NCBI GenBank assembly: GCA_026129865.1
Contig: JAHCHG010000009.1
Location: 2,501-66,500, forward strand
Origin: Pyrinomonadaceae bacterium
Lineage (GTDB): Bacteria; Acidobacteriota; Blastocatellia; Pyrinomonadales; Pyrinomonadaceae
Reading direction: 5' to 3'
Length of the DNA: 64,000 bases
In this document: positions 1 through 64,000 of the stretch, one piece after another
Numbering within the stretch: position 1 is the first letter of the stretch
Layout: each line of letters begins with the position of its first letter
Notes under the pieces: generated by a model
The model's database searches: none
Told to the model about the DNA's origin: nothing
The model's input: the letters and a program-made list of their open reading frames with translations, nothing else
Made by a program: the position numbers and the translations under genes

Positions 1-2145
1 GTGGTTTGCGGTTACATTGTTTTGATGAGTACCGGCGAACTTGGCATCGGTATGTCCGCGTTGTTTTTCTTCTCGGTCATTGTTGCGTGGTTCCTCGAAG
101 GCTCAAAGCTTCAAGTGTCGGATCGGTTCGGAACCGTCGTTCTAGTCGCTTCGGTCCCTGCTTTCTATCTTGCCTGGCGATTTCGATTAATCGGGCTCTC
201 GGGCAATGAATCACAGATAGCAGCGCTCCTTGCTCGGCTTATCGCCTTATTATCTATAGTAAAGCTGCTCCAGCGAAAAGCAGATCGCGATTGGCTTTTT
301 CTCTATTTAATGTCTTTTTTCGAAGTGATGCTTGCTGCCGGAATGAGTATTAGTCCTCTTTATTTCGTCAGCGTCGTAATATATTTGTTGGTCACGATCA
401 CTGCAATTGTTGCGTTTGAAATTCAGAAAAGTTTTCGAAAAGTTCACGAAGATTTTGGAGAATCGCGCAATCAATTTCAATTTTCATTTCTTCGGCGTTT
501 GCCTTTTACCGCAGTTGGTCTGTTAACGGTTGTTATTCTATTTGCGGCGCCCATCTTTTTTGTGCTGCCTCGAACCGGCGGTGCGGGTTTTGGCGGAGGT
601 TCGAACGGATTGTCCGGCTTTACCGGTTTTTCAGACACAGTAGAGATCGGCTCAATCGGACGGTTAAAGCAAAACAACGAAGTAGTAATGCGCGTCAAGT
701 TAGATGATGCGACGATCTCCGGCATAGAGCCGATCAAGTGGCGGGGCGTTTCACTAGATACGTTCGATGGTCGGAAATGGAGCCGAACGAACGACTTGAA
801 AGAACCGTTTGTGAAAATAGCTGGCGATTTCATGAGATTTGATCGCCCGGCAGCTGCTGAGAAAGATATTGCCATCCAAACGATCTATTTGGAACCGATA
901 AACTCCGATGTACTTTTCGGAATGCCAAGAGCTTTTGCAATTCGCCAGAGCCGTTTTCCAATTCTTTATAAAGACGCTGCTGGCAATTTGTCGTTTCCGC
1001 GATCAGAAAACGAACGTGTCATTTACACGATGTTTTCAGATCGAAAAATTCCGCCGGTCGATCGTCTGATCGCCGATTCCGGTCAACTTCCGGTCGATAT
1101 TGCGAGCCGTTATCTTCAACTTCCAACGGTCGACAGCCGAATTCCGGAACTGACCTCGCAAATCACAGCAGGTTCGTTTTCTGCCTTCGATAAAGCGAAG
1201 GCTATCGAAACTTACCTGCAATCGCAATTTGGGTACACGCTTGAAATGAAAGCCGGCGGTGCAGATCCGCTGGCTGATTTTTTGTTCAACATTCGCGAGG
1301 GACATTGCGAATATTTTGCGACGGCGATGACGGTAATGCTTCGAACGCAGGGAATTCCGACGCGTCTCGTTAACGGATTTCAGCGCGGCGAATACAATGA
1401 GACGGCTGATGCATTCATCGTGCGCCAGAGCGACGCGCATTCGTGGGTCGAAGTATATTTTCCGGAAAGCGAGACCTGGGTTTCTTTCGATCCGACGCCT
1501 TTTGCAGGTCAGTTTAACGAAACGAACACAACGGGTTTTTTAAACCGCGTCGGATCATACCTGGAAGCTGTTGAAACGTTGTGGGTTACCTATTTCGTCG
1601 CATATGACGATCAGGGACAACGAAGCTTGTTTCGTGCGGTTAAAACCGGGTTTTCGGAGTTTCAGTCTGAAACCTCTTCATGGCTAAAGATCGCAGAAAC
1701 TGAAATTGTGAGTTGGTGGAAAGATGTTCGCGGGGATAAAGGATTGCAAAATAGTCTGACCGCGATTGCTTACGGAATCGGGGTAGTGGTGATTGGCGCG
1801 CTATTTATAACGTTAGCCGTTTTTATATACCGCAGAATTAAAAGGATCGATTTCGCGCGGCGCTTGGCGTTCTGGTCAAACCGGTCGAACGAAAAAACGA
1901 TCATAGAATTCTATCGAAAAATGGAGCGAGCTTTATCAAGCAAAGGCTTCACACGCGAACCGCATCAAACGCCTTTGGAATTTGCCTTTGCGTTAAAAAT
2001 GCCCGAAGCCGTAAAGATCACGGAAAAATACAATCGCGTTCGTTTCGGCGAAAAGAATTTATCTAATGATGAAGCAAAAGAAATCGAAAATTGGTTGAAG
2101 AATTTGGAAAGTAAAGAAAATGGAGGTGAAAATGATAAATCTTAA
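1..2145 (+). CDS. TgpA-like membrane transglutaminase (DUF3488/DUF4129)
   Basis: 714 residues readable from a GTG at base 1; the true start may lie upstream of the window, and an in-frame ATG at base 25 is an alternative. The N-terminal 190 residues hold several hydrophobic segments (DUF3488-like). A transglutaminase core follows with the triad visible as C436 (GHCEYFATAM), H480 (SDAHSWVEVYF) and D497 (WVSFDPTP). A further membrane segment lies near 590-610, then a cytoplasmic tail of the DUF4129 type. In this family the catalytic domain faces the periplasm; its substrate here is unknown. The stop overlaps the start of the next small gene, which has its own strong ribosome binding site. Family assignment is firm, function only general. 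Confidence 0.85.
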   Translation: MVCGYIVLMSTGELGIGMSALFFFSVIVAWFLEGSKLQVSDRFGTVVLVASVPAFYLAWRFRLIGLSGNESQIAALLARLIALLSIVKLLQRKADRDWLFLYLMSFFEVMLAAGMSISPLYFVSVVIYLLVTITAIVAFEIQKSFRKVHEDFGESRNQFQFSFLRRLPFTAVGLLTVVILFAAPIFFVLPRTGGAGFGGGSNGLSGFTGFSDTVEIGSIGRLKQNNEVVMRVKLDDATISGIEPIKWRGVSLDTFDGRKWSRTNDLKEPFVKIAGDFMRFDRPAAAEKDIAIQTIYLEPINSDVLFGMPRAFAIRQSRFPILYKDAAGNLSFPRSENERVIYTMFSDRKIPPVDRLIADSGQLPVDIASRYLQLPTVDSRIPELTSQITAGSFSAFDKAKAIETYLQSQFGYTLEMKAGGADPLADFLFNIREGHCEYFATAMTVMLRTQGIPTRLVNGFQRGEYNETADAFIVRQSDAHSWVEVYFPESETWVSFDPTPFAGQFNETNTTGFLNRVGSYLEAVETLWVTYFVAYDDQGQRSLFRAVKTGFSEFQSETSSWLKIAETEIVSWWKDVRGDKGLQNSLTAIAYGIGVVVIGALFITLAVFIYRRIKRIDFARRLAFWSNRSNEKTIIEFYRKMERALSSKGFTREPHQTPLEFAFALKMPEAVKITEKYNRVRFGEKNLSNDEAKEIENWLKNLESKENGGENDKS

Positions 2146-2326
2146 AAATTACTCAAAAACAAGAGGTTTGTTCTCATGGGTTTTTGTCATTTTCATAATT
2201 TACGGTCTTTTTCAAATAATTATAAATTACTTTAATCCAAGTTCTAACATACTGCTTGTCAGTTGTAATCCGTGCAAATCACAATTCCAAATATTTAAAG
2301 AATATTTAGAACCTTTTTTGCTTTAA
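2132..2326 (+). CDS. Small AT-rich membrane protein, 64 aa
   Basis: The start is set by GGAGGT at 2122-2127, four bases before the ATG at 2132, and the gene overlaps the end of the transglutaminase gene by 14 bases. The product has one long hydrophobic segment (WVFVIFIIYGLFQIIINYF) and a short tail with the pair CNPC. No family is recognised. Base composition drops sharply here compared with both sides, as in the following genes up to rimO, which suggests acquired DNA. The strong ribosome binding site is the main reason to believe that it is translated. Confidence 0.55.
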   Translation: MINLKNYSKTRGLFSWVFVIFIIYGLFQIIINYFNPSSNILLVSCNPCKSQFQIFKEYLEPFLL

Positions 2327-2332
2327 ACAGGA

Positions 2333-2551
2333 ATGGTTTTGTTTATTTTAAACAGAAAATTAACTGATTATATCTCTTTTACAATATTCATCTTTTTGTT
2401 GGGAATTGTATTAGCTGAAATTATTGGTGGAGAATGTCTGAAATCTGAACATTTTATTAATTGCGCGAAAGGCGGAATTATTATTTCTTTGTTTCTGATT
2501 CCTACATTGGTATTTCTATTTGTTAATTTTATTAAAAATAGAGGTAAGTAA
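2333..2551 (+). CDS. Small two-segment membrane protein, 72 aa
   Basis: ATG at 2333 lies six bases after the stop of the preceding small gene, with a weak purine stretch (AGGA) before it. Two hydrophobic segments are visible (SFTIFIFLLGIVLAEII and GGIIISLFLIPTLVFLFVNF), separated by a short loop with two cysteines. No family is recognised. It is AT-rich like its neighbour and probably co-transcribed with it. Its stop TAA shares one base with the ATG of the rimO fragment at 2551, an arrangement typical of translational coupling, so the membrane gene and the duplicated rimO 5' end may have arrived or been joined together. Confidence 0.5.
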   Translation: MVLFILNRKLTDYISFTIFIFLLGIVLAEIIGGECLKSEHFINCAKGGIIISLFLIPTLVFLFVNFIKNRGK

Positions 2552-2658
2552 TGAAAAAAGTAGGATTTGTCAGTTTCGGATGTCCGAAGAATCTCGTTGA
2601 TTCGGAAGTGATGATAAAATCTTTCAAGAAAAGGAGCAAAAATGACACCGACATTTGA
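2551..2658 (+). pseudogene. Broken duplicate of the rimO 5' end
   Basis: The first 66 bases match the start of the intact rimO gene (3275-3340) at 61 of 66 positions and encode MKKVGFVSFGCPKNLVDSEV; the reading frame then runs into unrelated sequence and stops after 35 codons. Homology ends abruptly at about 2616. The fragment holds only the first iron-sulfur ligand cysteine, so it cannot be functional. Together with the intact copy it forms imperfect direct repeats around the toxin-antitoxin pair at 2642-3270. The five substitutions imply either an old duplication or recombination with a diverged donor. Confidence 0.85.
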
Positions 2659-2863
2659 AACAATTTTGAATCAAGCAAAGGGTCTGCCGGCAAGTGAGCG
2701 CGAAAAGTTGATTGAATCTCTGAAACAGATTTCGGAAAAGAATGAATCAGGAAAAAGGCTTGAAAAGATTCGCGCATTTCGCGGGAAATACAGCCGCATT
2801 CTGCCAAGTACGGAAGAGTTTTTAGCCGCGAAGCGTAAAGAAGTAGAGATTGAAGAAAATTAA
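2642..2863 (+). CDS. Antitoxin of a PIN-toxin pair
   Basis: 73 residues, charged and mostly helical, with the short hydrophobic patches seen in VapB-like antitoxins; no DNA-binding fold can be assigned by eye. AGGAG at 2632-2636 precedes the ATG by five bases. Its stop overlaps the toxin start (TAATG at 2861-2865), the classic coupled antitoxin-toxin layout, and this layout plus the PIN gene behind it is the main evidence for the role. It would neutralise the toxin and probably repress the operon, as in other type II systems. It begins inside the broken rimO copy. Confidence 0.7.
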   Translation: MTPTFETILNQAKGLPASEREKLIESLKQISEKNESGKRLEKIRAFRGKYSRILPSTEEFLAAKRKEVEIEEN

Positions 2864-3270
2864 TGAGCGCTTATTTTTTTGATGCCTGTGCTTTAATTGC
2901 TCTCGCCGATGACGAAGAAGGTGCAGATATTCTCGAAAATTATTTGGCTGATGTAAATAACCAATGCTTTGTTCATTCGTTGAATTTGTGTGAAGTTTAT
3001 TATCACGCACATCGCAACGGAACTGAAAATGAAGCCCAAAATTTAATCAAAGATTTTTTAGAAATCGGTTTGATCGAAAGAAACGATTTAGACACTGCAT
3101 TTTGGCAGGAAGCCGGAAACATTAAAGCGATTCACAAAAAGGTTTCATTAGCCGATTGCTGCGCGATTGCTTTGGCAAAAAGACTTGATGCGACGCTTAT
3201 TACAAGCGATCACCACGAACTTGATGAATTAGCTGATAAAGGCGTATGCAAAGTTTCTTTCTTTAGATAA
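2863..3270 (+). CDS. PIN-domain toxin (VapC-like ribonuclease)
   Basis: 135 residues with the acidic residues of a PIN nuclease: D7 (FFDACALIAL), E44 (LNLCEVYY), D98 (SLADCCAIALAKR) and D116 (LITSDHHELD). Such proteins cleave RNA, often tRNA or rRNA, in a Mg-dependent way and are held in check by the partner gene upstream, with which this one shares the TAATG overlap. The pair lies between a truncated and an intact copy of the rimO start, so it may have been carried in by an integration event that rebuilt rimO. The exact RNA target cannot be told from sequence. Confidence 0.85.
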   Translation: MSAYFFDACALIALADDEEGADILENYLADVNNQCFVHSLNLCEVYYHAHRNGTENEAQNLIKDFLEIGLIERNDLDTAFWQEAGNIKAIHKKVSLADCCAIALAKRLDATLITSDHHELDELADKGVCKVSFFR

Positions 3271-3274
3271 TAAA

Positions 3275-4627
3275 ATGAAAAAAGTTGGATTTGTCAGTCT
3301 CGGATGTCCGAAGAATTTAGTTGATTCGGAAGTGATGATGGGACAATTAAAAGAAGCGGGTTACGAAATCACGAATGACGCGGGCGAAGCGGAAACTTTG
3401 GTTGTCAACACGTGCGGTTTTATCGAATCGGCGAAAGCCGAATCTATCGAAGCGATTCTCGAAGCGACCGCCTCGAAGGCAAACGGCGGCGCGAAAAGAG
3501 TCGTCGTCGCCGGCTGTCTTGTCGAACGTTATCGCGACGATTTAATGAAGGAATTGCCGGATGTTGATGCGTTTATCGGCACGAACGAGATCGGCAGAAT
3601 TTTAGAAGCGGCAGACGAAAAAACGAATTTTAAGGAATTGCCTTTGCTGCAGATTGGCAACAAAACGGCAACGTATCTTTACGATTTCGACACGCCGCGC
3701 TTTCGCGCGACCGATTCTTACACGGCATTTATCAAAATCGCCGAAGGCTGCGATCGCCCGTGCGCTTTTTGTTCGATTCCCGGAATGCGCGGTTCATTTC
3801 GTTCGCGCAGATTCGGTTCGATTTTGAAAGAAGCCGAAGATTTAGCAAAACAAGGCGTAAAAGAAATCGTCCTAATTGCGCAAGATTCATCGCGTTTCGG
3901 CGAAGATTTGGGCGAAGTTGACGCACTCGCAAAACTAATTCGCGCACTCGGCGAAATTAAAGATTTGGAATGGATTCGCGTGATGTATGCGTATCCGACG
4001 CATATTTCCGACGAATTTTTGGCGGCAATCGCTGAAACCGTAAAAGCCGTAAAATATCTCGATATGCCGCTCCAACACGGTTCGCGCAATGTCTTAAAGC
4101 TAATGAAACGCGGCGGAACTCGTCAAAGTCTTGAAAAATTAATAAAAAGAGTCCGCGAAAAAGTTCCCGGAATCACGATTCGCACGACATTTATCACAGG
4201 TTTTCCGGGCGAAACGGAAGAAGATTTTGAAGAATTAATGGCTTTTGTGCGAAACTGCGAATTCGATAACGTAGGCGTTTTCACATATTCCGACGAAGAA
4301 GGAACTCCCGCGTTCGATCTGCCAAACAAAGTTGACGCAAAAACCGCCAAACAACGCCGCGCCCGTTTGATGAAAGAACAAGCAAAGATCAGCAAACGCA
4401 AAAACAAGGCAAAAGTCGGAAAAACTTTTAAAGTCCTTTTCGAAGGTCTTTCGCAAGAATCCGACTTGCTTTTCCAAGGCAGAATGGAAGGGCAGGCGCA
4501 GGAAATCGACGGATATATTCTGATCAATGATATGCCGGAAAATTTTGATCCGAAGCGTGGTGAAATTTACGATGTGAGAATTTCTGAAGCGCATAATTAT
4601 GACCTGATCGGAGAAATCGTCGGTTAA
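3275..4627 (+). CDS. rimO: Ribosomal protein S12 methylthiotransferase RimO
   Basis: 450 residues, normal length for the family. The N-terminal UPF0004 domain has three cluster cysteines C11, C47 and C81; the radical SAM domain has C159, C163 and C166 (EGCDRPCAFCS); a TRAM domain closes the C-terminus. The enzyme uses two 4Fe-4S clusters and S-adenosylmethionine to methylthiolate an aspartate of ribosomal protein S12. The start at 3275 agrees with the family N-terminus (KVGFVSLGCPKN), although no clear Shine-Dalgarno sequence precedes it; the preceding bases belong to the toxin gene end. The original upstream region may therefore have been replaced by the insert. A terminator follows at 4741. 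Confidence 0.95.
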   Translation: MKKVGFVSLGCPKNLVDSEVMMGQLKEAGYEITNDAGEAETLVVNTCGFIESAKAESIEAILEATASKANGGAKRVVVAGCLVERYRDDLMKELPDVDAFIGTNEIGRILEAADEKTNFKELPLLQIGNKTATYLYDFDTPRFRATDSYTAFIKIAEGCDRPCAFCSIPGMRGSFRSRRFGSILKEAEDLAKQGVKEIVLIAQDSSRFGEDLGEVDALAKLIRALGEIKDLEWIRVMYAYPTHISDEFLAAIAETVKAVKYLDMPLQHGSRNVLKLMKRGGTRQSLEKLIKRVREKVPGITIRTTFITGFPGETEEDFEELMAFVRNCEFDNVGVFTYSDEEGTPAFDLPNKVDAKTAKQRRARLMKEQAKISKRKNKAKVGKTFKVLFEGLSQESDLLFQGRMEGQAQEIDGYILINDMPENFDPKRGEIYDVRISEAHNYDLIGEIVG

Positions 4628-4740
4628 AAAAGTTGTAGATTTACGATCTGGATCGACCTGAACTTTCACGAATTTTAGGAAGATCACGTTGCTTGAGCGG
4701 TAAATATTTTACCAAAAGTAAGTAATAAAAAGTTCCAGGC

Positions 4741-4767
4741 GGCAGCGGTATTTTCCGCTGTCTTTTT
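4741..4767 (+). terminator. Rho-independent terminator after rimO
   Basis: An eight-base-pair stem (GGCAGCGG at 4741-4748 with CCGCTGTC at 4755-4762, one G-T pair) closes a six-base loop and is followed by TTTTT. It would end the rimO transcript before pgpA. Confidence 0.75.
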
Positions 4768-4836
4768 GTTTTCGACAACAAAAATGATTTGCCGATTAAA
4801 TTGAAAAGCAAAGGATGGCTTAAACTATTCAAAATT

Positions 4837-5445
4837 ATGCCCGAATACGATGAACTGGTCGAAAAATCAGCTACGATCGAAAAGATAGCACTTTCCAAAG
4901 TAAAGGTAGAAACGCGGGGTTTTCGCGATTATTTCGCGATCGCAATAACGACTTGCGGGGTCGGATATCTTCCCGTTGCACCGGGAACTTATGGGTCGAT
5001 CGTCGGTGTTTTGATCTACCTTGCGGTCGCCTGGGCAGAAGCAAATATTGGACTGTATTTTTCTGGGTCAGGCTGGCGGCTAGAACAGATCTCGGCTTGG
5101 TTCATAGCCGTGAATCTAGTATTGCTGCTTGCATTTTGCCTGTTGGGAATCTGGGCATCGGGCAGGGCGACGCGGCTTTTTAAGGATAAAGATCCGCAAA
5201 AAGTTGTTGTTGATGAAGTTATGGGACAGCTTCTTGTTTTTTTGTTTATCCCTTTCGGTGTTCATTGGTTTTATATTGTTTCGGGTTTTTTGCTGTTTCG
5301 TCTTTTCGATATTTGGAAACCGTATCCGATCGATTCCCTACAAAATTTGCCCGCCGGAATCGGAGTCTGCGCCGACGATCTGCTCGCGGGAGTTTACGGC
5401 GGCGTTTGTTTAGCGACGCTTTACGCGATTCGTTTGAGTTTTTAA
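4837..5445 (+). CDS. pgpA: Phosphatidylglycerophosphatase A
   Basis: 202 residues from the ATG at 4837; an upstream TTG at 4789 would add 16 residues but lies just behind the rimO terminator and has no better ribosome site. PgpA hallmarks are present: PVAPGTYGS near the N-terminus, the acidic DEVMGQLL motif, FDIWKPYPI and the GICADDL-like motif GVCADDLLAGVYGG, with several membrane segments. The enzyme dephosphorylates phosphatidylglycerophosphate to phosphatidylglycerol in the inner membrane. A CDP-alcohol phosphotransferase that could supply an earlier phospholipid step is encoded far away at 45075. The next gene follows after 42 bases. Confidence 0.9.
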   Translation: MPEYDELVEKSATIEKIALSKVKVETRGFRDYFAIAITTCGVGYLPVAPGTYGSIVGVLIYLAVAWAEANIGLYFSGSGWRLEQISAWFIAVNLVLLLAFCLLGIWASGRATRLFKDKDPQKVVVDEVMGQLLVFLFIPFGVHWFYIVSGFLLFRLFDIWKPYPIDSLQNLPAGIGVCADDLLAGVYGGVCLATLYAIRLSF

Positions 5446-5487
5446 GAATTTTGCCCGCGAATAAACGCGAAAAAGCGTGAAATAGAT

Positions 5488-6234
5488 ATGAAAATGCACA
5501 TTTTACCCGGAGATTCATTAGTCGAAACTTTCAAGCAAACAAACATTGACGGCGAAATTATAGTTTGCCGCGAATGCTTGATCGATGGCGATCTGTCGGC
5601 GGAAAGTTTGGAAGATTTTTGGCTGGTTCGTGAAAAATATTTGAGTAATGCGTATGGAGAAACGCAGAAATCTGACGATTTTTATAGGCAGGGCGTAAAA
5701 GGCGAATTCGAAAAGCTTATTGATGCGCCCAATAACGGCGAGATAAATCTCTGGTTTGAATACGAACTTTTCTGTCAGGCGAATATGTGGTTTTGCCTCT
5801 TTTTATTGAATGAAACAGACGCGGAAGTTTATCGCGTCGCACCTGTTGTTAGAAACGAAGATAACATTTGGCTGGGTTTCGGCGGGTTGGACGCGAGTGA
5901 TCTACACAAATGTTTCGAGGCGAGAAAAAAGTTTCGAAGTGAAGATGTAAAACTCGGCGCGGAGTTATGGAAAGCGTTTCAGGATTATGATCTTGATAAG
6001 CTGCGCGAACTTTCAAAGACCGAATCAGAATGTTTTCCATATCTCAAAGAAGTTTGCGAAGCCGCGATCGAAAAACAAAATCGTCCGAAAGAAACTTTGA
6101 AAAAGATTATCGCAGATGGCGAAAGCGATTTTGGAAAAGTTTTTCAAAAATTCAACGAGCTCGAAGGCGTTTATGGTTTCGGCGATCTGCAGGTGAAAAA
6201 AATCTACGATCAATGTCAGAACCGCCTGCGGTAG
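5488..6234 (+). CDS. DUF1835-type protein of unknown function
   Basis: 248 residues beginning MKMHILPGDSLVETFK, followed by GEIIVCRECLIDGDL; this opening matches the DUF1835 pattern (an NGDS-like motif, then a conserved acidic loop). The rest is soluble and rich in charged residues. No catalytic function is established for the family. A second in-frame ATG at 5494 could be the real start. The last codons overlap the first of two palindromic repeats (6215-6244), so the C-terminal residues QNRLR are encoded by repeat DNA. The gene ends tail to tail with the prolyl oligopeptidase gene. Confidence 0.7.
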   Translation: MKMHILPGDSLVETFKQTNIDGEIIVCRECLIDGDLSAESLEDFWLVREKYLSNAYGETQKSDDFYRQGVKGEFEKLIDAPNNGEINLWFEYELFCQANMWFCLFLLNETDAEVYRVAPVVRNEDNIWLGFGGLDASDLHKCFEARKKFRSEDVKLGAELWKAFQDYDLDKLRELSKTESECFPYLKEVCEAAIEKQNRPKETLKKIIADGESDFGKVFQKFNELEGVYGFGDLQVKKIYDQCQNRLR

Positions 6235-6311
6235 CGGGCGGTTCAAGTTTGTCGTTGTAATATTTTACCGATGAGAAAGTTAAACCATCCGCTACCGCAG
6301 ATGGTTCTGAC
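6215..6311. repeat. Pair of inverted REP-like palindromes
   Basis: Two copies of a roughly 28-base imperfect palindrome lie in opposite orientation at 6215-6244 and about 6284-6311. The first folds as GAACCGCC...GGGCGGTTC around TGCGGTAGC; the second as AACCATC...GATGGTT around the complementary core. Their outer parts match at 20 of 22 positions. They sit exactly between two convergent genes, touching both stop codons, and may act as a bidirectional terminator or mRNA end stabiliser like BIME elements. No transposase is nearby. Confidence 0.8.
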
Positions 6312-8423
6312 TTACATTCCGAGACTTTTCATCAAAAAGCCGTAAATATCGGCGGCTTCTTCGATTTGTTTTGCGGTCGGTTTCCCTGCGCCGTGTCCGG
6401 CTTTGGTTTCTATGCGAATTAATATGGGAGCTTTGCCGCCCTGCGCTTTCTGCAAAGTCGCCGCGTATTTGAAGCTGTGCGCGGGAACAACGCGGTCGTC
6501 GTGATCTGCCGTTGTGACCATCACAGCCGGATATTTCGTCCCTTTCTTGATGTTATGCAAAGGCGAATATGCGTACAAAGCTGCAAATTCATCGGCGTTT
6601 TCCGACGAACCGTAGTCCGAAGTCCAAGCGCGTCCGATGGTGAATTTGTGGAATCGGAGCATATCCATAACGCCGACCGCCGGGAGTGCCGCACCGAAAA
6701 GATCAGGTCTTTGATTCAAAACCGCGCCGACGAGCAATCCGCCGTTCGAACCGCCTTGAATGGCTAATTTTTCAGACTTTGTATATTTTTCTTTGATCAA
6801 ATATTCCGCCGCCGAGATAAAATCGTCGAAAACATTTTGTTTCTTTAATTTCGTTCCGGCTTCGTGCCATTTTTCGCCGTATTCGCCGCCGCCGCGAAGA
6901 TTTGCAACCGCATAAACGCCGCCCATTTCCATCCATGCGAGACGCGAAACGCTGAATCCCGGAGTCATCGAAATGTTAAAACCGCCGTAGCCGTAAAGCA
7001 GCGTCGGATTTGTGCCGTCCATTTTCAAACCTTTTTTATGCACGATGAACATCGGGATTTTCGTGCCGTCTTTGCTCGGATAGAAAACCTGTTTCACTTC
7101 GTAATCATTAGGATTGAATTTAACGTCAGCTTTGCGGAAAACTTCTGATTTTCCGGTTTTCATATCGTAGCGATAAATTGTCGGCGGCTGATTGTAACTG
7201 GAAAATGTGTAGAAAGTTTCGCTTTCCGAACGCTTCCCGCCAAAACCGCCAGCCGAACCGATGCCCGGAAGTTTTACGTCGCGGACGAATTTTCCGTTGA
7301 TATCGTGGATTTTGATCTGCGTATAGGCATCCTTCAAATAACCTAAAACGAACTGATTGTTTATGAAATCAACACTTTGCAGGGTTTCTTCGGCTTCGGG
7401 AATAATTTCCGTCCATTTCTTATCTTTTGCGAGAGCATCAACGGCAACTATTCTGGCACGCGGCGCGTCCTTGTCGGTCTTGAAATAAAATTTCGATTCG
7501 TCGTTACCTAAAAATGTATAATCGGCTTCAAATTTATCGATGAGCGGCATCACCGGCGCTTTTTCCATCGTCAAATTTTTGAAGTAGATCATGTTTTTCG
7601 GCGAGGTTCCTTTGGTTACATAAATTATCAGCCAGTTTCCGTCTTCCGAAACGCCGCCTCCAACGCCCATTTCTTTGTCATCGGGACGTTCATAAATTAA
7701 ATTGTCTTCAGATTGAGGCGTGCCGAGTTTGTGATAATAAAGTTTTTGGAAATAGTTGATTCGCGTCAATTTTGCGCTGTCTTCCGTGTTCGGAAAGCGC
7801 GAATAATAAACGCCTTTGTTGTCTTTCGACCATGACGCGCCGGAAAACTTGATGTCTTTCAGGACGTCCGGCAGATCTTTTCCGGTTGCCACATCGCGGA
7901 AACGCCATTCTTGCCAATCCGAACCCGCAACGGCGATTCCGTAAGCCAGAGTTTTTCCGTCGTCGGAGATAGAAATTCCGCTCAAGGCGACCGTTCCATC
8001 TTTTGAAAGCGTGTTCGGATCGAGTAAAACCCGACCTTTATCGTTGATTGAATCCGCAACATAAAGCACGCTCTGATTTTGCAAACCATCGTTCTTGTAA
8101 TAGAAATATTTCCCGCCTTCTTTAAAGGGTGCGGAATATTTTTCGTAATTCCACAATTCGGTCAAACGTTTCTTGATCGCTTCGCGTTGGGGAATGGTGT
8201 CCAAATACGCAAAAGTTACTTTGTTTTGGGCTTCAACCCAAGCCTTTGTTTCGGCTGAATTATCGTCTTCCAGCCAGCGATACGGATCGGCAACCTTTGT
8301 GCCGTGATAATCGTCCATTTGATCAACCGACTTTGTCTCGGGATAGCTAATTTGGTTTTGCGCGGTCAGACTCGACGCTAGGAGCATAATAGAAAATACT
8401 GATAACAGATATCTTAATTTCAT
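6312..8423 (-). CDS. Secreted prolyl oligopeptidase (S9A)
   Basis: 703 residues with a signal peptide (MKLRYLLSVFSIMLLASSLTAQ). The seven-bladed propeller region follows, then an alpha/beta-hydrolase domain with the nucleophile S559 (IQGGSNGGLLVG), the acidic residue inside DHDDRV near 642 and H677 (KAGHGAGKPT), as in S9A enzymes. It cuts short peptides after proline; the signal peptide suggests action in the periplasm, where it would serve peptide scavenging. Length and motifs are complete. It stands alone between the inverted repeat pair and the GGDEF-EAL gene, 142 bases downstream of the latter's stop. Confidence 0.93.
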   Translation of the reverse strand: MKLRYLLSVFSIMLLASSLTAQNQISYPETKSVDQMDDYHGTKVADPYRWLEDDNSAETKAWVEAQNKVTFAYLDTIPQREAIKKRLTELWNYEKYSAPFKEGGKYFYYKNDGLQNQSVLYVADSINDKGRVLLDPNTLSKDGTVALSGISISDDGKTLAYGIAVAGSDWQEWRFRDVATGKDLPDVLKDIKFSGASWSKDNKGVYYSRFPNTEDSAKLTRINYFQKLYYHKLGTPQSEDNLIYERPDDKEMGVGGGVSEDGNWLIIYVTKGTSPKNMIYFKNLTMEKAPVMPLIDKFEADYTFLGNDESKFYFKTDKDAPRARIVAVDALAKDKKWTEIIPEAEETLQSVDFINNQFVLGYLKDAYTQIKIHDINGKFVRDVKLPGIGSAGGFGGKRSESETFYTFSSYNQPPTIYRYDMKTGKSEVFRKADVKFNPNDYEVKQVFYPSKDGTKIPMFIVHKKGLKMDGTNPTLLYGYGGFNISMTPGFSVSRLAWMEMGGVYAVANLRGGGEYGEKWHEAGTKLKKQNVFDDFISAAEYLIKEKYTKSEKLAIQGGSNGGLLVGAVLNQRPDLFGAALPAVGVMDMLRFHKFTIGRAWTSDYGSSENADEFAALYAYSPLHNIKKGTKYPAVMVTTADHDDRVVPAHSFKYAATLQKAQGGKAPILIRIETKAGHGAGKPTAKQIEEAADIYGFLMKSLGM

Positions 8424-8565
8424 CGTGGAAACCTCATTTTACGGGATTTTCACAATTATAGACGGCAATCCTATTCTTTACAATTTGAACGATTGTGAAT
8501 TGAAAGCGCTCGAATTTTGAAAAAATTGAACTTACGCGGATATCGACGCCGATCGCTTCGAAACT

Positions 8566-10803
8566 TTAGAAAATAGGAAGATTTTCGGATTGAAGGGTCT
8601 TTTCCCGCGATTCATGCGATTCATCGAGGATCAGTGAACTCCAATCGCGGTTTGAGCGTAGTATCATCTCGGCGTCAGCTTCTGAGACAGGTTTCGACAT
8701 CAAAAATCCCTGTCCATATTCGCACCGCAGATTTCTTAAGAGCGAGAATTGGGAATGTGTTTCGACACCTTCGGCTACGACTTTCATCCCGAGGTTTTTT
8801 GCAAGCTGGATTATCGTTTGCAGAATTTCAGAGTTTTCACCATGCTCGCCGACTTCATTAACGAACGATCTGTCGATCTTCAACGTGTCGAACGGAAGTC
8901 TGTGAAGATAATTGAGAGAAGAATAGCCGGTTCCGAAATCGTCGATACTGAGTTTTACGCCGAGACGTTTTAACTTAGAAAGAATTTCGATTGTGCGTTC
9001 AGCGTGATCCATCGCAATGCTCTCCGTAATTTCCAAGGTGAGACATGACGCAGGTAATCCTGAACGCACAAGCGCTTCGCTGACATCGGTTACGAGGTTC
9101 TCATCGAGCAGATGTTTGCCGGAAATATTCACGCTGACAGAAACTTTTCGGCGGCTCTTGTGCGCTTTTTGCCATTTTGCAAAATTGCGGCACGTTTCGT
9201 TCAAGATCCAACGCGTCATCGGAATGATCAGCCCGTTATCCTCTGCGATCGGAATGAACTGTGCGGGCGAGATCAGCTTTTTGTCGCGATGCTGCCAACG
9301 GAGCAGAGCTTCGAAGCCGATTATTTTCCCCGTCTTCAAAGAAACTATCGGCTGATAATTTAAAAATAGTTCTTCTCTTTCCAAAGCGAATCGAAGTTCT
9401 GCTTCCAAGGTGATCCTTTCCAGAAATCTGCCGCGCAGTTCCATGGTAAATACAGACACGCCGCGACCCGTTTCTTTCGCATGATGCATCGCTATATCAG
9501 CGTCGCGAAGCAAGTCCTCAGGCTTTTCGTGGTCGGCGTCAAACGGAGCGATCCCGATGTTTAGATCGGTGTAGATCTTGTGTCCTTGAAGATAAAACGG
9601 CATCGATAATTTTTCGTGAATCTGCTTTGCGATCAACTGAGCAGTTTCTATCGAAGATACGTCGGTTAATACGATTGCAAACTCGTCGCCGCCCAGTCTT
9701 GCTACGGTGTCGCCGTCGCGAAGAAGGCTGACAAGCCGTTTAGCAACCAGTTGTAGGACGCGGTCGCCGACAGTATGCCCGAGCCGGTCGTTTATATTTT
9801 GGAAACGGCTCAGATCGAGAAACAAAACGTAGTATTTATGCGAGATCTCTATCCCTATCTCGATCAGCAGCCGCAACCGTTCAACAAGATAAGTTCTGTT
9901 CGGAAGATCGGTTAAAAAATCGTGAAACGCAGCATGTTCAAGTTCGGTCTTGCTTTGACGAAGAGCCTCACTTACTTCTTCTTCCTTGGAAAGAGAGTCC
10001 GCAAGTTTTTCGGCGTAACGTTCCGCTTCTTTGCGTCGCTTAGTCTCGCTTTCAGCCTTTTCGCGCTGTGCGCGCTCTGCTTTTACAACTGATTCATTTA
10101 TATCGTTGATCGATTGTTTGTAATAGAGATATGTGATTGCAAAGAAGATCAGCGCCATTACAGACGTCAATAGATCGCCGTAGTTTAATATCTTGAACGC
10201 GACGCCGGCAATGCCTGCTCCGACGATCTGTGTCATAGAACTCGAAAAACAAACACGTTTCCACGAAAACCAAAGCGACGTTTGGTTTTTCAATGAATAA
10301 AAGAACGACGCCAGAAGCGAGGAAAACAAGAATTGACTTAGCGCCAGGACGCTTAAAACGGGAAACAGAGTGCTCGTCTGTTCATAATTGCGTCCAAGAT
10401 GCGAATAGTTTTGGAGCAGATGAACGACAGAAAATGTTAGAAATGACGAAAGAGCAGTTGAGAAAATGTTGAACAAAACTGTAAACCGTCCAAACTTTAC
10501 ACCCTTAAATATCAAATAAGAGCAATTTACCAGCATCTCAAGGACGCCGAAGATAATTGCTGCCTCCGGTCCGAAAAGCAAAAAAACCAGAAAGATCATG
10601 GTGTCTGCGAAACTCAGGTGCGATTCGGAGTGAGGGATAGACAGTGTCAGGCGCGACGTAATCAGCAATGCGAAGAACAAGATCAAAAGCGCTTTTGCAT
10701 TCAGCACGTCAAGCTGAAGATTGAAGAGCGAACAGATCAAACATAACCCGCCCGCTGCGCCGATGACGATCTTATAAATAATTAGCTTTTTGTCGCTTGG
10801 CAT
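8566..10803 (-). CDS. Membrane GGDEF-EAL protein (cyclic-di-GMP)
   Basis: 745 residues. Residues 1-230 form six to seven membrane segments of an uncharacterised sensor type; a coiled coil spans about 235-290; the diguanylate cyclase domain has an intact GGDEF at 371-375 and the phosphodiesterase domain has EAL at 498-500 with DDFGTGYSSL and KIDRSFV further on. Both active-site motifs look intact, so the protein could make or break cyclic-di-GMP, with the net direction set by the membrane input. The ATG at 10803 starts directly at the membrane domain. It is monocistronic, with a long upstream region shared with the GIIMSG gene. Confidence 0.9.
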   Translation of the reverse strand: MPSDKKLIIYKIVIGAAGGLCLICSLFNLQLDVLNAKALLILFFALLITSRLTLSIPHSESHLSFADTMIFLVFLLFGPEAAIIFGVLEMLVNCSYLIFKGVKFGRFTVLFNIFSTALSSFLTFSVVHLLQNYSHLGRNYEQTSTLFPVLSVLALSQFLFSSLLASFFYSLKNQTSLWFSWKRVCFSSSMTQIVGAGIAGVAFKILNYGDLLTSVMALIFFAITYLYYKQSINDINESVVKAERAQREKAESETKRRKEAERYAEKLADSLSKEEEVSEALRQSKTELEHAAFHDFLTDLPNRTYLVERLRLLIEIGIEISHKYYVLFLDLSRFQNINDRLGHTVGDRVLQLVAKRLVSLLRDGDTVARLGGDEFAIVLTDVSSIETAQLIAKQIHEKLSMPFYLQGHKIYTDLNIGIAPFDADHEKPEDLLRDADIAMHHAKETGRGVSVFTMELRGRFLERITLEAELRFALEREELFLNYQPIVSLKTGKIIGFEALLRWQHRDKKLISPAQFIPIAEDNGLIIPMTRWILNETCRNFAKWQKAHKSRRKVSVSVNISGKHLLDENLVTDVSEALVRSGLPASCLTLEITESIAMDHAERTIEILSKLKRLGVKLSIDDFGTGYSSLNYLHRLPFDTLKIDRSFVNEVGEHGENSEILQTIIQLAKNLGMKVVAEGVETHSQFSLLRNLRCEYGQGFLMSKPVSEADAEMILRSNRDWSSLILDESHESREKTLQSENLPIF

Positions 10804-11349
10804 AGAATTGCGTCAAAGCGCCGGAAAAAGGTGAAAACCTTCTAGGCAATTCGTAAACATCGGGAAGACTATAGAATGAAAAGAATTAGGGAAGGACAAC
10901 AGTTTCGTCGAAACTCCTCATAATTTATAACATTTTAGAAAAAAAAATACCATTTTTTTATTGGACTTCGGTCTACTTCATCAAAACCGCCGATGATTGA
11001 TTTGTACATTCCGCATTGCCCATCTAGTAAGAAACTTAAACTGAGGAGGCGGTCGTTAGAACGAAATTGGATATTAAGTTTACAAGTCAGAATTGTATAG
11101 ACAGTAGCCACAAGTGTAACTCCTTTGATTCACTACCTTTAGTTGACAGGTGTAAACCTGCTAAACAATCATGGGAATAATACGACTAATGCCGAAAATT
11201 TGTGAAAACGCTGCGTAAATGCTACGAGCAAACAAGTTAGAATATTTTGGTCGGCAAAGTTGATCTATGGCACGGTGGTTGTAATAGGAGAGGGCAAGAA
11301 GTAAATAAAAACTTCAATCCAAATTCAAAAAACAAAGAGGAATAAGAAA
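10804..11349. other. 546-base divergent intergenic region
   Basis: No coding region is supported here. It must hold the promoters of the GGDEF-EAL gene (leftward) and the octapeptide-repeat gene (rightward). Visible elements are TTGACA at 11143-11148, which could be a -35 box although no good -10 sits at 17 bases, and a 14-base palindrome described separately. AGAGGA at 11336-11341 is the ribosome site of the repeat-protein gene. No riboswitch or tRNA was recognised. Confidence 0.6.
11147..11160. promoter_or_regulatory. Palindromic operator candidate overlapping TTGACA
   Basis: CAGGT-GTAA-ACCTG is a perfect 5+5 inverted repeat overlapping the last two bases of a TTGACA hexamer. It lies 190 bases before the octapeptide-repeat gene. 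A dimeric regulator could bind here; the winged-helix protein encoded at 11690-13477 is a candidate only by neighbourhood. Confidence 0.35.
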
Positions 11350-11637
11350 ATGAAAAACATCAAAAAAATCGTAACCACATTGTCATTAGCAGGAATCATC
11401 ATGATGGGCGTAACCGCAACGAATGCCGGAATCATCATGAGCGGCGCAACCGAAACAAACCCGTGCACGACGGAAACAAAAGTTGACCACGGGATCATCA
11501 TGTCGGGCTACACCGGAATCATCATGTCCGGATTCACAGGAATCATCATGTCGGGTTTCACAGGAATCCTTTACACCGATCTGGCAGGCGGCGATGAATG
11601 CGTAAGAGTTGACAGCGGAATCTTGTACACTGACTAA
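11350..11637 (+). CDS. Secreted octapeptide-repeat (GIIMSG) protein
   Basis: 95 residues. A signal peptide ends near residue 26 (GVTATNA). The mature part is built on the hexapeptide GIIMSG: it starts at residues 27, 48, 56 and 64, with an exact eight-residue period from 48 (GIIMSGYT, GIIMSGFT, GIIMSGFT), then GILYTD at 72 and 90. Even the signal peptide contains GIIMMG. Two cysteines, C39 and C84, flank the repeats and could form a disulfide. AGAGGA lies eight bases upstream of the ATG. No known family is recognised; a cell-surface or aggregating peptide, or a precursor of processed peptides, are possible. The gene shares its terminator region with the convergent regulator gene. Confidence 0.75.
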   Translation: MKNIKKIVTTLSLAGIIMMGVTATNAGIIMSGATETNPCTTETKVDHGIIMSGYTGIIMSGFTGIIMSGFTGILYTDLAGGDECVRVDSGILYTD

Positions 11638-11680
11638 AAACTTGTCGCTCACCTTTAACGACCGAACTTCCCAATAAGGA

Positions 11681-11710
11681 ACAGCCGAATTAATCACTCG
11701 GCTGTTTTTT
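11681..11710. terminator. Terminator between repeat protein and regulator
   Basis: ACAGCCGA (11681-11688) pairs with TCGGCTGT (11698-11705) around a nine-base loop, followed by TTTTTT on the plus strand. It ends the octapeptide-repeat transcript; the stop codon and last codons of the convergent regulator lie inside the hairpin. Confidence 0.8.
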
Positions 11711-13477
11711 ATTGTGCCGGATGATTTTTTCGATTCCGGTTTTGTCGAGCAGTTCCCGGTATCGCGGTTCAGACGAGAGATCTTTCCAGATCGGGTGACA
11801 GCCAAGCGCAACAAGATCGGTACTCTTAATTCGAAATGCCTCGTCCAAATGATCGAGAGCTTTTGAATGTTCGCGCATTCCGGAATAAATGGTCGCGTAG
11901 TTTACCGGGTCTACAAATATTTCTTCCGAAAATCTTGAAATCTGATCTAAATTCGCAGCGGCAAGGTCAAACTTTCCACTGCGACCGTGAACGTAGCCAA
12001 TGTATGCGATGGTCGTATGGGACTCCTGCATCTCCAAAGACCTATGAAACTCAGAAAGTGCAGCTTCAAAATCGCCGACCTCGGCGTAGGTTAATCCTCG
12101 AAGCAGGCAGGTTTCGAAATCTGGATTTTCGAGCTCGGCACATTCCTGGAGTTTCAGGATCGCTTCATCGAAACGATGCATGAAATAAAGGAGCTTTGCA
12201 GTGTCCTTCATACACCGGACCGATATTGGATCGAGCGACGAAACGAAATTAAGTTCGGTCAGCGCATTTGAATTCTGTCTTGTAAATACAAAAAGTTCTG
12301 CCAGGCGAAAATGCGCACTTAGAGAATTTGGGTTAAGACCGATCGCGTGTTCATAACATTTTTTTGCTCCGTCGAAGTCATATTCAAAAAAAAGATTGAT
12401 AATTCCCTTAAAGACTGACAACTCTGGAATTCGCTTTTCGAGCTTTAACGCGCGATCCAGGATCGGATAGATCTGTTCGAGACTCTCTTCTCTGCTGATC
12501 TTTTCATAAGAGTGAAGGAGCCTGTACACGTTCGCTAAACCAAGGTAGACATATGGGTTTGACGGATCAATGACCATTCCCCGAATGTAGTACTCTTTCG
12601 CCCGCTCGATATCCTCAAGCGATTTCTTATTTATGAAATAATTACCTTTAAGGTAGCTTTTATAAGACTCAGGTTCATAAATGCCTTTTTCCGACTCGCG
12701 CTCGCTTCGTTCGCTTTCAAATCTGTTGATTAGGCTCTTTACGACACTAGCGGCAATATTGCGCTGAATCGAAAATATGTCCGTAAACGGCTCATTGATC
12801 GTTGTTCCCCAGATCTGGTAACTGTCTCGCACACGCGTCAATTCCAAACATGCGGTTAGGTTTTTTCCAAGCAAACGAACGCGTCCTGTTAAAATGTTCG
12901 CGACATCAAGCATTTCGGCTAATTCTGATAATTTTGTATTGGAATTTTTAAACTCAAAAACGGTATTTCTCGCAAGAACATGAAGGTCCGGAATCTGCGA
13001 AAGCTCGTTGATAATGTTTTCCGTCAGTCCATCCGCAAGATACTCCAGATTTTTATCACCGTTTTCGTTGACAAAGGGCAGGACGGCAACGGTAACTTTC
13101 TCGTTTTCTGAAGCATGCGCGGATGTCGAAGTCCGAGGCGGGCGCGCGCTTTCCCATTCCTCTGCGGTAACTTCGGAAATTGGCTCAACAAAAATATACC
13201 CCGATCCCGAGATCGTCTCGATGAAAGGCTCAGATTTTCTTGAACCTAGCAGCTTTCTCAGTTTTGAAATATGAACCGGTAGATTTCCTTCTTCAACTAT
13301 TGCTCCACCCCAAACATCATGAAGAATTCGTTCTTTTGAAACCAACTGCTGCCGGTGCTCGATAAGAAACTGGAGAACGTCAAATGTCTTTTGACCGATC
13401 TCGACAAATCTGCCGTTCTTGATTAGCCTACGTTCGTTGAGATTAATTAGAAATGAAGAGAATTTTGCGATTCGCAT
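11690..13477 (-). CDS. CadC-like winged-helix/TPR regulator
   Basis: 595 residues. Residues 1-100 are an OmpR-type winged helix (QKTFDVLQFLIEHR, HISKLRKLLG, TISGSGYIF). About 130-250 resemble the TolB/FlgO-like segment often fused to adenylate cyclases and CadC-type regulators (VAVLPFVNENGD, YLADGLTENI). From about 270 on there are several tetratricopeptide repeats. No membrane segment is evident and there is no receiver domain, so the signal is probably a protein or peptide sensed through the TPR part. It faces the secreted GIIMSG protein and ends inside the shared terminator, so that gene is a natural candidate target. Its own promoter lies in 13478-13866. Confidence 0.85.
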   Translation of the reverse strand: MRIAKFSSFLINLNERRLIKNGRFVEIGQKTFDVLQFLIEHRQQLVSKERILHDVWGGAIVEEGNLPVHISKLRKLLGSRKSEPFIETISGSGYIFVEPISEVTAEEWESARPPRTSTSAHASENEKVTVAVLPFVNENGDKNLEYLADGLTENIINELSQIPDLHVLARNTVFEFKNSNTKLSELAEMLDVANILTGRVRLLGKNLTACLELTRVRDSYQIWGTTINEPFTDIFSIQRNIAASVVKSLINRFESERSERESEKGIYEPESYKSYLKGNYFINKKSLEDIERAKEYYIRGMVIDPSNPYVYLGLANVYRLLHSYEKISREESLEQIYPILDRALKLEKRIPELSVFKGIINLFFEYDFDGAKKCYEHAIGLNPNSLSAHFRLAELFVFTRQNSNALTELNFVSSLDPISVRCMKDTAKLLYFMHRFDEAILKLQECAELENPDFETCLLRGLTYAEVGDFEAALSEFHRSLEMQESHTTIAYIGYVHGRSGKFDLAAANLDQISRFSEEIFVDPVNYATIYSGMREHSKALDHLDEAFRIKSTDLVALGCHPIWKDLSSEPRYRELLDKTGIEKIIRHNKKQPSD

Positions 13478-13866
13478 ATGTCATCACATTTTTTAATTGC
13501 AAAGTTGCGAAACTTCATATTCGCACGAGGTTACAGCTCTTACGCGATCAATTTTCAGTGAATTAATCACAATTAATAATTTTTAAGAACAGTTAAAGAC
13601 TTTCCCGGAATAATCAGTCTACACTCTTTTTGCTCGGATTTATCCCTTTTTGGAACTAACTTTTTGCTGAGATCTTTCCTTTGGTCTCCCTTTTCCAATA
13701 GTACCAAGTGAATCCACAATTTATGGGGCGCGCCCGGATTTGTCGATGTTTATCGCCTGATGATTTCAGAAAGCGTAACCTCGCTGCAAAGTCCACCAAC
13801 CATACGTCTTTCCGGAAGCTTCAGTGTTCGGGTGCGCCTCGCCAACTATTTATCTTTCGTCATCGA
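13478..13866. other. 389-base intergenic region upstream of regulator
   Basis: It holds the promoter side of the winged-helix regulator (leftward) and the 3' side of the cysteine desulfurase gene. An AscI-like palindrome GGCGCGCC at 13726-13733 and AT-rich stretches at 13550-13590 are the only visible features. No gene, tRNA or clear terminator was found. Confidence 0.55.
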
Positions 13867-15057
13867 TCATTTTAGATCCGCTGCTGAGTACCCCGATAAT
13901 CTCCGGAGGTTTTCCACCGCTTTCGGCAGATGCTTCATCACATAATCAACATCTTCCAGGGAATTCTGCTTTCCGAAACTAAACCTGACCGAACCGCGCG
14001 CAAACGTTTCGTCTTGACCGAGAGCAAGAATTATCGGCGAAGGTTCCAAACTGCCGGACGAACACGCGGAGCCGGTTGAAACCGCAATTCCTTGAAGGTC
14101 AAGATTTATCAAAACAGCTTCTCCCTCAACGCCGCGAAATGAAATATTGGAGATGTTGGAAAGTCTGCCTTCTCGATCGCCGTTGATCGAGACGTCTGGA
14201 ATTGATTCGCCGACCAAACTTTCGAACCGGTCTCGAATCTTTTTTAGATCAGCCGATACACCAACTTTCCAATCCGACGCAAGCTCGCATGCTTTTCCGA
14301 ACGCAACGATATTTGCAACATTTTCGGTACCACCGCGCCGTTCCCGTTCCTGATGCCCGCCGAGATTTTGCGCCTGCAATCGAACGCCTCGGCGGACGAA
14401 TAATGCGCCCGAACCCTTCGGCGCGTAAACCTTATGGGAAGAAAGCGAAAGCATGTCGCAATTAAATTCTTCAACATCGACCGGCATCTTACCTAGCGAT
14501 TGAACTGCGTCGGTATGAAACCAGATCTTATTACCGTTTTCGCGTTGGCGGCGGACCAATTGCCCGATCTCTGCGATCGGCTGGATGGTTCCGATCTCGT
14601 TGTTCGCGGTCATGACCGATATTAAAAACGTTTCTGGTCGGATCGCAGAAGCGACATCTTCAACCTTAACGACGCCGTTTTCGTAAACCGGAAGATAAGT
14701 TATTTCCACTCCATGCCGCTTTTCAAGGTCTTCGCAAACATTTTTCACTGCGGGATGTTCAATTTGCGAGGTAATAATGTGATTTCCATATTTGGAATTT
14801 GCCTCACAAAAACCTCTGATCGCGAGATTATTCGATTCTGTTCCGCCGGACGTGAAAACGATCTCGTTTGGTCGGGAATTTATCGCAGAAGCAACCTGGT
14901 GACGTGATTTATCGACGGCTGAGCGCGCCTCCTGCCCAAAAAAATGAATGCTTGAAGCGTTGCCGAATTTTTCAGTGAAAAACGGCAGCATAACTTCAAG
15001 GACTTCGCTGTCTACCGGCGTGGTCGCGGAATTGTCGAGATAAATCCTTCTGAACAT
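13867..15057 (-). CDS. Cysteine desulfurase (NifS/IscS type)
   Basis: 396 residues, class V aminotransferase fold. Landmarks are YLDNSATTPV at the N-terminus, the PLP lysine K209 (SSHKVYAPKGSG) and the persulfide-carrying C332 in the loop STGSACSSGSLEPS. The enzyme takes sulfur from cysteine for iron-sulfur clusters and thio-modified tRNA. The long SACSSG loop resembles group I (IscS/NifS) enzymes. No iscU or iscR lies beside it. An ErpA-like carrier (49446) and an Mrp protein (49929) are encoded elsewhere in the window. The gene is divergent from the radical SAM gene, with 264 bases between them. Confidence 0.93.
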   Translation of the reverse strand: MFRRIYLDNSATTPVDSEVLEVMLPFFTEKFGNASSIHFFGQEARSAVDKSRHQVASAINSRPNEIVFTSGGTESNNLAIRGFCEANSKYGNHIITSQIEHPAVKNVCEDLEKRHGVEITYLPVYENGVVKVEDVASAIRPETFLISVMTANNEIGTIQPIAEIGQLVRRQRENGNKIWFHTDAVQSLGKMPVDVEEFNCDMLSLSSHKVYAPKGSGALFVRRGVRLQAQNLGGHQERERRGGTENVANIVAFGKACELASDWKVGVSADLKKIRDRFESLVGESIPDVSINGDREGRLSNISNISFRGVEGEAVLINLDLQGIAVSTGSACSSGSLEPSPIILALGQDETFARGSVRFSFGKQNSLEDVDYVMKHLPKAVENLRRLSGYSAADLK

Positions 15058-15321
15058 AGGATTATTTTAGTTCATCTGACAATTATCCAAAAACTAAGCG
15101 GCTTCGATTTATATGACTATCACTCCGATCAAAATCGGCGGCGGTTGAAGTTTTGGTCTATTTTTAGCGTAAACAAAGCCTAACAGAGTGCATTGCAGCC
15201 TTTTTTCCGCAGGTCTAAAGCCTTTTAATCGTTGCCTGTAGTCCGAATGTAAGATAAAGTAAAACGTTACGCGCGGAGAAAGCATCTATCAGGCGTAAGT
15301 TATTTTATAAAGGATATTAAG

Positions 15322-16488
15322 ATGGATTTTACAACGAAAGAAATATTTAAAAGATACGCAAAATTGGCGATTGGGCAGACGATATCTCCGGTTTTTCTGA
15401 ACATTCTTGTGACGTCGGTTTGCGATATGCGCTGTACGCATTGCTTTTTCACCGACGAACTAAACGACAGACCGCGCAAAAAGCTTCAGATGAAGACCGA
15501 AGAGATCGAAAAGATCTCGGAAACACTCGGTGGAAACCTTGGAGTTCTCGTTTTAGCCGGCGGCGAACCGTTCACGAGGAAAGATCTCCCCGAGATTTGT
15601 AATGCGTTCTACCGAAACAACAAACTGGATTCCGTTTATTTGATGAGTAACGGTCAGATCCATCCCCGCATTTTTCCGGACGTGACAAGAATTCTTGAAG
15701 AAAATCCAAACTTAAATGTCACGGTTGCGCTCGGGATCGACGGTTTGAAAGAACCGCACGAAAAGATTCGGCAAAAACCGGGTAGTTGGGACAAGGCGAT
15801 CCATACGGCGCGGACGCTGAAGGATATGAAGAAGGAATATCCTAATCTTGATGTTCAGACTTGCACGTGCGTTATGGCTTCCAATGAAGACACGATCTTC
15901 GATTGGTACGATTTTCTTAAGTACGACCTGAAGCCGGACAAGATCAATATCAACTATATTCGTCCGCCGTCAAACGATCCGAAGGAACTTGAATTTGACC
16001 ACGACCGATATTCGCAGCTTTCGCATATGATCCTGGAAGATGTTAAAAATGCGGCGATCAAGAACAATTATGGCGGCAAATCGGGTTTCTTTAAGGCAGC
16101 CGTCGATATTTACATGCACGACCTTATCGCGAAAACGAAAGAAACCGGCGAAGCTCAGCTAACATGCTACGCCGGATCCGCCGGCGCTGTGATTTATGAC
16201 GAAGGAACTATCTCGTCATGCGAAAATCTTTCGGACACGGGAAATCTTCGAGACTTCGATTGGGATTTCCAACGAGCCTGGACATCACCGGCGATGGTAG
16301 CCCGGCGCAAAAAGGCTGCAGACGGCTGTTTCTGCACACATGAATCCAATTGCTATTACCCGAGCTTGCCGTTCAATGCAAAACACCTTGTCAAGATCAA
16401 AAAACTTGAACGTGAAATGAAAAAGGCGAGCAAAAAGATGGAGCAAAACGGAGTTCCGCAGAACGAAAGCATAACGGTTAAAGCGTAA
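15322..16488 (+). CDS. Radical SAM/SPASM-like protein
   Basis: 388 residues with the radical SAM motif C34-x3-C38-x2-C41 (VCDMRCTHCFF) and LAGGEPF further on. The C-terminal part contains several more cysteines (SSCENLSDTGNL; DGCFCTHESNCYY) placed like a SPASM-type auxiliary-cluster domain. Substrate unknown. AAAGGA lies before the ATG. The gene leads a likely operon with an MGDG-synthase-like glycosyltransferase 20 bases downstream and an SDR after that, pointing to lipid or glycan modification rather than to peptide maturation; no precursor peptide gene is adjacent. HpnH-like or other lipid-related roles remain guesses. Confidence 0.85.
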   Translation: MDFTTKEIFKRYAKLAIGQTISPVFLNILVTSVCDMRCTHCFFTDELNDRPRKKLQMKTEEIEKISETLGGNLGVLVLAGGEPFTRKDLPEICNAFYRNNKLDSVYLMSNGQIHPRIFPDVTRILEENPNLNVTVALGIDGLKEPHEKIRQKPGSWDKAIHTARTLKDMKKEYPNLDVQTCTCVMASNEDTIFDWYDFLKYDLKPDKININYIRPPSNDPKELEFDHDRYSQLSHMILEDVKNAAIKNNYGGKSGFFKAAVDIYMHDLIAKTKETGEAQLTCYAGSAGAVIYDEGTISSCENLSDTGNLRDFDWDFQRAWTSPAMVARRKKAADGCFCTHESNCYYPSLPFNAKHLVKIKKLEREMKKASKKMEQNGVPQNESITVKA

Positions 16489-16508
16489 CGGAAAGAAGTT
16501 TCGCGAAC

Positions 16509-17702
16509 ATGAATAATCCGAAAATTCTAATTATATCGTCTGATACAGGCGGCGGGCATCGTTCCGCCGCTCAGGCAATTTCTGAAGGCGTCAGTAAGTT
16601 TTGGCAAGGCGAATCGGCGGTGGTTCGCATTGTCCGGGCGGTTGAAGAATCACATCATCTAACCGAAAAACTTGTTCGCGGGTATAATTGGGTCTTGCAG
16701 AACAAGCAGCATTGGATGAAATATGTTTACTGGATCGTCAACAAATTTCGACCGGAAAAAAGTCCGTTCTTTTTAGAACGCTGCGTCGCTTTCTGCAAAG
16801 ATGTTTTTGAAAAATGGTGTCCGCACTTGATCGTCAGCGTTCATCCTCTGACGCAGCACGTTTTCGCAAAGATCCTCAAAGAATTAAATTTAACCGAACA
16901 GGTTCCTCTTGTTACCGTCGTTACCGACCCGTGCTACGGATTTTGGAAGGGCTGGGCTTGCGATGAGGTTTCGCTTTATTTGGTCGCAAACGACGACGCC
17001 CGCCGTCAGTTGATCGATTACGGAATTAATCCGGAAAAGATCAAAATTTCCGGAATGCCGATCGATCCTAAGTTTCATCCGGTTGACGTTGAAGACGCTG
17101 AAAACGCACGTGCGGCTTATGGACTCGATAAGGACAAATTTACGGTTTTCGTAAACGCCGGATGGGTCGGCGGCGGCAATATTCCGAAGATCTTCAAGGA
17201 ACTTGTCGCGGGCGAACTCGATATTCAGGCGATCTTTTTAGCGGGTAAGAACGATGCGCTTCGAATCGAAGCTGAAAAACTCGCAAAAACGGCAAAATTT
17301 CCTGTGAAAGTTATCGGCTACTCGGACGAGATCGAAAAATTGATGCAGTCGGCAAACGTCATGATCTCCAAACTTGGCGGTTTAACTACATATGAAGCGC
17401 TAGCCTGCAATTTGCCAATTATTGCCGATGCGACAACGCCGCCGATGCCGCAGGAAGCCGGAACGGTCAAACTAATCTCGAAACGCGGAGCAGGAATCTT
17501 ACTCGAAAAAGCGACAGATATAGTTCCGACGATCCAATCGCTTTTGAACGATTCGGTCGAATATGCGCGTATCAAAGCTGCGACGGCTTCGATGACAATT
17601 CCAAATTCAACTCGAAATATCGTAAACGAGATCGCAGCCCTGCTTCCCGCTCCGGCTGAGTCGGAGGTTCGTCCGGTAACCGTTGCGGCGGCGAAGGTTT
17701 AA
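16509..17702 (+). CDS. MGDG-synthase-like glycosyltransferase (GT28)
   Basis: 397 residues. The N-terminus ILIISSDTGGGHRSAAQAI is typical of monogalactosyldiacylglycerol synthase/UgtP proteins, which transfer galactose or glucose from UDP-sugar to diacylglycerol. The second half has the nucleotide-sugar region (FVNAGWVGGGN; SKLGGLTTYEALACNLPII). No membrane segment is predicted; such enzymes bind the inner face of the membrane. It sits 20 bases behind the radical SAM gene and 104 before an SDR gene, suggesting a short lipid-modifying cluster. Acceptor and sugar cannot be told from sequence. Confidence 0.85.
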   Translation: MNNPKILIISSDTGGGHRSAAQAISEGVSKFWQGESAVVRIVRAVEESHHLTEKLVRGYNWVLQNKQHWMKYVYWIVNKFRPEKSPFFLERCVAFCKDVFEKWCPHLIVSVHPLTQHVFAKILKELNLTEQVPLVTVVTDPCYGFWKGWACDEVSLYLVANDDARRQLIDYGINPEKIKISGMPIDPKFHPVDVEDAENARAAYGLDKDKFTVFVNAGWVGGGNIPKIFKELVAGELDIQAIFLAGKNDALRIEAEKLAKTAKFPVKVIGYSDEIEKLMQSANVMISKLGGLTTYEALACNLPIIADATTPPMPQEAGTVKLISKRGAGILLEKATDIVPTIQSLLNDSVEYARIKAATASMTIPNSTRNIVNEIAALLPAPAESEVRPVTVAAAKV

Positions 17703-17806
17703 CGTCCGTTTACTTCCTACTTATTACCTGCACTTGTTTCTTTCAGCCAATTTCATTAACCTTTCTTTTGCTGATTTACAAGGATCTTTATTGGAGAACT
17801 TAAATT

Positions 17807-18556
17807 TTGAGTCTTTTACTTGAAGGAAAAAGAGCGTTCATTTCGGGCGGAACCAGGGGCATTGGAGCGGCGATTTGCGATGTTTTCGCACGCGAAGGCG
17901 CGGATGTGGCGTTTAACTATCATACACGTGACGACCTTGCGGCGGAAGTGATCGCAAAGATCGAATCTTATGGTCGACGTGCGTTTGGATTCAAAGTATC
18001 GGTGACCGATAGAGTCGAATTGAAGAAGATCGCCCGCGAGATCGCTCAGGATTGGGGCGGCATCGACATTTTGGTCAATAACGCTGCGGTAAATAAGCCC
18101 GACAATTTCGCGACGACGACAGATAATTCGTGGGATTGGGTGATCGACACGAATGTGAACAGCCTTTTTGCCGTAACTAAGCCGTTTTACAAACGTATGA
18201 TCCGGCAGAGAGCCGGAAAGATCTTGAATATTACCTCGATCGGCGCGATTTCAGCGCTTCCGACGTCGGTTCATTACGCGACTTCAAAAGCTGCGATGAT
18301 CGGTTTTACAAAATGTCTGTCTCGCGAAGCGGCTAATTTTAATATCACCGTAAACGCGATCGCTGCCGGAATTTTTGACACGGATTTGGGAAATACACTG
18401 CCTGCTAGACTGCTTGAAGCGCACGAAAATTGGGTTTCTTTGAAACGGCTCGGCGAGCCCAAAGAACTTGCCGAATTTGCGGCGTTTATGTGCAGCGACA
18501 GAAACTCCTACATGAATGGAGAAGTGATCACAGTGGACGGCGGAGTCGTTACTTAA
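17807..18556 (+). CDS. Short-chain dehydrogenase (FabG-like)
   Basis: 249 residues, classical SDR: cofactor motif SGGTRGIGAAI, NNAAVNK, catalytic serine in NITSIGAIS and HYATSKAAM carrying the tyrosine and lysine. The start is a TTG at 17807, supported by GGAG at 17793-17796 ten bases upstream and by the family N-terminus (LLEGKRAFISGG). FabG-like enzymes reduce 3-oxoacyl-ACP, but many paralogues have other substrates. It follows the radical SAM and glycosyltransferase genes after about 100 bases and could act in the same lipid pathway; a dedicated fatty-acid cluster is absent. Confidence 0.85.
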   Translation: MSLLLEGKRAFISGGTRGIGAAICDVFAREGADVAFNYHTRDDLAAEVIAKIESYGRRAFGFKVSVTDRVELKKIAREIAQDWGGIDILVNNAAVNKPDNFATTTDNSWDWVIDTNVNSLFAVTKPFYKRMIRQRAGKILNITSIGAISALPTSVHYATSKAAMIGFTKCLSREAANFNITVNAIAAGIFDTDLGNTLPARLLEAHENWVSLKRLGEPKELAEFAAFMCSDRNSYMNGEVITVDGGVVT

Positions 18557-18749
18557 GCGCCGTGCGGAACGTTAGTATCCAACTTAAAATTGCAATATTG
18601 CCTATCCCCTATAAACTGAACAGATATACGAATCGACGGGTCGCAATTGAAAATGAAATTCAATTCTAACATATTGTAAATAAAAGAGTTGTTTGACAAG
18701 CTTGCCGCCATTTTATATTCTGAACGAGTCGAAAAGGAAAAGAATATTT

Positions 18750-19211
18750 ATGTCTAGAACAGAACTTTTGGAAAATTTGAACAAGGCGTTGAGCCTCGAA
18801 CTTGCGGGTGTTATTCAGTATTCGCAGCATAGTTATCTGGTAACTGGAACGGATCGTGAAGTGTTTAAAGAATTTTTCCGTGATAACGCGGAAGAGGCTC
18901 AGGAACATGCCGAGAGTTTAGGCGACAAGATCGTTGCTTTGGGCGGAGTTCCGACGGTTGAACCGGCGATGATTCGCCAATCGACAGAGCTTAAGGAAAT
19001 GTTAAAACAAGATCTTGAACTTGAGCGTGCAGCGATGGAAGCATACATGAGCGCTTGGAAATCGTGCGGCGAAGAAGATCTTCCGCAAAAATTCTGGTTG
19101 GAAGAACGAATTTCCGACGAGCAGCTTCATATCGAAGAACTCGAGAAATTGACCTCCGAAAGACAATCGCGCATAAATTCGGAGAAGATAATTTTGCGGG
19201 AAGTAAGTTAA
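18750..19211 (+). CDS. Ferritin-like diiron protein
   Basis: 153 residues from the ATG at 18750, chosen because AAAGGAAAAG precedes it; an upstream in-frame start at 18693 would add a non-conserved stretch. The protein is a four-helix bundle with metal ligands in helix positions expected for bacterioferritin/Dps-like proteins: E17 (LELAGVIQYSQH), E49/H53 (EEAQEHAESL), E92 (ELERAAMEAY) and E124-x2-H127 (SDEQLHIEEL). Iron storage or peroxide detoxification is likely. It is followed by a strong bidirectional terminator. Confidence 0.85.
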   Translation: MSRTELLENLNKALSLELAGVIQYSQHSYLVTGTDREVFKEFFRDNAEEAQEHAESLGDKIVALGGVPTVEPAMIRQSTELKEMLKQDLELERAAMEAYMSAWKSCGEEDLPQKFWLEERISDEQLHIEELEKLTSERQSRINSEKIILREVS

Positions 19212-19232
19212 GTGATAGTAGATCAAACAAAT

Positions 19233-19270
19233 AAAAACAGCGAGCGAAAAATTTTTCACTCGCTGTTTTT
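19233..19270. terminator. Bidirectional terminator
   Basis: A perfect 12-base-pair stem (AAAAACAGCGAG at 19233-19244, CTCGCTGTTTTT at 19259-19270) with AT-rich loop. It has an A-run on one side and a T-run on the other, so it can stop transcription from both the ferritin-like gene and the convergent gene at 19293-19556. Confidence 0.9.
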
Positions 19271-19292
19271 GATTATTGTTTGACAATAAAAC

Positions 19293-19556
19293 TTACGAAA
19301 GCACGGGAAACTGCAAAACATTTTCCGTAACTTCGTTGTTAGAACCTGATTTAAGCTTAACGCGAGCCGACGCGATCACTCTGTGCAGTTGGTCGAGCAT
19401 TGCCGCGTCCACGCTCAATGTCTTTTGTCCGCACCAACCGAGATCCTCGGTCCAAGTGGAAAGTTTGATCACTGCCTGATCGTCAACAATTGAAACATCA
19501 AGCTTTTTGTCGTCGGAAACGATCGGTAAAAATTTTTTGGCTAAATTGCTTTGCAT
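19293..19556 (-). CDS. Hypothetical protein, 87 aa
   Basis: Small soluble protein with alternating strands (KLDVSIVDDQAVIKLSTW) and a later helix; one cysteine (GWCGQ). No signal peptide or known motif. The bidirectional terminator at its 3' end and a reading frame with normal codon use support a real gene. Function not recognised. The upstream region (19557-19734) separates it from suhB on the other strand. Confidence 0.55.
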   Translation of the reverse strand: MQSNLAKKFLPIVSDDKKLDVSIVDDQAVIKLSTWTEDLGWCGQKTLSVDAAMLDQLHRVIASARVKLKSGSNNEVTENVLQFPVLS

Positions 19557-19734
19557 AATGACTCAAAGAAATTGAAATTCGATTTCATTAAGGATTATGC
19601 ATTAAGTTTGTAGAACGTGTCAAATTTTGGATCGAAATAATTTCATTTCGCACTATCGGGTTGGTTGCCGTTTGCGAAAAAATAAGTCTTTGTGAGAAGG
19701 TTTACCTTAAAAAGCGCTCAGAAATAGAAAACAG

Positions 19735-20505
19735 ATGTTGAATTTTGCGATCGAAACAGCACGTAATGCCGGAAATATTCTTCTTGAAAAGTTTGGTCGA
19801 AAGATCCAAATTTCAAAAAAGGGAGATATTGACCTGGTTACGGAGGCGGATCTGGCATCTGAAAAATTAATCGTCGAACGAATCAAAAGTCATTATCCTA
19901 AACATTCGATACTTGCGGAAGAATCGGGCGAGTCGAACGTACTCGTTATTGAAGGCGAAAGCCGTTGGAAGTGGATAATCGATCCGCTTGACGGAACGAC
20001 GAACTTTGCCCACGGCTATCCGTGTTTTGCTGTTACCCTTGCGCTTGAACATAACGGCGAGATCGTTATCGGCATTACTTACGACCCGACACGCGACGAG
20101 CTGTTCGCTGCCGAAAAGGGAAAAGGCGCAACGATGAACAATCGACCGATCGCCGTTTCCGAAACCGAAGAATTGAGCGAAGCGCTGCTTGTTACGGGTT
20201 TTCCCTACAATTTCAAAAGCAAAGAGAATTTTGCCCGGCACTTAACCGAATTTTTGCTCCGGTCGCGCGGACTTCGGCGCGACGGTTCGGCGGCGATAGA
20301 TCTTGCTTATGTCGCGTGCGGCAGGTTTGATGGTTTTTGGGAAGAAGGATTAAAGCCATGGGACGTTGCTGCCGGTTTGTTGTTGATCGAAGAAGCGGGT
20401 GGTCGTATAAGTTTTTACGATGGAACAAGATACAACATATATTCGCCGCCGGTTTGCGCGAGCAACGGGTTGATTCACGATGAAATGCTGGCGGTCTTGC
20501 GTTAA
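19735..20505 (+). CDS. suhB: Inositol-1-monophosphatase family protein
   Basis: 256 residues with the complete IMPase signature: LAEESGE, WIIDPLDGTTNFAHGYP (metal-binding D-x-D-G-T) and WDVAAGLLLIEEAGG. The enzyme hydrolyses inositol phosphates, or related sugar phosphates, with Mg ions; bacterial SuhB also takes part in rRNA transcription antitermination. A phosphatidylinositol-type route is conceivable because a CDP-alcohol phosphotransferase lies at 45075. Transcribed alone, 210 bases before accD. Confidence 0.9.
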   Translation: MLNFAIETARNAGNILLEKFGRKIQISKKGDIDLVTEADLASEKLIVERIKSHYPKHSILAEESGESNVLVIEGESRWKWIIDPLDGTTNFAHGYPCFAVTLALEHNGEIVIGITYDPTRDELFAAEKGKGATMNNRPIAVSETEELSEALLVTGFPYNFKSKENFARHLTEFLLRSRGLRRDGSAAIDLAYVACGRFDGFWEEGLKPWDVAAGLLLIEEAGGRISFYDGTRYNIYSPPVCASNGLIHDEMLAVLR

Positions 20506-20714
20506 AAATTGAATTGGACAATTTTCTGCGACAGCCTGGAAAAACATTAATTCGCAACATTTTCAATAACGGGTTTCAAGATCGCTCGAATTCGAATACT
20601 GTTTTTTGTGTCCCCCTCGGAAAGCCTTAAAACTCAGCCTAGAAAATCGTGTTTTCAAAATGCTTATGCTAATCTAAGGAACTTGGATCAAACGTTAGTT
20701 TATAAGGATCATTT

Positions 20715-21590
20715 ATGTCTTGGTTTCGACGAAAAGACCCGAAACTCGAAGGTCAAACGACCGACGAAGAGCGTAAGGTCAAAACAGAGGGAATCTTTGT
20801 TAAATGTCCGGAATGTTCGGAACCGCTTTACAAGGCGGATTTGAAAGAATCGCAGCAGGTTTGTACAAACTGTGATTATCATTTTCGATTTTCCGCCCGC
20901 GACCGGCTCGCAACATTGTTCGATGACGGCGAATTTGAATTGCTGGACGAAGAAGTTTCATCTGCCGATCCGTTGGATTTTGTCGATTCGAAACCCTATA
21001 AAGACCGGATAGAACAGGCGAAAAAGTCATCCGGCTTGCCGGAAGCGATCATCTCGGGAAAAGGACGCGTCGGAGGACATACAGTTTTTGCGGGTGCGAT
21101 GGACATGTCGTTCATCGGCGGTTCGATGGGTTCGGCGGTTGGCGAAAAGATAACGCGGCTTATTGAACGAGCGCTTCATGAGAACGGAGCGGTCGTCATT
21201 TTTGCCGCTTCGGGCGGGGCAAGAATGCAGGAAGGCACACTTTCGTTAATGCAAATGGCAAAGATTTCAGCCGCCCTTGCGAAGCTCCACGAAGCCGGAT
21301 TGCCTTTCATTTCAGTTCTGACCGATCCGACGACCGGCGGAGTTACAGCGAGTTTCGCGATGCTTGGCGACGTAAACATCGGCGAACCGAAAGCTTTGAT
21401 CGGTTTTGCCGGTCCGCGCGTTATCGAACAAACGATCCGGCAAAAGCTTCCGAAAGGTTTTCAGCGCTCCGAATTTCTTCTTGAACATGGCATGCTGGAT
21501 ATGGTCGTTGACCGGCGAGAAATGCGTCAAACCATCATCCGCACACTCAACTTCATGATGAACGACGCGACGGTCCGTCGGAAAAAGTAA
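20715..21590 (+). CDS. accD: Acetyl-CoA carboxylase carboxyltransferase subunit beta
   Basis: 291 residues, normal AccD length. An N-terminal zinc ribbon (CPECSEP ... CTNCDYHF) precedes the crotonase-like carboxyltransferase domain (SGGARMQEG, GGVTASFAMLGD, RVIEQTIRQKLP). With AccA it transfers carboxyl from biotin to acetyl-CoA to make malonyl-CoA for fatty acid synthesis. The gene order accD-folC (32 bases apart) is common in bacteria and supports both names. The biotin carboxylase subunit gene is at 46495; accA and accB are not in the window. Confidence 0.96.
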   Translation: MSWFRRKDPKLEGQTTDEERKVKTEGIFVKCPECSEPLYKADLKESQQVCTNCDYHFRFSARDRLATLFDDGEFELLDEEVSSADPLDFVDSKPYKDRIEQAKKSSGLPEAIISGKGRVGGHTVFAGAMDMSFIGGSMGSAVGEKITRLIERALHENGAVVIFAASGGARMQEGTLSLMQMAKISAALAKLHEAGLPFISVLTDPTTGGVTASFAMLGDVNIGEPKALIGFAGPRVIEQTIRQKLPKGFQRSEFLLEHGMLDMVVDRREMRQTIIRTLNFMMNDATVRRKK

Positions 21591-21622
21591 TTTCTCCACG
21601 CATTGATGCTTTCGAAAAACCG

Positions 21623-22927
21623 ATGAATTTTGACGAATCTGTGAATTATCTCTACGGACTCGGCAACGAGGTTTTGGCAATGAAGCTCGGCTTGGAGAAT
21701 ATCGGTAAATTATTAGGCGCTCTCGGTGATCCTCAAAACAAATATCTAAAAATTCAAATAGCCGGAACGAACGGGAAAGGTTCTACGTGCGCGTTTCTCG
21801 AATCGATCTGCTTAAGTGCCGGGATCAATGTCGGGATGACCACTTCGCCGCATTTGATCTCGGTAACTGAACGCGTGCGCGTTAGCGGGATCGAAATTTC
21901 CGAAGAAGATTTCGCGCGACATTCAACTTTTATCCGAAAAGTCAGCGAGAATCTGGTAGAATCCCGAGAACTCGAAACCGTCCCGACCTATTTCGAACAG
22001 GTTACGGCAATTGCGCTTAACTATTTTGCTGAGCAAAACGTTGAACTTGCGATCCTCGAAACCGGCTTAGGCGGACGATTCGATGCGACGACGGCTGCGA
22101 AGGCAGAGATTGTCGCGATCACTCCGATCGGACTCGATCATCAAAGGATACTCGGAGCGACCTTGCCAGAGATCGCGTCCGAAAAAGCAGCGATAATTCG
22201 TCCCGGCGTAAAAGCGTTTCTTTCTCACCAGGAAATGCAGGCGGAGCGCGTCATCGTCGATAGATGCCGCGAAGCGGGCGTCGAGCCGCATTTTACAGAC
22301 GTAAAATTTGAAATCGCTGCGGTTGAAACTGCGGAGCGGTCAAAGTTTGATAAGAAGATCGACCTTACTGTCGATTCGAGAAAGTACCGTGATATTCAAT
22401 TTAAAATGCCGGGCGAACATCAGATCCAAAACGCTGCGCTGGCAGTCGCTATTTCCGGAGCGCTGCCGGAATTCGGTTTTACAATTAGCAGCGCGAACGT
22501 GTTGGAAGGTTTAAGCAATGCGGTACATAAAGGCAGATTGCAGTATATCGATGAGTTTCTTCTTGACGGCGCTCACAATGTTGCCGGAGCTTTGGCGCTT
22601 AGAAAATACCTCGATCAAACCTACAGCGAACCGGTCGTCATGATCTATGGTTCAACGCGGGACAAAGACATATCCGAGATCGCGGAAATTCTATTCCCGA
22701 AAGCCGGGACGATCGTCCTGACAAAGGCGAACAATCCGCGCGCGATGGAAATCGAAGAACTTGAAAAGTTCGTTCCTCGCTATCAAAATGTAGAGATTTC
22801 CGGAAGCGTGGCTGATGCGCTTACGATCGCAAAGGAGCGGGCGGGCGATGGCTGTGTACTTGTAACAGGTTCGCTTTATCTTGTCGGCGAAGCTCTCGCC
22901 GAGATTCAAAAACGGCACGTCCTTTGA
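21623..22927 (+). CDS. folC: Folylpolyglutamate/dihydrofolate synthase
   Basis: 434 residues, Mur-ligase fold. The ATP loop GTNGKGSTCAF lies near residue 49; LETGLGGRFDATT, the ITPIGLDHQ motif and a C-terminal domain starting around LLDGAHN match FolC. It adds glutamate to dihydropteroate or folates. It follows accD directly and precedes gpmA by 30 bases, so the three genes probably form an operon. Start ATG at 21623 fits the family N-terminus (NYLYGLG). Confidence 0.93.
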   Translation: MNFDESVNYLYGLGNEVLAMKLGLENIGKLLGALGDPQNKYLKIQIAGTNGKGSTCAFLESICLSAGINVGMTTSPHLISVTERVRVSGIEISEEDFARHSTFIRKVSENLVESRELETVPTYFEQVTAIALNYFAEQNVELAILETGLGGRFDATTAAKAEIVAITPIGLDHQRILGATLPEIASEKAAIIRPGVKAFLSHQEMQAERVIVDRCREAGVEPHFTDVKFEIAAVETAERSKFDKKIDLTVDSRKYRDIQFKMPGEHQIQNAALAVAISGALPEFGFTISSANVLEGLSNAVHKGRLQYIDEFLLDGAHNVAGALALRKYLDQTYSEPVVMIYGSTRDKDISEIAEILFPKAGTIVLTKANNPRAMEIEELEKFVPRYQNVEISGSVADALTIAKERAGDGCVLVTGSLYLVGEALAEIQKRHVL

Positions 22928-22957
22928 AATAAACGGCTTCCGAATTAATATAAAAAT

Positions 22958-23704
22958 ATGCAGAAATTAGTTTTGATCAGACACGGGCAAAGTGAGTGGA
23001 ACAAGGAAAACCGTTTTACCGGCTGGAAAGACGTCGATCTTTCGGGACAAGGGCGTGCGGAGGCGGTCGCTGCCGGCAAGCTTCTAAAAGCTGAAGGATT
23101 TACGTTTGATGAAGCTTATACATCGGTCTTGAAACGCGCGATCCGGACGTTGAACATCATTTTGGACGAAATGGATCTGATGTGGATTCCGGTTACGAAA
23201 TCGTGGCTTCTGAACGAAAGACACTACGGCGCACTTCAAGGTTTGAACAAAGCTGAAATGGCGGCGCAGCACGGCGAAGAACAGGTTTTGATCTGGCGCC
23301 GGAGTTACGACGTTCCGCCGCCGGCGATGGACGAAACGGACGAGCGATGGCTCGGGAATGATCCGCGATATGCGTCGGTCCCAGCCGGACTGTTTCCAGC
23401 CGCTGAAGCTTTGAAACAGACGGTCGATCGGGTTGTTCCATATTACGAAACAGAGATAATGCCGAAGATCAAAGCGGGAAAGCGGTTGCTTATCGCTGCT
23501 CACGGCAACTCGCTTCGTGCGCTTGTTAAATACCTTGATAACATGAGCGACGAAGACATCGTGCAATACAATATTCCGACGGGGATTCCGCTTGTTTACG
23601 AACTTGACGACGACCTGAAACCGGTGAAAAGCTATTATCTTGGAGATCAGGATGCGATAAAAGCTGCGCAGGAAGCGGTGGCGAATCAGGGAAAAGCTAG
23701 CTGA
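22958..23704 (+). CDS. gpmA: 2,3-bisphosphoglycerate-dependent phosphoglycerate mutase
   Basis: 248 residues, the length of dPGM enzymes. The phosphorylated histidine is H9 ([10 protein letters not shown]); [22 protein letters not shown] and the second histidine motif ([17 protein letters not shown]) are intact. It interconverts 3- and 2-phosphoglycerate in glycolysis. It is the last gene of the accD-folC-gpmA run and is followed by a clear terminator at 23752. Confidence 0.96.
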
Positions 23705-23751
23705 TTTACTTATTAAGTTTTCGAATCAATTCAACTTTCATATACGTTTTG

Positions 23752-23797
23752 CGTCGGAAGTTCCCGAAATAGTGGGGAAACTTTCCGACGTCTTTTT
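23752..23797 (+). terminator. Terminator after gpmA
   Basis: Interrupted hairpin: CGTCGGAA at 23752-23759 pairs with TTCCGACG at 23783-23790, extended by TTCCC/GGGAA with a small bulge, followed by TCTTTTT. It ends the accD-folC-gpmA transcript. Confidence 0.75.
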
Positions 23798-23867
23798 ATT
23801 TCTAAATACCGGCAGCGGAAAGTTTTCGCGAATATTTTTCAACGTAAAAGTTTAGGAGTTTATAAGA

Positions 23868-24599
23868 ATGCGACTTATTAAATTATCAATTATCACAGCA
23901 TTATTTTCATTGATCTTTTCGACCGTAGGATTTGCGCAGACGCAAACATCGAAGCGTCGAACGACCACTAAGCGGACGAACGATATCTCAAATTACGATA
24001 TTTCGCTCGGTCTCAAAGCCGCGCTTACCAAAGGGGTCAGGTTCGCCGTTGACGATCTCGGGCGGAAAAACGGATTTTTGGAAAATCCCGAGGTCAAGAT
24101 ACCGCTTCCGAAATCGTTGAAAAATCTTGAAAAAGGTCTCCGCTTTGCAGGACAGGGCGAACGGGTCGACTCGTTTGTCGAATCGATGAATCGTGCCGCC
24201 GAAAACGCAGTGCCGGTTGCGGTTGATGTTTTTGTCGGCTCGATCAAGCAAATGACTTTCACCGATGCGAAAAATATCCTTTTCAGCGGCGAAGACGACG
24301 CGGCGACACAGTTTTTTAGAAGAACGAGCGAAGACACACTTCGATCAAAATTTCGCCCGATAGTAGAAGATTTTACAAGCGAAGTCGGCGTTACTCAGCA
24401 ATATAAGCAGATGGTCGATAAAGCGGGATTTATGGCGATGTTCATCGGCGACGACGCAAAAGACCTGGACGGATACGTTACCGACAAAGCGCTCGACGGA
24501 CTTTTCTACATGGTCGCGCAGGAAGAAAAGAAGATCCGCAAGGATCCCATCGGGCAAACATCGAAAATTTTAAGAAAGGTTTTCGGAATTTTGAAATAA
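23868..24599 (+). CDS. Exported DUF4197 protein
   Basis: 243 residues with a signal peptide (cleavage near TVGFAQ). The body follows the DUF4197 pattern: GLKAALTKGVRFAVDDLG, NGFLENPEVKIPLPKSL, later DAKNILFSGEDDAATQFF and the closing DGLFYMVAQEEKKIRKDP. The family is periplasmic and of unknown function. AGGAG precedes the ATG. Standing alone between two terminators, it is probably its own transcription unit. Confidence 0.88.
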   Translation: MRLIKLSIITALFSLIFSTVGFAQTQTSKRRTTTKRTNDISNYDISLGLKAALTKGVRFAVDDLGRKNGFLENPEVKIPLPKSLKNLEKGLRFAGQGERVDSFVESMNRAAENAVPVAVDVFVGSIKQMTFTDAKNILFSGEDDAATQFFRRTSEDTLRSKFRPIVEDFTSEVGVTQQYKQMVDKAGFMAMFIGDDAKDLDGYVTDKALDGLFYMVAQEEKKIRKDPIGQTSKILRKVFGILK

Positions 24600-24620
24600 T
24601 AGGTCGACAAAATTGACGTC

Positions 24621-24659
24621 AAAGGACAAGTTAGAATAGATTTCCAGCTTGTCCTTTTT
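24621..24659 (+). terminator. Terminator after DUF4197 gene
   Basis: AAAGGACAAG (24621-24630) pairs with CTTGTCCTTT (24648-24657) and leads into a T-run. The loop of 17 bases is long, but the ten-base-pair stem is perfect. Confidence 0.8.
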
Positions 24660-24668
24660 GCATCTTAT

Positions 24669-25280
24669 ATGAATTTTGTCATCGGCATCGTTGAATTTTT
24701 CGCAATTCTGACCTTTGCTTATTCGGGTTTGATCGAAGCGAAACGCAAAGAGATGGATTTTGTCGGTTCATGTACGCTTGCGCTGGTGACGGCTTTCGGC
24801 GGCGGTACGCTCCGCGATATTCTGCTCGACAGACGACCGCTCTACTGGATCGACCATTACGAATATCCGATCATAATTTTCGTGCTTGCGGCGGCTGTTC
24901 TCGTTATTTTTCGGTTCAATCGTGAAATTCTCGACCACAAAATTTTAACCTATATCGACGCGCTCGGGCTTGGTTTGTTCAGCGCCTCCGGCGTCGCGAT
25001 CGCGCTGGAAACCGGAATTCCGATCTTTCCGGCGTCGCTGATCGGCGTTATCACGGCGACGACCGGCGGCGTAATTCGCGACATACTCTGCAATGAAATT
25101 CCGATCGTATTCCGCCGCGAAACCCAGCTTTACGTAACCTGCTCATTTGTAGGCACATGGACATTTATTTCTCTCGATTATCTCGGCTTCAAACATATTG
25201 TCGGGCTGCTTGCCTGCACGCTTGCGGCGGCATCGCTGAGGCTCGCCGCGGTTAAATTCAACATTCGGCTACCGCTCTAG
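24669..25280 (+). CDS. UPF0126/TRIC-type cation channel
   Basis: 203 residues, seven hydrophobic segments arranged as two similar halves. Each half has the family glycine motif (AFGGGTLRDILLD near 55; ATTGGVIRDILCNE near 140), as in bacterial TRIC channels (YadS/YicG group). These trimeric membrane proteins conduct K or other cations; some relatives were proposed to carry glycine. The gene is separated from its neighbours by the terminator at 24621 and by 90 bases before uvrA. Confidence 0.88.
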   Translation: MNFVIGIVEFFAILTFAYSGLIEAKRKEMDFVGSCTLALVTAFGGGTLRDILLDRRPLYWIDHYEYPIIIFVLAAAVLVIFRFNREILDHKILTYIDALGLGLFSASGVAIALETGIPIFPASLIGVITATTGGVIRDILCNEIPIVFRRETQLYVTCSFVGTWTFISLDYLGFKHIVGLLACTLAAASLRLAAVKFNIRLPL

Positions 25281-25370
25281 AACTGACGAAAGGCATACTT
25301 TGCGCTGCAGAAATTGAATTGTTAAAATTTACGTTTCGCCTTCAGTCACGCGATTTCGGTTTTTCAATCT

Positions 25371-28205
25371 ATGAGCATTAAAACGATTACCGTCCGCGGA
25401 GCGCGGCAGCATAATTTAAAGAACATCGATGTCGAAATTCCGCGCGATTCGTTTACCGTGATCACGGGTTTGAGCGGTTCGGGCAAATCTTCGCTCGCTT
25501 TTGACACGATCTATGCCGAAGGTCAGAGGCGATATGTCGAGTCGCTTTCGGCTTACGCGCGCCAGTTTCTCGACCAGCTTGAAAAACCCGATGTCGATTC
25601 GGTCGAAGGACTTTCGCCGGCGATCTCAATCGAACAAAAAACGGTTTCACGCTCGCCGCGTTCGACGGTTGGAACGGTAACGGAAGTTTACGATTATTTG
25701 CGCCTGCTGTTTTCGTCGATCGGAACGCCGCACTGTCCAAACTGCGACGCGCCGATAACGAAGCAGTCTGCCGAACAGATCGTTTCAAACGTTCTCGAAC
25801 TGCCTGAAGGCGAACGGGTCATGATCCTCGCGCCGATCGTCCGTGGGCGGAAAGGGGAATTTAAAAAAGATCTCGAGAAACTTCATAAGGACGGATTCGT
25901 CCGCGCGCGTATCGACGGCGAAATGCATCTGCTCGACGAAGAGATCGAACTGAGCAAGCGCAAAAATCACACGATCGAAGTTGTCGTCGACCGCCTTTTA
26001 TTAAAAGACGGGGTCGAAGAGCGTCTTATCGAATCGGTGAGAACTGCGCTGAAAATGACGGACGGCGCCGTGCTGATCTCGATAATTGACGGCGAGGAAA
26101 AGCTTTATTCCGAAAAAATGGCGTGCGTGAATTGCGGGATAAACATTCAGCCGCTCGAACCGCGCTCATTTTCATTCAACTCGGCTTTCGGAGCGTGCAA
26201 AAAATGCCAGGGATTGGGCGCGGTCCAGGAGATCGATCCGAAAAAGCTGGTTGCCGACGAGAAAATGCCGGTCGGCGAGATCGAATTCACCGGAAAGGAC
26301 GACCCGAAAGGCTCGAAATATCTGCATTCTGCGTTAAAAGCTCTGGTAGAAGCGGCAAACGATGCTGCAAGATCGGGAAAAACGATCAAAAATCTGGAAA
26401 AACTTCCGTTCGCAAAGCTTCCAAAATCGATTAAAGATGCATTTTTTTACGGAACTAATGAGACTCTGACGTTCAAACAGGGAACCTACGTTTATAAAGA
26501 TGCATGGAAAGGCGCGGTCGCGGCGATGCAAGAGCGTCTGAAAACGCCGCCATCCGAGAAAGTTCATCTCGCGCTGGAGGAACTCGTTTCACCGGTCGAA
26601 TGTCCGGCGTGCGAGGGTAAGCGATTGCAGCCCGAAAGTTTAGCTGTTAAGGTCGGCGGTATTGGAATCGCCGATTACGTGAGTTTGCCGATCGAAGATT
26701 CCGTAAGACTTTTCGAAAAAATAACGCTCTCCAAGCGCCAGGAAAAGATCGCCGGGCTTGTTTTACGTGAAATAAAGGACAGGATGAATTTTCTTCAAGC
26801 CGTCGGATTAGGTTATCTGACGTTTGACCGTTCGTCCGGAACGTTGTCCGGCGGCGAAGGACAGCGAATTCGGCTTGCGACGCAGATCGGTTCGCGGCTT
26901 CGCGGCGTTCTGTATGTTTTGGATGAACCGTCGATCGGTCTGCATCCGCGCGATAATAAGAAACTGATCGATACCCTGCATGAACTTCGCGACCTCGGGA
27001 ACACGGTTCTGGTCGTTGAACATGATGAGGAAACCATTGAAAAGGCTGATTATGTAGTTGATCTTGGACCGCTCGCCGGGACACACGGCGGCGAAGTTGT
27101 CGCGGTCGGAACCCCGCGGGAAATTAAAAGTTCGAAGGAGTCGTTAACCGGGAAATATCTGTCCGGTAAAGAAAAGATCGATGTCCCAAAAAAGCGGCGT
27201 AAATCGAACGGCAAATCGATTACCGTCAAAGGCGCTTCGGCTCATAACTTAAAAAATATAAACGTCAAATTTCCGCTCGGCGTTTTGACGGCGATAACCG
27301 GTGTTTCCGGATCGGGCAAATCTACTCTTATCGACGACATTTTGTACCGCGGTTTGGCGAAGGAGATCTATCGTTCGGTCGCGATCCCGCTCGAACACAA
27401 GTCGATCGAGGGTATGGAACACGTCGACAAAGTTATCGAGATCGACCAATCGCCGATCGGGCGCACGCCGCGTTCGAATCCCGCGACATATACCGGAGTT
27501 TTCACGCCGATCCGCGATCTTTACGCACTGCTCCCGGAATCGCGCGAGCGCGGTTATAAACCGGGAAGATTCTCGTTTAATGTAAAAACCGGTCGCTGCG
27601 CCGCCTGCGAAGGCGCGGGAATGAAGCGCATCGAGATGAATTTTCTGCCTGATGTTTTCGTAAACTGCGACGTCTGCCGCGGCGCGCGTTACAACCGGGA
27701 AACGCTTTCCGTAAAATACAAAGGGCTTTCCATCGCCGATCTGCTCGATACAACTATCGAAGACGCTTTGCCGATACTCGAGAACATTCCGAACATTAAA
27801 CAGAAGCTGCAGACGCTGCTCGATGTGGGACTTGGTTATATCAAGATCGGGCAATCCTCAACGACCCTGAGCGGCGGCGAAGCGCAGCGGATAAAACTTG
27901 CCAAGGAACTTTCAAAACGCGCGACCGGTAAGACGATCTATATCCTCGACGAACCGACGACCGGGCTGCATTTTGCAGATGTTCATAAACTTCTGGACGT
28001 TTTGCAGAGATTGGTAGATCTCGGCAATACAGTGATCGTCATCGAGCATAATCTCGATGTCATCAAATCTGCAGACCACGTGATCGATCTCGGTCCCGAA
28101 GGCGGCAAGGGCGGTGGAAAGATCGTCGCGCAGGGAACCCCGGAAAAGGTGGCAAAAGTAAAAGGATCGTATACCGGACAGGCGCTGAAAACGGTTCTGA
28201 AGTAA
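25371..28205 (+). CDS. uvrA: Excinuclease ABC subunit A
   Basis: 944 residues, full length. Two ABC ATPase modules are seen: Walker [13 protein letters not shown] and [11 protein letters not shown], signatures [17 protein letters not shown] and [16 protein letters not shown], Walker [11 protein letters not shown] and [10 protein letters not shown]. Zinc modules include CPNC, CVNC/CKKC and CAAC/CDVC. UvrA scans DNA for bulky lesions and loads UvrB in nucleotide excision repair. uvrB and uvrC are not in the window. It appears to be transcribed alone. Confidence 0.97.
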
Positions 28206-28245
28206 TTTTGCAGTTTTTATTTAAACGTCTTTCGGATATGAAAAA

Positions 28246-28551
28246 CTAATTTCTCGCGAAAGACTGCTCCATACATTGATGCGAACAGAAGAAATTTGAC
28301 TTCAATTTGACGGCGCCGTCCTGAGGCGTCCATTTCTGACATTTCGAGCAGCGGACGAGCGGAGAATCGGATGCGGCTGCTTTTTCAGGAATATCGCGCG
28401 CCGTGGGTTTGGATTTTTGCTTCATTTGCCGAAACGCCCGGTACATCATCCACGCAGCCTGAATCTGCTTTCGATAACGATACGCCGTAATTGCGCTGGA
28501 AATGAGCGAGATCGCAAACAGTCCTAAAAAAATCCAAAAGATCCATTCCAT
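28246..28551 (-). CDS. Membrane-anchored zinc-ribbon protein
   Basis: 101 residues from the ATG at 28551; the frame is open for another 61 codons upstream but that part looks non-coding. One N-terminal membrane segment (WIFWIFLGLFAISLISSAI) is followed by a basic helix and a C-terminal CxxC...CxxxC motif (VRCSKCQKW ... FFCSHQCMEQSF). This resembles the PP0621 family of small zinc-ribbon proteins. Function unknown. It ends 40 bases from the uvrA stop, on the opposite strand. Confidence 0.65.
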   Translation of the reverse strand: MEWIFWIFLGLFAISLISSAITAYRYRKQIQAAWMMYRAFRQMKQKSKPTARDIPEKAAASDSPLVRCSKCQKWTPQDGAVKLKSNFFCSHQCMEQSFARN

Positions 28552-28909
28552 AATTTTAATCCGTCTAATTCTGAGAATAGAACATTTCGCAGAATTGCTT
28601 AAATGATCAAAAATGAAAAAGCGCGTTGCAAATCGGCAGTGCGCTCTTTTTTCGGAAAATTTAAGATTGGAAGGATTGAAACTATCCGAGACCGCGAAAG
28701 CAGTTACGAGCAACGGAAGACTCCCGAGAAACATTTAGAGATAAACGAATAGTTAAACAAGCGCCTCGGTTTTACGAATCACCGATCATCGCTGCGACCT
28801 AAGTGAAAAACTTAAACCCGAGCAATTGAGATTCGAACATTGATAATGCGACCCATATTTCGCGGCACCGCAATGAATTAACCGGTGCCCAATTTTCAAA
28901 ATAAAGGAA
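28552..28909. other. 358-base region without a recognised gene
   Basis: Sequence between the zinc-ribbon gene start and the end of the decayed gene at 28910. A short palindrome (GGCACC at 28864-28869 with GGTGCC at 28884-28889) is the only structure noticed. No convincing reading frame in either direction. Confidence 0.5.
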
Positions 28910-29343
28910 TTAATAGTTCGAAAGGGACGTGATCGTAAACGAGATCGGTTTATTGACCACCAATTCGCCGGTGGAAGCGTCCACAGCATTGACGTTCATG
29001 ACGGGCGTGCTCATTGGAGGCGGGCATAAGTACATTCCAAAAAAGGGTTTGAGCTCGATCTCAATTAACAACCGCAATTTTGAACCGCTTATTGTGCTTC
29101 AAAAACCGCTGGTAACTGCCGACCGTAAAAGGTTTTGGATGTTCGCCCGTTGGAAAAACGGGATATTTCGTTACAGGAACATCCGGATCGCCCTTGAAAA
29201 CGTGATCTTTTATCGCGTTGCAGGTCTTTTTTCCCGCCTCGACAATATATGCACGCTCGACCGCGGTAATTTTTAGCAACAAATAAAATAAAGAATAGTA
29301 CGGAAACGAGATATTTTAGATGTCTTTTACCCGCCCGAAACAT
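28910..29343 (-). pseudogene. Decayed gene for a small secreted protein
   Basis: Three overlapping minus-strand frames join into one protein-like sequence: a signal peptide (MFRAGKRHLKYLVSVLFFIL, from 29343), then KITAVERAYIVEAGKKTC... after a shift near an A-run at 29272, then LRLLIEIELKPFFGMYLCPP...ASTGELVVNKPISFTITS after a second shift near 29090, ending at 28910. Each segment has ordinary composition and none is complete alone. The likely reading is a roughly 140-residue secreted protein inactivated by two frameshifts; two sequencing errors would give the same picture. No family recognised. Confidence 0.45.
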
Positions 29344-29415
29344 TCAAATTATCGGAATTTGCGAGGGCTCTAAATTTACTGAATCAAATTTCTGCTGTGG
29401 TAATATATTTTTGAT

Positions 29416-29619
29416 ATGACGAACAACGAAATCGAAAAGAGATTAGAAATCTTAGAGGCGGAAGTTGCTTTGTTAAAAAGCAAAACCGAGAAGACCGGCA
29501 ACGTCGGAAAACCGTGGTATAAACAGATCCCAAAATTCGGCGGAAATCCGGCTTATGAAGAAGCGACCAGACTCGGACGTGAATATCGTGAATCTCAAAA
29601 GGATTTTGAGGATGACTAA
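29416..29619 (+). CDS. Antitoxin of second PIN-toxin pair
   Basis: 67 residues: an N-terminal coiled coil (EIEKRLEILEAEVALLKSK) and an acidic C-terminal tail. Its stop codon directly abuts the ATG of the PIN toxin (stop 29617-29619, start 29620). Small size, charge and position define the antitoxin role; no DNA-binding domain is visible, unlike many VapB proteins. It marks the beginning of an AT-rich accessory island reaching to 32071. Confidence 0.65.
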   Translation: MTNNEIEKRLEILEAEVALLKSKTEKTGNVGKPWYKQIPKFGGNPAYEEATRLGREYRESQKDFEDD

Positions 29620-30045
29620 ATGATAATTCTCGACACCGATTGTCTCAGTTTGCTCGAACGGCAAACAGGCGAGCCGTATTTTCGTCTGCAAGCAAAACTC
29701 GACGAATTCCCAAGCAATGAAATTGTTACAACCATCATCACTTATGAGGAACAAATGCGCGGCTGGATGTCTTATTTAGCCAAAATGCGTTCGATTGAAG
29801 AACAGGTTTTTGCTTACGAAACGCTAAAACAATACTTCGATTACTTCAAAACTCTAACAATTATCGAATTTGACAAGAAAGCCGCCGAAATCTTCAAAAA
29901 TCTCAAATCAAACAAAATCCGCGTCGGTTCGATGGACTTAAAGATCGCGTCAATTGCAATTGCAAATGAAGCGATTTTGATTTCCCGAAACTTGAAGGAC
30001 TTTGAACAAGTACCGGATTTAACGGTGCAGGATTGGTCACGATAA
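29620..30045 (+). CDS. PIN-domain toxin (VapC-like)
   Basis: 141 residues with PIN acidic positions D5 (IILDTDCLSLL), E43/E44 (IITYEEQMRGW), D106 (GSMDLKIASIAIA) and N124/D127 (ISRNLKDFEQVPDL). It probably cleaves RNA and is neutralised by the abutting upstream gene. This subgroup (TDCLSL, TYEEQMRG, GSMDLKIA) differs from the toxin at 2863, so the two pairs are independent acquisitions and not duplicates. Downstream lies a minus-strand tcmP/DUF5131 pair. Confidence 0.85.
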   Translation: MIILDTDCLSLLERQTGEPYFRLQAKLDEFPSNEIVTTIITYEEQMRGWMSYLAKMRSIEEQVFAYETLKQYFDYFKTLTIIEFDKKAAEIFKNLKSNKIRVGSMDLKIASIAIANEAILISRNLKDFEQVPDLTVQDWSR

Positions 30046-30227
30046 AGTCATCAGAAATAGTTTTTTAAGAAAGGTCGTGCGAAAGCCGGTGTCGAGATCC
30101 CCTGCCCGCGAATCTCAGCTGCCCGCCCGCGCCCGACGGTCAAGTGTCCCGCACGTGAACGGCGAAAGTAAAGATGTGCAGAATTCGTTTCTCGACTGGT
30201 AATTCTAAGATGCTAAAATCGCTTAAA

Positions 30228-30971
30228 TTATGCGAAAGCGATTTCAAAAGAAGGTTCTTCGTTCCATTCTTTCCCTAAAAGAAATCTGCCATTAGCTTTT
30301 TTACTTCGTCGTTGACCGTCTTCACCCCAAGCCCCCCATTGTTTAAAGAAAAATGAAACATCTTGTTCATCGCACTGTTCTTGAATGTCAATCGCCCATT
30401 CAGGTTTCATCGGTCTTGCGCCGTGTCCGCTTTCGCCTCCAACAATTACCCAATGAATATCGGTCAAATCAATCTTGCCAAGACTTTCAAGCAACGGTTC
30501 AACCGAAAGAAAACGAATCTTTGCGTCAACATCCCGCAAAACATCAATTCGATTTTTCTTGCTCTTGATTTCAACTGTAACGCCTAACCAAACATTGTCA
30601 GGAACAGTTCTGTTTTGAAAATAACTTTCCAAAACTTTCTCGCGTTTTGTCAAAATTTGATAAGTATGTCGCGGTGATTTGCGGATTGTTTCAAAAACTT
30701 TATCTAAAAACTCAAAAGGCATTTCTTCGTGAAACAAATCGCTCATTGAATTTACAAAAAATTTTGTCGGCTTTTTCACTCTGAGAGGTGTTTCAAGTCG
30801 GTCAGGTATAATTTTGAATTTAAACGCGTTTTCATAATCGGGCGATTTCATTGCTTGAAGTCTTTTCGCCATGACTTCAGCGTAACAATGTTTGCATCCC
30901 GCTGAGATTTTGTCGCAACCGATTGAAGGATTCCACGTTGCTTCGGTCCATTCAATTTTGCTCTGTTTCAT
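30228..30971 (-). CDS. Phage Gp37/Gp68 family (DUF5131) three-Cys protein
   Basis: 247 residues, DUF5131: the opening KIEWTEATWNPSIGC and the three cysteines C19, C26 and C29 (GCDKISAGCKHCYAEV), then FFVNSMSDLFHE, TKREKVL, VWLGVTVE, LSVEPLLE and VIVGGESGHGARPM. The cysteine cluster and fold suggest a distant radical SAM relationship; the reaction is unknown. It starts two bases after the stop of tcmP and is certainly co-transcribed with it. The AT-rich composition differs from that of the chromosomal neighbours. The C-terminal codons overlap an AATCGCTT hairpin (30217-30243) that may terminate the transcript. Confidence 0.88.
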   Translation of the reverse strand: MKQSKIEWTEATWNPSIGCDKISAGCKHCYAEVMAKRLQAMKSPDYENAFKFKIIPDRLETPLRVKKPTKFFVNSMSDLFHEEMPFEFLDKVFETIRKSPRHTYQILTKREKVLESYFQNRTVPDNVWLGVTVEIKSKKNRIDVLRDVDAKIRFLSVEPLLESLGKIDLTDIHWVIVGGESGHGARPMKPEWAIDIQEQCDEQDVSFFFKQWGAWGEDGQRRSKKANGRFLLGKEWNEEPSFEIAFA

Positions 30972-30973
30972 AT

Positions 30974-32071
30974 TTATAAAATTGTGTAGTTTATCTTCCT
31001 TTTTATTTTATAAACTTGATCGTAAGTGACCAACGGTGAAGTTCCGTTAAAGGTAATTTCTTCGTTCTTTTTCATTTCCTTAAGTACCTCAGCAGCATGT
31101 TTTCCTAAGTGTCCTTCATTCAAAGCATATTCAAATGCTTGCAAATTATTGGAGATTTCGCCCGACAAAACTTTTTCTTTCACGCTTTTTTGAAATGCTT
31201 CAATTTTTGTCAACGGTTGGTCGCCAAACAATGATTGTTGAGTTTTTAAATCATCGTCGTCAATATCAAAATTTGCTTCGCCGTTAGTTTCATTTCGTTT
31301 CCAAGCAACTGATAAAAACTTTTCAACTGCTCTCGGATGAGAAGCGCCGAAAATAATGCCGTAGATATTTGCGCCTTTTTTGATTGAAAACGGATAAAGT
31401 TTTATTTCGGTTTGATCTGGCAATTTTTTCTTTAATTGTTTGATAACGGAACGATGAACAAACTTGTAAGGTTCTTTTTTAACTTCCGACATATCTATAT
31501 CCAAATGAGCTTTAAATTCTTTTCCTTCACCTAATCGCCAAAGATAGGAGGAAGAAGCAAAATAAAGAAAATCTGTTTGCCGAGTTCTTTCTAATTCTAA
31601 AAGGTATTTTTCGGAAAGAAATCTTATGCCATTTTGGTCAAGATAAACTAAGGACGGAAATTCCTTAATAACAGGCAATAGTTTGGGAAATAAATTCTCA
31701 AAATCTTCGTTTGAGTATTCAATTTCAACTGCTCGTCCAACATGGTCATTTTCCTCAAGAAAATCTGAACAGGCTTGTTTCAACAATTCAAATTTTTTTT
31801 TGTCGAATTCATTCAAATAGACTCTAATTCTAACTTTTCTTTGGAAAATTGGAATGACCTGTTCTTTAATTTTTTGAAGAATACGAATCGGACTTCCCGC
31901 TATCCCGTTTTTGTCATAACCCGTTCCTGCAAAGAAATCGAAAATACAAATAGTCGAAACGCCTTGCATCACAAATGTGGGAATCCAGGCTTGAGCATAA
32001 TCCTCAAATATTTCAAGTTTGGCAATCGTGCTTTCATCAAATGGCTTATCGTGTAAGTTTTTTATTGACAT
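30974..32071 (-). CDS. tcmP: Three-Cys-motif partner protein TcmP
   Basis: 365 residues. The N-terminus (WIPTFVMQGVSTICIFDFFAGTGYDKNGIAGSP) has the conserved phe-asp-phe-ala-gly motif of TcmP proteins, reminiscent of a methyltransferase-like Rossmann fold; the C-terminal 40 residues look like a winged helix (EITFNGTSPLVTYDQVYKI). TcmP is named for its constant pairing with Gp37/Gp68-type three-cysteine proteins, and the pair is present here with a two-base gap. Biochemical role unknown; pairing with mobile DNA suggests nucleic-acid modification or defence. It abuts the molybdoenzyme operon on the same strand, 12 bases from its stop. Confidence 0.85.
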   Translation of the reverse strand: MSIKNLHDKPFDESTIAKLEIFEDYAQAWIPTFVMQGVSTICIFDFFAGTGYDKNGIAGSPIRILQKIKEQVIPIFQRKVRIRVYLNEFDKKKFELLKQACSDFLEENDHVGRAVEIEYSNEDFENLFPKLLPVIKEFPSLVYLDQNGIRFLSEKYLLELERTRQTDFLYFASSSYLWRLGEGKEFKAHLDIDMSEVKKEPYKFVHRSVIKQLKKKLPDQTEIKLYPFSIKKGANIYGIIFGASHPRAVEKFLSVAWKRNETNGEANFDIDDDDLKTQQSLFGDQPLTKIEAFQKSVKEKVLSGEISNNLQAFEYALNEGHLGKHAAEVLKEMKKNEEITFNGTSPLVTYDQVYKIKRKINYTIL

Positions 32072-32083
32072 ATTTTATTGAGT

Positions 32084-35035
32084 TCATTCTTTATTATTGG
32101 GTAGATAAAACATCTCCTCAACCGGTCTCAGTGGTCGATTAAGCCAGAGCGGTCTTCTTAACCCGTCCGGACCCGGCGCGGGTCTGGTCAGTTCTAGCCA
32201 TTCTTTGTAGATTTCCATCGATCTGTTTGTATCAACAAAAACGTCGCCGTATTTATCTTCCGCGTGAGCTTTTTCGATTGAGACTTTTTGATGCCAGCAG
32301 TGCATTCCCGAAATCGGGTCGGGATGGACGGGGAATGTGATGTTTTGGTGAACGCCGCCGTCCGACCAGAAGATCCTTGCCGTGTCGGGATCACTCGATT
32401 TTGACGGGCGAATGCCGTCAACGACGCGCATTTTCCATTTGCCGCTTTCGGTTTCGTTGATCGTTACCTGATTGACCGCCCAACGGTTTGCGGTCGCGTC
32501 CTGCGCTCTGCGCCATCTGCCGAGATGGTGCGAACAGGCGACAACGCCGGGTTTCATTCCTTCCGTAACCCACGCTTTGTTGATGAAATAGCCGATGTCC
32601 GTGTTGATGCGGACAAGTTCGCCCGTTTTGATGCCCCAACGCGCGGCATCTTCGACCGAGATCCAGAGCGGGTTGCGGTTGGAGATTTCGGCGAGCCATT
32701 TGGCATTTCCCGAGCGACTGTGAATCAAGGTCGGCAAGCGAAATGTCGGCACGAGCGTAATTTCATTTTTCGATTTATCGTAAGTTTCGGGATGAACGTG
32801 GCTTTTGATATAGACTGGCGCGGCGTATTCTGCCCATTTCCAATCCTTCATCGTCGTTGAATAAAATTCCTGCCGTCGGGAAGGTGTCGGAAAACCCGTC
32901 CGCGCAATTCCTTCGATCATCACGCCGATATTTTTACCGTTTTTGCGGACTTCGCCCGTCGTTTCGTCAATTTCCGCGTCTTTTAGTTCTTCTTCGGAAA
33001 GCGCGTGAAGATGTTTGTTGTAAGACATTTCTTCGACCTCGAACGCGCCGTATTTACGCATATATTCGAGCGGCGTTAAATTTTCTTCCGCCGCTTTTTC
33101 GGGCAAACCTTCGACGTTTTCAAAAATATATTGATAATATTCGTCGATCGTAATTTTTTCGCCCGGACGATACGGCGAGATGAAATGTTCGCGAATTCCC
33201 AAACTTCCGTCGGGATCAATGCGCCACGAAAGCTCAAACCAAAATTCGTCTTCTTCCCAAACTTCGCCCGGATTTACTTCGTACGTGTATTCGACCTCTT
33301 TGCCCTGCCGCCGCGCCGCTTCGCGTAAGATAGGTTGGCGAAAAGCGATCCATAAACCCGAATGAGTTTCGTATGAAACAAGGTCGTGCCGCTCGGAAGC
33401 GTGTCCCATCGGCAAGACGTAATCGGCGAAATACGCCGTTTCGTTCCACGTCGGCGTGAGCGCGATGTGCATTCCGATCTTTGATTCGTCGGAAAGAGCG
33501 TCGATCCACATAAATCCGTCGGGATACGTCCAAACCGGATTAAATACGCGCGTAAAATAAACGTCCAATTTTCCGCGTCCTTCTTTCAAAAAATGCGGCA
33601 ACAGAAAACTCATTTCGTAATGCGCTAAGGGATATTCGTTCGGAAAATGAAGTTCGTTCCAGAATTTTTGCGCGGGCGGATTGCTGAAACCTTTTGGTTT
33701 GAATTTGTTCCAAGCCGAAGGCGAAGTTCCGCCGACCGTGCCGACGCTTCCCGTTAAAACATTCAGAAAATGCAAACAACGCGCGACCGCCCAACCGCCG
33801 AGATTCCCCGATCCCGCACTGCGCCAGTTGTGCGACGCGAAACGTGTTCCGGCTTCGCCGATCTTTTGCGCGATCTCGCGGATCATTTCCGCCTTCGCGC
33901 CAGATTCTTGTTCGGCAAATTCGGGCGTATATTCGGCGTAGAGTTTTTTGAGTTCGTCAATAAAATTTTCAAATGTGATTTCTCTTGGAGCGCGGACACT
34001 CCTGTCCGCATCGCCGGAAACGGCGAAATCGCCTTTTTCGCGCTTCGCGCTCACGCGGACAGGAGTGTCCGCGCTCCATATTTCGCGCAAACTATCGCGC
34101 CAATTCACCCAGTTTTTCATATATTCGGCGTTGTAAAGATCGTTCTGCAGCAGGATATTGGCGATCGCAAGCAGGACGGCGGCTTCGCTTCCGGGCTGCG
34201 TCGGCATCCAATAATCCGCCATCGAAGCGGTGTTTGAAAGTCGCGGATCCATTACCGCGAGCTTTGCGCCGTTCATCATTCCTTCGATAATGCGCTGCGC
34301 GTGCGGATTAAAATAATGCCCCGATTCTAAATGCGCCGAGATCAAAAGAATGAATCTGGCATTCGCGTGATCGGGCGAAGGTCGGTCGTAATTTTGCCAC
34401 ATCGCATAGCCGAAACGCGCTCCGGCGGAACAAATATTCGTGTGCGAATTATGCCCGTCAACACCCCAGCCTTGCAGAATGCGGTCCATAAAACCTTCGT
34501 GTCCCGGACGACCGACGTGATAGGCGACTTCGTTATTGCGTTTTTCGATCAAAGCCTTGCGGATCTTTTCGGCAATATCGTCCAAAACTTCATCCCACGA
34601 AACTCTTTCCCATTCGCCCGCACCGCGCGTTCCTTTGCGCTTCATCGGATACAAAATGCGGTCAACATCATTTATCTGATTGATCGTCGCCGGACCTTTC
34701 GCGCAATTTCTTCCCCGACTGCCCGGATGATACGGATTGCCTTCAAACTTGCGGACTTTGTTCGTGTCTTTGTCAATATAGCTCAATAAACCGCACCCCG
34801 ATTCGCAGTTAAAACAGGTCGTCGGCACGATCGTATAATTTTTCTTCTCGCGCTTCTGTCCGCTCGTCGCTTCGTATTCCGTCCAGTCGTCCCATTTTTC
34901 CGGCGGCGGATAATTCGACAATTCTCCGGGCTCGTTCATATGCGGAATTTCTTCGGCGGCAAGCGACGGATGCAGATTTTCGATCAAGCCGAGCTTTTCG
35001 GCGATTGTTTCGATGAATGACGGTTTGTGTTTCAT
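32084..35035 (-). CDS. Molybdopterin oxidoreductase, catalytic subunit
   Basis: 983 residues from the ATG at 35035; an upstream extension to 35107 runs into a terminal repeat and is rejected. The N-terminal region has a 4Fe-4S motif (CFNCESGCG ... GRNCAKG), then the bis-MGD oxidoreductase domains; NICSAGARFGYAMW probably supplies the cysteine Mo ligand. No twin-arginine signal is present, so the enzyme likely faces the cytoplasm. Residues 320-350 are encoded by a 91-base palindromic element inserted in frame. With the ferredoxin-NrfD fusion at 35676 it forms a quinone-linked complex of the PsrABC type; substrate unknown, a SoeA-like sulfite role being only one possibility. Confidence 0.85.
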   Translation of the reverse strand: MKHKPSFIETIAEKLGLIENLHPSLAAEEIPHMNEPGELSNYPPPEKWDDWTEYEATSGQKREKKNYTIVPTTCFNCESGCGLLSYIDKDTNKVRKFEGNPYHPGSRGRNCAKGPATINQINDVDRILYPMKRKGTRGAGEWERVSWDEVLDDIAEKIRKALIEKRNNEVAYHVGRPGHEGFMDRILQGWGVDGHNSHTNICSAGARFGYAMWQNYDRPSPDHANARFILLISAHLESGHYFNPHAQRIIEGMMNGAKLAVMDPRLSNTASMADYWMPTQPGSEAAVLLAIANILLQNDLYNAEYMKNWVNWRDSLREIWSADTPVRVSAKREKGDFAVSGDADRSVRAPREITFENFIDELKKLYAEYTPEFAEQESGAKAEMIREIAQKIGEAGTRFASHNWRSAGSGNLGGWAVARCLHFLNVLTGSVGTVGGTSPSAWNKFKPKGFSNPPAQKFWNELHFPNEYPLAHYEMSFLLPHFLKEGRGKLDVYFTRVFNPVWTYPDGFMWIDALSDESKIGMHIALTPTWNETAYFADYVLPMGHASERHDLVSYETHSGLWIAFRQPILREAARRQGKEVEYTYEVNPGEVWEEDEFWFELSWRIDPDGSLGIREHFISPYRPGEKITIDEYYQYIFENVEGLPEKAAEENLTPLEYMRKYGAFEVEEMSYNKHLHALSEEELKDAEIDETTGEVRKNGKNIGVMIEGIARTGFPTPSRRQEFYSTTMKDWKWAEYAAPVYIKSHVHPETYDKSKNEITLVPTFRLPTLIHSRSGNAKWLAEISNRNPLWISVEDAARWGIKTGELVRINTDIGYFINKAWVTEGMKPGVVACSHHLGRWRRAQDATANRWAVNQVTINETESGKWKMRVVDGIRPSKSSDPDTARIFWSDGGVHQNITFPVHPDPISGMHCWHQKVSIEKAHAEDKYGDVFVDTNRSMEIYKEWLELTRPAPGPDGLRRPLWLNRPLRPVEEMFYLPNNKE
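33987..34077. repeat. 91-base palindromic element inside molybdoenzyme gene
   Basis: Perfect 23-base terminal inverted repeats (33987-34009 and 34055-34077), each beginning GGAGCGC and containing its own hairpin (GGACA-CTCC-TGTCC). The 45-base centre carries smaller hairpins. It is read through in frame and adds SADTPVR...ADRSVRAP to the protein. The element shares its GGAGCGC head with the repeat at 57502-57631. Confidence 0.88.
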
Positions 35036-35044
35036 AGGAATTTT

Positions 35045-35673
35045 TTTATTGCCCGCGGAATGCGCGGAAGGACGCGGAAAATTTTTATTGCTTATACCAG
35101 CTATCAATCTCGTTTCTGATACTGAAGTCTAAACTTTTGTTTTGGGTGTTGGCGATTCGTTTATGTTCCAATTTTGGGCAGTGCCCGAAATTTACGAGTA
35201 ATGCCAGATCAAAATTTGTTGCGTTCAAGTAATTTAATGTTTGCGATTTATTTAAGTCGATAATTTGAGTCAGCGCTTTAATTTCCACAATTATTTTGTT
35301 GAAACAAATAAAGTCGGGAACAAAAAACTGTTCTAAAACTCTGCCCTTGTAATCAAGTTGAATTTTGGCTTGAGCGATGAAGGGAATATTCTGCATTTCA
35401 AATTCTATCGCCAAACATTCTTGATAAACGGCTTCAGTAAAACCACTGCCCTTTTGCTTGTAAACTTCAAAACAGGCGCCGAGAATTTTGTAAGTTTCTT
35501 GTTCGTAAATTAAAGACATATCTTGTTTTTGCCCGCGGAATACGCGGAAAACGCGGAAAATTCTTTTGTATTTATTATCGTCAATGAATCTCTTAAAACC
35601 TTATTTTAATTTTGAAAAACCTTTAAAATTCTTTCTTTTTCCGCGCCTTTCCGCGCATTCCGCGGGCAATAAA
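35045..35673. mobile_element. GxxExxY cassette with terminal inverted repeats
   Basis: A 629-base unit bounded by inward-facing repeats: 35045-35081 and the reverse complement of 35637-35673 match at 35 of 37 positions (TTTATTGCCCGCGGAATGCG then CGGAA-rich triplet repeats). A third copy (35531-35560, same orientation as the left end) lies just before the internal gene. The unit fills the space between the start of the molybdoenzyme gene and the stop of the ferredoxin-NrfD gene. No transposase is encoded and no target duplication was seen. Confidence 0.7.
35085..35519 (-). CDS. GxxExxY protein (PD-(D/E)XK nuclease-like)
   Basis: 144 residues. The name-giving motif is present (GSGFTEAVYQECL), and the nuclease-like core FVPDFICFNKIIVEIKAL has the D...ExK arrangement of PD-(D/E)XK enzymes. 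The family is widespread and of unknown function, often in multiple copies. Its stop is four bases from the left terminal repeat and its start twelve bases from an internal copy of the repeat, so gene and repeats form one unit. It separates two genes that should be adjacent subunits of one enzyme. Nuclease activity is plausible but unproven. Confidence 0.85.
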   Translation of the reverse strand: MSLIYEQETYKILGACFEVYKQKGSGFTEAVYQECLAIEFEMQNIPFIAQAKIQLDYKGRVLEQFFVPDFICFNKIIVEIKALTQIIDLNKSQTLNYLNATNFDLALLVNFGHCPKLEHKRIANTQNKSLDFSIRNEIDSWYKQ

Positions 35674-35675
35674 TC

Positions 35676-37340
35676 CTAACTCAATGGAATCAACTGCGGT
35701 GCTTTTACCCAGATGTGCTGGGCGAAGCCCAAGCCGATTAAAATGCAAACTCCGGCTATGGCGAAAAGAATAATGTTTCCGGTAAATAAAAGCGCGAGGG
35801 GCAGAAAGTTTCCGACAGCGATCATTCCCCACCAGAACAACCACGAAAATTGTCCTTTTGTAATCATTTCGACCGTTTTATGCGCATCATCTGTAGAATG
35901 AGTTGTGGTCAATTCGATTGCCAAAGTTATAAGGTGAAAAACGATCGAAACAATGGAAAGAAAGATCAAAACCATCGTAAAACCGACATTCACGTTCAAA
36001 AACAGATGCACGATAAGGTAAACCGCAAAGCCAGCCATCAGCGAATGGATTATCATATGCAGTCCGAGCATCGGAGATTGCCAGAAATCTCTGCCTTTTG
36101 CCTGTGCAAAAAGAAACGCGGTGTAAACTGCCGACAGAAGCGCGAACACGATGCCGAATGGTTCGATATATTTTAGAATTTCGGTAAACCCTGTAAACGA
36201 AGCGATCAGCCACAAAGTCAATAATCCGCCGTAAATGGTTATGATATAAGAACCTCGCGAAAGCCAAGATTTCCATTGCGGGCGAAACAAGACATACAAA
36301 AATCTGTCCGGTCTGCCGAGATCCATGATCAGCAAAATGCCTGTGATCGTCAGGAAAATTAATGAAACGATCGCACCGATCTGTTTGATAAGCAGCGGCA
36401 TTTCCATAAAATAACCGCCGACGAGCGGAAGCAAAAACGCGCCCGCCGCGATTGCTTTGGTCAAAATATACGCCGAAACTTCCCAACCCCAGAGAATTCC
36501 TTTTGCCGGAGCGTCATAAACTCTGCGCGCTTTTTTCGTGCGCGGTTCGATCTGGACGAAAGTTGTCGCAGGCGCAGAACCTGCACGCTCCCTAGCGGTC
36601 GCGTTTCTGCCTTCGATTGCTGCATGCTCCCTAGCGGTCGCGTTTCTGCCTTCGATTGCTGCACGTTCCCTAGCGGTCGCGTTTCCGCCTTCGTTAATGC
36701 GCTGTTCGGCATATTTCGCGTATTTTCCAACGCCTGCCGCCTGGCTCGACCACATATAATCCGCGCTTTGATTCGTTTCCGTCGGATTTAAGGAAACTTT
36801 GTCGCCGTCAATATAAAAGAGTTTGGGATTCGTTCCTTTTTCCGCTTTTCTGACCGAAACGGTTTCACGCGCCAGAAGTTGCGAAATTTCCGTCTGCGGA
36901 TTGTCCATATCGCCCGAAATGATCGCGTGTTCCGGGCAGACGACGACGCACGCGGGTTCTAAACCGATGTCGGTGCGGTGCGAACAATAATTGCATTTTT
37001 GCGCGACCATCGTGTCGGGATTGATGTAGATCGAATCATACGGACATGCCTGTGTGCAGGCTTTGCAGGAAATGCAGCGGCGGTCGTCGAAATCAACGAT
37101 GCCGTCTTTGCGCGTAAAAAGCGCTTCTGTCGGACAAATCTCGACACACGGCGCGTCGGCGCAATGATTACAGCGCATCACGCTAAAAAGGCGGCGCGTG
37201 TCGGGAAATTCACCCTTTTCGATATATTTTACCCAGGTGCGATTTACGCCGATCGGAACGTCGTGTTCCGATTTACAAGCGACCGTGCAGGCGTGGCAGC
37301 CGATACATTTGCGGTTATCAATGATGAAACCAAAATTCAT
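35676..37340 (-). CDS. Fused ferredoxin-NrfD subunit of molybdoenzyme
   Basis: 554 residues, a fusion of two subunits usually separate. Residues 1-150 hold four 4Fe-4S motifs (C12, C15, C18, C22; CNHCADAPCVEIC; CISCKACTQAC; CNYC...CVVVC), as in PsrB/DmsB. A linker carries a 13-residue tandem repeat at about 217-253. From about 280 an NrfD/PsrC-type membrane domain with eight or more segments follows. It would pass electrons between quinone and the molybdenum subunit encoded downstream. The start ATG matches the family (MNFGFIIDNRKCIGCHAC). It is the first gene of the operon, later split by the GxxExxY cassette. Confidence 0.9.
   Translation of the reverse strand: MNFGFIIDNRKCIGCHACTVACKSEHDVPIGVNRTWVKYIEKGEFPDTRRLFSVMRCNHCADAPCVEICPTEALFTRKDGIVDFDDRRCISCKACTQACPYDSIYINPDTMVAQKCNYCSHRTDIGLEPACVVVCPEHAIISGDMDNPQTEISQLLARETVSVRKAEKGTNPKLFYIDGDKVSLNPTETNQSADYMWSSQAAGVGKYAKYAEQRINEGGNATARERAAIEGRNATAREHAAIEGRNATARERAGSAPATTFVQIEPRTKKARRVYDAPAKGILWGWEVSAYILTKAIAAGAFLLPLVGGYFMEMPLLIKQIGAIVSLIFLTITGILLIMDLGRPDRFLYVLFRPQWKSWLSRGSYIITIYGGLLTLWLIASFTGFTEILKYIEPFGIVFALLSAVYTAFLFAQAKGRDFWQSPMLGLHMIIHSLMAGFAVYLIVHLFLNVNVGFTMVLIFLSIVSIVFHLITLAIELTTTHSTDDAHKTVEMITKGQFSWLFWWGMIAVGNFLPLALLFTGNIILFAIAGVCILIGLGFAQHIWVKAPQLIPLS
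36583..36695. repeat. 39-base tandem repeat, three units, in frame
   Basis: Units at 36583-36621, 36622-36660 and a diverging third at 36661-36695 share CTAGCGGTCGCGTTT; the first two differ at one base. Read on the minus strand they encode copies of IEGRNATAREHAA in the linker between the ferredoxin and NrfD domains. Length 39 keeps the frame. Confidence 0.85.
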
Positions 37341-37604
37341 AATAAGTTTCCCGAATCAAATTGCTTAAAGATCGAAATAAAATGCCGGTCGTTGAAAACA
37401 AAAACGGCTTAAATTCATTTCGATAACTTCCGGATTTTTGCAGATTTTCTTAAGACTAGATCAATAACGAATTTATTCCATTATCGCGTTTACACAAAAT
37501 CGGATTTTTAAGAAATCAGCTGATCGAAACTTCTAAACAAATACGCTTTACCTATTGGGGCATAAATCTGCGCCAAAACTAGGTAGATTTACTTAAATTG
37601 ATAT

Positions 37605-38264
37605 ATGAATATTTTGAAGCTGTTTGGGTTACCGGCGATCGTAATTTTGTCGCTGTTTTCGAGCATTTTCGGGCAATCGGAGTCTGAACTTAGAGATTAT
37701 TTTGAAGGACGAAAAGTCGAGGTCAAGATCGACATGCCGGCATCGCGAGGCGGGGTAAACGTTTACCCCGAACGCCGGCGAGCCCTGGACCTTGGTCATT
37801 ATCGCGATCTGATCAAGAAGTACGGTACAGGCGTTCGCGACGGAGACCGGATAATGATCACAAAGATCAAGGTCAAAGATAAGCATATTGAATTTCAGCT
37901 TGGCGGCGGAGGTTATGGCGGCTGGACAGATGAAACATCTCCGTCGGTTTATGTAGATTCTGCTTCGAAAAGCGAACGCGAGAAGAATCTTGAAAAGGAT
38001 TTGAAGCGAACGACGGACGAACGGAAAAGACGTGAGATCAAAGAGGAGATCAGCGATTTGAAACGACGCCGCGAGCGCGAAAATGCGCGAAATGACGCCG
38101 CGGTCGCAGCGGCGGAAGAAATTGCGAAACAGCGAATTCAGGACAAGCGGCTGCAGGCGGGATCGCGGTTCAACATAAGATTCGAGCGAAAGATCGAACA
38201 GTCAGATCTGACACCGGAAACGATAATCGCGGCATTATCGGAATATCTCGAATTTGTCGACTAA
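37605..38264 (+). CDS. Exported coiled-coil protein of unknown function
   Basis: 219 residues. A signal peptide ends near SIFGQSE. The first half is beta-like with a glycine-rich turn (LGGGGYGGWTDE); the second half (about 125-190) is a highly charged coiled coil (EREKNLEKDLKRTTDERKRR). No family recognised; similar architectures occur in many acidobacterial exported proteins. It ends with a four-base overlap with the convergent pdxJ gene. Likely transcribed alone, with 264 upstream bases free of features. Confidence 0.65.
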   Translation: MNILKLFGLPAIVILSLFSSIFGQSESELRDYFEGRKVEVKIDMPASRGGVNVYPERRRALDLGHYRDLIKKYGTGVRDGDRIMITKIKVKDKHIEFQLGGGGYGGWTDETSPSVYVDSASKSEREKNLEKDLKRTTDERKRREIKEEISDLKRRRERENARNDAAVAAAEEIAKQRIQDKRLQAGSRFNIRFERKIEQSDLTPETIIAALSEYLEFVD

Positions 38265-39016
38265 ATTTTTTGTTTTGAAATAGCGTTGATCATCTCCTCG
38301 ACGGCGCGATATAAACCGACAAAAACCGATCGTGAAATGATGTTATGTCCGATGTTAAACTCGGTAATTTCGGATATCTGCGCGAGCGCGCCGACGTTTC
38401 GATAGGTTAAACCGTGACCTGCGGCGACCTTTAACCCGAGTCCGTGAGCGTGAACGGCGGCGTTGTGTATGCGGCGTATTTCCTGAGCTGCGTTCATCGC
38501 ACCTTCGCCGTGCGCGGCTTTTGCTCCGAGGGTGAATTCGGCATATTCGCCGGTGCAAAGTTCTACCTGCTGCGCGCCGATCCGCTGGGCTGCCTCTATC
38601 TGTTCGAGCACCGGATCGAGGAAAATGCTGACGAAAACGCCCGCGTTGCGAAGCGTTTTTACTGCTTTTCCGACGGCGTCTATATTTTTAATGACGTCCA
38701 ACCCGCCTTCTGTGGTAATTTCGTTCGGCTTTTCCGGAACGAGCGAAACGGCGTCGGGCTGAGTTTTCAAAGCGATCTTCATCATTTCATCGGTCGCCGC
38801 CATTTCTACGTTAAGATATGTCGTTACGACGTCGCGAAGGAGTTCGATGTCTCGGTCCTGAATATGCCGCCGGTCGCCGCGTAAATGAACCGTAATTCCG
38901 TCAGCGCCCGCTTGTTCGCAGATGACGGCAGCGCCGATTATGCTCGGTTCGATAGTTTTTCGAGCCTCGCGGATCGTCGCAACATGGTCGATGTTTACAT
39001 TAAGTTTGGCGGTCAT
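38261..39016 (-). CDS. pdxJ: Pyridoxine 5'-phosphate synthase
   Basis: 251 residues, TIM barrel. The N-terminus KLNVNIDHVATIREARKT is the PdxJ signature; ITVHLRGDRRHIQDRD, VSLVPEKPNEITTEGGLD, ELCTGEYAEF and LKVAAGHGLTYRN follow. It condenses 3-amino-1-hydroxyacetone phosphate with deoxyxylulose 5-phosphate in the DXP-dependent route to vitamin B6. It supplies cofactor for PLP enzymes such as the cysteine desulfurase at 13867. The short gap to the upstream GT2 gene contains half of a palindromic element. Confidence 0.95.
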   Translation of the reverse strand: MTAKLNVNIDHVATIREARKTIEPSIIGAAVICEQAGADGITVHLRGDRRHIQDRDIELLRDVVTTYLNVEMAATDEMMKIALKTQPDAVSLVPEKPNEITTEGGLDVIKNIDAVGKAVKTLRNAGVFVSIFLDPVLEQIEAAQRIGAQQVELCTGEYAEFTLGAKAAHGEGAMNAAQEIRRIHNAAVHAHGLGLKVAAGHGLTYRNVGALAQISEITEFNIGHNIISRSVFVGLYRAVEEMINAISKQKI

Positions 39017-39044
39017 ATATCAATGAAATTATGCCAAATTCGAA

Positions 39045-39062
39045 TGGAGCGCAAGCGTCCTG
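39045..39062. repeat. Solitary half of a GGAGCGC palindrome
   Basis: TGGAGCGCAAGCGTCCTG matches one arm of the inverted repeat element at 57502-57631, but no second arm follows. It lies in the 60-base gap between the pdxJ start and the GT2 stop. Confidence 0.6.
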
Positions 39063-39076
39063 CCTATGCTCGAAAT

Positions 39077-39862
39077 CTATTGCTCGGTACTTGCAAATGA
39101 TTTCGCCGTTTCGGGAGTTGGTTCCTTCAATCGATAAGCTCCGTTCTTCGCATTTTTTCGAATTAACCGAACCTCGTTGAACATTCGCTGCGAATCTCTG
39201 AAAACATTGACCTTTGTTCTTTCGTCGTGATCCCAACGGACCGGAATTTCCTTCAACCGCAGACCGTGAAGATTGGCAACATAGAGAAATTCCACGTCGA
39301 AGCCGAACCGGTCGATCTTCATAACGTCTAAAAGCGGGCGAAACTTTTTCATGTTGAACGCTTTGAAACCGCATTGTGTGTCCCAAAACGGCAGACCCGT
39401 CAGCGTTCGAACTATAAAGTTGAAAACCTTACCGCCCTGTTCGCGCCGCCACGGCTGATGAACACCGATCAAACTTCTGTCGAGCGCACGCGAGCCAAAG
39501 GTAACGTCAAAATCTCCATTTTTGATCGGTTCGACGAGTTTCGGCAGTTCTTCGATCGGCGTGGAGAGATCGGCGTCGCTGAAAAGCGCGATATCGCCTT
39601 TAGCTGCGCGCAGTCCGGTGATCACTGCGAATCCTTTTCCTCGATTCTCTTCGTAGCGGATGAATTTCGTCGGAATTTCCGGAAATTCCGCAAATGCCGT
39701 TTTCGCGCGGTCTCCGGTCTTATCTTTCGATCCGTCATCGACAATGATCAATTCGGCGTTCAGCTTTTCTTTTTGAATGTACGAAAGTATCTTGAGCACC
39801 GACGTTCCGAGCCGTCCCTGCTCTTCATAAGCCGGAATTATAATGGAAAGAGATGGATTCAT
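39077..39862 (-). CDS. Family 2 glycosyltransferase (DPM1/GtrB-like)
   Basis: 261 residues from the ATG at 39862; the frame stays open upstream but the family N-terminus is PSLSIIIPAYEEQGRL. GT2 motifs: IIVDDGSKDKT, GKGFAVITGLRAAKGD, FSDADLSTP (the DXD-like metal site), TGLPFWDTQCGFKAF and the DVEFL motif. Such enzymes transfer a sugar to polyprenyl phosphate at the inner face of the membrane. No membrane segment is present, unlike GtrB, so another protein may anchor it. It is on the same strand as pdxJ and divergent from the protease gene. Confidence 0.88.
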   Translation of the reverse strand: MNPSLSIIIPAYEEQGRLGTSVLKILSYIQKEKLNAELIIVDDGSKDKTGDRAKTAFAEFPEIPTKFIRYEENRGKGFAVITGLRAAKGDIALFSDADLSTPIEELPKLVEPIKNGDFDVTFGSRALDRSLIGVHQPWRREQGGKVFNFIVRTLTGLPFWDTQCGFKAFNMKKFRPLLDVMKIDRFGFDVEFLYVANLHGLRLKEIPVRWDHDERTKVNVFRDSQRMFNEVRLIRKNAKNGAYRLKEPTPETAKSFASTEQ

Positions 39863-40085
39863 TTTACAAAGATGTAATGGTAAGTTTTTGTTGAAAAAAA
39901 GTAAATCTGCATCAAACATTTCGCTCTCGTTCTCCTTGGTTTTGGTATTGAATCTGACCTACAGTGCTTTTTCCTTATCAAAAAAGACGCGCAAAGTATC
40001 AAATCGAAAGCATTCGCGACAACGCCGACCTCCCGAACGGCAACAAATTTATGATATAGTTTTACCTGCTTTTTTAATGTTTTAT

Positions 40086-41702
40086 ATGAATAAGAAATTC
40101 GTCATTACAGCTGTTTTACTGGTATTGACCGGGGCAATTCTCGGAGGCATATTTGGACGTTTGCCGACGAAAACCGCTGCCGAAAACGAACTCTCAACAT
40201 CTGCGGTCGTTTCCGATTATCGCGAAGTTTTGCAGATGATCGATGAAAATTACGTCGGAAAGATCGATCATGAAAAGATCACCGAAACGTCGATTCAGAG
40301 CATGCTTTGGACGCTCGACCCGCATTCTGCATTCTTTACTCGGGATGAATTTAAGAAACTCTATGAAGAACAGGCTTCGCAATTTTACGGTATCGGAGTT
40401 TCGATCCTGCAGCATCGCGACGGCGTTTATGTTCAATCGGTAATTCCGAATACGCCGGCAGACCGCGCTGGAATCAAGTACGGAGACCGTTTTGTAGAAG
40501 TCGAGGGCAAGGATGCCAAAGAATGGACGAGCGCAGAGGTTTCGAAAAATGTCCGCGGCGAAAGAGGAACGACAGTAAACGTTAAGGTTGAACGCGCGGG
40601 TTCGAAAGACCCGATCTCCTTCGATATCGTTCGCGGCGGCGTGCCGCTTCCATCGGTGCGCAATTATTTTATGCTGACGCCTGAGGTCGGTTATGTCGGT
40701 TTGACCGGCGGTTTTCAGGAAACGACAGCAGACGAAGTTCGCCAGAGCATAGACGAATTGAAGGCGCAGGGAATGAAAAGCCTCGTTCTCGATCTTCGCG
40801 GAAATCCCGGCGGATTGCTGCAGCAGGCGCGTGAGGTTGTCGGTGAATTTGTCTCAAAAGGGCAAACGGTCGTTTCGGTAAAAGGGCGCACACAATATTC
40901 AACCGCTGAAGAATTAAAGACCGAAACGAGTAATCCGGAGAATTTTCCGCTCGTCGTATTGATAAACGGCGGATCGGCGTCCGCTTCGGAAATCGTCGCA
41001 GGAGCTCTTCAGGATTACGGACGAGGGCTCGTGGTCGGAACTGAAAGTTTCGGAAAGGGACTTGTTCAGCGGGTTTTCCGGCTACCTTACGGAACAGGCT
41101 TAACCTTAACAACGGCAAGATACTACACTCCGTTCGGTCGTTCGCTGCAGCGCGACTATTCGAGCGGTTCGATCTATGATTACTATACGCATCACGGCGA
41201 AGAGGACGGTGCTCCGAAACCCGCCGGAACTCCGGTAACAACAGCAGGCGGGCGCGTTTTTTACGGCGGACGCGGTATTGTGCCGGACCTCGAAGCCGAA
41301 GGGCTCGAATATACGCCGCTGCTTGCACGGATCAATGAATCTGCATTTTTCTTTGTTCGCGAACTCGTTTCAGGACAGATCAAGGGTTTCGAATCGTACA
41401 AGGTGGACAAACAAAATTACAAACCGACCGTTGCGCCGAACGAATTTCAGGCGGGCGAGAAACTTGTTGAGGCGTTTCGCGAATTTGCCGTTAAAGATCC
41501 GAAGAGCGGTCTGACAGCCGCGAATATCAATTCGCAGCTGACCTACGTTAAAGCGCGGATCAGAGAAGAGATCGCGACGGCGAATAATTCGAACGAAGCC
41601 GGACAGCAGGTTTCTCTGGAAAACGACGTTCAGGTGCGAAAAGCGATCGACGCGCTGCCGGAAGCCAAAAGGCTTTTGGAAATGAATTTGGCGCGAAATT
41701 GA
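40086..41702 (+). CDS. C-terminal processing protease (S41/CtpA type)
   Basis: 538 residues from the ATG at 40086, which begins directly before a membrane anchor (FVITAVLLVLTGAILGGIFG). A PDZ domain spans about 95-180 (YGIGVSILQ, TPADRAGIKYGD). The catalytic Ser-Lys dyad lies in NGGSASASEI (S299) and ESFGKGLVQ (K324). A C-terminal region of about 170 residues follows. These proteases trim or degrade periplasmic proteins from their C-termini. It is followed after 124 bases by the selenocysteine peroxiredoxin gene. Confidence 0.92.
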   Translation: MNKKFVITAVLLVLTGAILGGIFGRLPTKTAAENELSTSAVVSDYREVLQMIDENYVGKIDHEKITETSIQSMLWTLDPHSAFFTRDEFKKLYEEQASQFYGIGVSILQHRDGVYVQSVIPNTPADRAGIKYGDRFVEVEGKDAKEWTSAEVSKNVRGERGTTVNVKVERAGSKDPISFDIVRGGVPLPSVRNYFMLTPEVGYVGLTGGFQETTADEVRQSIDELKAQGMKSLVLDLRGNPGGLLQQAREVVGEFVSKGQTVVSVKGRTQYSTAEELKTETSNPENFPLVVLINGGSASASEIVAGALQDYGRGLVVGTESFGKGLVQRVFRLPYGTGLTLTTARYYTPFGRSLQRDYSSGSIYDYYTHHGEEDGAPKPAGTPVTTAGGRVFYGGRGIVPDLEAEGLEYTPLLARINESAFFFVRELVSGQIKGFESYKVDKQNYKPTVAPNEFQAGEKLVEAFREFAVKDPKSGLTAANINSQLTYVKARIREEIATANNSNEAGQQVSLENDVQVRKAIDALPEAKRLLEMNLARN

Positions 41703-41826
41703 TCAAAGTCGTATCGGCAGTTCGTTTTTTCGGGTTTTCGGGCATCCACTTGAATAGAATCTCGCTTCCCGTTAAGCTGTTTTAGGTTTAATAACCAAAA
41801 TTGATAATTAAGGAGACGCATAATAA

Positions 41827-42288
41827 ATGGTAAATGTTGGAGATACCGCTCCGGATTTCGAACTTGCGAGCCATCTTGATAAAGACAAGAAGGTAAAGCT
41901 TTCGGACCTGCGCGGAAAAAATGTTGTAATTGCGTTCTATCCTTTGGATTGGACGCCTGTTTGAACGGTTCAAATGCCTTCCTACGAAGCCGATAAATCG
42001 CGCTTTGAAGGATACGATGCCCAAGTTTTGGGTATCTCAGTCGATAGCATACCGAGCCATGTTGCCTGGGCGAAAAGCCTCGGCGGTTTGTCATACGATC
42101 TTTTAGCCGATTTTCACCCGAAAGGTGAGGTCGCAAAACAATTCGGCGCCTGGCGCGACAGTGACGGAATTTCCGAACGCGCGCTTTTCATCGTCGATAA
42201 AGAAGGAAAGATCGCTTACAAAGACATTCATGATATTGGCGATCAGCCGGACAATGAAGAATTGTTTGATGTTCTGAAAAGACTCTAA
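41827..42288 (+). CDS. Selenocysteine-containing peroxiredoxin (in-frame UGA)
   Basis: 153 residues if the UGA at 41962-41964 is read as selenocysteine 46. The frame is peroxiredoxin on both sides: GDTAPDFELASH, LSDLRGKNVVIAFYPLDWTPV-U-TVQMPSYEADKSRF, QVLGISVDS, ERALFIVDKEG. The Sec falls exactly on the peroxidatic position of the TPxxC motif, as in AhpE/BCP-type enzymes that reduce peroxides with thiols. AGGAG at 41811-41815 precedes the ATG. A hairpin suited to a bacterial SECIS follows the UGA. Automatic calling would start at the ATG 41974 and lose the active site. A terminator follows at 42298. Confidence 0.88.
41977..42011 (+). promoter_or_regulatory. SECIS hairpin of peroxiredoxin
   Basis: Twelve bases after the UGA, CCTTC (41977-41981) pairs with GAAGG (42007-42011), GAAGC (41986-41990) with GCTTT (42002-42006), and CGA (41991-41993) with TCG (41998-42000) around TAAA. 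Position and size fit a bacterial selenocysteine insertion element recognised by SelB, although the loop can only offer a G if the top pairs open. Confidence 0.55.
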
Positions 42289-42297
42289 GCAATATCG

Positions 42298-42339
42298 AAT
42301 CAGCCGTTTATCCGAAAGGTACTCGGCTGATTTTCTTTT
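42298..42339 (+). terminator. Terminator after peroxiredoxin gene
   Basis: AATCAGCCG (42298-42306) pairs with CGGCTGATT (42324-42332) and runs into a T-rich tail. It separates the peroxiredoxin from the following genes. Confidence 0.8.
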
Positions 42340-42349
42340 AACCGGAAAT

Positions 42350-42535
42350 ATGGCTGGAGAAAAACCGAAAATTTCGATCCTGCAGATAATCTGCGTCGCT
42401 TTCGGCGTTTTTTTAGGTTTGATGCTTGTCCGGTTCGTGTTCGCGTTGGAAGGAGTTTTCGGCGGGGCGATCGGCGGCGCACTTGGCGCGGCGATCGGTT
42501 TAGGATTGTTCGAATTGATAAATAGATTTAGATAG
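42350..42535 (+). CDS. Small glycine-rich membrane protein, 61 aa
   Basis: 61 residues with one or two hydrophobic segments, the second glycine/alanine-rich (GVFGGAIGGALGAAIGLGLF), similar to glycine-zipper membrane peptides. It begins 11 bases after the peroxiredoxin terminator and ends five bases before the ATG of the second selenoprotein gene, so it is probably co-transcribed with the latter. No family recognised. Confidence 0.55.
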   Translation: MAGEKPKISILQIICVAFGVFLGLMLVRFVFALEGVFGGAIGGALGAAIGLGLFELINRFR

Positions 42536-42540
42536 ATCAT

Positions 42541-43275
42541 ATGACAAATTTTTCGAGGAAATGTGTGCCGTTTACGCCGTTTGACGGCGATCTGAGCAAG
42601 GCTACGATCGCGATCGTTTCGGCAGCAGGCGTCCACAGAAAAGATCAGGAAGTATTTAATATAGAAGATGAGCTCGGCGATCTGAGCTATCGAGTGATGG
42701 ATGAAAACGTTCGATCGTCCGATCTGATGGTTACGCATCATCATTACGACCATGCCGATGCCGATCAGGACATCAATGTGGTTTTTCCGATCGATCGTTT
42801 GCGGGAACTGGTCGACGACGGCGTTATCGGCGGACTCGCGCGGAAACATATAGGATATATGGGCTATACGATGCGTCTGAAGCAGATGTATGACGAAACC
42901 GCTCCGCAGATCGCAGATGAGATCGACCGCGGATCGCGTGCCGATGCAGTCATCTTAACCGGCGGCTGACCGAACGTTTGCCACCGCACAGTTGTCGCGG
43001 TTCAACGTGAAATAGAAATGCGCGGAACACCGACGGTCTTGATAACCGTCAGCCCCGAAGTGTCGGCTCAAATGCGACCGCCGCGCGCGCTCTATCCGAA
43101 TGGTTTTAAGATCGGCAACAGTTTAGGGAAACCGAATATCAAGCAGCTTCAGAGAAACGTATTGCTCGATGCATTGAATCTGCTTTCCGAAAACACCCGT
43201 CCCGGAAGTTTTGTAACAAAGGAGTATCCGGAATACGGCGAATTTCACGAGCATTCGAAGGTAAAAGGAAGCTGA
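42541..43275 (+). CDS. Selenoprotein of the GrdB/PrdB family (in-frame UGA)
   Basis: 244 residues if UGA at 42967-42969 is read as selenocysteine 143: AVILTGG-U-PNVCHRTVVAVQREI. The pattern Sec-x3-Cys followed by a helix and GTPTVLITVSPE matches selenoprotein B of glycine/betaine/sarcosine/D-proline reductases, whose Sec attacks the substrate. The frame continues 102 codons past the UGA with family-like sequence to 43275, so premature termination is unlikely. No grdA, grdC or prdA genes are near, so this is probably a stand-alone aerobic relative of unknown substrate. A perfect-fit hairpin follows the UGA. Confidence 0.87.
42974..43008 (+). promoter_or_regulatory. SECIS hairpin of GrdB-family gene
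   Basis: Four bases after the UGA, ACGTT (42974-42978) pairs with AACGT (43004-43008) and ACCGC (42983-42987) with GCGGT (42997-43001), leaving small internal loops and a nine-base apical loop ACAGTTGTC about 18 bases from the UGA. This is the geometry of bacterial SECIS elements. Confidence 0.7.
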
Positions 43276-43305
43276 AATTTATCCGAAAAGGGTCGATGAT
43301 TTTTT

Positions 43306-43341
43306 GTTAATTGCAGTTTTGTAAACTACAATTAACATTTT
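43306..43341 (+). terminator. Terminator before pfkA
   Basis: GTTAATTG (43306-43313) pairs with CAATTAAC (43329-43336) and AGTTT with AAACT inside it, giving a 13-base-pair AT-rich stem with one mismatch and a TGT loop, followed by ATTTTT. It probably ends the GrdB-family transcript. Confidence 0.6.
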
Positions 43342-43362
43342 TCAAATACCCTTTTTTTCATT

Positions 43363-44448
43363 ATGTATAAACAGATCGGAATTTTGACAGGCGGCGGCGA
43401 CGCCCCGGGTTTGAACGCAGTGATCCGTGCGGTCGTTCGCACGGCGACGTTGAAATTCGGGATGAAATGCATAGGTATCGAAGACAGTTTCGAAGGCATT
43501 TTAGGCGAAACGCAGCTGACAAAGCTTACAAATAAGTCGGTAAGCGGAATTTTGCCGCGCGGCGGAACGATCCTCGGCACCAGAAATCGCGGAAGTTTTT
43601 GCAAGGTCGTTGACGGTAAAATGATCGTTCCCGATATGCCGATCGAAGAAGCCCTATCGAATTTACGAAAACACGAGATCGACGCGCTCGTCGTGATCGG
43701 AGGCGAAGGAACTCTGGCGATCGCGGAAAAATTTCACCGTCGCGGATTTCCGGTCATCGGCGTTCCGAAGACCATCGACAACGATCTTTCGGCAACCGAA
43801 CTTACGTTTGGTTTTATGACCGCGATCGACATTGCAACCGAAGCGCTCGACCGGCTTCATACAACTGCTGCGTCGCACGACCGTGTGATGATCCTTGAGG
43901 TAATGGGTCGGAACACCGGCTGGATCGCCCTGCACGCCGGATTAGCCGGAAGCGCCGATGTGATCTTGATCCCGGAAATTCCGTTCTCGTTCGAGGCAAT
44001 GATCAAAAAGATCCATCAGCGTGAAAAAGCCGGGTCGAAATTTACAAATATTGTCGTCGCCGAAGGCGCGTGCGAAGTCGGTCAATCTGAGATCTTTTTA
44101 GATCAAAAGGAATTCCGGCTCGGCGGCATTGGCGAACATATTCGCAGGCGGTTAGAGGAAATGATCGACAAAGAATCGCGCTGCGTAGTTTTAGGTCATC
44201 TTCAACGTGGCGGAAGCCCGAACGCGTTTGATAGAATGTTGGGAACTAATTTCGGCGCGTGCGCGGTTCGGGCGTTAGCCGAAGGCGAGCGTGGAAAAAT
44301 GGTCGCGCTGCAGGCGAACCGGGTTTCGACCGTTCCCCTGTCCGAAGCGATCGCTAATGTTAAGACCGTAAATGTCGAAGGACAGCTCGTGCGAACTGCG
44401 CGCGATATCGGAATAAGTTTTGCCGCGCCAAACGTTCGCGGAAACTAG
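43363..44448 (+). CDS. pfkA: 6-phosphofructokinase
   Basis: 361 residues of the PFK family: ILTGGGDAPGLNAVIRA (nucleotide site), IGGEGTLAIAEKF, VPKTIDNDLSATELTFGF (catalytic region) and GRNTGWIALHAGLAG. At the two positions that separate ATP from pyrophosphate enzymes, it has G in GGEGT and K in PKTIDND, a combination known from ATP-dependent group III enzymes. It phosphorylates fructose 6-phosphate in glycolysis and pairs functionally with gpmA at 22958. Start ATG follows the terminator by about 20 bases. Confidence 0.92.
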   Translation: MYKQIGILTGGGDAPGLNAVIRAVVRTATLKFGMKCIGIEDSFEGILGETQLTKLTNKSVSGILPRGGTILGTRNRGSFCKVVDGKMIVPDMPIEEALSNLRKHEIDALVVIGGEGTLAIAEKFHRRGFPVIGVPKTIDNDLSATELTFGFMTAIDIATEALDRLHTTAASHDRVMILEVMGRNTGWIALHAGLAGSADVILIPEIPFSFEAMIKKIHQREKAGSKFTNIVVAEGACEVGQSEIFLDQKEFRLGGIGEHIRRRLEEMIDKESRCVVLGHLQRGGSPNAFDRMLGTNFGACAVRALAEGERGKMVALQANRVSTVPLSEAIANVKTVNVEGQLVRTARDIGISFAAPNVRGN

Positions 44449-44520
44449 GTTTTGTTAAATTTATCGGTTACTTTGGAGAATGTAAAAATTTCTCTAGAGT
44501 GCCGATTATTAGTTGATATT

Positions 44521-44991
44521 ATGGAATCAGTCAGAAAAAAAATTCAGGAAGAATTAGACCTGCTCGAAGAAGAGATACATTTTAAATTACCAAAGGAAAT
44601 TCAAAAAGCCCGCGAATTTGGCGATCTGCGCGAAAATGCCGAATACAAGGCTGCGCTTGAACGTCAGTCGATCGTTTCGGCACGGATCGGGCAGCTCCGG
44701 CGGCGCCTTAGCGAATTGAAAGACGTCGATCTTTCAAAGATCCCGACCGACAGCGCGGCTTACGGTTCAAAGCTTGTTCTTTACGATCTCGACCGCGATG
44801 TTGAAATAACGTACCGGTTGGTTACTAGCGAGGAAAGCGATCCGGACAATGGAATGATCTCGACCGTTTCGCCGATCGGACAGGCGCTGATGGGTAAGGA
44901 ACAAGGGGACGAAGTTACGGTTCGGACCGAGCAGGGTCTCCGAAAGTTTGAAATTGCAAAACTTTATACGATCCACGACAAGCAGGAATAG
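44521..44991 (+). CDS. greA: Transcription elongation factor GreA/GreB
   Basis: 156 residues from the ATG at 44521; the frame is open upstream to 44452 but family proteins start with the coiled coil. The N-terminal antiparallel coiled coil carries the acidic tip (REFGDLRENAEYKAALERQ) that enters the RNA polymerase secondary channel, and the FKBP-like C-terminal domain (STVSPIGQALMGKEQGDEV) follows. It rescues arrested polymerase by stimulating transcript cleavage. Close behind it lie heptad repeats and the phospholipid genes. Confidence 0.9.
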   Translation: MESVRKKIQEELDLLEEEIHFKLPKEIQKAREFGDLRENAEYKAALERQSIVSARIGQLRRRLSELKDVDLSKIPTDSAAYGSKLVLYDLDRDVEITYRLVTSEESDPDNGMISTVSPIGQALMGKEQGDEVTVRTEQGLRKFEIAKLYTIHDKQE

Positions 44992-45038
44992 TTCAAGGTT
45001 TCTAGTTCGAAGATCAAAGTCTAATTGTCAGGCTTCGA

Positions 45039-45069
45039 ATTTTGAACTTTGAACTTTGAACGTTGAACT
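45039..45069. repeat. Heptad repeat (CTTTGAA) array, left copy
   Basis: Four 7-base units of the type CTTTGAA in a row, the last one CGTTGAA, ending six bases before the ATG of the CDP-alcohol gene. A shorter array in the opposite orientation (TTCAAAG) lies at 46439-46455, behind the third gene of that block. Confidence 0.7.
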
Positions 45070-45074
45070 AATTT

Positions 45075-45710
45075 ATGTTCGGAGCAAGCATAGGAAACGG
45101 CGCGATGCGTATCATCAATGCGATGGTGCGCTGGCTTGCGTTTGGCGGTGTCAGTCCGAACATTCTGACCGTTATCGGCGTTTCGATTAACGTCGCATGC
45201 GGAATCTTGTTCGGTTTCGGTGAGTTTTTCTGGGCTGGGATCGTACTTATCATCGCCAACCTTTTTGATATGCTCGACGGAAATGTCGCGCGGCTTTCGG
45301 GCAGAGTTACAAAATTCGGAGGTTTTCTGGACTCTTCGCTTGACCGCGTGTCGGACATGGTCGTTTTTTTGGGGATCATCGCGTTTTACGCGGGCAACAT
45401 TCCGCAGCACTCGCTTTTGAACACCGTTCTGGCAGGCGTTGCGATGATGTTTTCGGTAATGGTCAGTTACACAACGGCAAGGTCCGAAGGTCTGGGAGTA
45501 AAGGCAAATGTCGGGTTTTTGCAGCGACCGGAGCGAGTTGTACTGCTGATAATCGGCGCGCTTTCGACCTGGGATTGGAATTCGGACTTTTTCCTTTTTA
45601 ATCGTATGCCGCAGGTTCTCTGGGTGTTGGCGGTCGGTTCGCTATGGACGTTTATTCACCGGATGTTCTTTATTTGGAAAGAATTTAAGGCGATGGAATC
45701 GGGAGCGTGA
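45075..45710 (+). CDS. CDP-alcohol phosphatidyltransferase
   Basis: 211 residues, five to six membrane segments. The catalytic CDP-alcohol motif is complete: DMLDGNVARLSGRVTKFGGFLDSSLDRVSD, reading D-G-x2-A-R-x8-G-x3-D-x3-D (within two ten-residue stretches). The enzyme joins CDP-diacylglycerol to an alcohol such as inositol phosphate or glycerol phosphate. The extended loop resembles phosphatidylinositol-phosphate synthases. It overlaps the next gene by four bases (GTGA), forming an operon with two small membrane-associated genes. Confidence 0.88.
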   Translation: MFGASIGNGAMRIINAMVRWLAFGGVSPNILTVIGVSINVACGILFGFGEFFWAGIVLIIANLFDMLDGNVARLSGRVTKFGGFLDSSLDRVSDMVVFLGIIAFYAGNIPQHSLLNTVLAGVAMMFSVMVSYTTARSEGLGVKANVGFLQRPERVVLLIIGALSTWDWNSDFFLFNRMPQVLWVLAVGSLWTFIHRMFFIWKEFKAMESGA

Positions 45711-46147
45711 ATCAACAACGGATGGAATGGATCTCATCAATTTGGGCTTCGGTAACGCTGGGGAAAGTTCTTTTAGGAATTGGAACTTTCCTCATCTCAT
45801 TCACGATCAGCGCCCTTGCCGTAGGAATCGTAATGGTGAAAATTCCGGCGGGCTATTTTAGCTCGCATTACACCCAGGATTTTATGCCGGGCAAACCCTG
45901 GCTGGTCCGTTGGAGTGCCGTCATACTAAAAAATCTACTCGGTATCTTTCTTATACTGCTCGGTATCGTGCTTTCACTTCCCGGAGTTCCCGGACAGGGT
46001 GTTTTGACTATTCTTCTCGGGCTGATAATGATGGACATTCCGGGAAAACGACCGCTCGAAGCGAGAATAATCAAACGACCTTCGGTATTAAGCGCTGTTA
46101 ACGGGCTGCGGGCTCGATATGGAAAACCGCCGTTGGACTTGGATTGA
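45707..46147 (+). CDS. PGPGW-like membrane protein
   Basis: 146 residues; GTG start at 45707 overlaps the preceding stop (GTGA), ATG at 45722 being an alternative. Three hydrophobic segments are seen. The motif SLPGVPGQGVLTILLGLIMM followed by a basic tail resembles the PGPGW family of transmembrane proteins of unknown function. Its tight coupling to the CDP-alcohol enzyme points to a membrane-lipid setting. Confidence 0.7.
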   Translation: MNQQRMEWISSIWASVTLGKVLLGIGTFLISFTISALAVGIVMVKIPAGYFSSHYTQDFMPGKPWLVRWSAVILKNLLGIFLILLGIVLSLPGVPGQGVLTILLGLIMMDIPGKRPLEARIIKRPSVLSAVNGLRARYGKPPLDLD

Positions 46148-46148
46148 C

Positions 46149-46439
46149 ATGGGAATTTTCGACCTCTTCAGGAAAAAAGACGAAGCCGCGCTTGAAGCTC
46201 AAATGCGCGATCGGCTCCTGCACAAGGGTCGTATTACCGATGGAGTCGTTATTGATAATGAGATCACGGACGAAGGTTATGTTATCGTTTACTACACTTA
46301 CAGCGTTCAGGGCGCGGATTTTGAATCGTCCGAGATTTTGAGCGCCGAACAGAGCCGGACTTCGATCAAATATGCTCCGGGAGCGAGCGTCGGTGTTCGG
46401 TACGATCCGAACCATCATGGAAGATCGATCCTTGTTTGA
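46149..46439 (+). CDS. DUF3592-like small protein
   Basis: 96 residues from the ATG at 46149, one base after the previous stop. A helix (GIFDLFRKKDEAALEAQ) is followed by beta strands ending in APGASVGVRYDPNHHGRSILV, a pattern seen in DUF3592-type proteins (typically 'vyYdP.dP'). No membrane segment. Function unknown; it closes the lipid-enzyme operon and is followed by inverted heptad repeats. Confidence 0.6.
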   Translation: MGIFDLFRKKDEAALEAQMRDRLLHKGRITDGVVIDNEITDEGYVIVYYTYSVQGADFESSEILSAEQSRTSIKYAPGASVGVRYDPNHHGRSILV

Positions 46440-46455
46440 GTTCAAAGTTCAAAAT
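46439..46455. repeat. Heptad repeat (TTCAAAG), right copy
   Basis: Two and a half TTCAAAG units directly after the DUF3592-like gene, inverted relative to the array at 45039-45069. Together they bracket the three-gene lipid block. Confidence 0.55.
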
Positions 46456-46494
46456 TAAAATAACTACAAACTAAGACTTCGAACTTCGAAAATT

Positions 46495-48063
46495 ATGTTC
46501 AAAAAAATCCTAATCGCAAACCGAGGAGAGATCGCCGTCCGCGTGATTCGCGCTTGCCGCGATATGCAGATCAAAACCGTCGCGGTTTATTCCGAAGCGG
46601 ACAAAGATGCGCTTCACGTTCGAATGGCGGACGAGGCGTATTTTATCGGCGCGCCGCCGTCGAATGAAAGTTATCTGCGTTGGGAAAAAATTATCGAAGT
46701 TGCAAAAATATCAGGAGCGGAAGCGATTCATCCGGGTTACGGTTTTTTGTCGGAAAACGCCGAATTCGTCCGCGAAGTTACAAATCAAGGCATAACTTTC
46801 ATCGGACCTTCGCCCGAAGCGATGGAAGGAATGGGCGGAAAAATGTCCGCGCGGAAAATCGCGATTGAAGCCGATGTTCCCGTTGTGCCGGGAACGACCG
46901 AACCTTTAGAATCTGCCGAAGAAGCGATTGAAATTGCGAAAAAATACGGATTTCCCGTGATGTTAAAAGCATCGGCGGGCGGCGGCGGAAAAGGAATGCG
47001 GTTTGTCGAAAACGAAGCGGATTTGAAAAACGCCCTCGAAGCCGCGCAATCGGAAGCTCTCGCAAGTTTTGGCGATTCAGCAGTTTACGTCGAAAAAGCG
47101 ATCGTTCGTCCGCGTCATATCGAAATTCAGATTTTTTCAGATAAACACGGAAATCACGTTCACTTGGGCGAAAGAGAATGCTCGATTCAACGTCGGCATC
47201 AAAAGGTCGTCGAAGAATGTCCTTCGCCGATCAACGATGAAGATCTTCGCGCAAAAATGGGCGAAGCGGCGATAAAGGTTGCAAAAGCCGTAAATTACGT
47301 CGGCGCGGGAACAGTCGAATTTCTCGTTTCGGACGTTGATAAATCTTTTTACTTTTTAGAAATGAACACGCGCCTGCAAGTCGAACATCCAGTTACGGAA
47401 TTAGTAACGGGAATTGATCTCGTGCGCGAACAAATCCGCGTAGCGTGGGGCGAAAAACTTTCATTCACGCAGGACGAAATTTCCTGGAACACACACGCCA
47501 TCGAATGCCGCGTTTATGCCGAAGACCCGGAAAATAATTTTCTGCCTTCGCCGGGGCGCATTACGCGCCTGAGAGTTCCGCAAGGCAACGGTGTGCGCGA
47601 TGACGGTGGAATTTACGAAGGCGCGGAAGTTTCGATCTATTACGATCCGATGATCTCGAAACTCGCCTGTTACGGCAAAACGCGCGAAGAAGCGATTGAT
47701 CGTCTGCGTCGCGCTCTAAAGGAATACGAAGTCGGCGGAATAAAAACGACTCTGCCGTTTTTCCGCGAGATCGTCGAAGACGAAGAGTTTATCGCCGGAA
47801 AACTCGACACAGGTTTTATCGAGCGTTTTAACCGGCGCAAAGTTCACAAACAGACGGACCAGTCAACGAAAGATCTTGCTGTCATTGCGGCGGCGCTTTC
47901 TTTCAGCGTTGAAGGACATTCAACTGTCCCCGAAAACGAAACATCAACAACCACCGTCCCCAGCCGCTGGGTGACAGCCGGTCGCGCAGCGCTTCACCAA
48001 AATTGGTTTTGGTATTTCCTAACAGACGGAGTCATTAGTGGAAGAATTTTTAAAAACACTTAA
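46495..48063 (+). CDS. accC: Biotin carboxylase (acetyl/acyl-CoA carboxylase)
   Basis: 522 residues. The ATP-grasp biotin carboxylase fold is complete: ILIANRGEIAVRVIRACRD, HPGYGFLSENAEF, KASAGGGGKGMR, EMNTRLQVEHPVTE. The core ends near residue 450; the extra 70 residues at the C-terminus resemble those of acyl-CoA carboxylase alpha chains, but no biotinyl (BCCP) domain is attached. It carboxylates the biotin carrier for the AccA/AccD reaction (accD at 20715) or for a propionyl-CoA-type enzyme. The last 26 bases overlap the next gene. Confidence 0.9.
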   Translation: MFKKILIANRGEIAVRVIRACRDMQIKTVAVYSEADKDALHVRMADEAYFIGAPPSNESYLRWEKIIEVAKISGAEAIHPGYGFLSENAEFVREVTNQGITFIGPSPEAMEGMGGKMSARKIAIEADVPVVPGTTEPLESAEEAIEIAKKYGFPVMLKASAGGGGKGMRFVENEADLKNALEAAQSEALASFGDSAVYVEKAIVRPRHIEIQIFSDKHGNHVHLGERECSIQRRHQKVVEECPSPINDEDLRAKMGEAAIKVAKAVNYVGAGTVEFLVSDVDKSFYFLEMNTRLQVEHPVTELVTGIDLVREQIRVAWGEKLSFTQDEISWNTHAIECRVYAEDPENNFLPSPGRITRLRVPQGNGVRDDGGIYEGAEVSIYYDPMISKLACYGKTREEAIDRLRRALKEYEVGGIKTTLPFFREIVEDEEFIAGKLDTGFIERFNRRKVHKQTDQSTKDLAVIAAALSFSVEGHSTVPENETSTTTVPSRWVTAGRAALHQNWFWYFLTDGVISGRIFKNT

Positions 48064-48247
48064 GGAAAAAGAGGTCGACATCGCGTTTGGTTCGGGATCG
48101 TCGGTGCGTGGTGAAATAACTGACGTCCGCGACGGCGTGCTTTTTCTGCGCGATGAAGAAGATCGGCTTGCCTATGTCGCCATCGAAAAGATCACGGTGA
48201 TTTGGGAGGTCAAAGATAGTCTTTCGCGCCCGGGTTTTCTCGGTTAA
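48038..48247 (+). CDS. Small Sm-like-fold protein, 69 aa
   Basis: 69 residues from a GTG at 48038, overlapping accC by 26 bases in another frame. Predicted short helix then strands: KEVDIAFGSGSSVRGEITDVRDGVLFLRDEEDRLAYVAIEKITVIWE is split by conserved glycines like a small barrel (Sm/LSm-like). The frame continues 184 bases beyond accC and ends at the terminator at 48254, which supports a real gene. Function unknown. Confidence 0.6.
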   Translation: MEEFLKTLKEKEVDIAFGSGSSVRGEITDVRDGVLFLRDEEDRLAYVAIEKITVIWEVKDSLSRPGFLG

Positions 48248-48253
48248 TTAAAA

Positions 48254-48281
48254 AGCCGAATCCAACTTTCTGAATTCGGCT
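48254..48281. terminator. Hairpin between convergent genes
   Basis: AGCCGAAT (48254-48261) pairs with ATTCGGCT (48274-48281); AAAA precedes and a T-rich stretch follows. It can end transcription of accC and its small neighbour, and from the other side the NlpC/P60 gene. Confidence 0.75.
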
Positions 48282-48305
48282 CGTATGTTTCTTTTCGAAA
48301 TTTTG

Positions 48306-48989
48306 CTATTTGGAAAAATCCGGCTGCGCAGCATATTTGTCGATCGGAATTCTCCGGAATCCTACGATGCGCTTTTCCCAGTATCCCGCAAATTTTGAAT
48401 AGGTAACGCCTTTGCTTGAAGAAGCATGATAAAAACCGTTCTCGTCGACGACGATCCCCACATGACCTAAACCGTTAAAGAAGACCAACGTGCCGAACTT
48501 ATATCGGTCGTCGCCGGTCACCGGTTCAAAATCGTTCCAAAACGTCCGCGCGCTAGAGCGAAGAAAATCAACTCCCGATTCGTTAAATACCGCCCAGACA
48601 AAACCGGAACAATCGTATCTGTTCGGTCCCGTCGAGCCGTAAAGGTACGGAATTCCAAGCTTTGATTGGATCGAACCCATCATATCGCTGCGCATCGAAA
48701 AATCTACTCCGACCGCGTTTTTTGAAACTGCGGCTGCCGGAGCGGCGGTTGTCGGTTTGGCTAATGTGGTCTTTTTAACTAATGAAGGCTGGTTTTGAAC
48801 AACTATCGAATTTGTAAGAGTCGGGCGGGAAGTTGATGTGGTCTTTTTTGGAACTGTTACCGTTGGAGCATTTGTCGGGGCTGATTCAACCGTTTTTACT
48901 ACTCGCTGTCTATCCTGCGCAAACGCCGCACTTGAAAAGAATAGAATCAACACACACAAAGATAAACCAGACGATCTGAATAAAGACAT
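48306..48989 (-). CDS. Exported NlpC/P60 cell-wall hydrolase
   Basis: 227 residues from the ATG at 48989, chosen because AGGAG lies nine bases upstream. Signal peptide to about AAFAQ, then a threonine/proline-rich linker (residues 35-90), then an NlpC/P60 domain with C127 (NRYDCSGFVW) and H176 (LGHVGIVV). It probably cleaves stem peptides of peptidoglycan in the periplasm. The low-complexity linker may bind or span the wall. Transcribed alone. Confidence 0.9.
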   Translation of the reverse strand: MSLFRSSGLSLCVLILFFSSAAFAQDRQRVVKTVESAPTNAPTVTVPKKTTSTSRPTLTNSIVVQNQPSLVKKTTLAKPTTAAPAAAVSKNAVGVDFSMRSDMMGSIQSKLGIPYLYGSTGPNRYDCSGFVWAVFNESGVDFLRSSARTFWNDFEPVTGDDRYKFGTLVFFNGLGHVGIVVDENGFYHASSSKGVTYSKFAGYWEKRIVGFRRIPIDKYAAQPDFSK

Positions 48990-49445
48990 CAACAAAAACT
49001 CCTATTATTTATTGATCTTCCGAAACGGAAAAGATGAAGAACCTCAGAAAATATTTAAAATTTCAAAATAAACGCGCAGAAAGCTTTGCTTTCAATTTTT
49101 ATGCTATTTAATTTTTGCGATTATTTTGGTTAAAGACGAAGAAAATTTTCGCCTAAAAGAAAGAGATTTGCAAATCCCGAAAACAGTTTAACCTAATTTG
49201 GCTGGAAAGATGAAACTTTTTTCCGGAAATCTTACGGATAACGAAAAAAAAAGCACAGCGATTCCTTTTCGAATTAGAATAACTGCCGCCCTTCTCCGCC
49301 TTCGCAATCCGTTCCGAGTTGTCTTGAATACTTTAAGAAAAGATTCAATAAACCACGTATTCCACAAAAGATCTTTCCAGGTCAAAAGAAAAGTCCGGCT
49401 CAAGTTTGCCGAATGAGCCGGACACTACTTAAAATTTTGCGAAAA
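48990..49445. other. 456-base intergenic region
   Basis: It holds the promoter side of the NlpC/P60 gene and the 3' side of the ErpA-like gene, with the terminator at 49383-49423. Two opposing short reading frames at 49188-49416 overlap each other and neither has a ribosome site or family motif. Nothing else is seen. Confidence 0.55.
49383..49423 (-). terminator. Terminator of ErpA-like gene
   Basis: GTCCGGCTCA (49393-49402) pairs perfectly with TGAGCCGGAC (49414-49423); on the minus strand the stem is followed by TTTTCTTTTG. Confidence 0.85.
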
Positions 49446-49802
49446 CTAAGCCGAAAACGACGTTCCGCATCCGCATCCACCGGTCGCATTCGGGTTTTCA
49501 AAAGTGAATCCCGAACCCATCATATTCGATGTGTAATCGACGGTAATTCCGTTCAAATATTGTGCGCTGAACATGTCAATAAAAAGACGAACTCCTTGTT
49601 GATCAACGATAAAATCGCCCTGTCGCGATTCTTCTTCGATGTTCAGACTGTATTGAAATCCCGAACATCCGCCCGGAACAACACGAACGCGAAGTCCTGC
49701 CGTTTCCGGTAGATCTTCTTCGCTCGCCATAAACTTTTTAATCTCGACGGCTGCATTAGCCGATACATTAATTTCTACATCCGGTGCCGCTACTGACGCC
49801 AT
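49446..49802 (-). CDS. A-type iron-sulfur carrier (ErpA/IscA)
   Basis: 118 residues with the three A-type cysteines C46 (VPGGCSGFQY), C110 and C112 (GGCGCGTSF). It carries nascent clusters to targets such as IspG or to complex enzymes; the radical SAM and molybdenum proteins in this window would depend on such carriers. The name ErpA versus IscA cannot be settled by eye. The next gene upstream on the same strand, Mrp, also handles iron-sulfur clusters, suggesting a functional pair, though 126 bases separate them. Confidence 0.92.
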   Translation of the reverse strand: MASVAAPDVEINVSANAAVEIKKFMASEEDLPETAGLRVRVVPGGCSGFQYSLNIEEESRQGDFIVDQQGVRLFIDMFSAQYLNGITVDYTSNMMGSGFTFENPNATGGCGCGTSFSA

Positions 49803-49928
49803 ATTGAAATATTCTCCTTCTGATATATGTCCTAAAGATCCAAAAAACGAATCTTTACAATTATGTCAATTTTAACCGACCTGCTTTAGGATAACAAGTA
49901 CGCGGTCAAAGTTGCACGTGAACAGCCG

Positions 49929-51014
49929 TTACTTTCCACGCGACATTATTACTAGTTCAGGCTTCATCGCCTCGATGGAAACCTGTCTTGCGACTTCTTC
50001 CGCCGTTTTGCGGAACGCCTGAGCCTGCGGCGATTCGGGATTGGAAATTACAACCGGAATGCCCTTGTCGCCGGCTTCGCGAACTTCTATTCCGAGCGGA
50101 ACCTCGCCAAGAAATGGTACGCCCATTTCGTCTGCAAACTCGCTTCCGCCTCCTTTTCCGAAAATGTCATACCGTTTATCAGGCATATCCGGCGGAACAA
50201 AATAGGACATATTTTCAATCACACCCAAAACCGGAACGGCAACCGTTTCAAACATTTTCAGCGCGCGGCGGACGTCCGCCAACGACACGATCTGAGGCGT
50301 AGTTACAAGAACCGCGCCCTGAACCGGTACTAATTGAGCCAAAGAAAGCTGTACATCGCCCGTTCCCGGCGGCATATCGACGATAAGATAATCGAGTTCG
50401 CCCCAATCGACATCGGTCAAAAACTGACGAACAATGCCGTGAAGCATCGGTCCGCGCAGGATCATCGGTTTATCGGCAGGTGCGAGGACAGCCATCGAGA
50501 TCATTTTTACGCCGTGACCTTCGAGCGGAATAATTTTTCCGTTAAACGCAGACGGCTGTTTTTGCGCCAAGCCGAGCATCAGCGGAACGTTGGGTCCGTA
50601 AACGTCGGCGTCCATCAACCCGACCTTGGCACCGTCAATTGAAAGCGAAACCGCAAGATTGACGGCGACCGTAGATTTTCCGACTCCGCCTTTCCCGCTC
50701 GAAACGGCAATGATGTTCTTAACATTCGGCAGCGCCATATTTCCCGCGACTCCGCGACCCTTCGGAACTTCCGAATCCATTATGACCTTGACATCTTCGA
50801 CGCCCTCGATCGAAGACACAAGCTGAACCGCCTCGGTTTCGAACATTTCCTTAACCGGACAAGCCGGCGTCGTTAAAACAATGCGAAACGAGACTTTTCC
50901 ACCGCTAATCTCGAGATCTTTTACAAAGTCGAGCGTTACAATGTCTTTCCGCAGATCCGGATCGATGATATTGGAAAGTTTTTCAAGTACCTGATCTTTC
51001 GTTATTTGATTCAT
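49929..51014 (-). CDS. mrp: Mrp/ApbC-type P-loop ATPase
   Basis: 361 residues. An N-terminal MIP18/DUF59 domain (1-85, TPACPVKEMF) is followed by a ParA-like ATPase with the deviant Walker A SSGKGGVGKST (106-115), LMDADVYGPNVPLML and VDMPPGTGDVQLSL. Mrp proteins bind and transfer iron-sulfur clusters. The usual CxxC that holds the bridging cluster after 'NMS' is missing here: the loop reads NMSYFVPPDMPDKRYDIFG. This may be a subtype with another ligand set. It is divergent from the UDG gene. Confidence 0.92.
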   Translation of the reverse strand: MNQITKDQVLEKLSNIIDPDLRKDIVTLDFVKDLEISGGKVSFRIVLTTPACPVKEMFETEAVQLVSSIEGVEDVKVIMDSEVPKGRGVAGNMALPNVKNIIAVSSGKGGVGKSTVAVNLAVSLSIDGAKVGLMDADVYGPNVPLMLGLAQKQPSAFNGKIIPLEGHGVKMISMAVLAPADKPMILRGPMLHGIVRQFLTDVDWGELDYLIVDMPPGTGDVQLSLAQLVPVQGAVLVTTPQIVSLADVRRALKMFETVAVPVLGVIENMSYFVPPDMPDKRYDIFGKGGGSEFADEMGVPFLGEVPLGIEVREAGDKGIPVVISNPESPQAQAFRKTAEEVARQVSIEAMKPELVIMSRGK

Positions 51015-51071
51015 TTAAATACCTTGTAAAAATGTAATTTTGATATAGTTTCACGATACACGACGCAAAAA

Positions 51072-51701
51072 ATGAGTTCAACCAAACAAAAACTATTCCT
51101 GTCGCTTTCCGCTGAAGCGCAGCGCTGTTTGATCTGTTCGGAAATGCGCGATAAAACGGCGGTTTTGAGCGAACTCAACGGCAGCCTTGACCCGAGAGTT
51201 CTGTTTATCGCGGAAGCGCCCGGTCGCCAGGGCGCCGATCGAACGCGCCGACCGTTTTGGGGCGATAAATCAGGCGAAAATTTTCAGGTTCTTCTTGATT
51301 CAATCGGACTGCGGCGAGAAGAGATATTTATCACGAACGCCGTGCTTTGCAGTCCCAGAAAGCCGAACGGTGCGAATCGTAACCCTAAAAAGAGCGAGAT
51401 CAAGAACTGTGCAAATTTCCTGCGGCGGACGATCGATCTGATCGACCCGAAGATAATTGCAACGCTGGGCGCTGTTTCACTTGAAGCTTTAAAACTACTT
51501 GAGAATCATTCATTTTTCGTTAGATCCCACGCCGGTAAAATTGTTTCGTGGAACTCAAAGATACTGGTTCCGCTTTATCATCCGAGTCCGCAGGTTATCG
51601 CTTCGCACCGCAGAATGGACCAGCAACTGAAAGACTACGCAGCGCTCGGAGAAGCAATTTCGAATCTTGAAGCCGCCGCCCGGATGAAGTTCGACCGGTA
51701 A
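51072..51701 (+). CDS. Uracil-DNA glycosylase, iron-sulfur type
   Basis: 209 residues. Motif A EAPGRQGADRTRRPFWG, then TNAVLCSPRKPNG and motif B YHPSPQV (H170) mark the family 4/5 UDG group. Four cysteines at 19, 22, 93 and 113 are placed like the 4Fe-4S ligands of these enzymes. It removes uracil from DNA at the start of base excision repair. The neighbour Mrp might help its cluster assembly. Family 4 versus 5 is not resolved by eye. Confidence 0.88.
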   Translation: MSSTKQKLFLSLSAEAQRCLICSEMRDKTAVLSELNGSLDPRVLFIAEAPGRQGADRTRRPFWGDKSGENFQVLLDSIGLRREEIFITNAVLCSPRKPNGANRNPKKSEIKNCANFLRRTIDLIDPKIIATLGAVSLEALKLLENHSFFVRSHAGKIVSWNSKILVPLYHPSPQVIASHRRMDQQLKDYAALGEAISNLEAAARMKFDR

Positions 51702-51726
51702 TCGTCTATTCTTATAGTTAAAAATT

Positions 51727-52704
51727 ATGAACGAAACTCATTTAACAGAATATGCGGCGGTACGCGAAACGGGTGCCGGATTTATTGATTTTCCGGGGCG
51801 CGGAATCATAGAAGTTTCCGGCGGCGAAGCGGAGATGTTCTTGACCGGTTTGATCACAAACGATGTGAAGAATCTGGAATCGGGACGTTGGATGTACGCT
51901 GCATTTCCAAACGCGCAGGGGCGATTGCTGGCAGTTGTAAAGGTTTGGAAGCTCAATGAATCGTACTATTTCGAAACCGAAGCCGAAACATATGAAACGG
52001 TCTTGAAAAATCTCGAGCGATTTACGCTCGCGGGCGATTTTCGTGTTCGGGACATGACGTCGGAGTTTACCTGTTTTTCAGTTCAAGGCGTCGAAATGCC
52101 GAAGTTTTCATTCGATCTGCCGGCAGAGAACAGAGTCGTTAAAACTGAATTGAACGGTTCGGAGCTGATCGTTTTAAACTGCGCCGACATCGGAAAATAC
52201 GGGTTTTACTGCTTCGTCAATAACTCCGCAATTGAAGATGTGAGAGCGATGCTGCGCGATGCGGGCATTGTTCCCGTCTCCGATCAGGCATTTGAAGTTC
52301 TCAGGATCGAAGCCGGTTTGCCGCATTACGGCGTGGACATGGATGAGACGACGGTCGTGCCTGAAATCGGGATCGACGGATTGATCAGCTACAGCAAAGG
52401 CTGCTATATCGGACAGGAAGTCATAGCGCGAATACATTTTCGAGGTCATGTCGCCAAACAGCTGACGGGACTTGTCTTTGAAGATCTTCCGGAACCGGAT
52501 GCGTCTCACGAAGGTTTGGCCGGCGCGGAAATCAAAACTCCGGACGATAAGAACGCAGGGAAGATCACTTCCTTCGCGTATTCGCCGACTCTTAAAAAAC
52601 AGATCGCTCTCGGCTATGTTAGATACGCGTTTCTGGAAGAGGGAACGCAGTTGACGACCGGCGACTCGAAACTCACGGTAAAAAGCTTACCGTTTTTGAA
52701 ATAA
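51727..52704 (+). CDS. ygfZ: Folate-binding protein YgfZ (GcvT-like)
   Basis: 325 residues, GcvT fold. The YgfZ signature K-G-C-[FY]-x-G-Q-E is present (YSKGCYIGQEVIARIHFRG), and the N-terminus GFIDFPGRGIIEVSG ... TGLITNDVKNL fits. YgfZ uses folate to support the assembly or repair of iron-sulfur enzymes such as MiaB-type radical SAM proteins; rimO in this window is a relative of those clients. It follows the UDG gene by 25 bases. Confidence 0.9.
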   Translation: MNETHLTEYAAVRETGAGFIDFPGRGIIEVSGGEAEMFLTGLITNDVKNLESGRWMYAAFPNAQGRLLAVVKVWKLNESYYFETEAETYETVLKNLERFTLAGDFRVRDMTSEFTCFSVQGVEMPKFSFDLPAENRVVKTELNGSELIVLNCADIGKYGFYCFVNNSAIEDVRAMLRDAGIVPVSDQAFEVLRIEAGLPHYGVDMDETTVVPEIGIDGLISYSKGCYIGQEVIARIHFRGHVAKQLTGLVFEDLPEPDASHEGLAGAEIKTPDDKNAGKITSFAYSPTLKKQIALGYVRYAFLEEGTQLTTGDSKLTVKSLPFLK

Positions 52705-52735
52705 TCGGCTAAAATGTTTTCACGAGGATCGATCG

Positions 52736-53338
52736 ATGTCAGTTATAACCCAAATCGAGTCAATTCCGGTTACGCTTGATCTCAACATCTTTAAGCTCAC
52801 CGATGAGACCTTTTACGAATTCTGCCGGCGAAACGAAGAATATCGCTTCGAAATGGATGCCGACGGGAAGATTATCGTTATGCCTCCGACATTTTTAGAC
52901 TCCAGCAAGAAGAATGCAAAAATCATTGTACAGTTAGGTATTTGGGCGGCGAAAGACGGAAGCGGAGAAGTCTTCGAATCCGACGGAATGATCACGCTTT
53001 TGAACGGCGCAAAACGCGCGCCGGATGCCTTTTGGATCTCCAAAGAAAAATATTACGCGCTATCAAAAAACGAACGCGAGCAGAGATTTGCGCGTATCGT
53101 GCCGGATTTTTTGATAGAACTGCGGTCGGTTTCGGACACGGTCGAACGGCTCCGGGCGAAAATGACGGAATATATTGAAAATGGCGTGCGGCTCGGCTGG
53201 CTGATCGATCCGGTCGAAAAACGCGTTTATGTTTTTCGCGAAAATGGTTCGGTTGAAATTCTCGAAGCTCCAAAAACGGTTTCCGGCGAAAATGTTTTGA
53301 AAGATTTCGAACTCGATCTAACCGAAATTTTCGATTAG
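52736..53338 (+). CDS. Uma2 family PD-(D/E)XK protein
   Basis: 200 residues, Uma2/DUF820: FYEFCRRNEEYRFEMDADGKII, then RAPDAFWISKEKY and PDFLIELRSVSDTVERLRAKM, the D...E-x-x nuclease-like core, and GVRLGWLIDP near the end. Uma2 proteins are widespread in cyanobacteria and acidobacteria, often multicopy, with no proven function; nuclease activity is suspected. Located 31 bases behind ygfZ and probably transcribed with it. Confidence 0.88.
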   Translation: MSVITQIESIPVTLDLNIFKLTDETFYEFCRRNEEYRFEMDADGKIIVMPPTFLDSSKKNAKIIVQLGIWAAKDGSGEVFESDGMITLLNGAKRAPDAFWISKEKYYALSKNEREQRFARIVPDFLIELRSVSDTVERLRAKMTEYIENGVRLGWLIDPVEKRVYVFRENGSVEILEAPKTVSGENVLKDFELDLTEIFD

Positions 53339-53366
53339 AACTGTCTGATTATTGGAGGGTTTTCTC

Positions 53367-54305
53367 ATGATCCAAAAACTAATTCTCTTCGCAGCTCTTT
53401 TTTTCCTTCTTTTTGTTACGGCGGCGTTTCCACAGGAAGTTGAACGCGAACCGCAGAAACTTGATCAGTTCGGACGTATAGCCGAGTGCGATTTTGGAGC
53501 GCGTTTGGATAAACTGATGGTAACGTTACAGGAAAATCCAGGTTACACCGGCGCGATAATTACGTATCGCGGCGCGGACGAGCTGCCCTCGACCTATGAT
53601 GAGCCTGCAGATCGGTTTATTCGGCGGCAGTTTGCCTTTCGCAATTTCGACGTCTCGCGAGTAACCTTTATCGACGGAGGATTTAGAAAGAGCCGTTTTA
53701 CTGAACTTTGGATCGTGCCGCCCGGCGGCGATCTGCCGATGTCGTCCGACTCGATCCCGCGCCCGACGCTGCCGAAAAAAACGACATTTTTGTTCGACCG
53801 GCAAACGGTCGATGACGGTTATTTCCCGCCGTATAGTTCGGATTTTGACGAATATCTGCTGCGGCACGTAAAAGCTAAATTCGATAAAGAGCGTGAAGAA
53901 GCCGAAGCGGAAAAAAGAAAGGTCGATCCCGATTATTCACGGACCGAGAATAACAAGGAATTTTCGGACGAATTTGAGCTCGCAGACCCGCGCTTCAGCT
54001 GGTTCGATGCAAAATTCGCCGCGGTTCTGGCGCGAGAGAGAGATTTTACTGGAGTTTTGGTCTATTACGCCAACGGCAGCAAATACGACCTGAACGCCGT
54101 AAGATCGCTGATCGACGAAGCGAGAAGCCGAATGGCTACGGACGCAGGGATTCCGGAATCGAGAATTAAGATACATTACGGCGGTTTTCGATATTTACTC
54201 GAGGTCGAATTTTGGATAAAACCCAAAGCCGGAAAATTCCCCACGGCAACCCCGGATGATCCCTCCGATTATGAAAGTGAAGAGGAAACGGACGATATCT
54301 CGTGA
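53367..54305 (+). CDS. Exported protein with duplicated module (A)
   Basis: 312 residues from the ATG at 53367, set by GGAGGG at 53354-53359. Signal peptide (IQKLILFAALFFLLFVTAAF). Two copies of one module of about 80 residues are visible: DKLMVTLQENPGYTGAIITY ... TFIDGGFRKSRFTELWIVP, and DAKFAAVLARERDFTGVLVY ... KIHYGGFRYLLEVEFWIKP. A charged segment links them. The same module occurs twice in the next protein. No known family; the strand-helix-strand pattern suggests a compact periplasmic fold. The stop overlaps the start of the next gene (GTGA). Confidence 0.72.
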   Translation: MIQKLILFAALFFLLFVTAAFPQEVEREPQKLDQFGRIAECDFGARLDKLMVTLQENPGYTGAIITYRGADELPSTYDEPADRFIRRQFAFRNFDVSRVTFIDGGFRKSRFTELWIVPPGGDLPMSSDSIPRPTLPKKTTFLFDRQTVDDGYFPPYSSDFDEYLLRHVKAKFDKEREEAEAEKRKVDPDYSRTENNKEFSDEFELADPRFSWFDAKFAAVLARERDFTGVLVYYANGSKYDLNAVRSLIDEARSRMATDAGIPESRIKIHYGGFRYLLEVEFWIKPKAGKFPTATPDDPSDYESEEETDDIS

Positions 54306-55063
54306 ACAGATTACTATTAATTATCGTCTTTCTAGTTATCGTCACCTCGGGTTCGTATGCTCAAAAAGGAATTGATACGTCAGAAGACTTTGAGCATCCG
54401 GTAATTCTTTATCACGGCAAAGATCCGAGCGAAGCTGAAATCAAGATAGCGTTATCGGAAGCTTTTGCCGACCTGTCATCGTTCGTCGATGGACATTTAC
54501 ACATTTTCCTTTACGGTCCGGTCGAATCCGTTAAATCGATGGAACGTCAAATTTTAGATAATCTCAGCATAAGAAGCTTTAATCCCCAGCTCCTTACCAT
54601 TTATCATGGAGGGTCCGGCGAAACGGTTTTGAATATCTGGGTAACTTTCTCGGCGCGTAAATCGGACAAAGCCGCATTTTCCTCAGTTGCAGAGCAGAAT
54701 CAACTAACCGAAGCGGCGGATTTAACATCGAAGACTGCTTCTCAAGAGAAAGAGCTAATTGCGGAAAACAAACGCGTTCGAACCGGCTTATTCGAATCGT
54801 TTGGAACAGTTAGCGACCGTTTTTTCAACTGGGTTTTCAAAGATTTTTCTGATGTGCTGGAGGCGAATAAAGACGTAAAAGGTTATATTCTAGTGTACGG
54901 GACTGAACCGGAGAGAAGCAGACAGTTAGACCGCATTGTCCGGCTTGAATCGGTTCAGCGAATGAGTACCGACCGCTTGATCGTTATAGACGGCGGTCCG
55001 AAAAAGGAATTTGTAACCGAATTATGGATACTCCCGGAGGAATCCGATCCGCCGAAACTTTAG
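54302..55063 (+). CDS. Exported protein with duplicated module (B)
   Basis: 253 residues, GTG start at 54302 overlapping the previous stop by four bases. Signal peptide to about SGSYAQ. Two further copies of the module seen in the preceding protein: AFADLSSFVDGHLHIFLYG ... LTIYHGGSGETVLNIWV and DFSDVLEANKDVKGYILVYG ... LIVIDGGPKKEFVTELWILP. The pair probably arose by duplication and acts together. Function unknown. Confidence 0.7.
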   Translation: MNRLLLIIVFLVIVTSGSYAQKGIDTSEDFEHPVILYHGKDPSEAEIKIALSEAFADLSSFVDGHLHIFLYGPVESVKSMERQILDNLSIRSFNPQLLTIYHGGSGETVLNIWVTFSARKSDKAAFSSVAEQNQLTEAADLTSKTASQEKELIAENKRVRTGLFESFGTVSDRFFNWVFKDFSDVLEANKDVKGYILVYGTEPERSRQLDRIVRLESVQRMSTDRLIVIDGGPKKEFVTELWILPEESDPPKL

Positions 55064-55073
55064 ACTATTTAAA

Positions 55074-55343
55074 ATGAACGAACCACAAGTAGATTCAAAC
55101 GAACCCGACAACGAACTTTCAAACGCCAAACTCGCTTATACAATTATCCAATCGCTTCTCCAGGCTCAGGACGCCTTGAGCGATCTGCTCGTCGTTATGT
55201 CGCACGCGCTGGACGAAGACGTCGTAAAGGCGCTGACGAACACGAACGAATGGGAGAAATATCTCGAATCTAAACGCGAGCTCGAAAACACGAAACTGCA
55301 GATAGAGAAATTTACGGAAGAGCTTAAGAGAATGGATAGTTAA
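55074..55343 (+). CDS. Helical hypothetical protein, 89 aa
   Basis: 89 residues, acidic N-terminus followed by two helices (YTIIQSLLQAQDALSDLLVVM; LESKRELENTKLQIEKFTEE, the latter coiled-coil like). It starts ten bases after the previous stop and belongs to the same operon. It is the last gene before the inverted-repeat-bracketed IVP cassette, so it probably once preceded the ypdA-like gene directly. No family recognised. Confidence 0.6.
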   Translation: MNEPQVDSNEPDNELSNAKLAYTIIQSLLQAQDALSDLLVVMSHALDEDVVKALTNTNEWEKYLESKRELENTKLQIEKFTEELKRMDS

Positions 55344-55351
55344 AAACGGAT

Positions 55352-55375
55352 AGTTGATAGTGGTTAGTTGATAGT
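55352..55375 (+). repeat. Left inverted repeat of IVP cassette
   Basis: 24 bases made of AGTTGATAGT-GGTT-AGTTGATAGT, ending exactly at the ATG of the four-helix-bundle gene. Its perfect reverse complement is at 55741-55764. Confidence 0.9.
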
Positions 55376-55726
55376 ATGGCGAACAATTTGAAGGACAAAT
55401 CGTATAAGTTTGCTCTTCGAATCGTCAATCTTTATAAATTTCTCGCGAAAGAAGAAAAGGAGTACGTTCTTTCTAAGCAGGTGCTGCGTTCAGGCACCTC
55501 GATAGGAGCAAATGTAACGGAAGCGACTCAGGCGCAGTCGAAACCAGATTTTATACATAAACTTTCGATCGCCCAAAAGGAAGCGTTTGAAACAGAATAC
55601 TGGCTCAACCTGCTTCGCGACGCCAAATTCATTTCAGAATCTCAGGCAGAATCATTACTCTATGATTGCAACGAATTACAGAAAATATTGACCGCTTCAA
55701 TCAAAACTTCAAAGTCGAAAATTTGA
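55376..55726 (+). CDS. Four-helix-bundle (23S rRNA IVP family) protein
   Basis: 116 residues of the IVP/four-helix-bundle family: YKFALRIVNLYKFLA, QVLRSGTSIGANVTEATQA, DFIHKLSIAQKEAFETEYWL. Originally found inside 23S rRNA intervening sequences, the family is now known mainly as free-standing genes of unknown role. The ATG follows a 24-base repeat whose perfect inverse lies 14 bases behind the stop, so the gene looks like a single-gene mobile cassette. No ribosome site other than the repeat itself is seen. Confidence 0.88.
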   Translation: MANNLKDKSYKFALRIVNLYKFLAKEEKEYVLSKQVLRSGTSIGANVTEATQAQSKPDFIHKLSIAQKEAFETEYWLNLLRDAKFISESQAESLLYDCNELQKILTASIKTSKSKI

Positions 55727-55729
55727 CTA

Positions 55730-56755
55730 ATGGGCTATCAACTATCAACTAACCACTATCAACTAATCATCATCGGGGCAGGACCCGCGGGAATTTCCGC
55801 CGCTTACGAGGCGGAAAAAGCCGGATTACGATATCTCGTCATCGAAAAAGGGCTCATCGCAAATACGATCTACAATTATCCGGTCGGTTTGACGGTTTTT
55901 TCTACGACGAATGAACTGGAATTCGAAGCAGGCGATCTGCAGCCGGCGAGGGAAAAGCCGACGCGTGAGGAATTGCTTTCCTATTATGTCCGATTTGTTT
56001 TAGATAACGAGCTCAAAATTCAATGGGAAGAAGAAGTTCGGTCGGTTGAAAAGACGGGCGACGGACGTTTTTTCGTAAAAACTGAAAAGGGCGAATACAC
56101 AGCCCAAAATGTGCTTTTTGCAATGGGTGCGATGGATAACCCGCGAAAATTGGGTGTGAAAGGCGAGGATCTGCCGAAAGTTCACGATCATTTTCGCGAA
56201 ACCTATCCGTGGGTGAAAAAGAAGGCGTTGATCGTCGGCGGCGGAAACTCGGCGGGCGAAGCGGCGTTGTTTCTCGCCGAAGAAGGCGCGATCGCGACGC
56301 TTGCGATCTTTCGCGATGATTGGGAAAACGACGATCCGAAACAGGGCTGCATTAAATATTGGGTGAAAAATCCGCTCGAGGAACAGCTAAAAAATCACTG
56401 CCTCAACCTGTTTTACCTTGGAAAGGTTCTGGAAATTCGCGAAAAGGAAGTCATTCTCGAGGACGAAGACGGCGAACGGTGTGTTTTGGAAAACGACGTC
56501 GTCTTCATTTTGATCGGTTCGGATGCAGACCTTACGAAGTTAAAAAATTTGGGCGTCGAAACAGAGTTCAATAAATACGGCGAGGTTCCCGTTTATGACG
56601 AAGAAACTTTTGAAACGAATGTGAACGGCATCTATGTCGCCGGGCATTTTACAAATCACCGTCATATAAAAGGCGCGATCGAGGCGCCGAGGAGATTCAT
56701 TCCGAAATTAGCGGCAAAATTAAATGCCGCTAATGTTATGCGGAAAAATAGATAA
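55730..56755 (+). CDS. ypdA: YpdA-like FAD/NAD(P) disulfide reductase
   Basis: 341 residues. FAD site LIIIGAGPAGISAAYEAEKAG, the YpdA-typical NTIYNYPVGLTVFSTTNELE, the NAD(P) site ALIVGGGNSAGEAAL and GIYVAGHFTNHRHIKGAIEAP. No redox-active CxxC is present, as expected for YpdA (Bdr), which reduces bacillithiol disulfide. Residues 3-12 (YQLSTNHYQL) are encoded by the right inverted repeat of the IVP cassette, so the cassette appears to have replaced the original start; the fold begins immediately after. The stop touches the 189-base palindromic element. Confidence 0.88.
   Translation: MGYQLSTNHYQLIIIGAGPAGISAAYEAEKAGLRYLVIEKGLIANTIYNYPVGLTVFSTTNELEFEAGDLQPAREKPTREELLSYYVRFVLDNELKIQWEEEVRSVEKTGDGRFFVKTEKGEYTAQNVLFAMGAMDNPRKLGVKGEDLPKVHDHFRETYPWVKKKALIVGGGNSAGEAALFLAEEGAIATLAIFRDDWENDDPKQGCIKYWVKNPLEEQLKNHCLNLFYLGKVLEIREKEVILEDEDGERCVLENDVVFILIGSDADLTKLKNLGVETEFNKYGEVPVYDEETFETNVNGIYVAGHFTNHRHIKGAIEAPRRFIPKLAAKLNAANVMRKNR
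55741..55764 (-). repeat. Right inverted repeat of IVP cassette
   Basis: Perfect reverse complement of 55352-55375, extended on its left by another CTATCA unit. It lies inside the first codons of the ypdA-like gene. Confidence 0.9.
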
Positions 56756-56943
56756 ATTGCCGTCTGCTTTAGCTGACGGAATTAGAGGATTAAGTGTAAA
56801 AGGCTTTAGCCGAATTTGATAAGATTGATCAATCATCCTTTTGCTTTTAGCTAAAGCTAGTTGGAATTTATTTGATTTTTTAAGTTTGGCTAAAGCCTTA
56901 TCTTGTTTTATTTACAATCCGTCCGCTAAAGCAGACGGCAATT
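56755..56943. mobile_element. 189-base MITE-like element
   Basis: Terminal inverted repeats 56755-56780 and 56918-56943 match at 25 of 26 bases (AATTGCCGTCTGCTTTAGC...). Inside are several small palindromes of the GGCTTTAGCC / GCTTTTAGCTAAAGC type. No coding capacity. The left end touches the ypdA stop codon; the right end lies 57 bases before the GNAT gene. Confidence 0.8.
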
Positions 56944-57000
56944 CATGAATCAACAGTTTTTGATTTCGTAGACAGCTTTTTAAAGCTTAACTTTTACAAA

Positions 57001-57489
57001 ATGGTTTCGATACGAAAATACGAAGAAAGAGATAAAGAAGAAATCTGGAAAATCATCGAATATGTCATTTCCAACGGCGATTCTTTTACTTATGCTCTCA
57101 ATACTTCGCGCGAATTCGCGCTGGAAGACTGGTGTTCCCCTGACAAACATACTTTCGTCGCCGTTGATAAAAATGAAAGCATTCTCGGGACATACTACAT
57201 AAAACCCAATCAAACGGGACTTGGATCGCACGTCGCAAACGGAAGTTACATGGTCGCTTCTGACGCGCGAAGAAAAGGTATCGGCAGATTAATGGGCGAA
57301 CATTCGATAGAACAGGCGCGAAAATTGGGATTTCTTGCGATGCAGTTTAATTTTGTCGTCAAATCAAATGAAAAAGCGGTGAATTTATGGAAGAGCCTCG
57401 GATTTGAGATAATCGGCGAAATTCCAGATGCATATCGACATATAGATCACGGATTGACGAACGCTTATATAATGTACCGGAAGTTATAG
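57001..57489 (+). CDS. GNAT family N-acetyltransferase
   Basis: 162 residues. The acetyl-CoA site is the pyrophosphate loop DARRKGIGRLMGEHSIEQA; NFVVKSNEKAVNLWKSLGFEI is the usual second GNAT motif. Substrate unknown; the closest look is to phosphinothricin-type or ribosomal-protein-type acetyltransferases without decision. It stands between two palindromic elements. Confidence 0.88.
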   Translation: MVSIRKYEERDKEEIWKIIEYVISNGDSFTYALNTSREFALEDWCSPDKHTFVAVDKNESILGTYYIKPNQTGLGSHVANGSYMVASDARRKGIGRLMGEHSIEQARKLGFLAMQFNFVVKSNEKAVNLWKSLGFEIIGEIPDAYRHIDHGLTNAYIMYRKL

Positions 57490-57501
57490 ATTTGAAATGA
57501 C

Positions 57502-57631
57502 TGGAGCGGAAGCGTCCCCGCTTGCAATGAGCGCGGGTAGCGCGAAAAAAGCGTTCGCGCATCGGATACAGGTTTTTAGCGACGTTTTACGCCTCTTTCA
57601 GCGCCGTTGCAAGCGGGACGCTTGCGCTCCA
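57502..57631. mobile_element. 130-base MITE-like palindromic element
   Basis: Ends 57502-57527 and 57607-57631 are inverted copies (one mismatch, one extra base) beginning TGGAGCG and containing AAGCG...CGCTT hairpins, ending TTGCAA. The centre holds short GC palindromes. It lies between the GNAT and recQ genes, 16 bases before the recQ start, and must be within the recQ leader if transcription starts upstream. Confidence 0.82.
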
Positions 57632-57647
57632 ATCGACAAAGATAAAA

Positions 57648-59828
<2,181 letters not shown>

Positions 59829-59957
59829 ATTGCTTTTCTGCGCGGCTTATCGAAAAAACTCATTGCAAAATGCCGCCGCAATCGCTAAACTCAAAAAAAT
59901 TCACGAGCACATTCCCCCGCTTCAATCCCCTTTGATGTTGTGCGTTTCGTTATAATT

Positions 59958-61565
59958 ATGGCAGATTCTTTCTCCATCCATCGGGCGGCGACGATCATTC
60001 GTTTACTGGTTCTCGCCGCCGTTCTGGCTGTCGCGCCGCCGGTCACCGCCGGTGGACCGGCGGACAACATTTCGTTTTCCGATCTTAAGGAACTTTATAA
60101 ACATAAGAATATTCCGGAACCGCTCAGCACCAAAGTGAGCCATTTGATGACGGTTCCGTTCGTTTCCAACGAAGCTGCAGGCGAAGTTGCGTTTAACAGG
60201 TCTCCGCTGCTCGGCGATTTCATTCGTGTCGTTCATTGGAACATCGAGCGCGGGCTCGAGTTTAACGCGATCGCAGCAATTTTTGATCGAAACGTTGAAA
60301 TCGCAGATTATCTGGACAAAAAGGAATTTCCGGAAGACAGCGAGAAACGCAGGAAATTTCTCGAGCAAGCGGAACTTTTGAGAAATGCCGATGTGATCGT
60401 TCTAAACGAAGTAGATTGGGGATTAAAGCGATCGGATTACCGGAATGTAGCGGAGGATCTGGCGCGAAAATTAAAGATGAACTACGCGTTCGGTGTTCAA
60501 TTTATCGAGCTGAGTCCGATCCAGTTCGAAGAGGAATTCACAGCCGTTGACCCGCAGCAGAAGGAGATCCTGGAATTGATAAAGGTCGATCCGGAAAGAT
60601 ACAAAGGGCTGCACGGTCTTGCTATCTTGAGCCGTTTTCCGTTGGAAAATGTTCGGCTGGTTCCGTTTAAGACGCAGCCGTATGATTGGTATTCTTCGGA
60701 AAAGAACGGATTTGACTTAGTAGAAATGGGTAAGCGTCAGGTTTCAAAGGCTGTTTTTCTGGAAAAGGCTCTGAAAGAAATTCGCCGCGGCGGAAGAACC
60801 ACTTTGTATGCAGATATTTCCGATCCGCGTTTTCCGTCGGGAAAAGTGACGATTGCGGCGACTCATCTCGAAAACAGGACGAAACCCAAAAACCGCGTAA
60901 AGCAGCTGAAAGAACTGCTTGAAGAGATAAAAGGGCTGGAACATCCGGTTATCGTCGCCGGCGATATGAACACTTCGACGCAGGATCTGACTCCGACTTC
61001 GCTTCGCCGCGAACTTGTAAAGCGATTTGGAAACGCATCTTATTGGCTTAAGAAAGGCGCTTCTTATTTGCTGGGATTCGGTTTGGTCGAAGACACGGTG
61101 ATGAGCGGATTGAGTTTCGGGCGAAAACATTCCGATCCGACGGTGAAAGATATCCCTTTTGTCTCGCCAAATCCCGAACGAAAGTTTTTCTCGACATTGG
61201 AAGATTTTCGTTTTCTCGACGGCGGAAAATTTGATTTCCGCGGCGAACCGGCGCGATCCTGGAAAAACCGCGGCAGCACTCTTTCAAATTCGAACGAGCG
61301 CAACGGGAAAGGTTTTGTTACGACTTACAGCGTACACCGACCGCTTCTTTTTATTGGTAAATTAAAACTTGATTGGATATTTGTTCGACCGAAAACGATC
61401 GAAGATGCCGAGACCGGACGAAGATTTGAAAGTTTTCCGCCGTATTTCGGAAGAACTCTCGATGAAGTCAACGACCTTGTCGAAGACGGAATATCGGATC
61501 ATCGACCGATTAGCGTCGATCTTCCGCTGATCGATCCAAAGCTCGAGGACGCGCGCGATCTTTAA
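59958..61565 (+). CDS. Exported endonuclease/exonuclease/phosphatase-fold protein
   Basis: 535 residues from the ATG at 59958 (a GTG at 59940 is a weaker alternative). Signal peptide-like start (IIRLLVLAAVLAVAPPVTAGG). EEP (DNase I-like) motifs: VVHWNIERGLEF, VIVLNEVDWGLKRS, VIVAGDMNTS, LDWIFVRP and ISDHRPISVDL, all with their metal and catalytic residues. The export signal suggests a secreted nuclease or sphingomyelinase/inositol-phosphatase-like enzyme; substrate not determined. Convergent with the next gene. Confidence 0.85.
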   Translation: MADSFSIHRAATIIRLLVLAAVLAVAPPVTAGGPADNISFSDLKELYKHKNIPEPLSTKVSHLMTVPFVSNEAAGEVAFNRSPLLGDFIRVVHWNIERGLEFNAIAAIFDRNVEIADYLDKKEFPEDSEKRRKFLEQAELLRNADVIVLNEVDWGLKRSDYRNVAEDLARKLKMNYAFGVQFIELSPIQFEEEFTAVDPQQKEILELIKVDPERYKGLHGLAILSRFPLENVRLVPFKTQPYDWYSSEKNGFDLVEMGKRQVSKAVFLEKALKEIRRGGRTTLYADISDPRFPSGKVTIAATHLENRTKPKNRVKQLKELLEEIKGLEHPVIVAGDMNTSTQDLTPTSLRRELVKRFGNASYWLKKGASYLLGFGLVEDTVMSGLSFGRKHSDPTVKDIPFVSPNPERKFFSTLEDFRFLDGGKFDFRGEPARSWKNRGSTLSNSNERNGKGFVTTYSVHRPLLFIGKLKLDWIFVRPKTIEDAETGRRFESFPPYFGRTLDEVNDLVEDGISDHRPISVDLPLIDPKLEDARDL

Positions 61566-61572
61566 AATAAGC

Positions 61573-61603
61573 TCGGCGCCCGATAACTTATACCGGACGC
61601 CGA
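61573..61603. terminator. Weak hairpin between convergent genes
   Basis: TCGGCG-C-CCG (61573-61582) pairs with CGG-A-CGCCGA (61594-61603) with one mismatch. No T-run follows, so termination is uncertain. Confidence 0.4.
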
Positions 61604-61625
61604 ACCTAGTTAGTTTAAAACCCGT

Positions 61626-62708
61626 TTATTGCTCCTTCACCTTCCGGACAAAAACCATTTCGCCGTTAAATTTTTCCGCAATATTCGCAGGATTAATTTC
61701 ATATCCGGTTATATCAATAGTTTGAGTTTGCATGCCGCCAACCGTTTCCGACCAGCGAAAAGGAAGCAGCAATCCGTTTACACTTCTGAAATCGGAAAAA
61801 TTTAGCCGATGTTCGACACGCTCGGAATTTCCTGCCTTAAATTCGACAATTTTCTTGTCGTTGACTCCTGAACCGTCTTTTTCAGCTTTAGTGAACCTGG
61901 GAAATCCAACTTCTTCATAGCTGATCATACGCGGCAAATAAGTCGATTTATCCAAAAACAGCTTGAAGCTGGTTTCTCCGGTTTGAACCAAAATTACGCT
62001 GCACGCGTTTCCATCCACCGAAGCTTCGCCCGCAAATTTATATGCAGCGTCGGCATTTTCGGACGCGGTGCCGAGCAAAGCCATTGTCATTCGAAACATT
62101 TCATTGTTTCGATTTCCCGATATATTCTCAAGTTTTACATCGTTTTCAACGACAATCCGCTTACCGTCTTTTGTAACCCATTCCTTTTTCGTCGGACTTA
62201 CATTCTCTGTTACGACCGTTTTAACATCAGCGGTCGAATCGTCGCTTTTGCGAACGGTTATCTTTTTGCCTCCGTCACTGCTTGTCCAGTTAACATCGCC
62301 GTCGCCTTTTTTTACTATGAAAACATCTTTGTCGCCGGATTTGTTTCCTTCGTCATTTCGCAAAATTACGACATCGAAATCTTTCTCCACTATTGCATCA
62401 CCGCCGCCCGGCGTTCCGATGCGAACTATCTTGCTGTACATATTCGGCAGCTGCATGTTGATCTCGACCGAACCGTTCTCGGTTTGCCTCACGCCGTTCT
62501 TTTCGAAAACGTGGGTTGAATTTCCCGAGATAGTCATGCTGCGAACGCTGTTGATATTCGCGTCGCCGCCGATCGCAATGCGCGCAAGGCGAATAAGCTC
62601 GAGCGCCTGCGGATCGGATTTGAACTTAGCACCCGTTCGCTCGACAACCGCGCCTAAACCCAGAAAAAATGTAGACACCAGGATGATCATCAAAAAAAAC
62701 TTTTTCAT
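61626..62708 (-). CDS. Exported protein, possibly LolA-like fold
   Basis: 360 residues from the ATG at 62708, set by GGAGGT four bases upstream. Signal peptide (FFLMIILVSTFFLGLGAVV). The early segment LIRLARIAIGGDANINSVRSMTISGNS recalls exported acidobacterial proteins with a LolA/LppX-like fold that bind lipids; the rest is strand-rich with LNFSDFRSVNGLLLPFRWSETV near the end. No catalytic motif. Identity beyond 'exported, probably lipid- or cofactor-binding' is not supported. Confidence 0.6.
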   Translation of the reverse strand: MKKFFLMIILVSTFFLGLGAVVERTGAKFKSDPQALELIRLARIAIGGDANINSVRSMTISGNSTHVFEKNGVRQTENGSVEINMQLPNMYSKIVRIGTPGGGDAIVEKDFDVVILRNDEGNKSGDKDVFIVKKGDGDVNWTSSDGGKKITVRKSDDSTADVKTVVTENVSPTKKEWVTKDGKRIVVENDVKLENISGNRNNEMFRMTMALLGTASENADAAYKFAGEASVDGNACSVILVQTGETSFKLFLDKSTYLPRMISYEEVGFPRFTKAEKDGSGVNDKKIVEFKAGNSERVEHRLNFSDFRSVNGLLLPFRWSETVGGMQTQTIDITGYEINPANIAEKFNGEMVFVRKVKEQ

Positions 62709-62798
62709 ATTTACCTCCAAATGAATTGAAATTTGTTTTTAGAACCGTACGCATTCTGACAAAAATTTCGACACGGGTGATTAAGACGACGCAAAGAT

Positions 62799-62923
62799 TT
62801 TGTAAAGAATGTAAAAAGTGTCCGCGAAAGTCTGTTTATTCAACTTTCAACGAAAACAATGCAGTTTTGCGGATTTCGCTGCGTTTGTAAAACTCACGCA
62901 AAATGTTTGTAAAGAATGTAAAA
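62799..62923. promoter_or_regulatory. Duplicated 18-base motif, operator candidates
   Basis: TTTGTAAAGAATGTAAAA occurs identically at 62799-62816 and 62906-62923, and TTTGTAAAA again at 62884-62892. Each copy contains two TGTAAA half-sites nine bases apart, the layout of direct-repeat binding sites. They lie between the divergent exported-protein gene and the sensor gene. Confidence 0.55.
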
Positions 62924-62975
62924 TATGCAGCGTTTCTGCGAAATTCGATAAATTTGCATGTTAATATTGGCAGCA

Positions 62976-64000
62976 ATGACCGGTAGTAAAGAAAATTCGT
63001 GGATATTGATCGCAGCCGTTGTATTTTTACTCGGTTTGCTCGTCGTGCTCGCCGGATTTCAATATACCTGGGTTGGTCAAATCAGCGACGCCGAGCGCGA
63101 GCGAATGAAAAACCGCCTGCAGGACGATACGCGCAGATTTGCCGAAGATTTCGACCGCGAGATGCGTTTGGTCTATTTCGGTTTTCAGCTGAATTCCGAA
63201 GATATCGCCGAACCCGATTCGAAGCCGTTCAAAAAGCTCCTTGCAAACTGGCAAAATCAGACGAAATTTCCCGAGCTGGCTGAATCGTTCTATTACCTGT
63301 CGTTTGACGGCTCGGACGACCTGAAGTTTGACGGCGAAAAAGGAAGATTTGAGAAAATCGAATTGCCTGAGAAACTTGCGGCGACAAAGAACCATTTAAG
63401 AACATCCGCCGCGTTTTCGCCGATTCTCGAAGTCGAACACGCTCTCGCAGTGCCGATCTACCCGCCGGAAAGCGGAGTAAAAAGGATCGTTTTGCGCACC
63501 GGAAATTCGGAGGATGAAAACGTTTCGCTCGAATCAAAAATGGAAATGCCGGAAAAATCGGGTGTTTTGATCATTGTTTTGAACCGGCATGCGATCTTTG
63601 AAAGGATCTTGCCGGCAATTTCCGCCAAGTATTTTTCAAATTCCGGCGGCGCGGATTTTAAGGTTGCGGTTACCGATTCGCATAAGAATTTAATCTTCAA
63701 GACCGCTGATCTATCCACAATGTCTCCCGATTCGACCGCCAAACTTTTTAGCGTACAGCCAACCGATTTTGCGTTTTTCAGAAAAGAAGCCGGATTGGTC
63801 GAAAGCGCGGCGTCGGTAAAAAGAAGCACTGTCATAAAAAGTGAAAGCGAATCGTTAAAGTCGAAAAAACCTGAAAAGAGTGAGGTCGTCAGCGTAAATC
63901 TGCAAGGACTCGACGGAAATACGCCTAAAATTGCCGTGTTTGAATCGATGAACGGTAACGGAAACGGAATTTGGACTTTACAGGTACAGCATAGCGCCGG
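62976..64000 (+). CDS. Membrane sensor protein, N-terminal part (cut by window)
   Basis: The frame is open from the ATG at 62976 (or 62958) to the last base, 341 codons without a stop. One membrane segment (WILIAAVVFLLGLLVVLAGF) is followed by a long extracytoplasmic-looking domain with a helix (DAERERMKNRLQDDTRRFAEDF). The region IWTLQVQHSAG at the end resembles the segment just before the second membrane helix of sensor histidine kinases, so a kinase module is expected beyond the window. No kinase motif is visible yet. The duplicated motif upstream may control it. Confidence 0.65.
   Translation, partial: MTGSKENSWILIAAVVFLLGLLVVLAGFQYTWVGQISDAERERMKNRLQDDTRRFAEDFDREMRLVYFGFQLNSEDIAEPDSKPFKKLLANWQNQTKFPELAESFYYLSFDGSDDLKFDGEKGRFEKIELPEKLAATKNHLRTSAAFSPILEVEHALAVPIYPPESGVKRIVLRTGNSEDENVSLESKMEMPEKSGVLIIVLNRHAIFERILPAISAKYFSNSGGADFKVAVTDSHKNLIFKTADLSTMSPDSTAKLFSVQPTDFAFFRKEAGLVESAASVKRSTVIKSESESLKSKKPEKSEVVSVNLQGLDGNTPKIAVFESMNGNGNGIWTLQVQHSA

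Follow-up and report, generated by a model that had tools for sequence, protein, structure and literature searches.

In D-proline reductase, PrdB performs the selenocysteine (Sec)/Cys redox chemistry and the pyruvoyl subunit binds the amino acid. Sec-containing PrdB is a known family that is abundant in the Sargasso Sea and GOS sequence sets (PMC1088965, PMC2398784), and PrdB-like selenoproteins, labelled as proline reductase, are among the commonest in ocean surveys. A Sec-containing peroxiredoxin (Prx) adjoining SelW has also been reported in the literature, with no known functional link. The published bSECIS model places the hairpin at a spacing of 16-37 nt from the UGA, and some elements are said to lie outside the model. 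In the open-access literature, we found no report of a Prx-PrdB pair, of a UxxxC form of PrdB, or of PrdB-like selenoproteins in Acidobacteria. Here, we analyzed a stretch of 64,000 nucleotides from a Pyrinomonadaceae bacterium (referred to as the window), which contains a PrdB-like selenoprotein gene downstream of a Sec-containing Prx gene.

The PrdB-like gene occupies positions 42541 to 43275 on the forward strand and encodes 244 amino acids including Sec143, with the stop codon TGA at 43273-43275. Codon 143 (42967-42969) is a TGA within VILTGG-U-PNVCHRTVVAV, and the frame is otherwise open. A scan of one genome per species identified 40 loci, 37 of which include the UGA site. TGA was kept in all 37, with in-frame continuation and 64-85% identity on either side of the codon. 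A natural orthologue (L064 = L084, genome G009), 67% identical, carries Cys at this site (TGG-C-PEVCH), and no frame ending at the UGA was seen among the 37 site-covering loci and the Cys orthologue. U143 opens a UxxxC motif with C147, and both residues are invariant in the clade alignment. SelA, SelB, SelD, and tRNA-Sec are present in the genome of the window, each above its curated cut-off. Thus, the reading of the UGA in TGG-U-PNVCH as Sec, proposed in the first-pass annotation, was borne out, and comparison of the loci indicates that 42541-43275 is a real selenoprotein gene. The genome of the Cys orthologue still contains SelA, suggesting that Sec and Cys can be exchanged without loss of the selenocysteine trait. 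SelD of the window's genome (L056, L103; G000 contig C19:28421-29347) likewise contains an in-frame TGA and is probably another selenoprotein.

A candidate SECIS hairpin is located at 42983-43001 on the forward strand. It had been described as a textbook hairpin composed of two five-pair stems and a nine-base loop. The upper stem, ACCGC/GCGGU closing a nine-base loop, is present and, based on RNAalifold, is better drawn as 5 + 2 pairs with one bulge and an AGUU tetraloop at 42990-42993, which is GGUC in most relatives. The lower five-pair stem was rejected as a conserved element, as 82% of cells were paired in the relatives with no excess covariation. The hairpin agrees with the published bSECIS model: the loop lies 20 nt past the UGA, G is at loop position 2, and the energy is -7.8 kcal/mol. 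However, "textbook" is too strong a word, since this energy is unexceptional (z = -0.74) and 27% of alternative synonymous codings of this peptide retain the structure. The hairpin on its own is therefore weak evidence and was discarded as stand-alone proof. A search against Rfam gave no match within the window.

Synonymous constraint provides better evidence for a SECIS than folding energy. Codons U+5 to U+11, where the hairpin is located, form the most synonymously constrained seven-codon window of the gene (CAC in 39/39 and GCG in 39/39). In the hairpin stem, 99.2% of cells were paired and covariation was absent, as a nearly invariant stem leaves no room for covariation to appear. The hairpin is decayed in the Cys orthologue, in which CAC, CGC, and GTC are altered and the GU of the loop is lost.

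The PrdB-like protein matches TIGR04483 (PrdB) over nearly its full length (residues 11-229) at 182 bits, short of the curated threshold of 300 bits, which a bona fide PrdB exceeds at 362 bits. It passes PF07355 (GRDB) at 45 bits (E 1.2e-11) against a gathering score of 22 bits, with residues 8-140 aligned to the C-terminal part of the model and the first ~210 model positions missing. A weak match to the PfpI (deglycase) profile was also detected. The motif of the window clade is U-P-x-V-C, with I in one locus, and is U143-P-N-V-C147 in the window. It is one residue longer than that of other Acidobacteriota members of the PrdB family, which is mostly U-P-[LVI]-C; bona fide PrdB encoded in reductase operons (L079, L082), as well as L081 and L083, has U-G-T-C. 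The Cys equivalent, present in family f30, is CPETC. The proposed match to the Sec site of selenoprotein B thus holds for the GrdB/PrdB superfamily but is not a simple one at the motif, because this clade has UxxxC and PrdB and GrdB have UxxC.

The maximum-likelihood tree separates true PrdB (99/100) from a 29-row group (100/99) that contains the window protein; some branches are long and the deep order outside the 29-row group is unsure. Twenty-eight of these rows are Prx-linked, and the remaining one (G265) has its Prx elsewhere on the same contig. The segment LMVTHHHYDH (residues 62-71, 42724-42753) is invariant in the Blastocatellia clade, where true PrdB has SHGGYDN; it resembles a metal-binding HxHxDH signature. 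Based on the tree and the motif, the protein is a GrdB/PrdB homologue of a clade of its own, not merely a stray PrdB. The window's genome has a second, divergent PrdB-family gene (L096; G000 contig C12:465611-466240), about 30% identical and stop-free, in which Sec/Cys is not kept at the motif site in the alignment; paralogues of this kind without a stop occur commonly in the same family. Another PrdB-family gene (L074, L097; G219) has two in-frame TGA codons in its motif, U-P-I-U-H.

The Prx gene (41827-42288, forward strand) encodes 153 amino acids with Sec46 in TPVU and no other Cys. Its UGA (41962-41964) is TGA in 36/36 orthologous loci and Cys in the G009 orthologue, which indicates that it is likewise read as Sec. 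The gap to the downstream PrdB-like gene is 252 bases, matching the earlier estimate of about 250. Between the two genes, 42350-42535 contains a membrane-like, Gly-rich ORF of 61 amino acids, which is restricted to the closest relatives (L015, L018, and L048). In all scanned loci with sufficient flanking DNA, Prx lies upstream of the PrdB-like gene, and the pairing is kept in loci that have lost the neighbours CTP, Pfk, GreA, and AccC. Across 396 Acidobacteriota genomes, a PrdB-like gene directly follows 13 of the 15 best Prx orthologues; these pairs span eight families, with identities as low as 42% (PrdB-like protein) and 59% (Prx). The two unpaired cases are G265, which has both genes but apart, and G259, which has Prx only. 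No third recurring gene was found beside the pair, and the distant PrdB paralogues inspected (about 30-44%) showed no Prx linkage. The pair also occurs on a 3182-base contig (L047, VBLD01000462.1) of a genome labelled Deltaproteobacteria, where the two genes nearly touch; its presence there may stem from transfer or from mis-binning.

Thus, the view of this region as a linked selenoprotein locus was upheld and extended to a conserved tandem pair. The description "stand-alone" is correct in that reductase partners are lacking, but it understates the case because the protein has a conserved Prx partner. Given the adjacency in 13 of the 15 sampled genomes with this form of Prx, Prx and the PrdB-like protein probably act together.

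No conserved hairpin was found within 45 nt of the Prx UGA. Farther downstream, a covarying hairpin of eight pairs is located at 42017-42035 on the forward strand, with a GUU loop at 42025-42027. The loop (GUU, GUC, or GUG) begins 60 nt past the UGA, outside the published 16-37 nt range. Among 42 distinct Sec-Prx sequences, 97.6% of cells were paired, and at three pairs both bases are exchanged (20 cells; 0/500 shuffles). These cells count sequences and not events, so that a single inherited change weighs heavily; the three pairs represent at least three separate changes. In the sole Cys Prx, a single control sequence, four of the eight pairs are broken, which makes a distal SECIS possible. 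This hairpin may thus be regarded as a candidate distal SECIS.

What the two proteins do together was considered from gene linkage and the missing resolving Cys of Prx. We consider it slightly less likely than not that the PrdB-like protein transfers electrons to, and so reduces, the adjoining Prx. The two genes would then form a small selenium-dependent peroxide-reducing unit. The single Sec of Prx would reduce peroxide and become a selenenic acid. Because the window Prx lacks a resolving Cys, this role would fall to the PrdB-like protein: U143 or C147 would attack the oxidised selenium of Prx, and the other residue of the pair would resolve the mixed bond; thioredoxin or another general thiol system would then reduce the resulting Se-S bridge. 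In this view, the protein would carry out the Sec/Cys redox chemistry known from PrdB, uncoupled from the pyruvoyl subunit.

Several observations favor such a reduction of Prx. The adjacency spans eight families and outlasts other synteny with no third gene, and the Prx-linked clade, G265 included, is well supported (100/99), with neither a pyruvoyl subunit nor GrdA found. No Cys besides Sec occurs in the window Prx or in 25 further Prx sequences, both members of the pair carry Cys in G009, and U143 and C147 are invariant. Other observations speak against it. Many other Prx orthologues carry a single Cys, in one of two alternative positions, so that the group has no constant resolving Cys. In family f30, the PrdB-like protein has Cys and Prx has Sec, and the Prx of G259 lacks a PrdB-like gene. 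The AlphaFold2 model, Rossmann-like rather than thioredoxin-like and lacking an informative structural neighbour, likewise counts against this reading. In addition, many residues besides the UxxxC pair are invariant in the clade, THHHYDH included, which suggests a substrate pocket and thus more than an electron carrier.

These invariant residues would also be expected if the PrdB-like protein were an enzyme acting on a small substrate of its own, for example in reductive cleavage next to a carbonyl or in reduction of an organic electrophile, with Prx protecting its oxidation-prone Sec or clearing a by-product. We regard this as a serious possibility, somewhat short of even. GrdB and PrdB, its homologues, act on small substrates, and the AlphaFold2 model (mean pLDDT 87) has an alpha/beta Rossmann-like fold and not a thioredoxin-like one. 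A Foldseek search with the model gave nothing under E 1e-3, and a PDB sequence search gave nothing convincing. VIA-align reached at best a Z of 9.3, against LacI-type proteins and short-chain dehydrogenases, which was taken to reflect a common arrangement. A small-substrate enzyme thus stays under consideration because of the many invariant residues and because a confident model has no informative structural neighbour. However, no pyruvoyl or GrdA partner accompanies the protein, and no metabolic neighbour is conserved, whereas linkage to Prx is retained across long evolutionary distances.

Adjacency through co-regulation or co-inheritance of selenoproteins with unrelated redox jobs appears improbable. 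Other selenoprotein neighbours (Prx/SelW) have been reported without a known functional link, as such a history would allow. However, the genes remain adjacent in G029, G042, and G230, where the PrdB-like protein has Cys and Prx has Sec, and in G009, where both have Cys, so that Sec content is not what holds the pair together.

It is very improbable that the protein is PrdB of D-proline reductase or a glycine-type GrdB whose partners are encoded elsewhere in the genome. The nearly full-length TIGR04483 match would fit such a subunit, but its score is well under the cut-off, the motif is UxxxC instead of UxxC, and the clade is separate. In line with the first-pass annotation, no reductase partner was found near 42541-43275, and PF09338 (PrdA/GrdE) and PF04723 (GrdA) were absent from the assembly, in searches where positive controls matched; at 95.8% completeness, this absence is not absolute. 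Among 14 pair-bearing genomes tested, 13 lack a PrdA/GrdE homologue, and GrdA is likewise missing from nearly all of those tested. In G371, which deviates from this pattern, the Prx pair and a glycine-reductase-like cluster lie on different contigs. This cluster (contig C53; L106, L107) contains two PF09338 genes, a GrdB-like gene with TGA, and GrdA with TGA; such a cluster is, to our knowledge, unusual in Acidobacteriota. Considering the score, the motif, the missing PrdA, GrdE, and GrdA, and the clade, membership in a proline or glycine reductase was rejected. A true stop at the UGA, ending a decayed or truncated gene, found no support, is scarcely credible, and was discarded in view of the coding conservation past the codon in 37 loci, the Cys orthologue, the Sec machinery, and the synonymous constraint.

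If the two proteins form a system, part of the "PrdB" family would serve as an antioxidant partner instead of an amino-acid reductase. The Prx-tied clade gives part of the "PrdB" group a concrete, testable partner and calls for caution against annotation as D-proline reductase. The natural Cys versions in G009 and family f30 allow expression and assay in ordinary hosts, and the distant Prx hairpin offers a test of the maximum distance from the UGA at which a bacterial SECIS can act.

Taken as a whole, the locus may, though this is less likely than not, represent a peroxidase system of two selenoproteins that has so far gone unrecognised in Acidobacteriota, in which the SECIS of a one-Sec Prx lies 60 nt past the UGA and a PrdB-derived UxxxC selenoreductase is dedicated to this Prx. 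Its Prx is homologous to one-Cys peroxiredoxins, such as AhpE of M. tuberculosis, and to the selenoperoxiredoxin PrxU, and has a single catalytic Sec. It differs from AhpE, which uses Cys, and scores far under the cut-off of the PrxU model (78 of 270 bits). The PrdB-like protein resembles PrdB of D-proline reductase in its homology over residues 11-229, its similar length, and the position of its Sec, which is the same, ahead of CHR. Unlike PrdB, it has UxxxC, falls below the TIGR04483 cut-off in a separate clade, and is encoded next to Prx without PrdA. With GrdB of glycine, sarcosine, and betaine reductase it shares the region matching the C-terminal part of PF07355, whereas the first ~210 model positions and a GrdE or GrdA partner are lacking. 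The marine metagenome "PrdB" selenoproteins (PMC1088965, PMC2398784) are also Sec-PrdB homologues without a known reductase operon. They were reported with UxxC and as proline reductase, with Prx linkage unreported, and probably constitute the wider group that includes the window protein.
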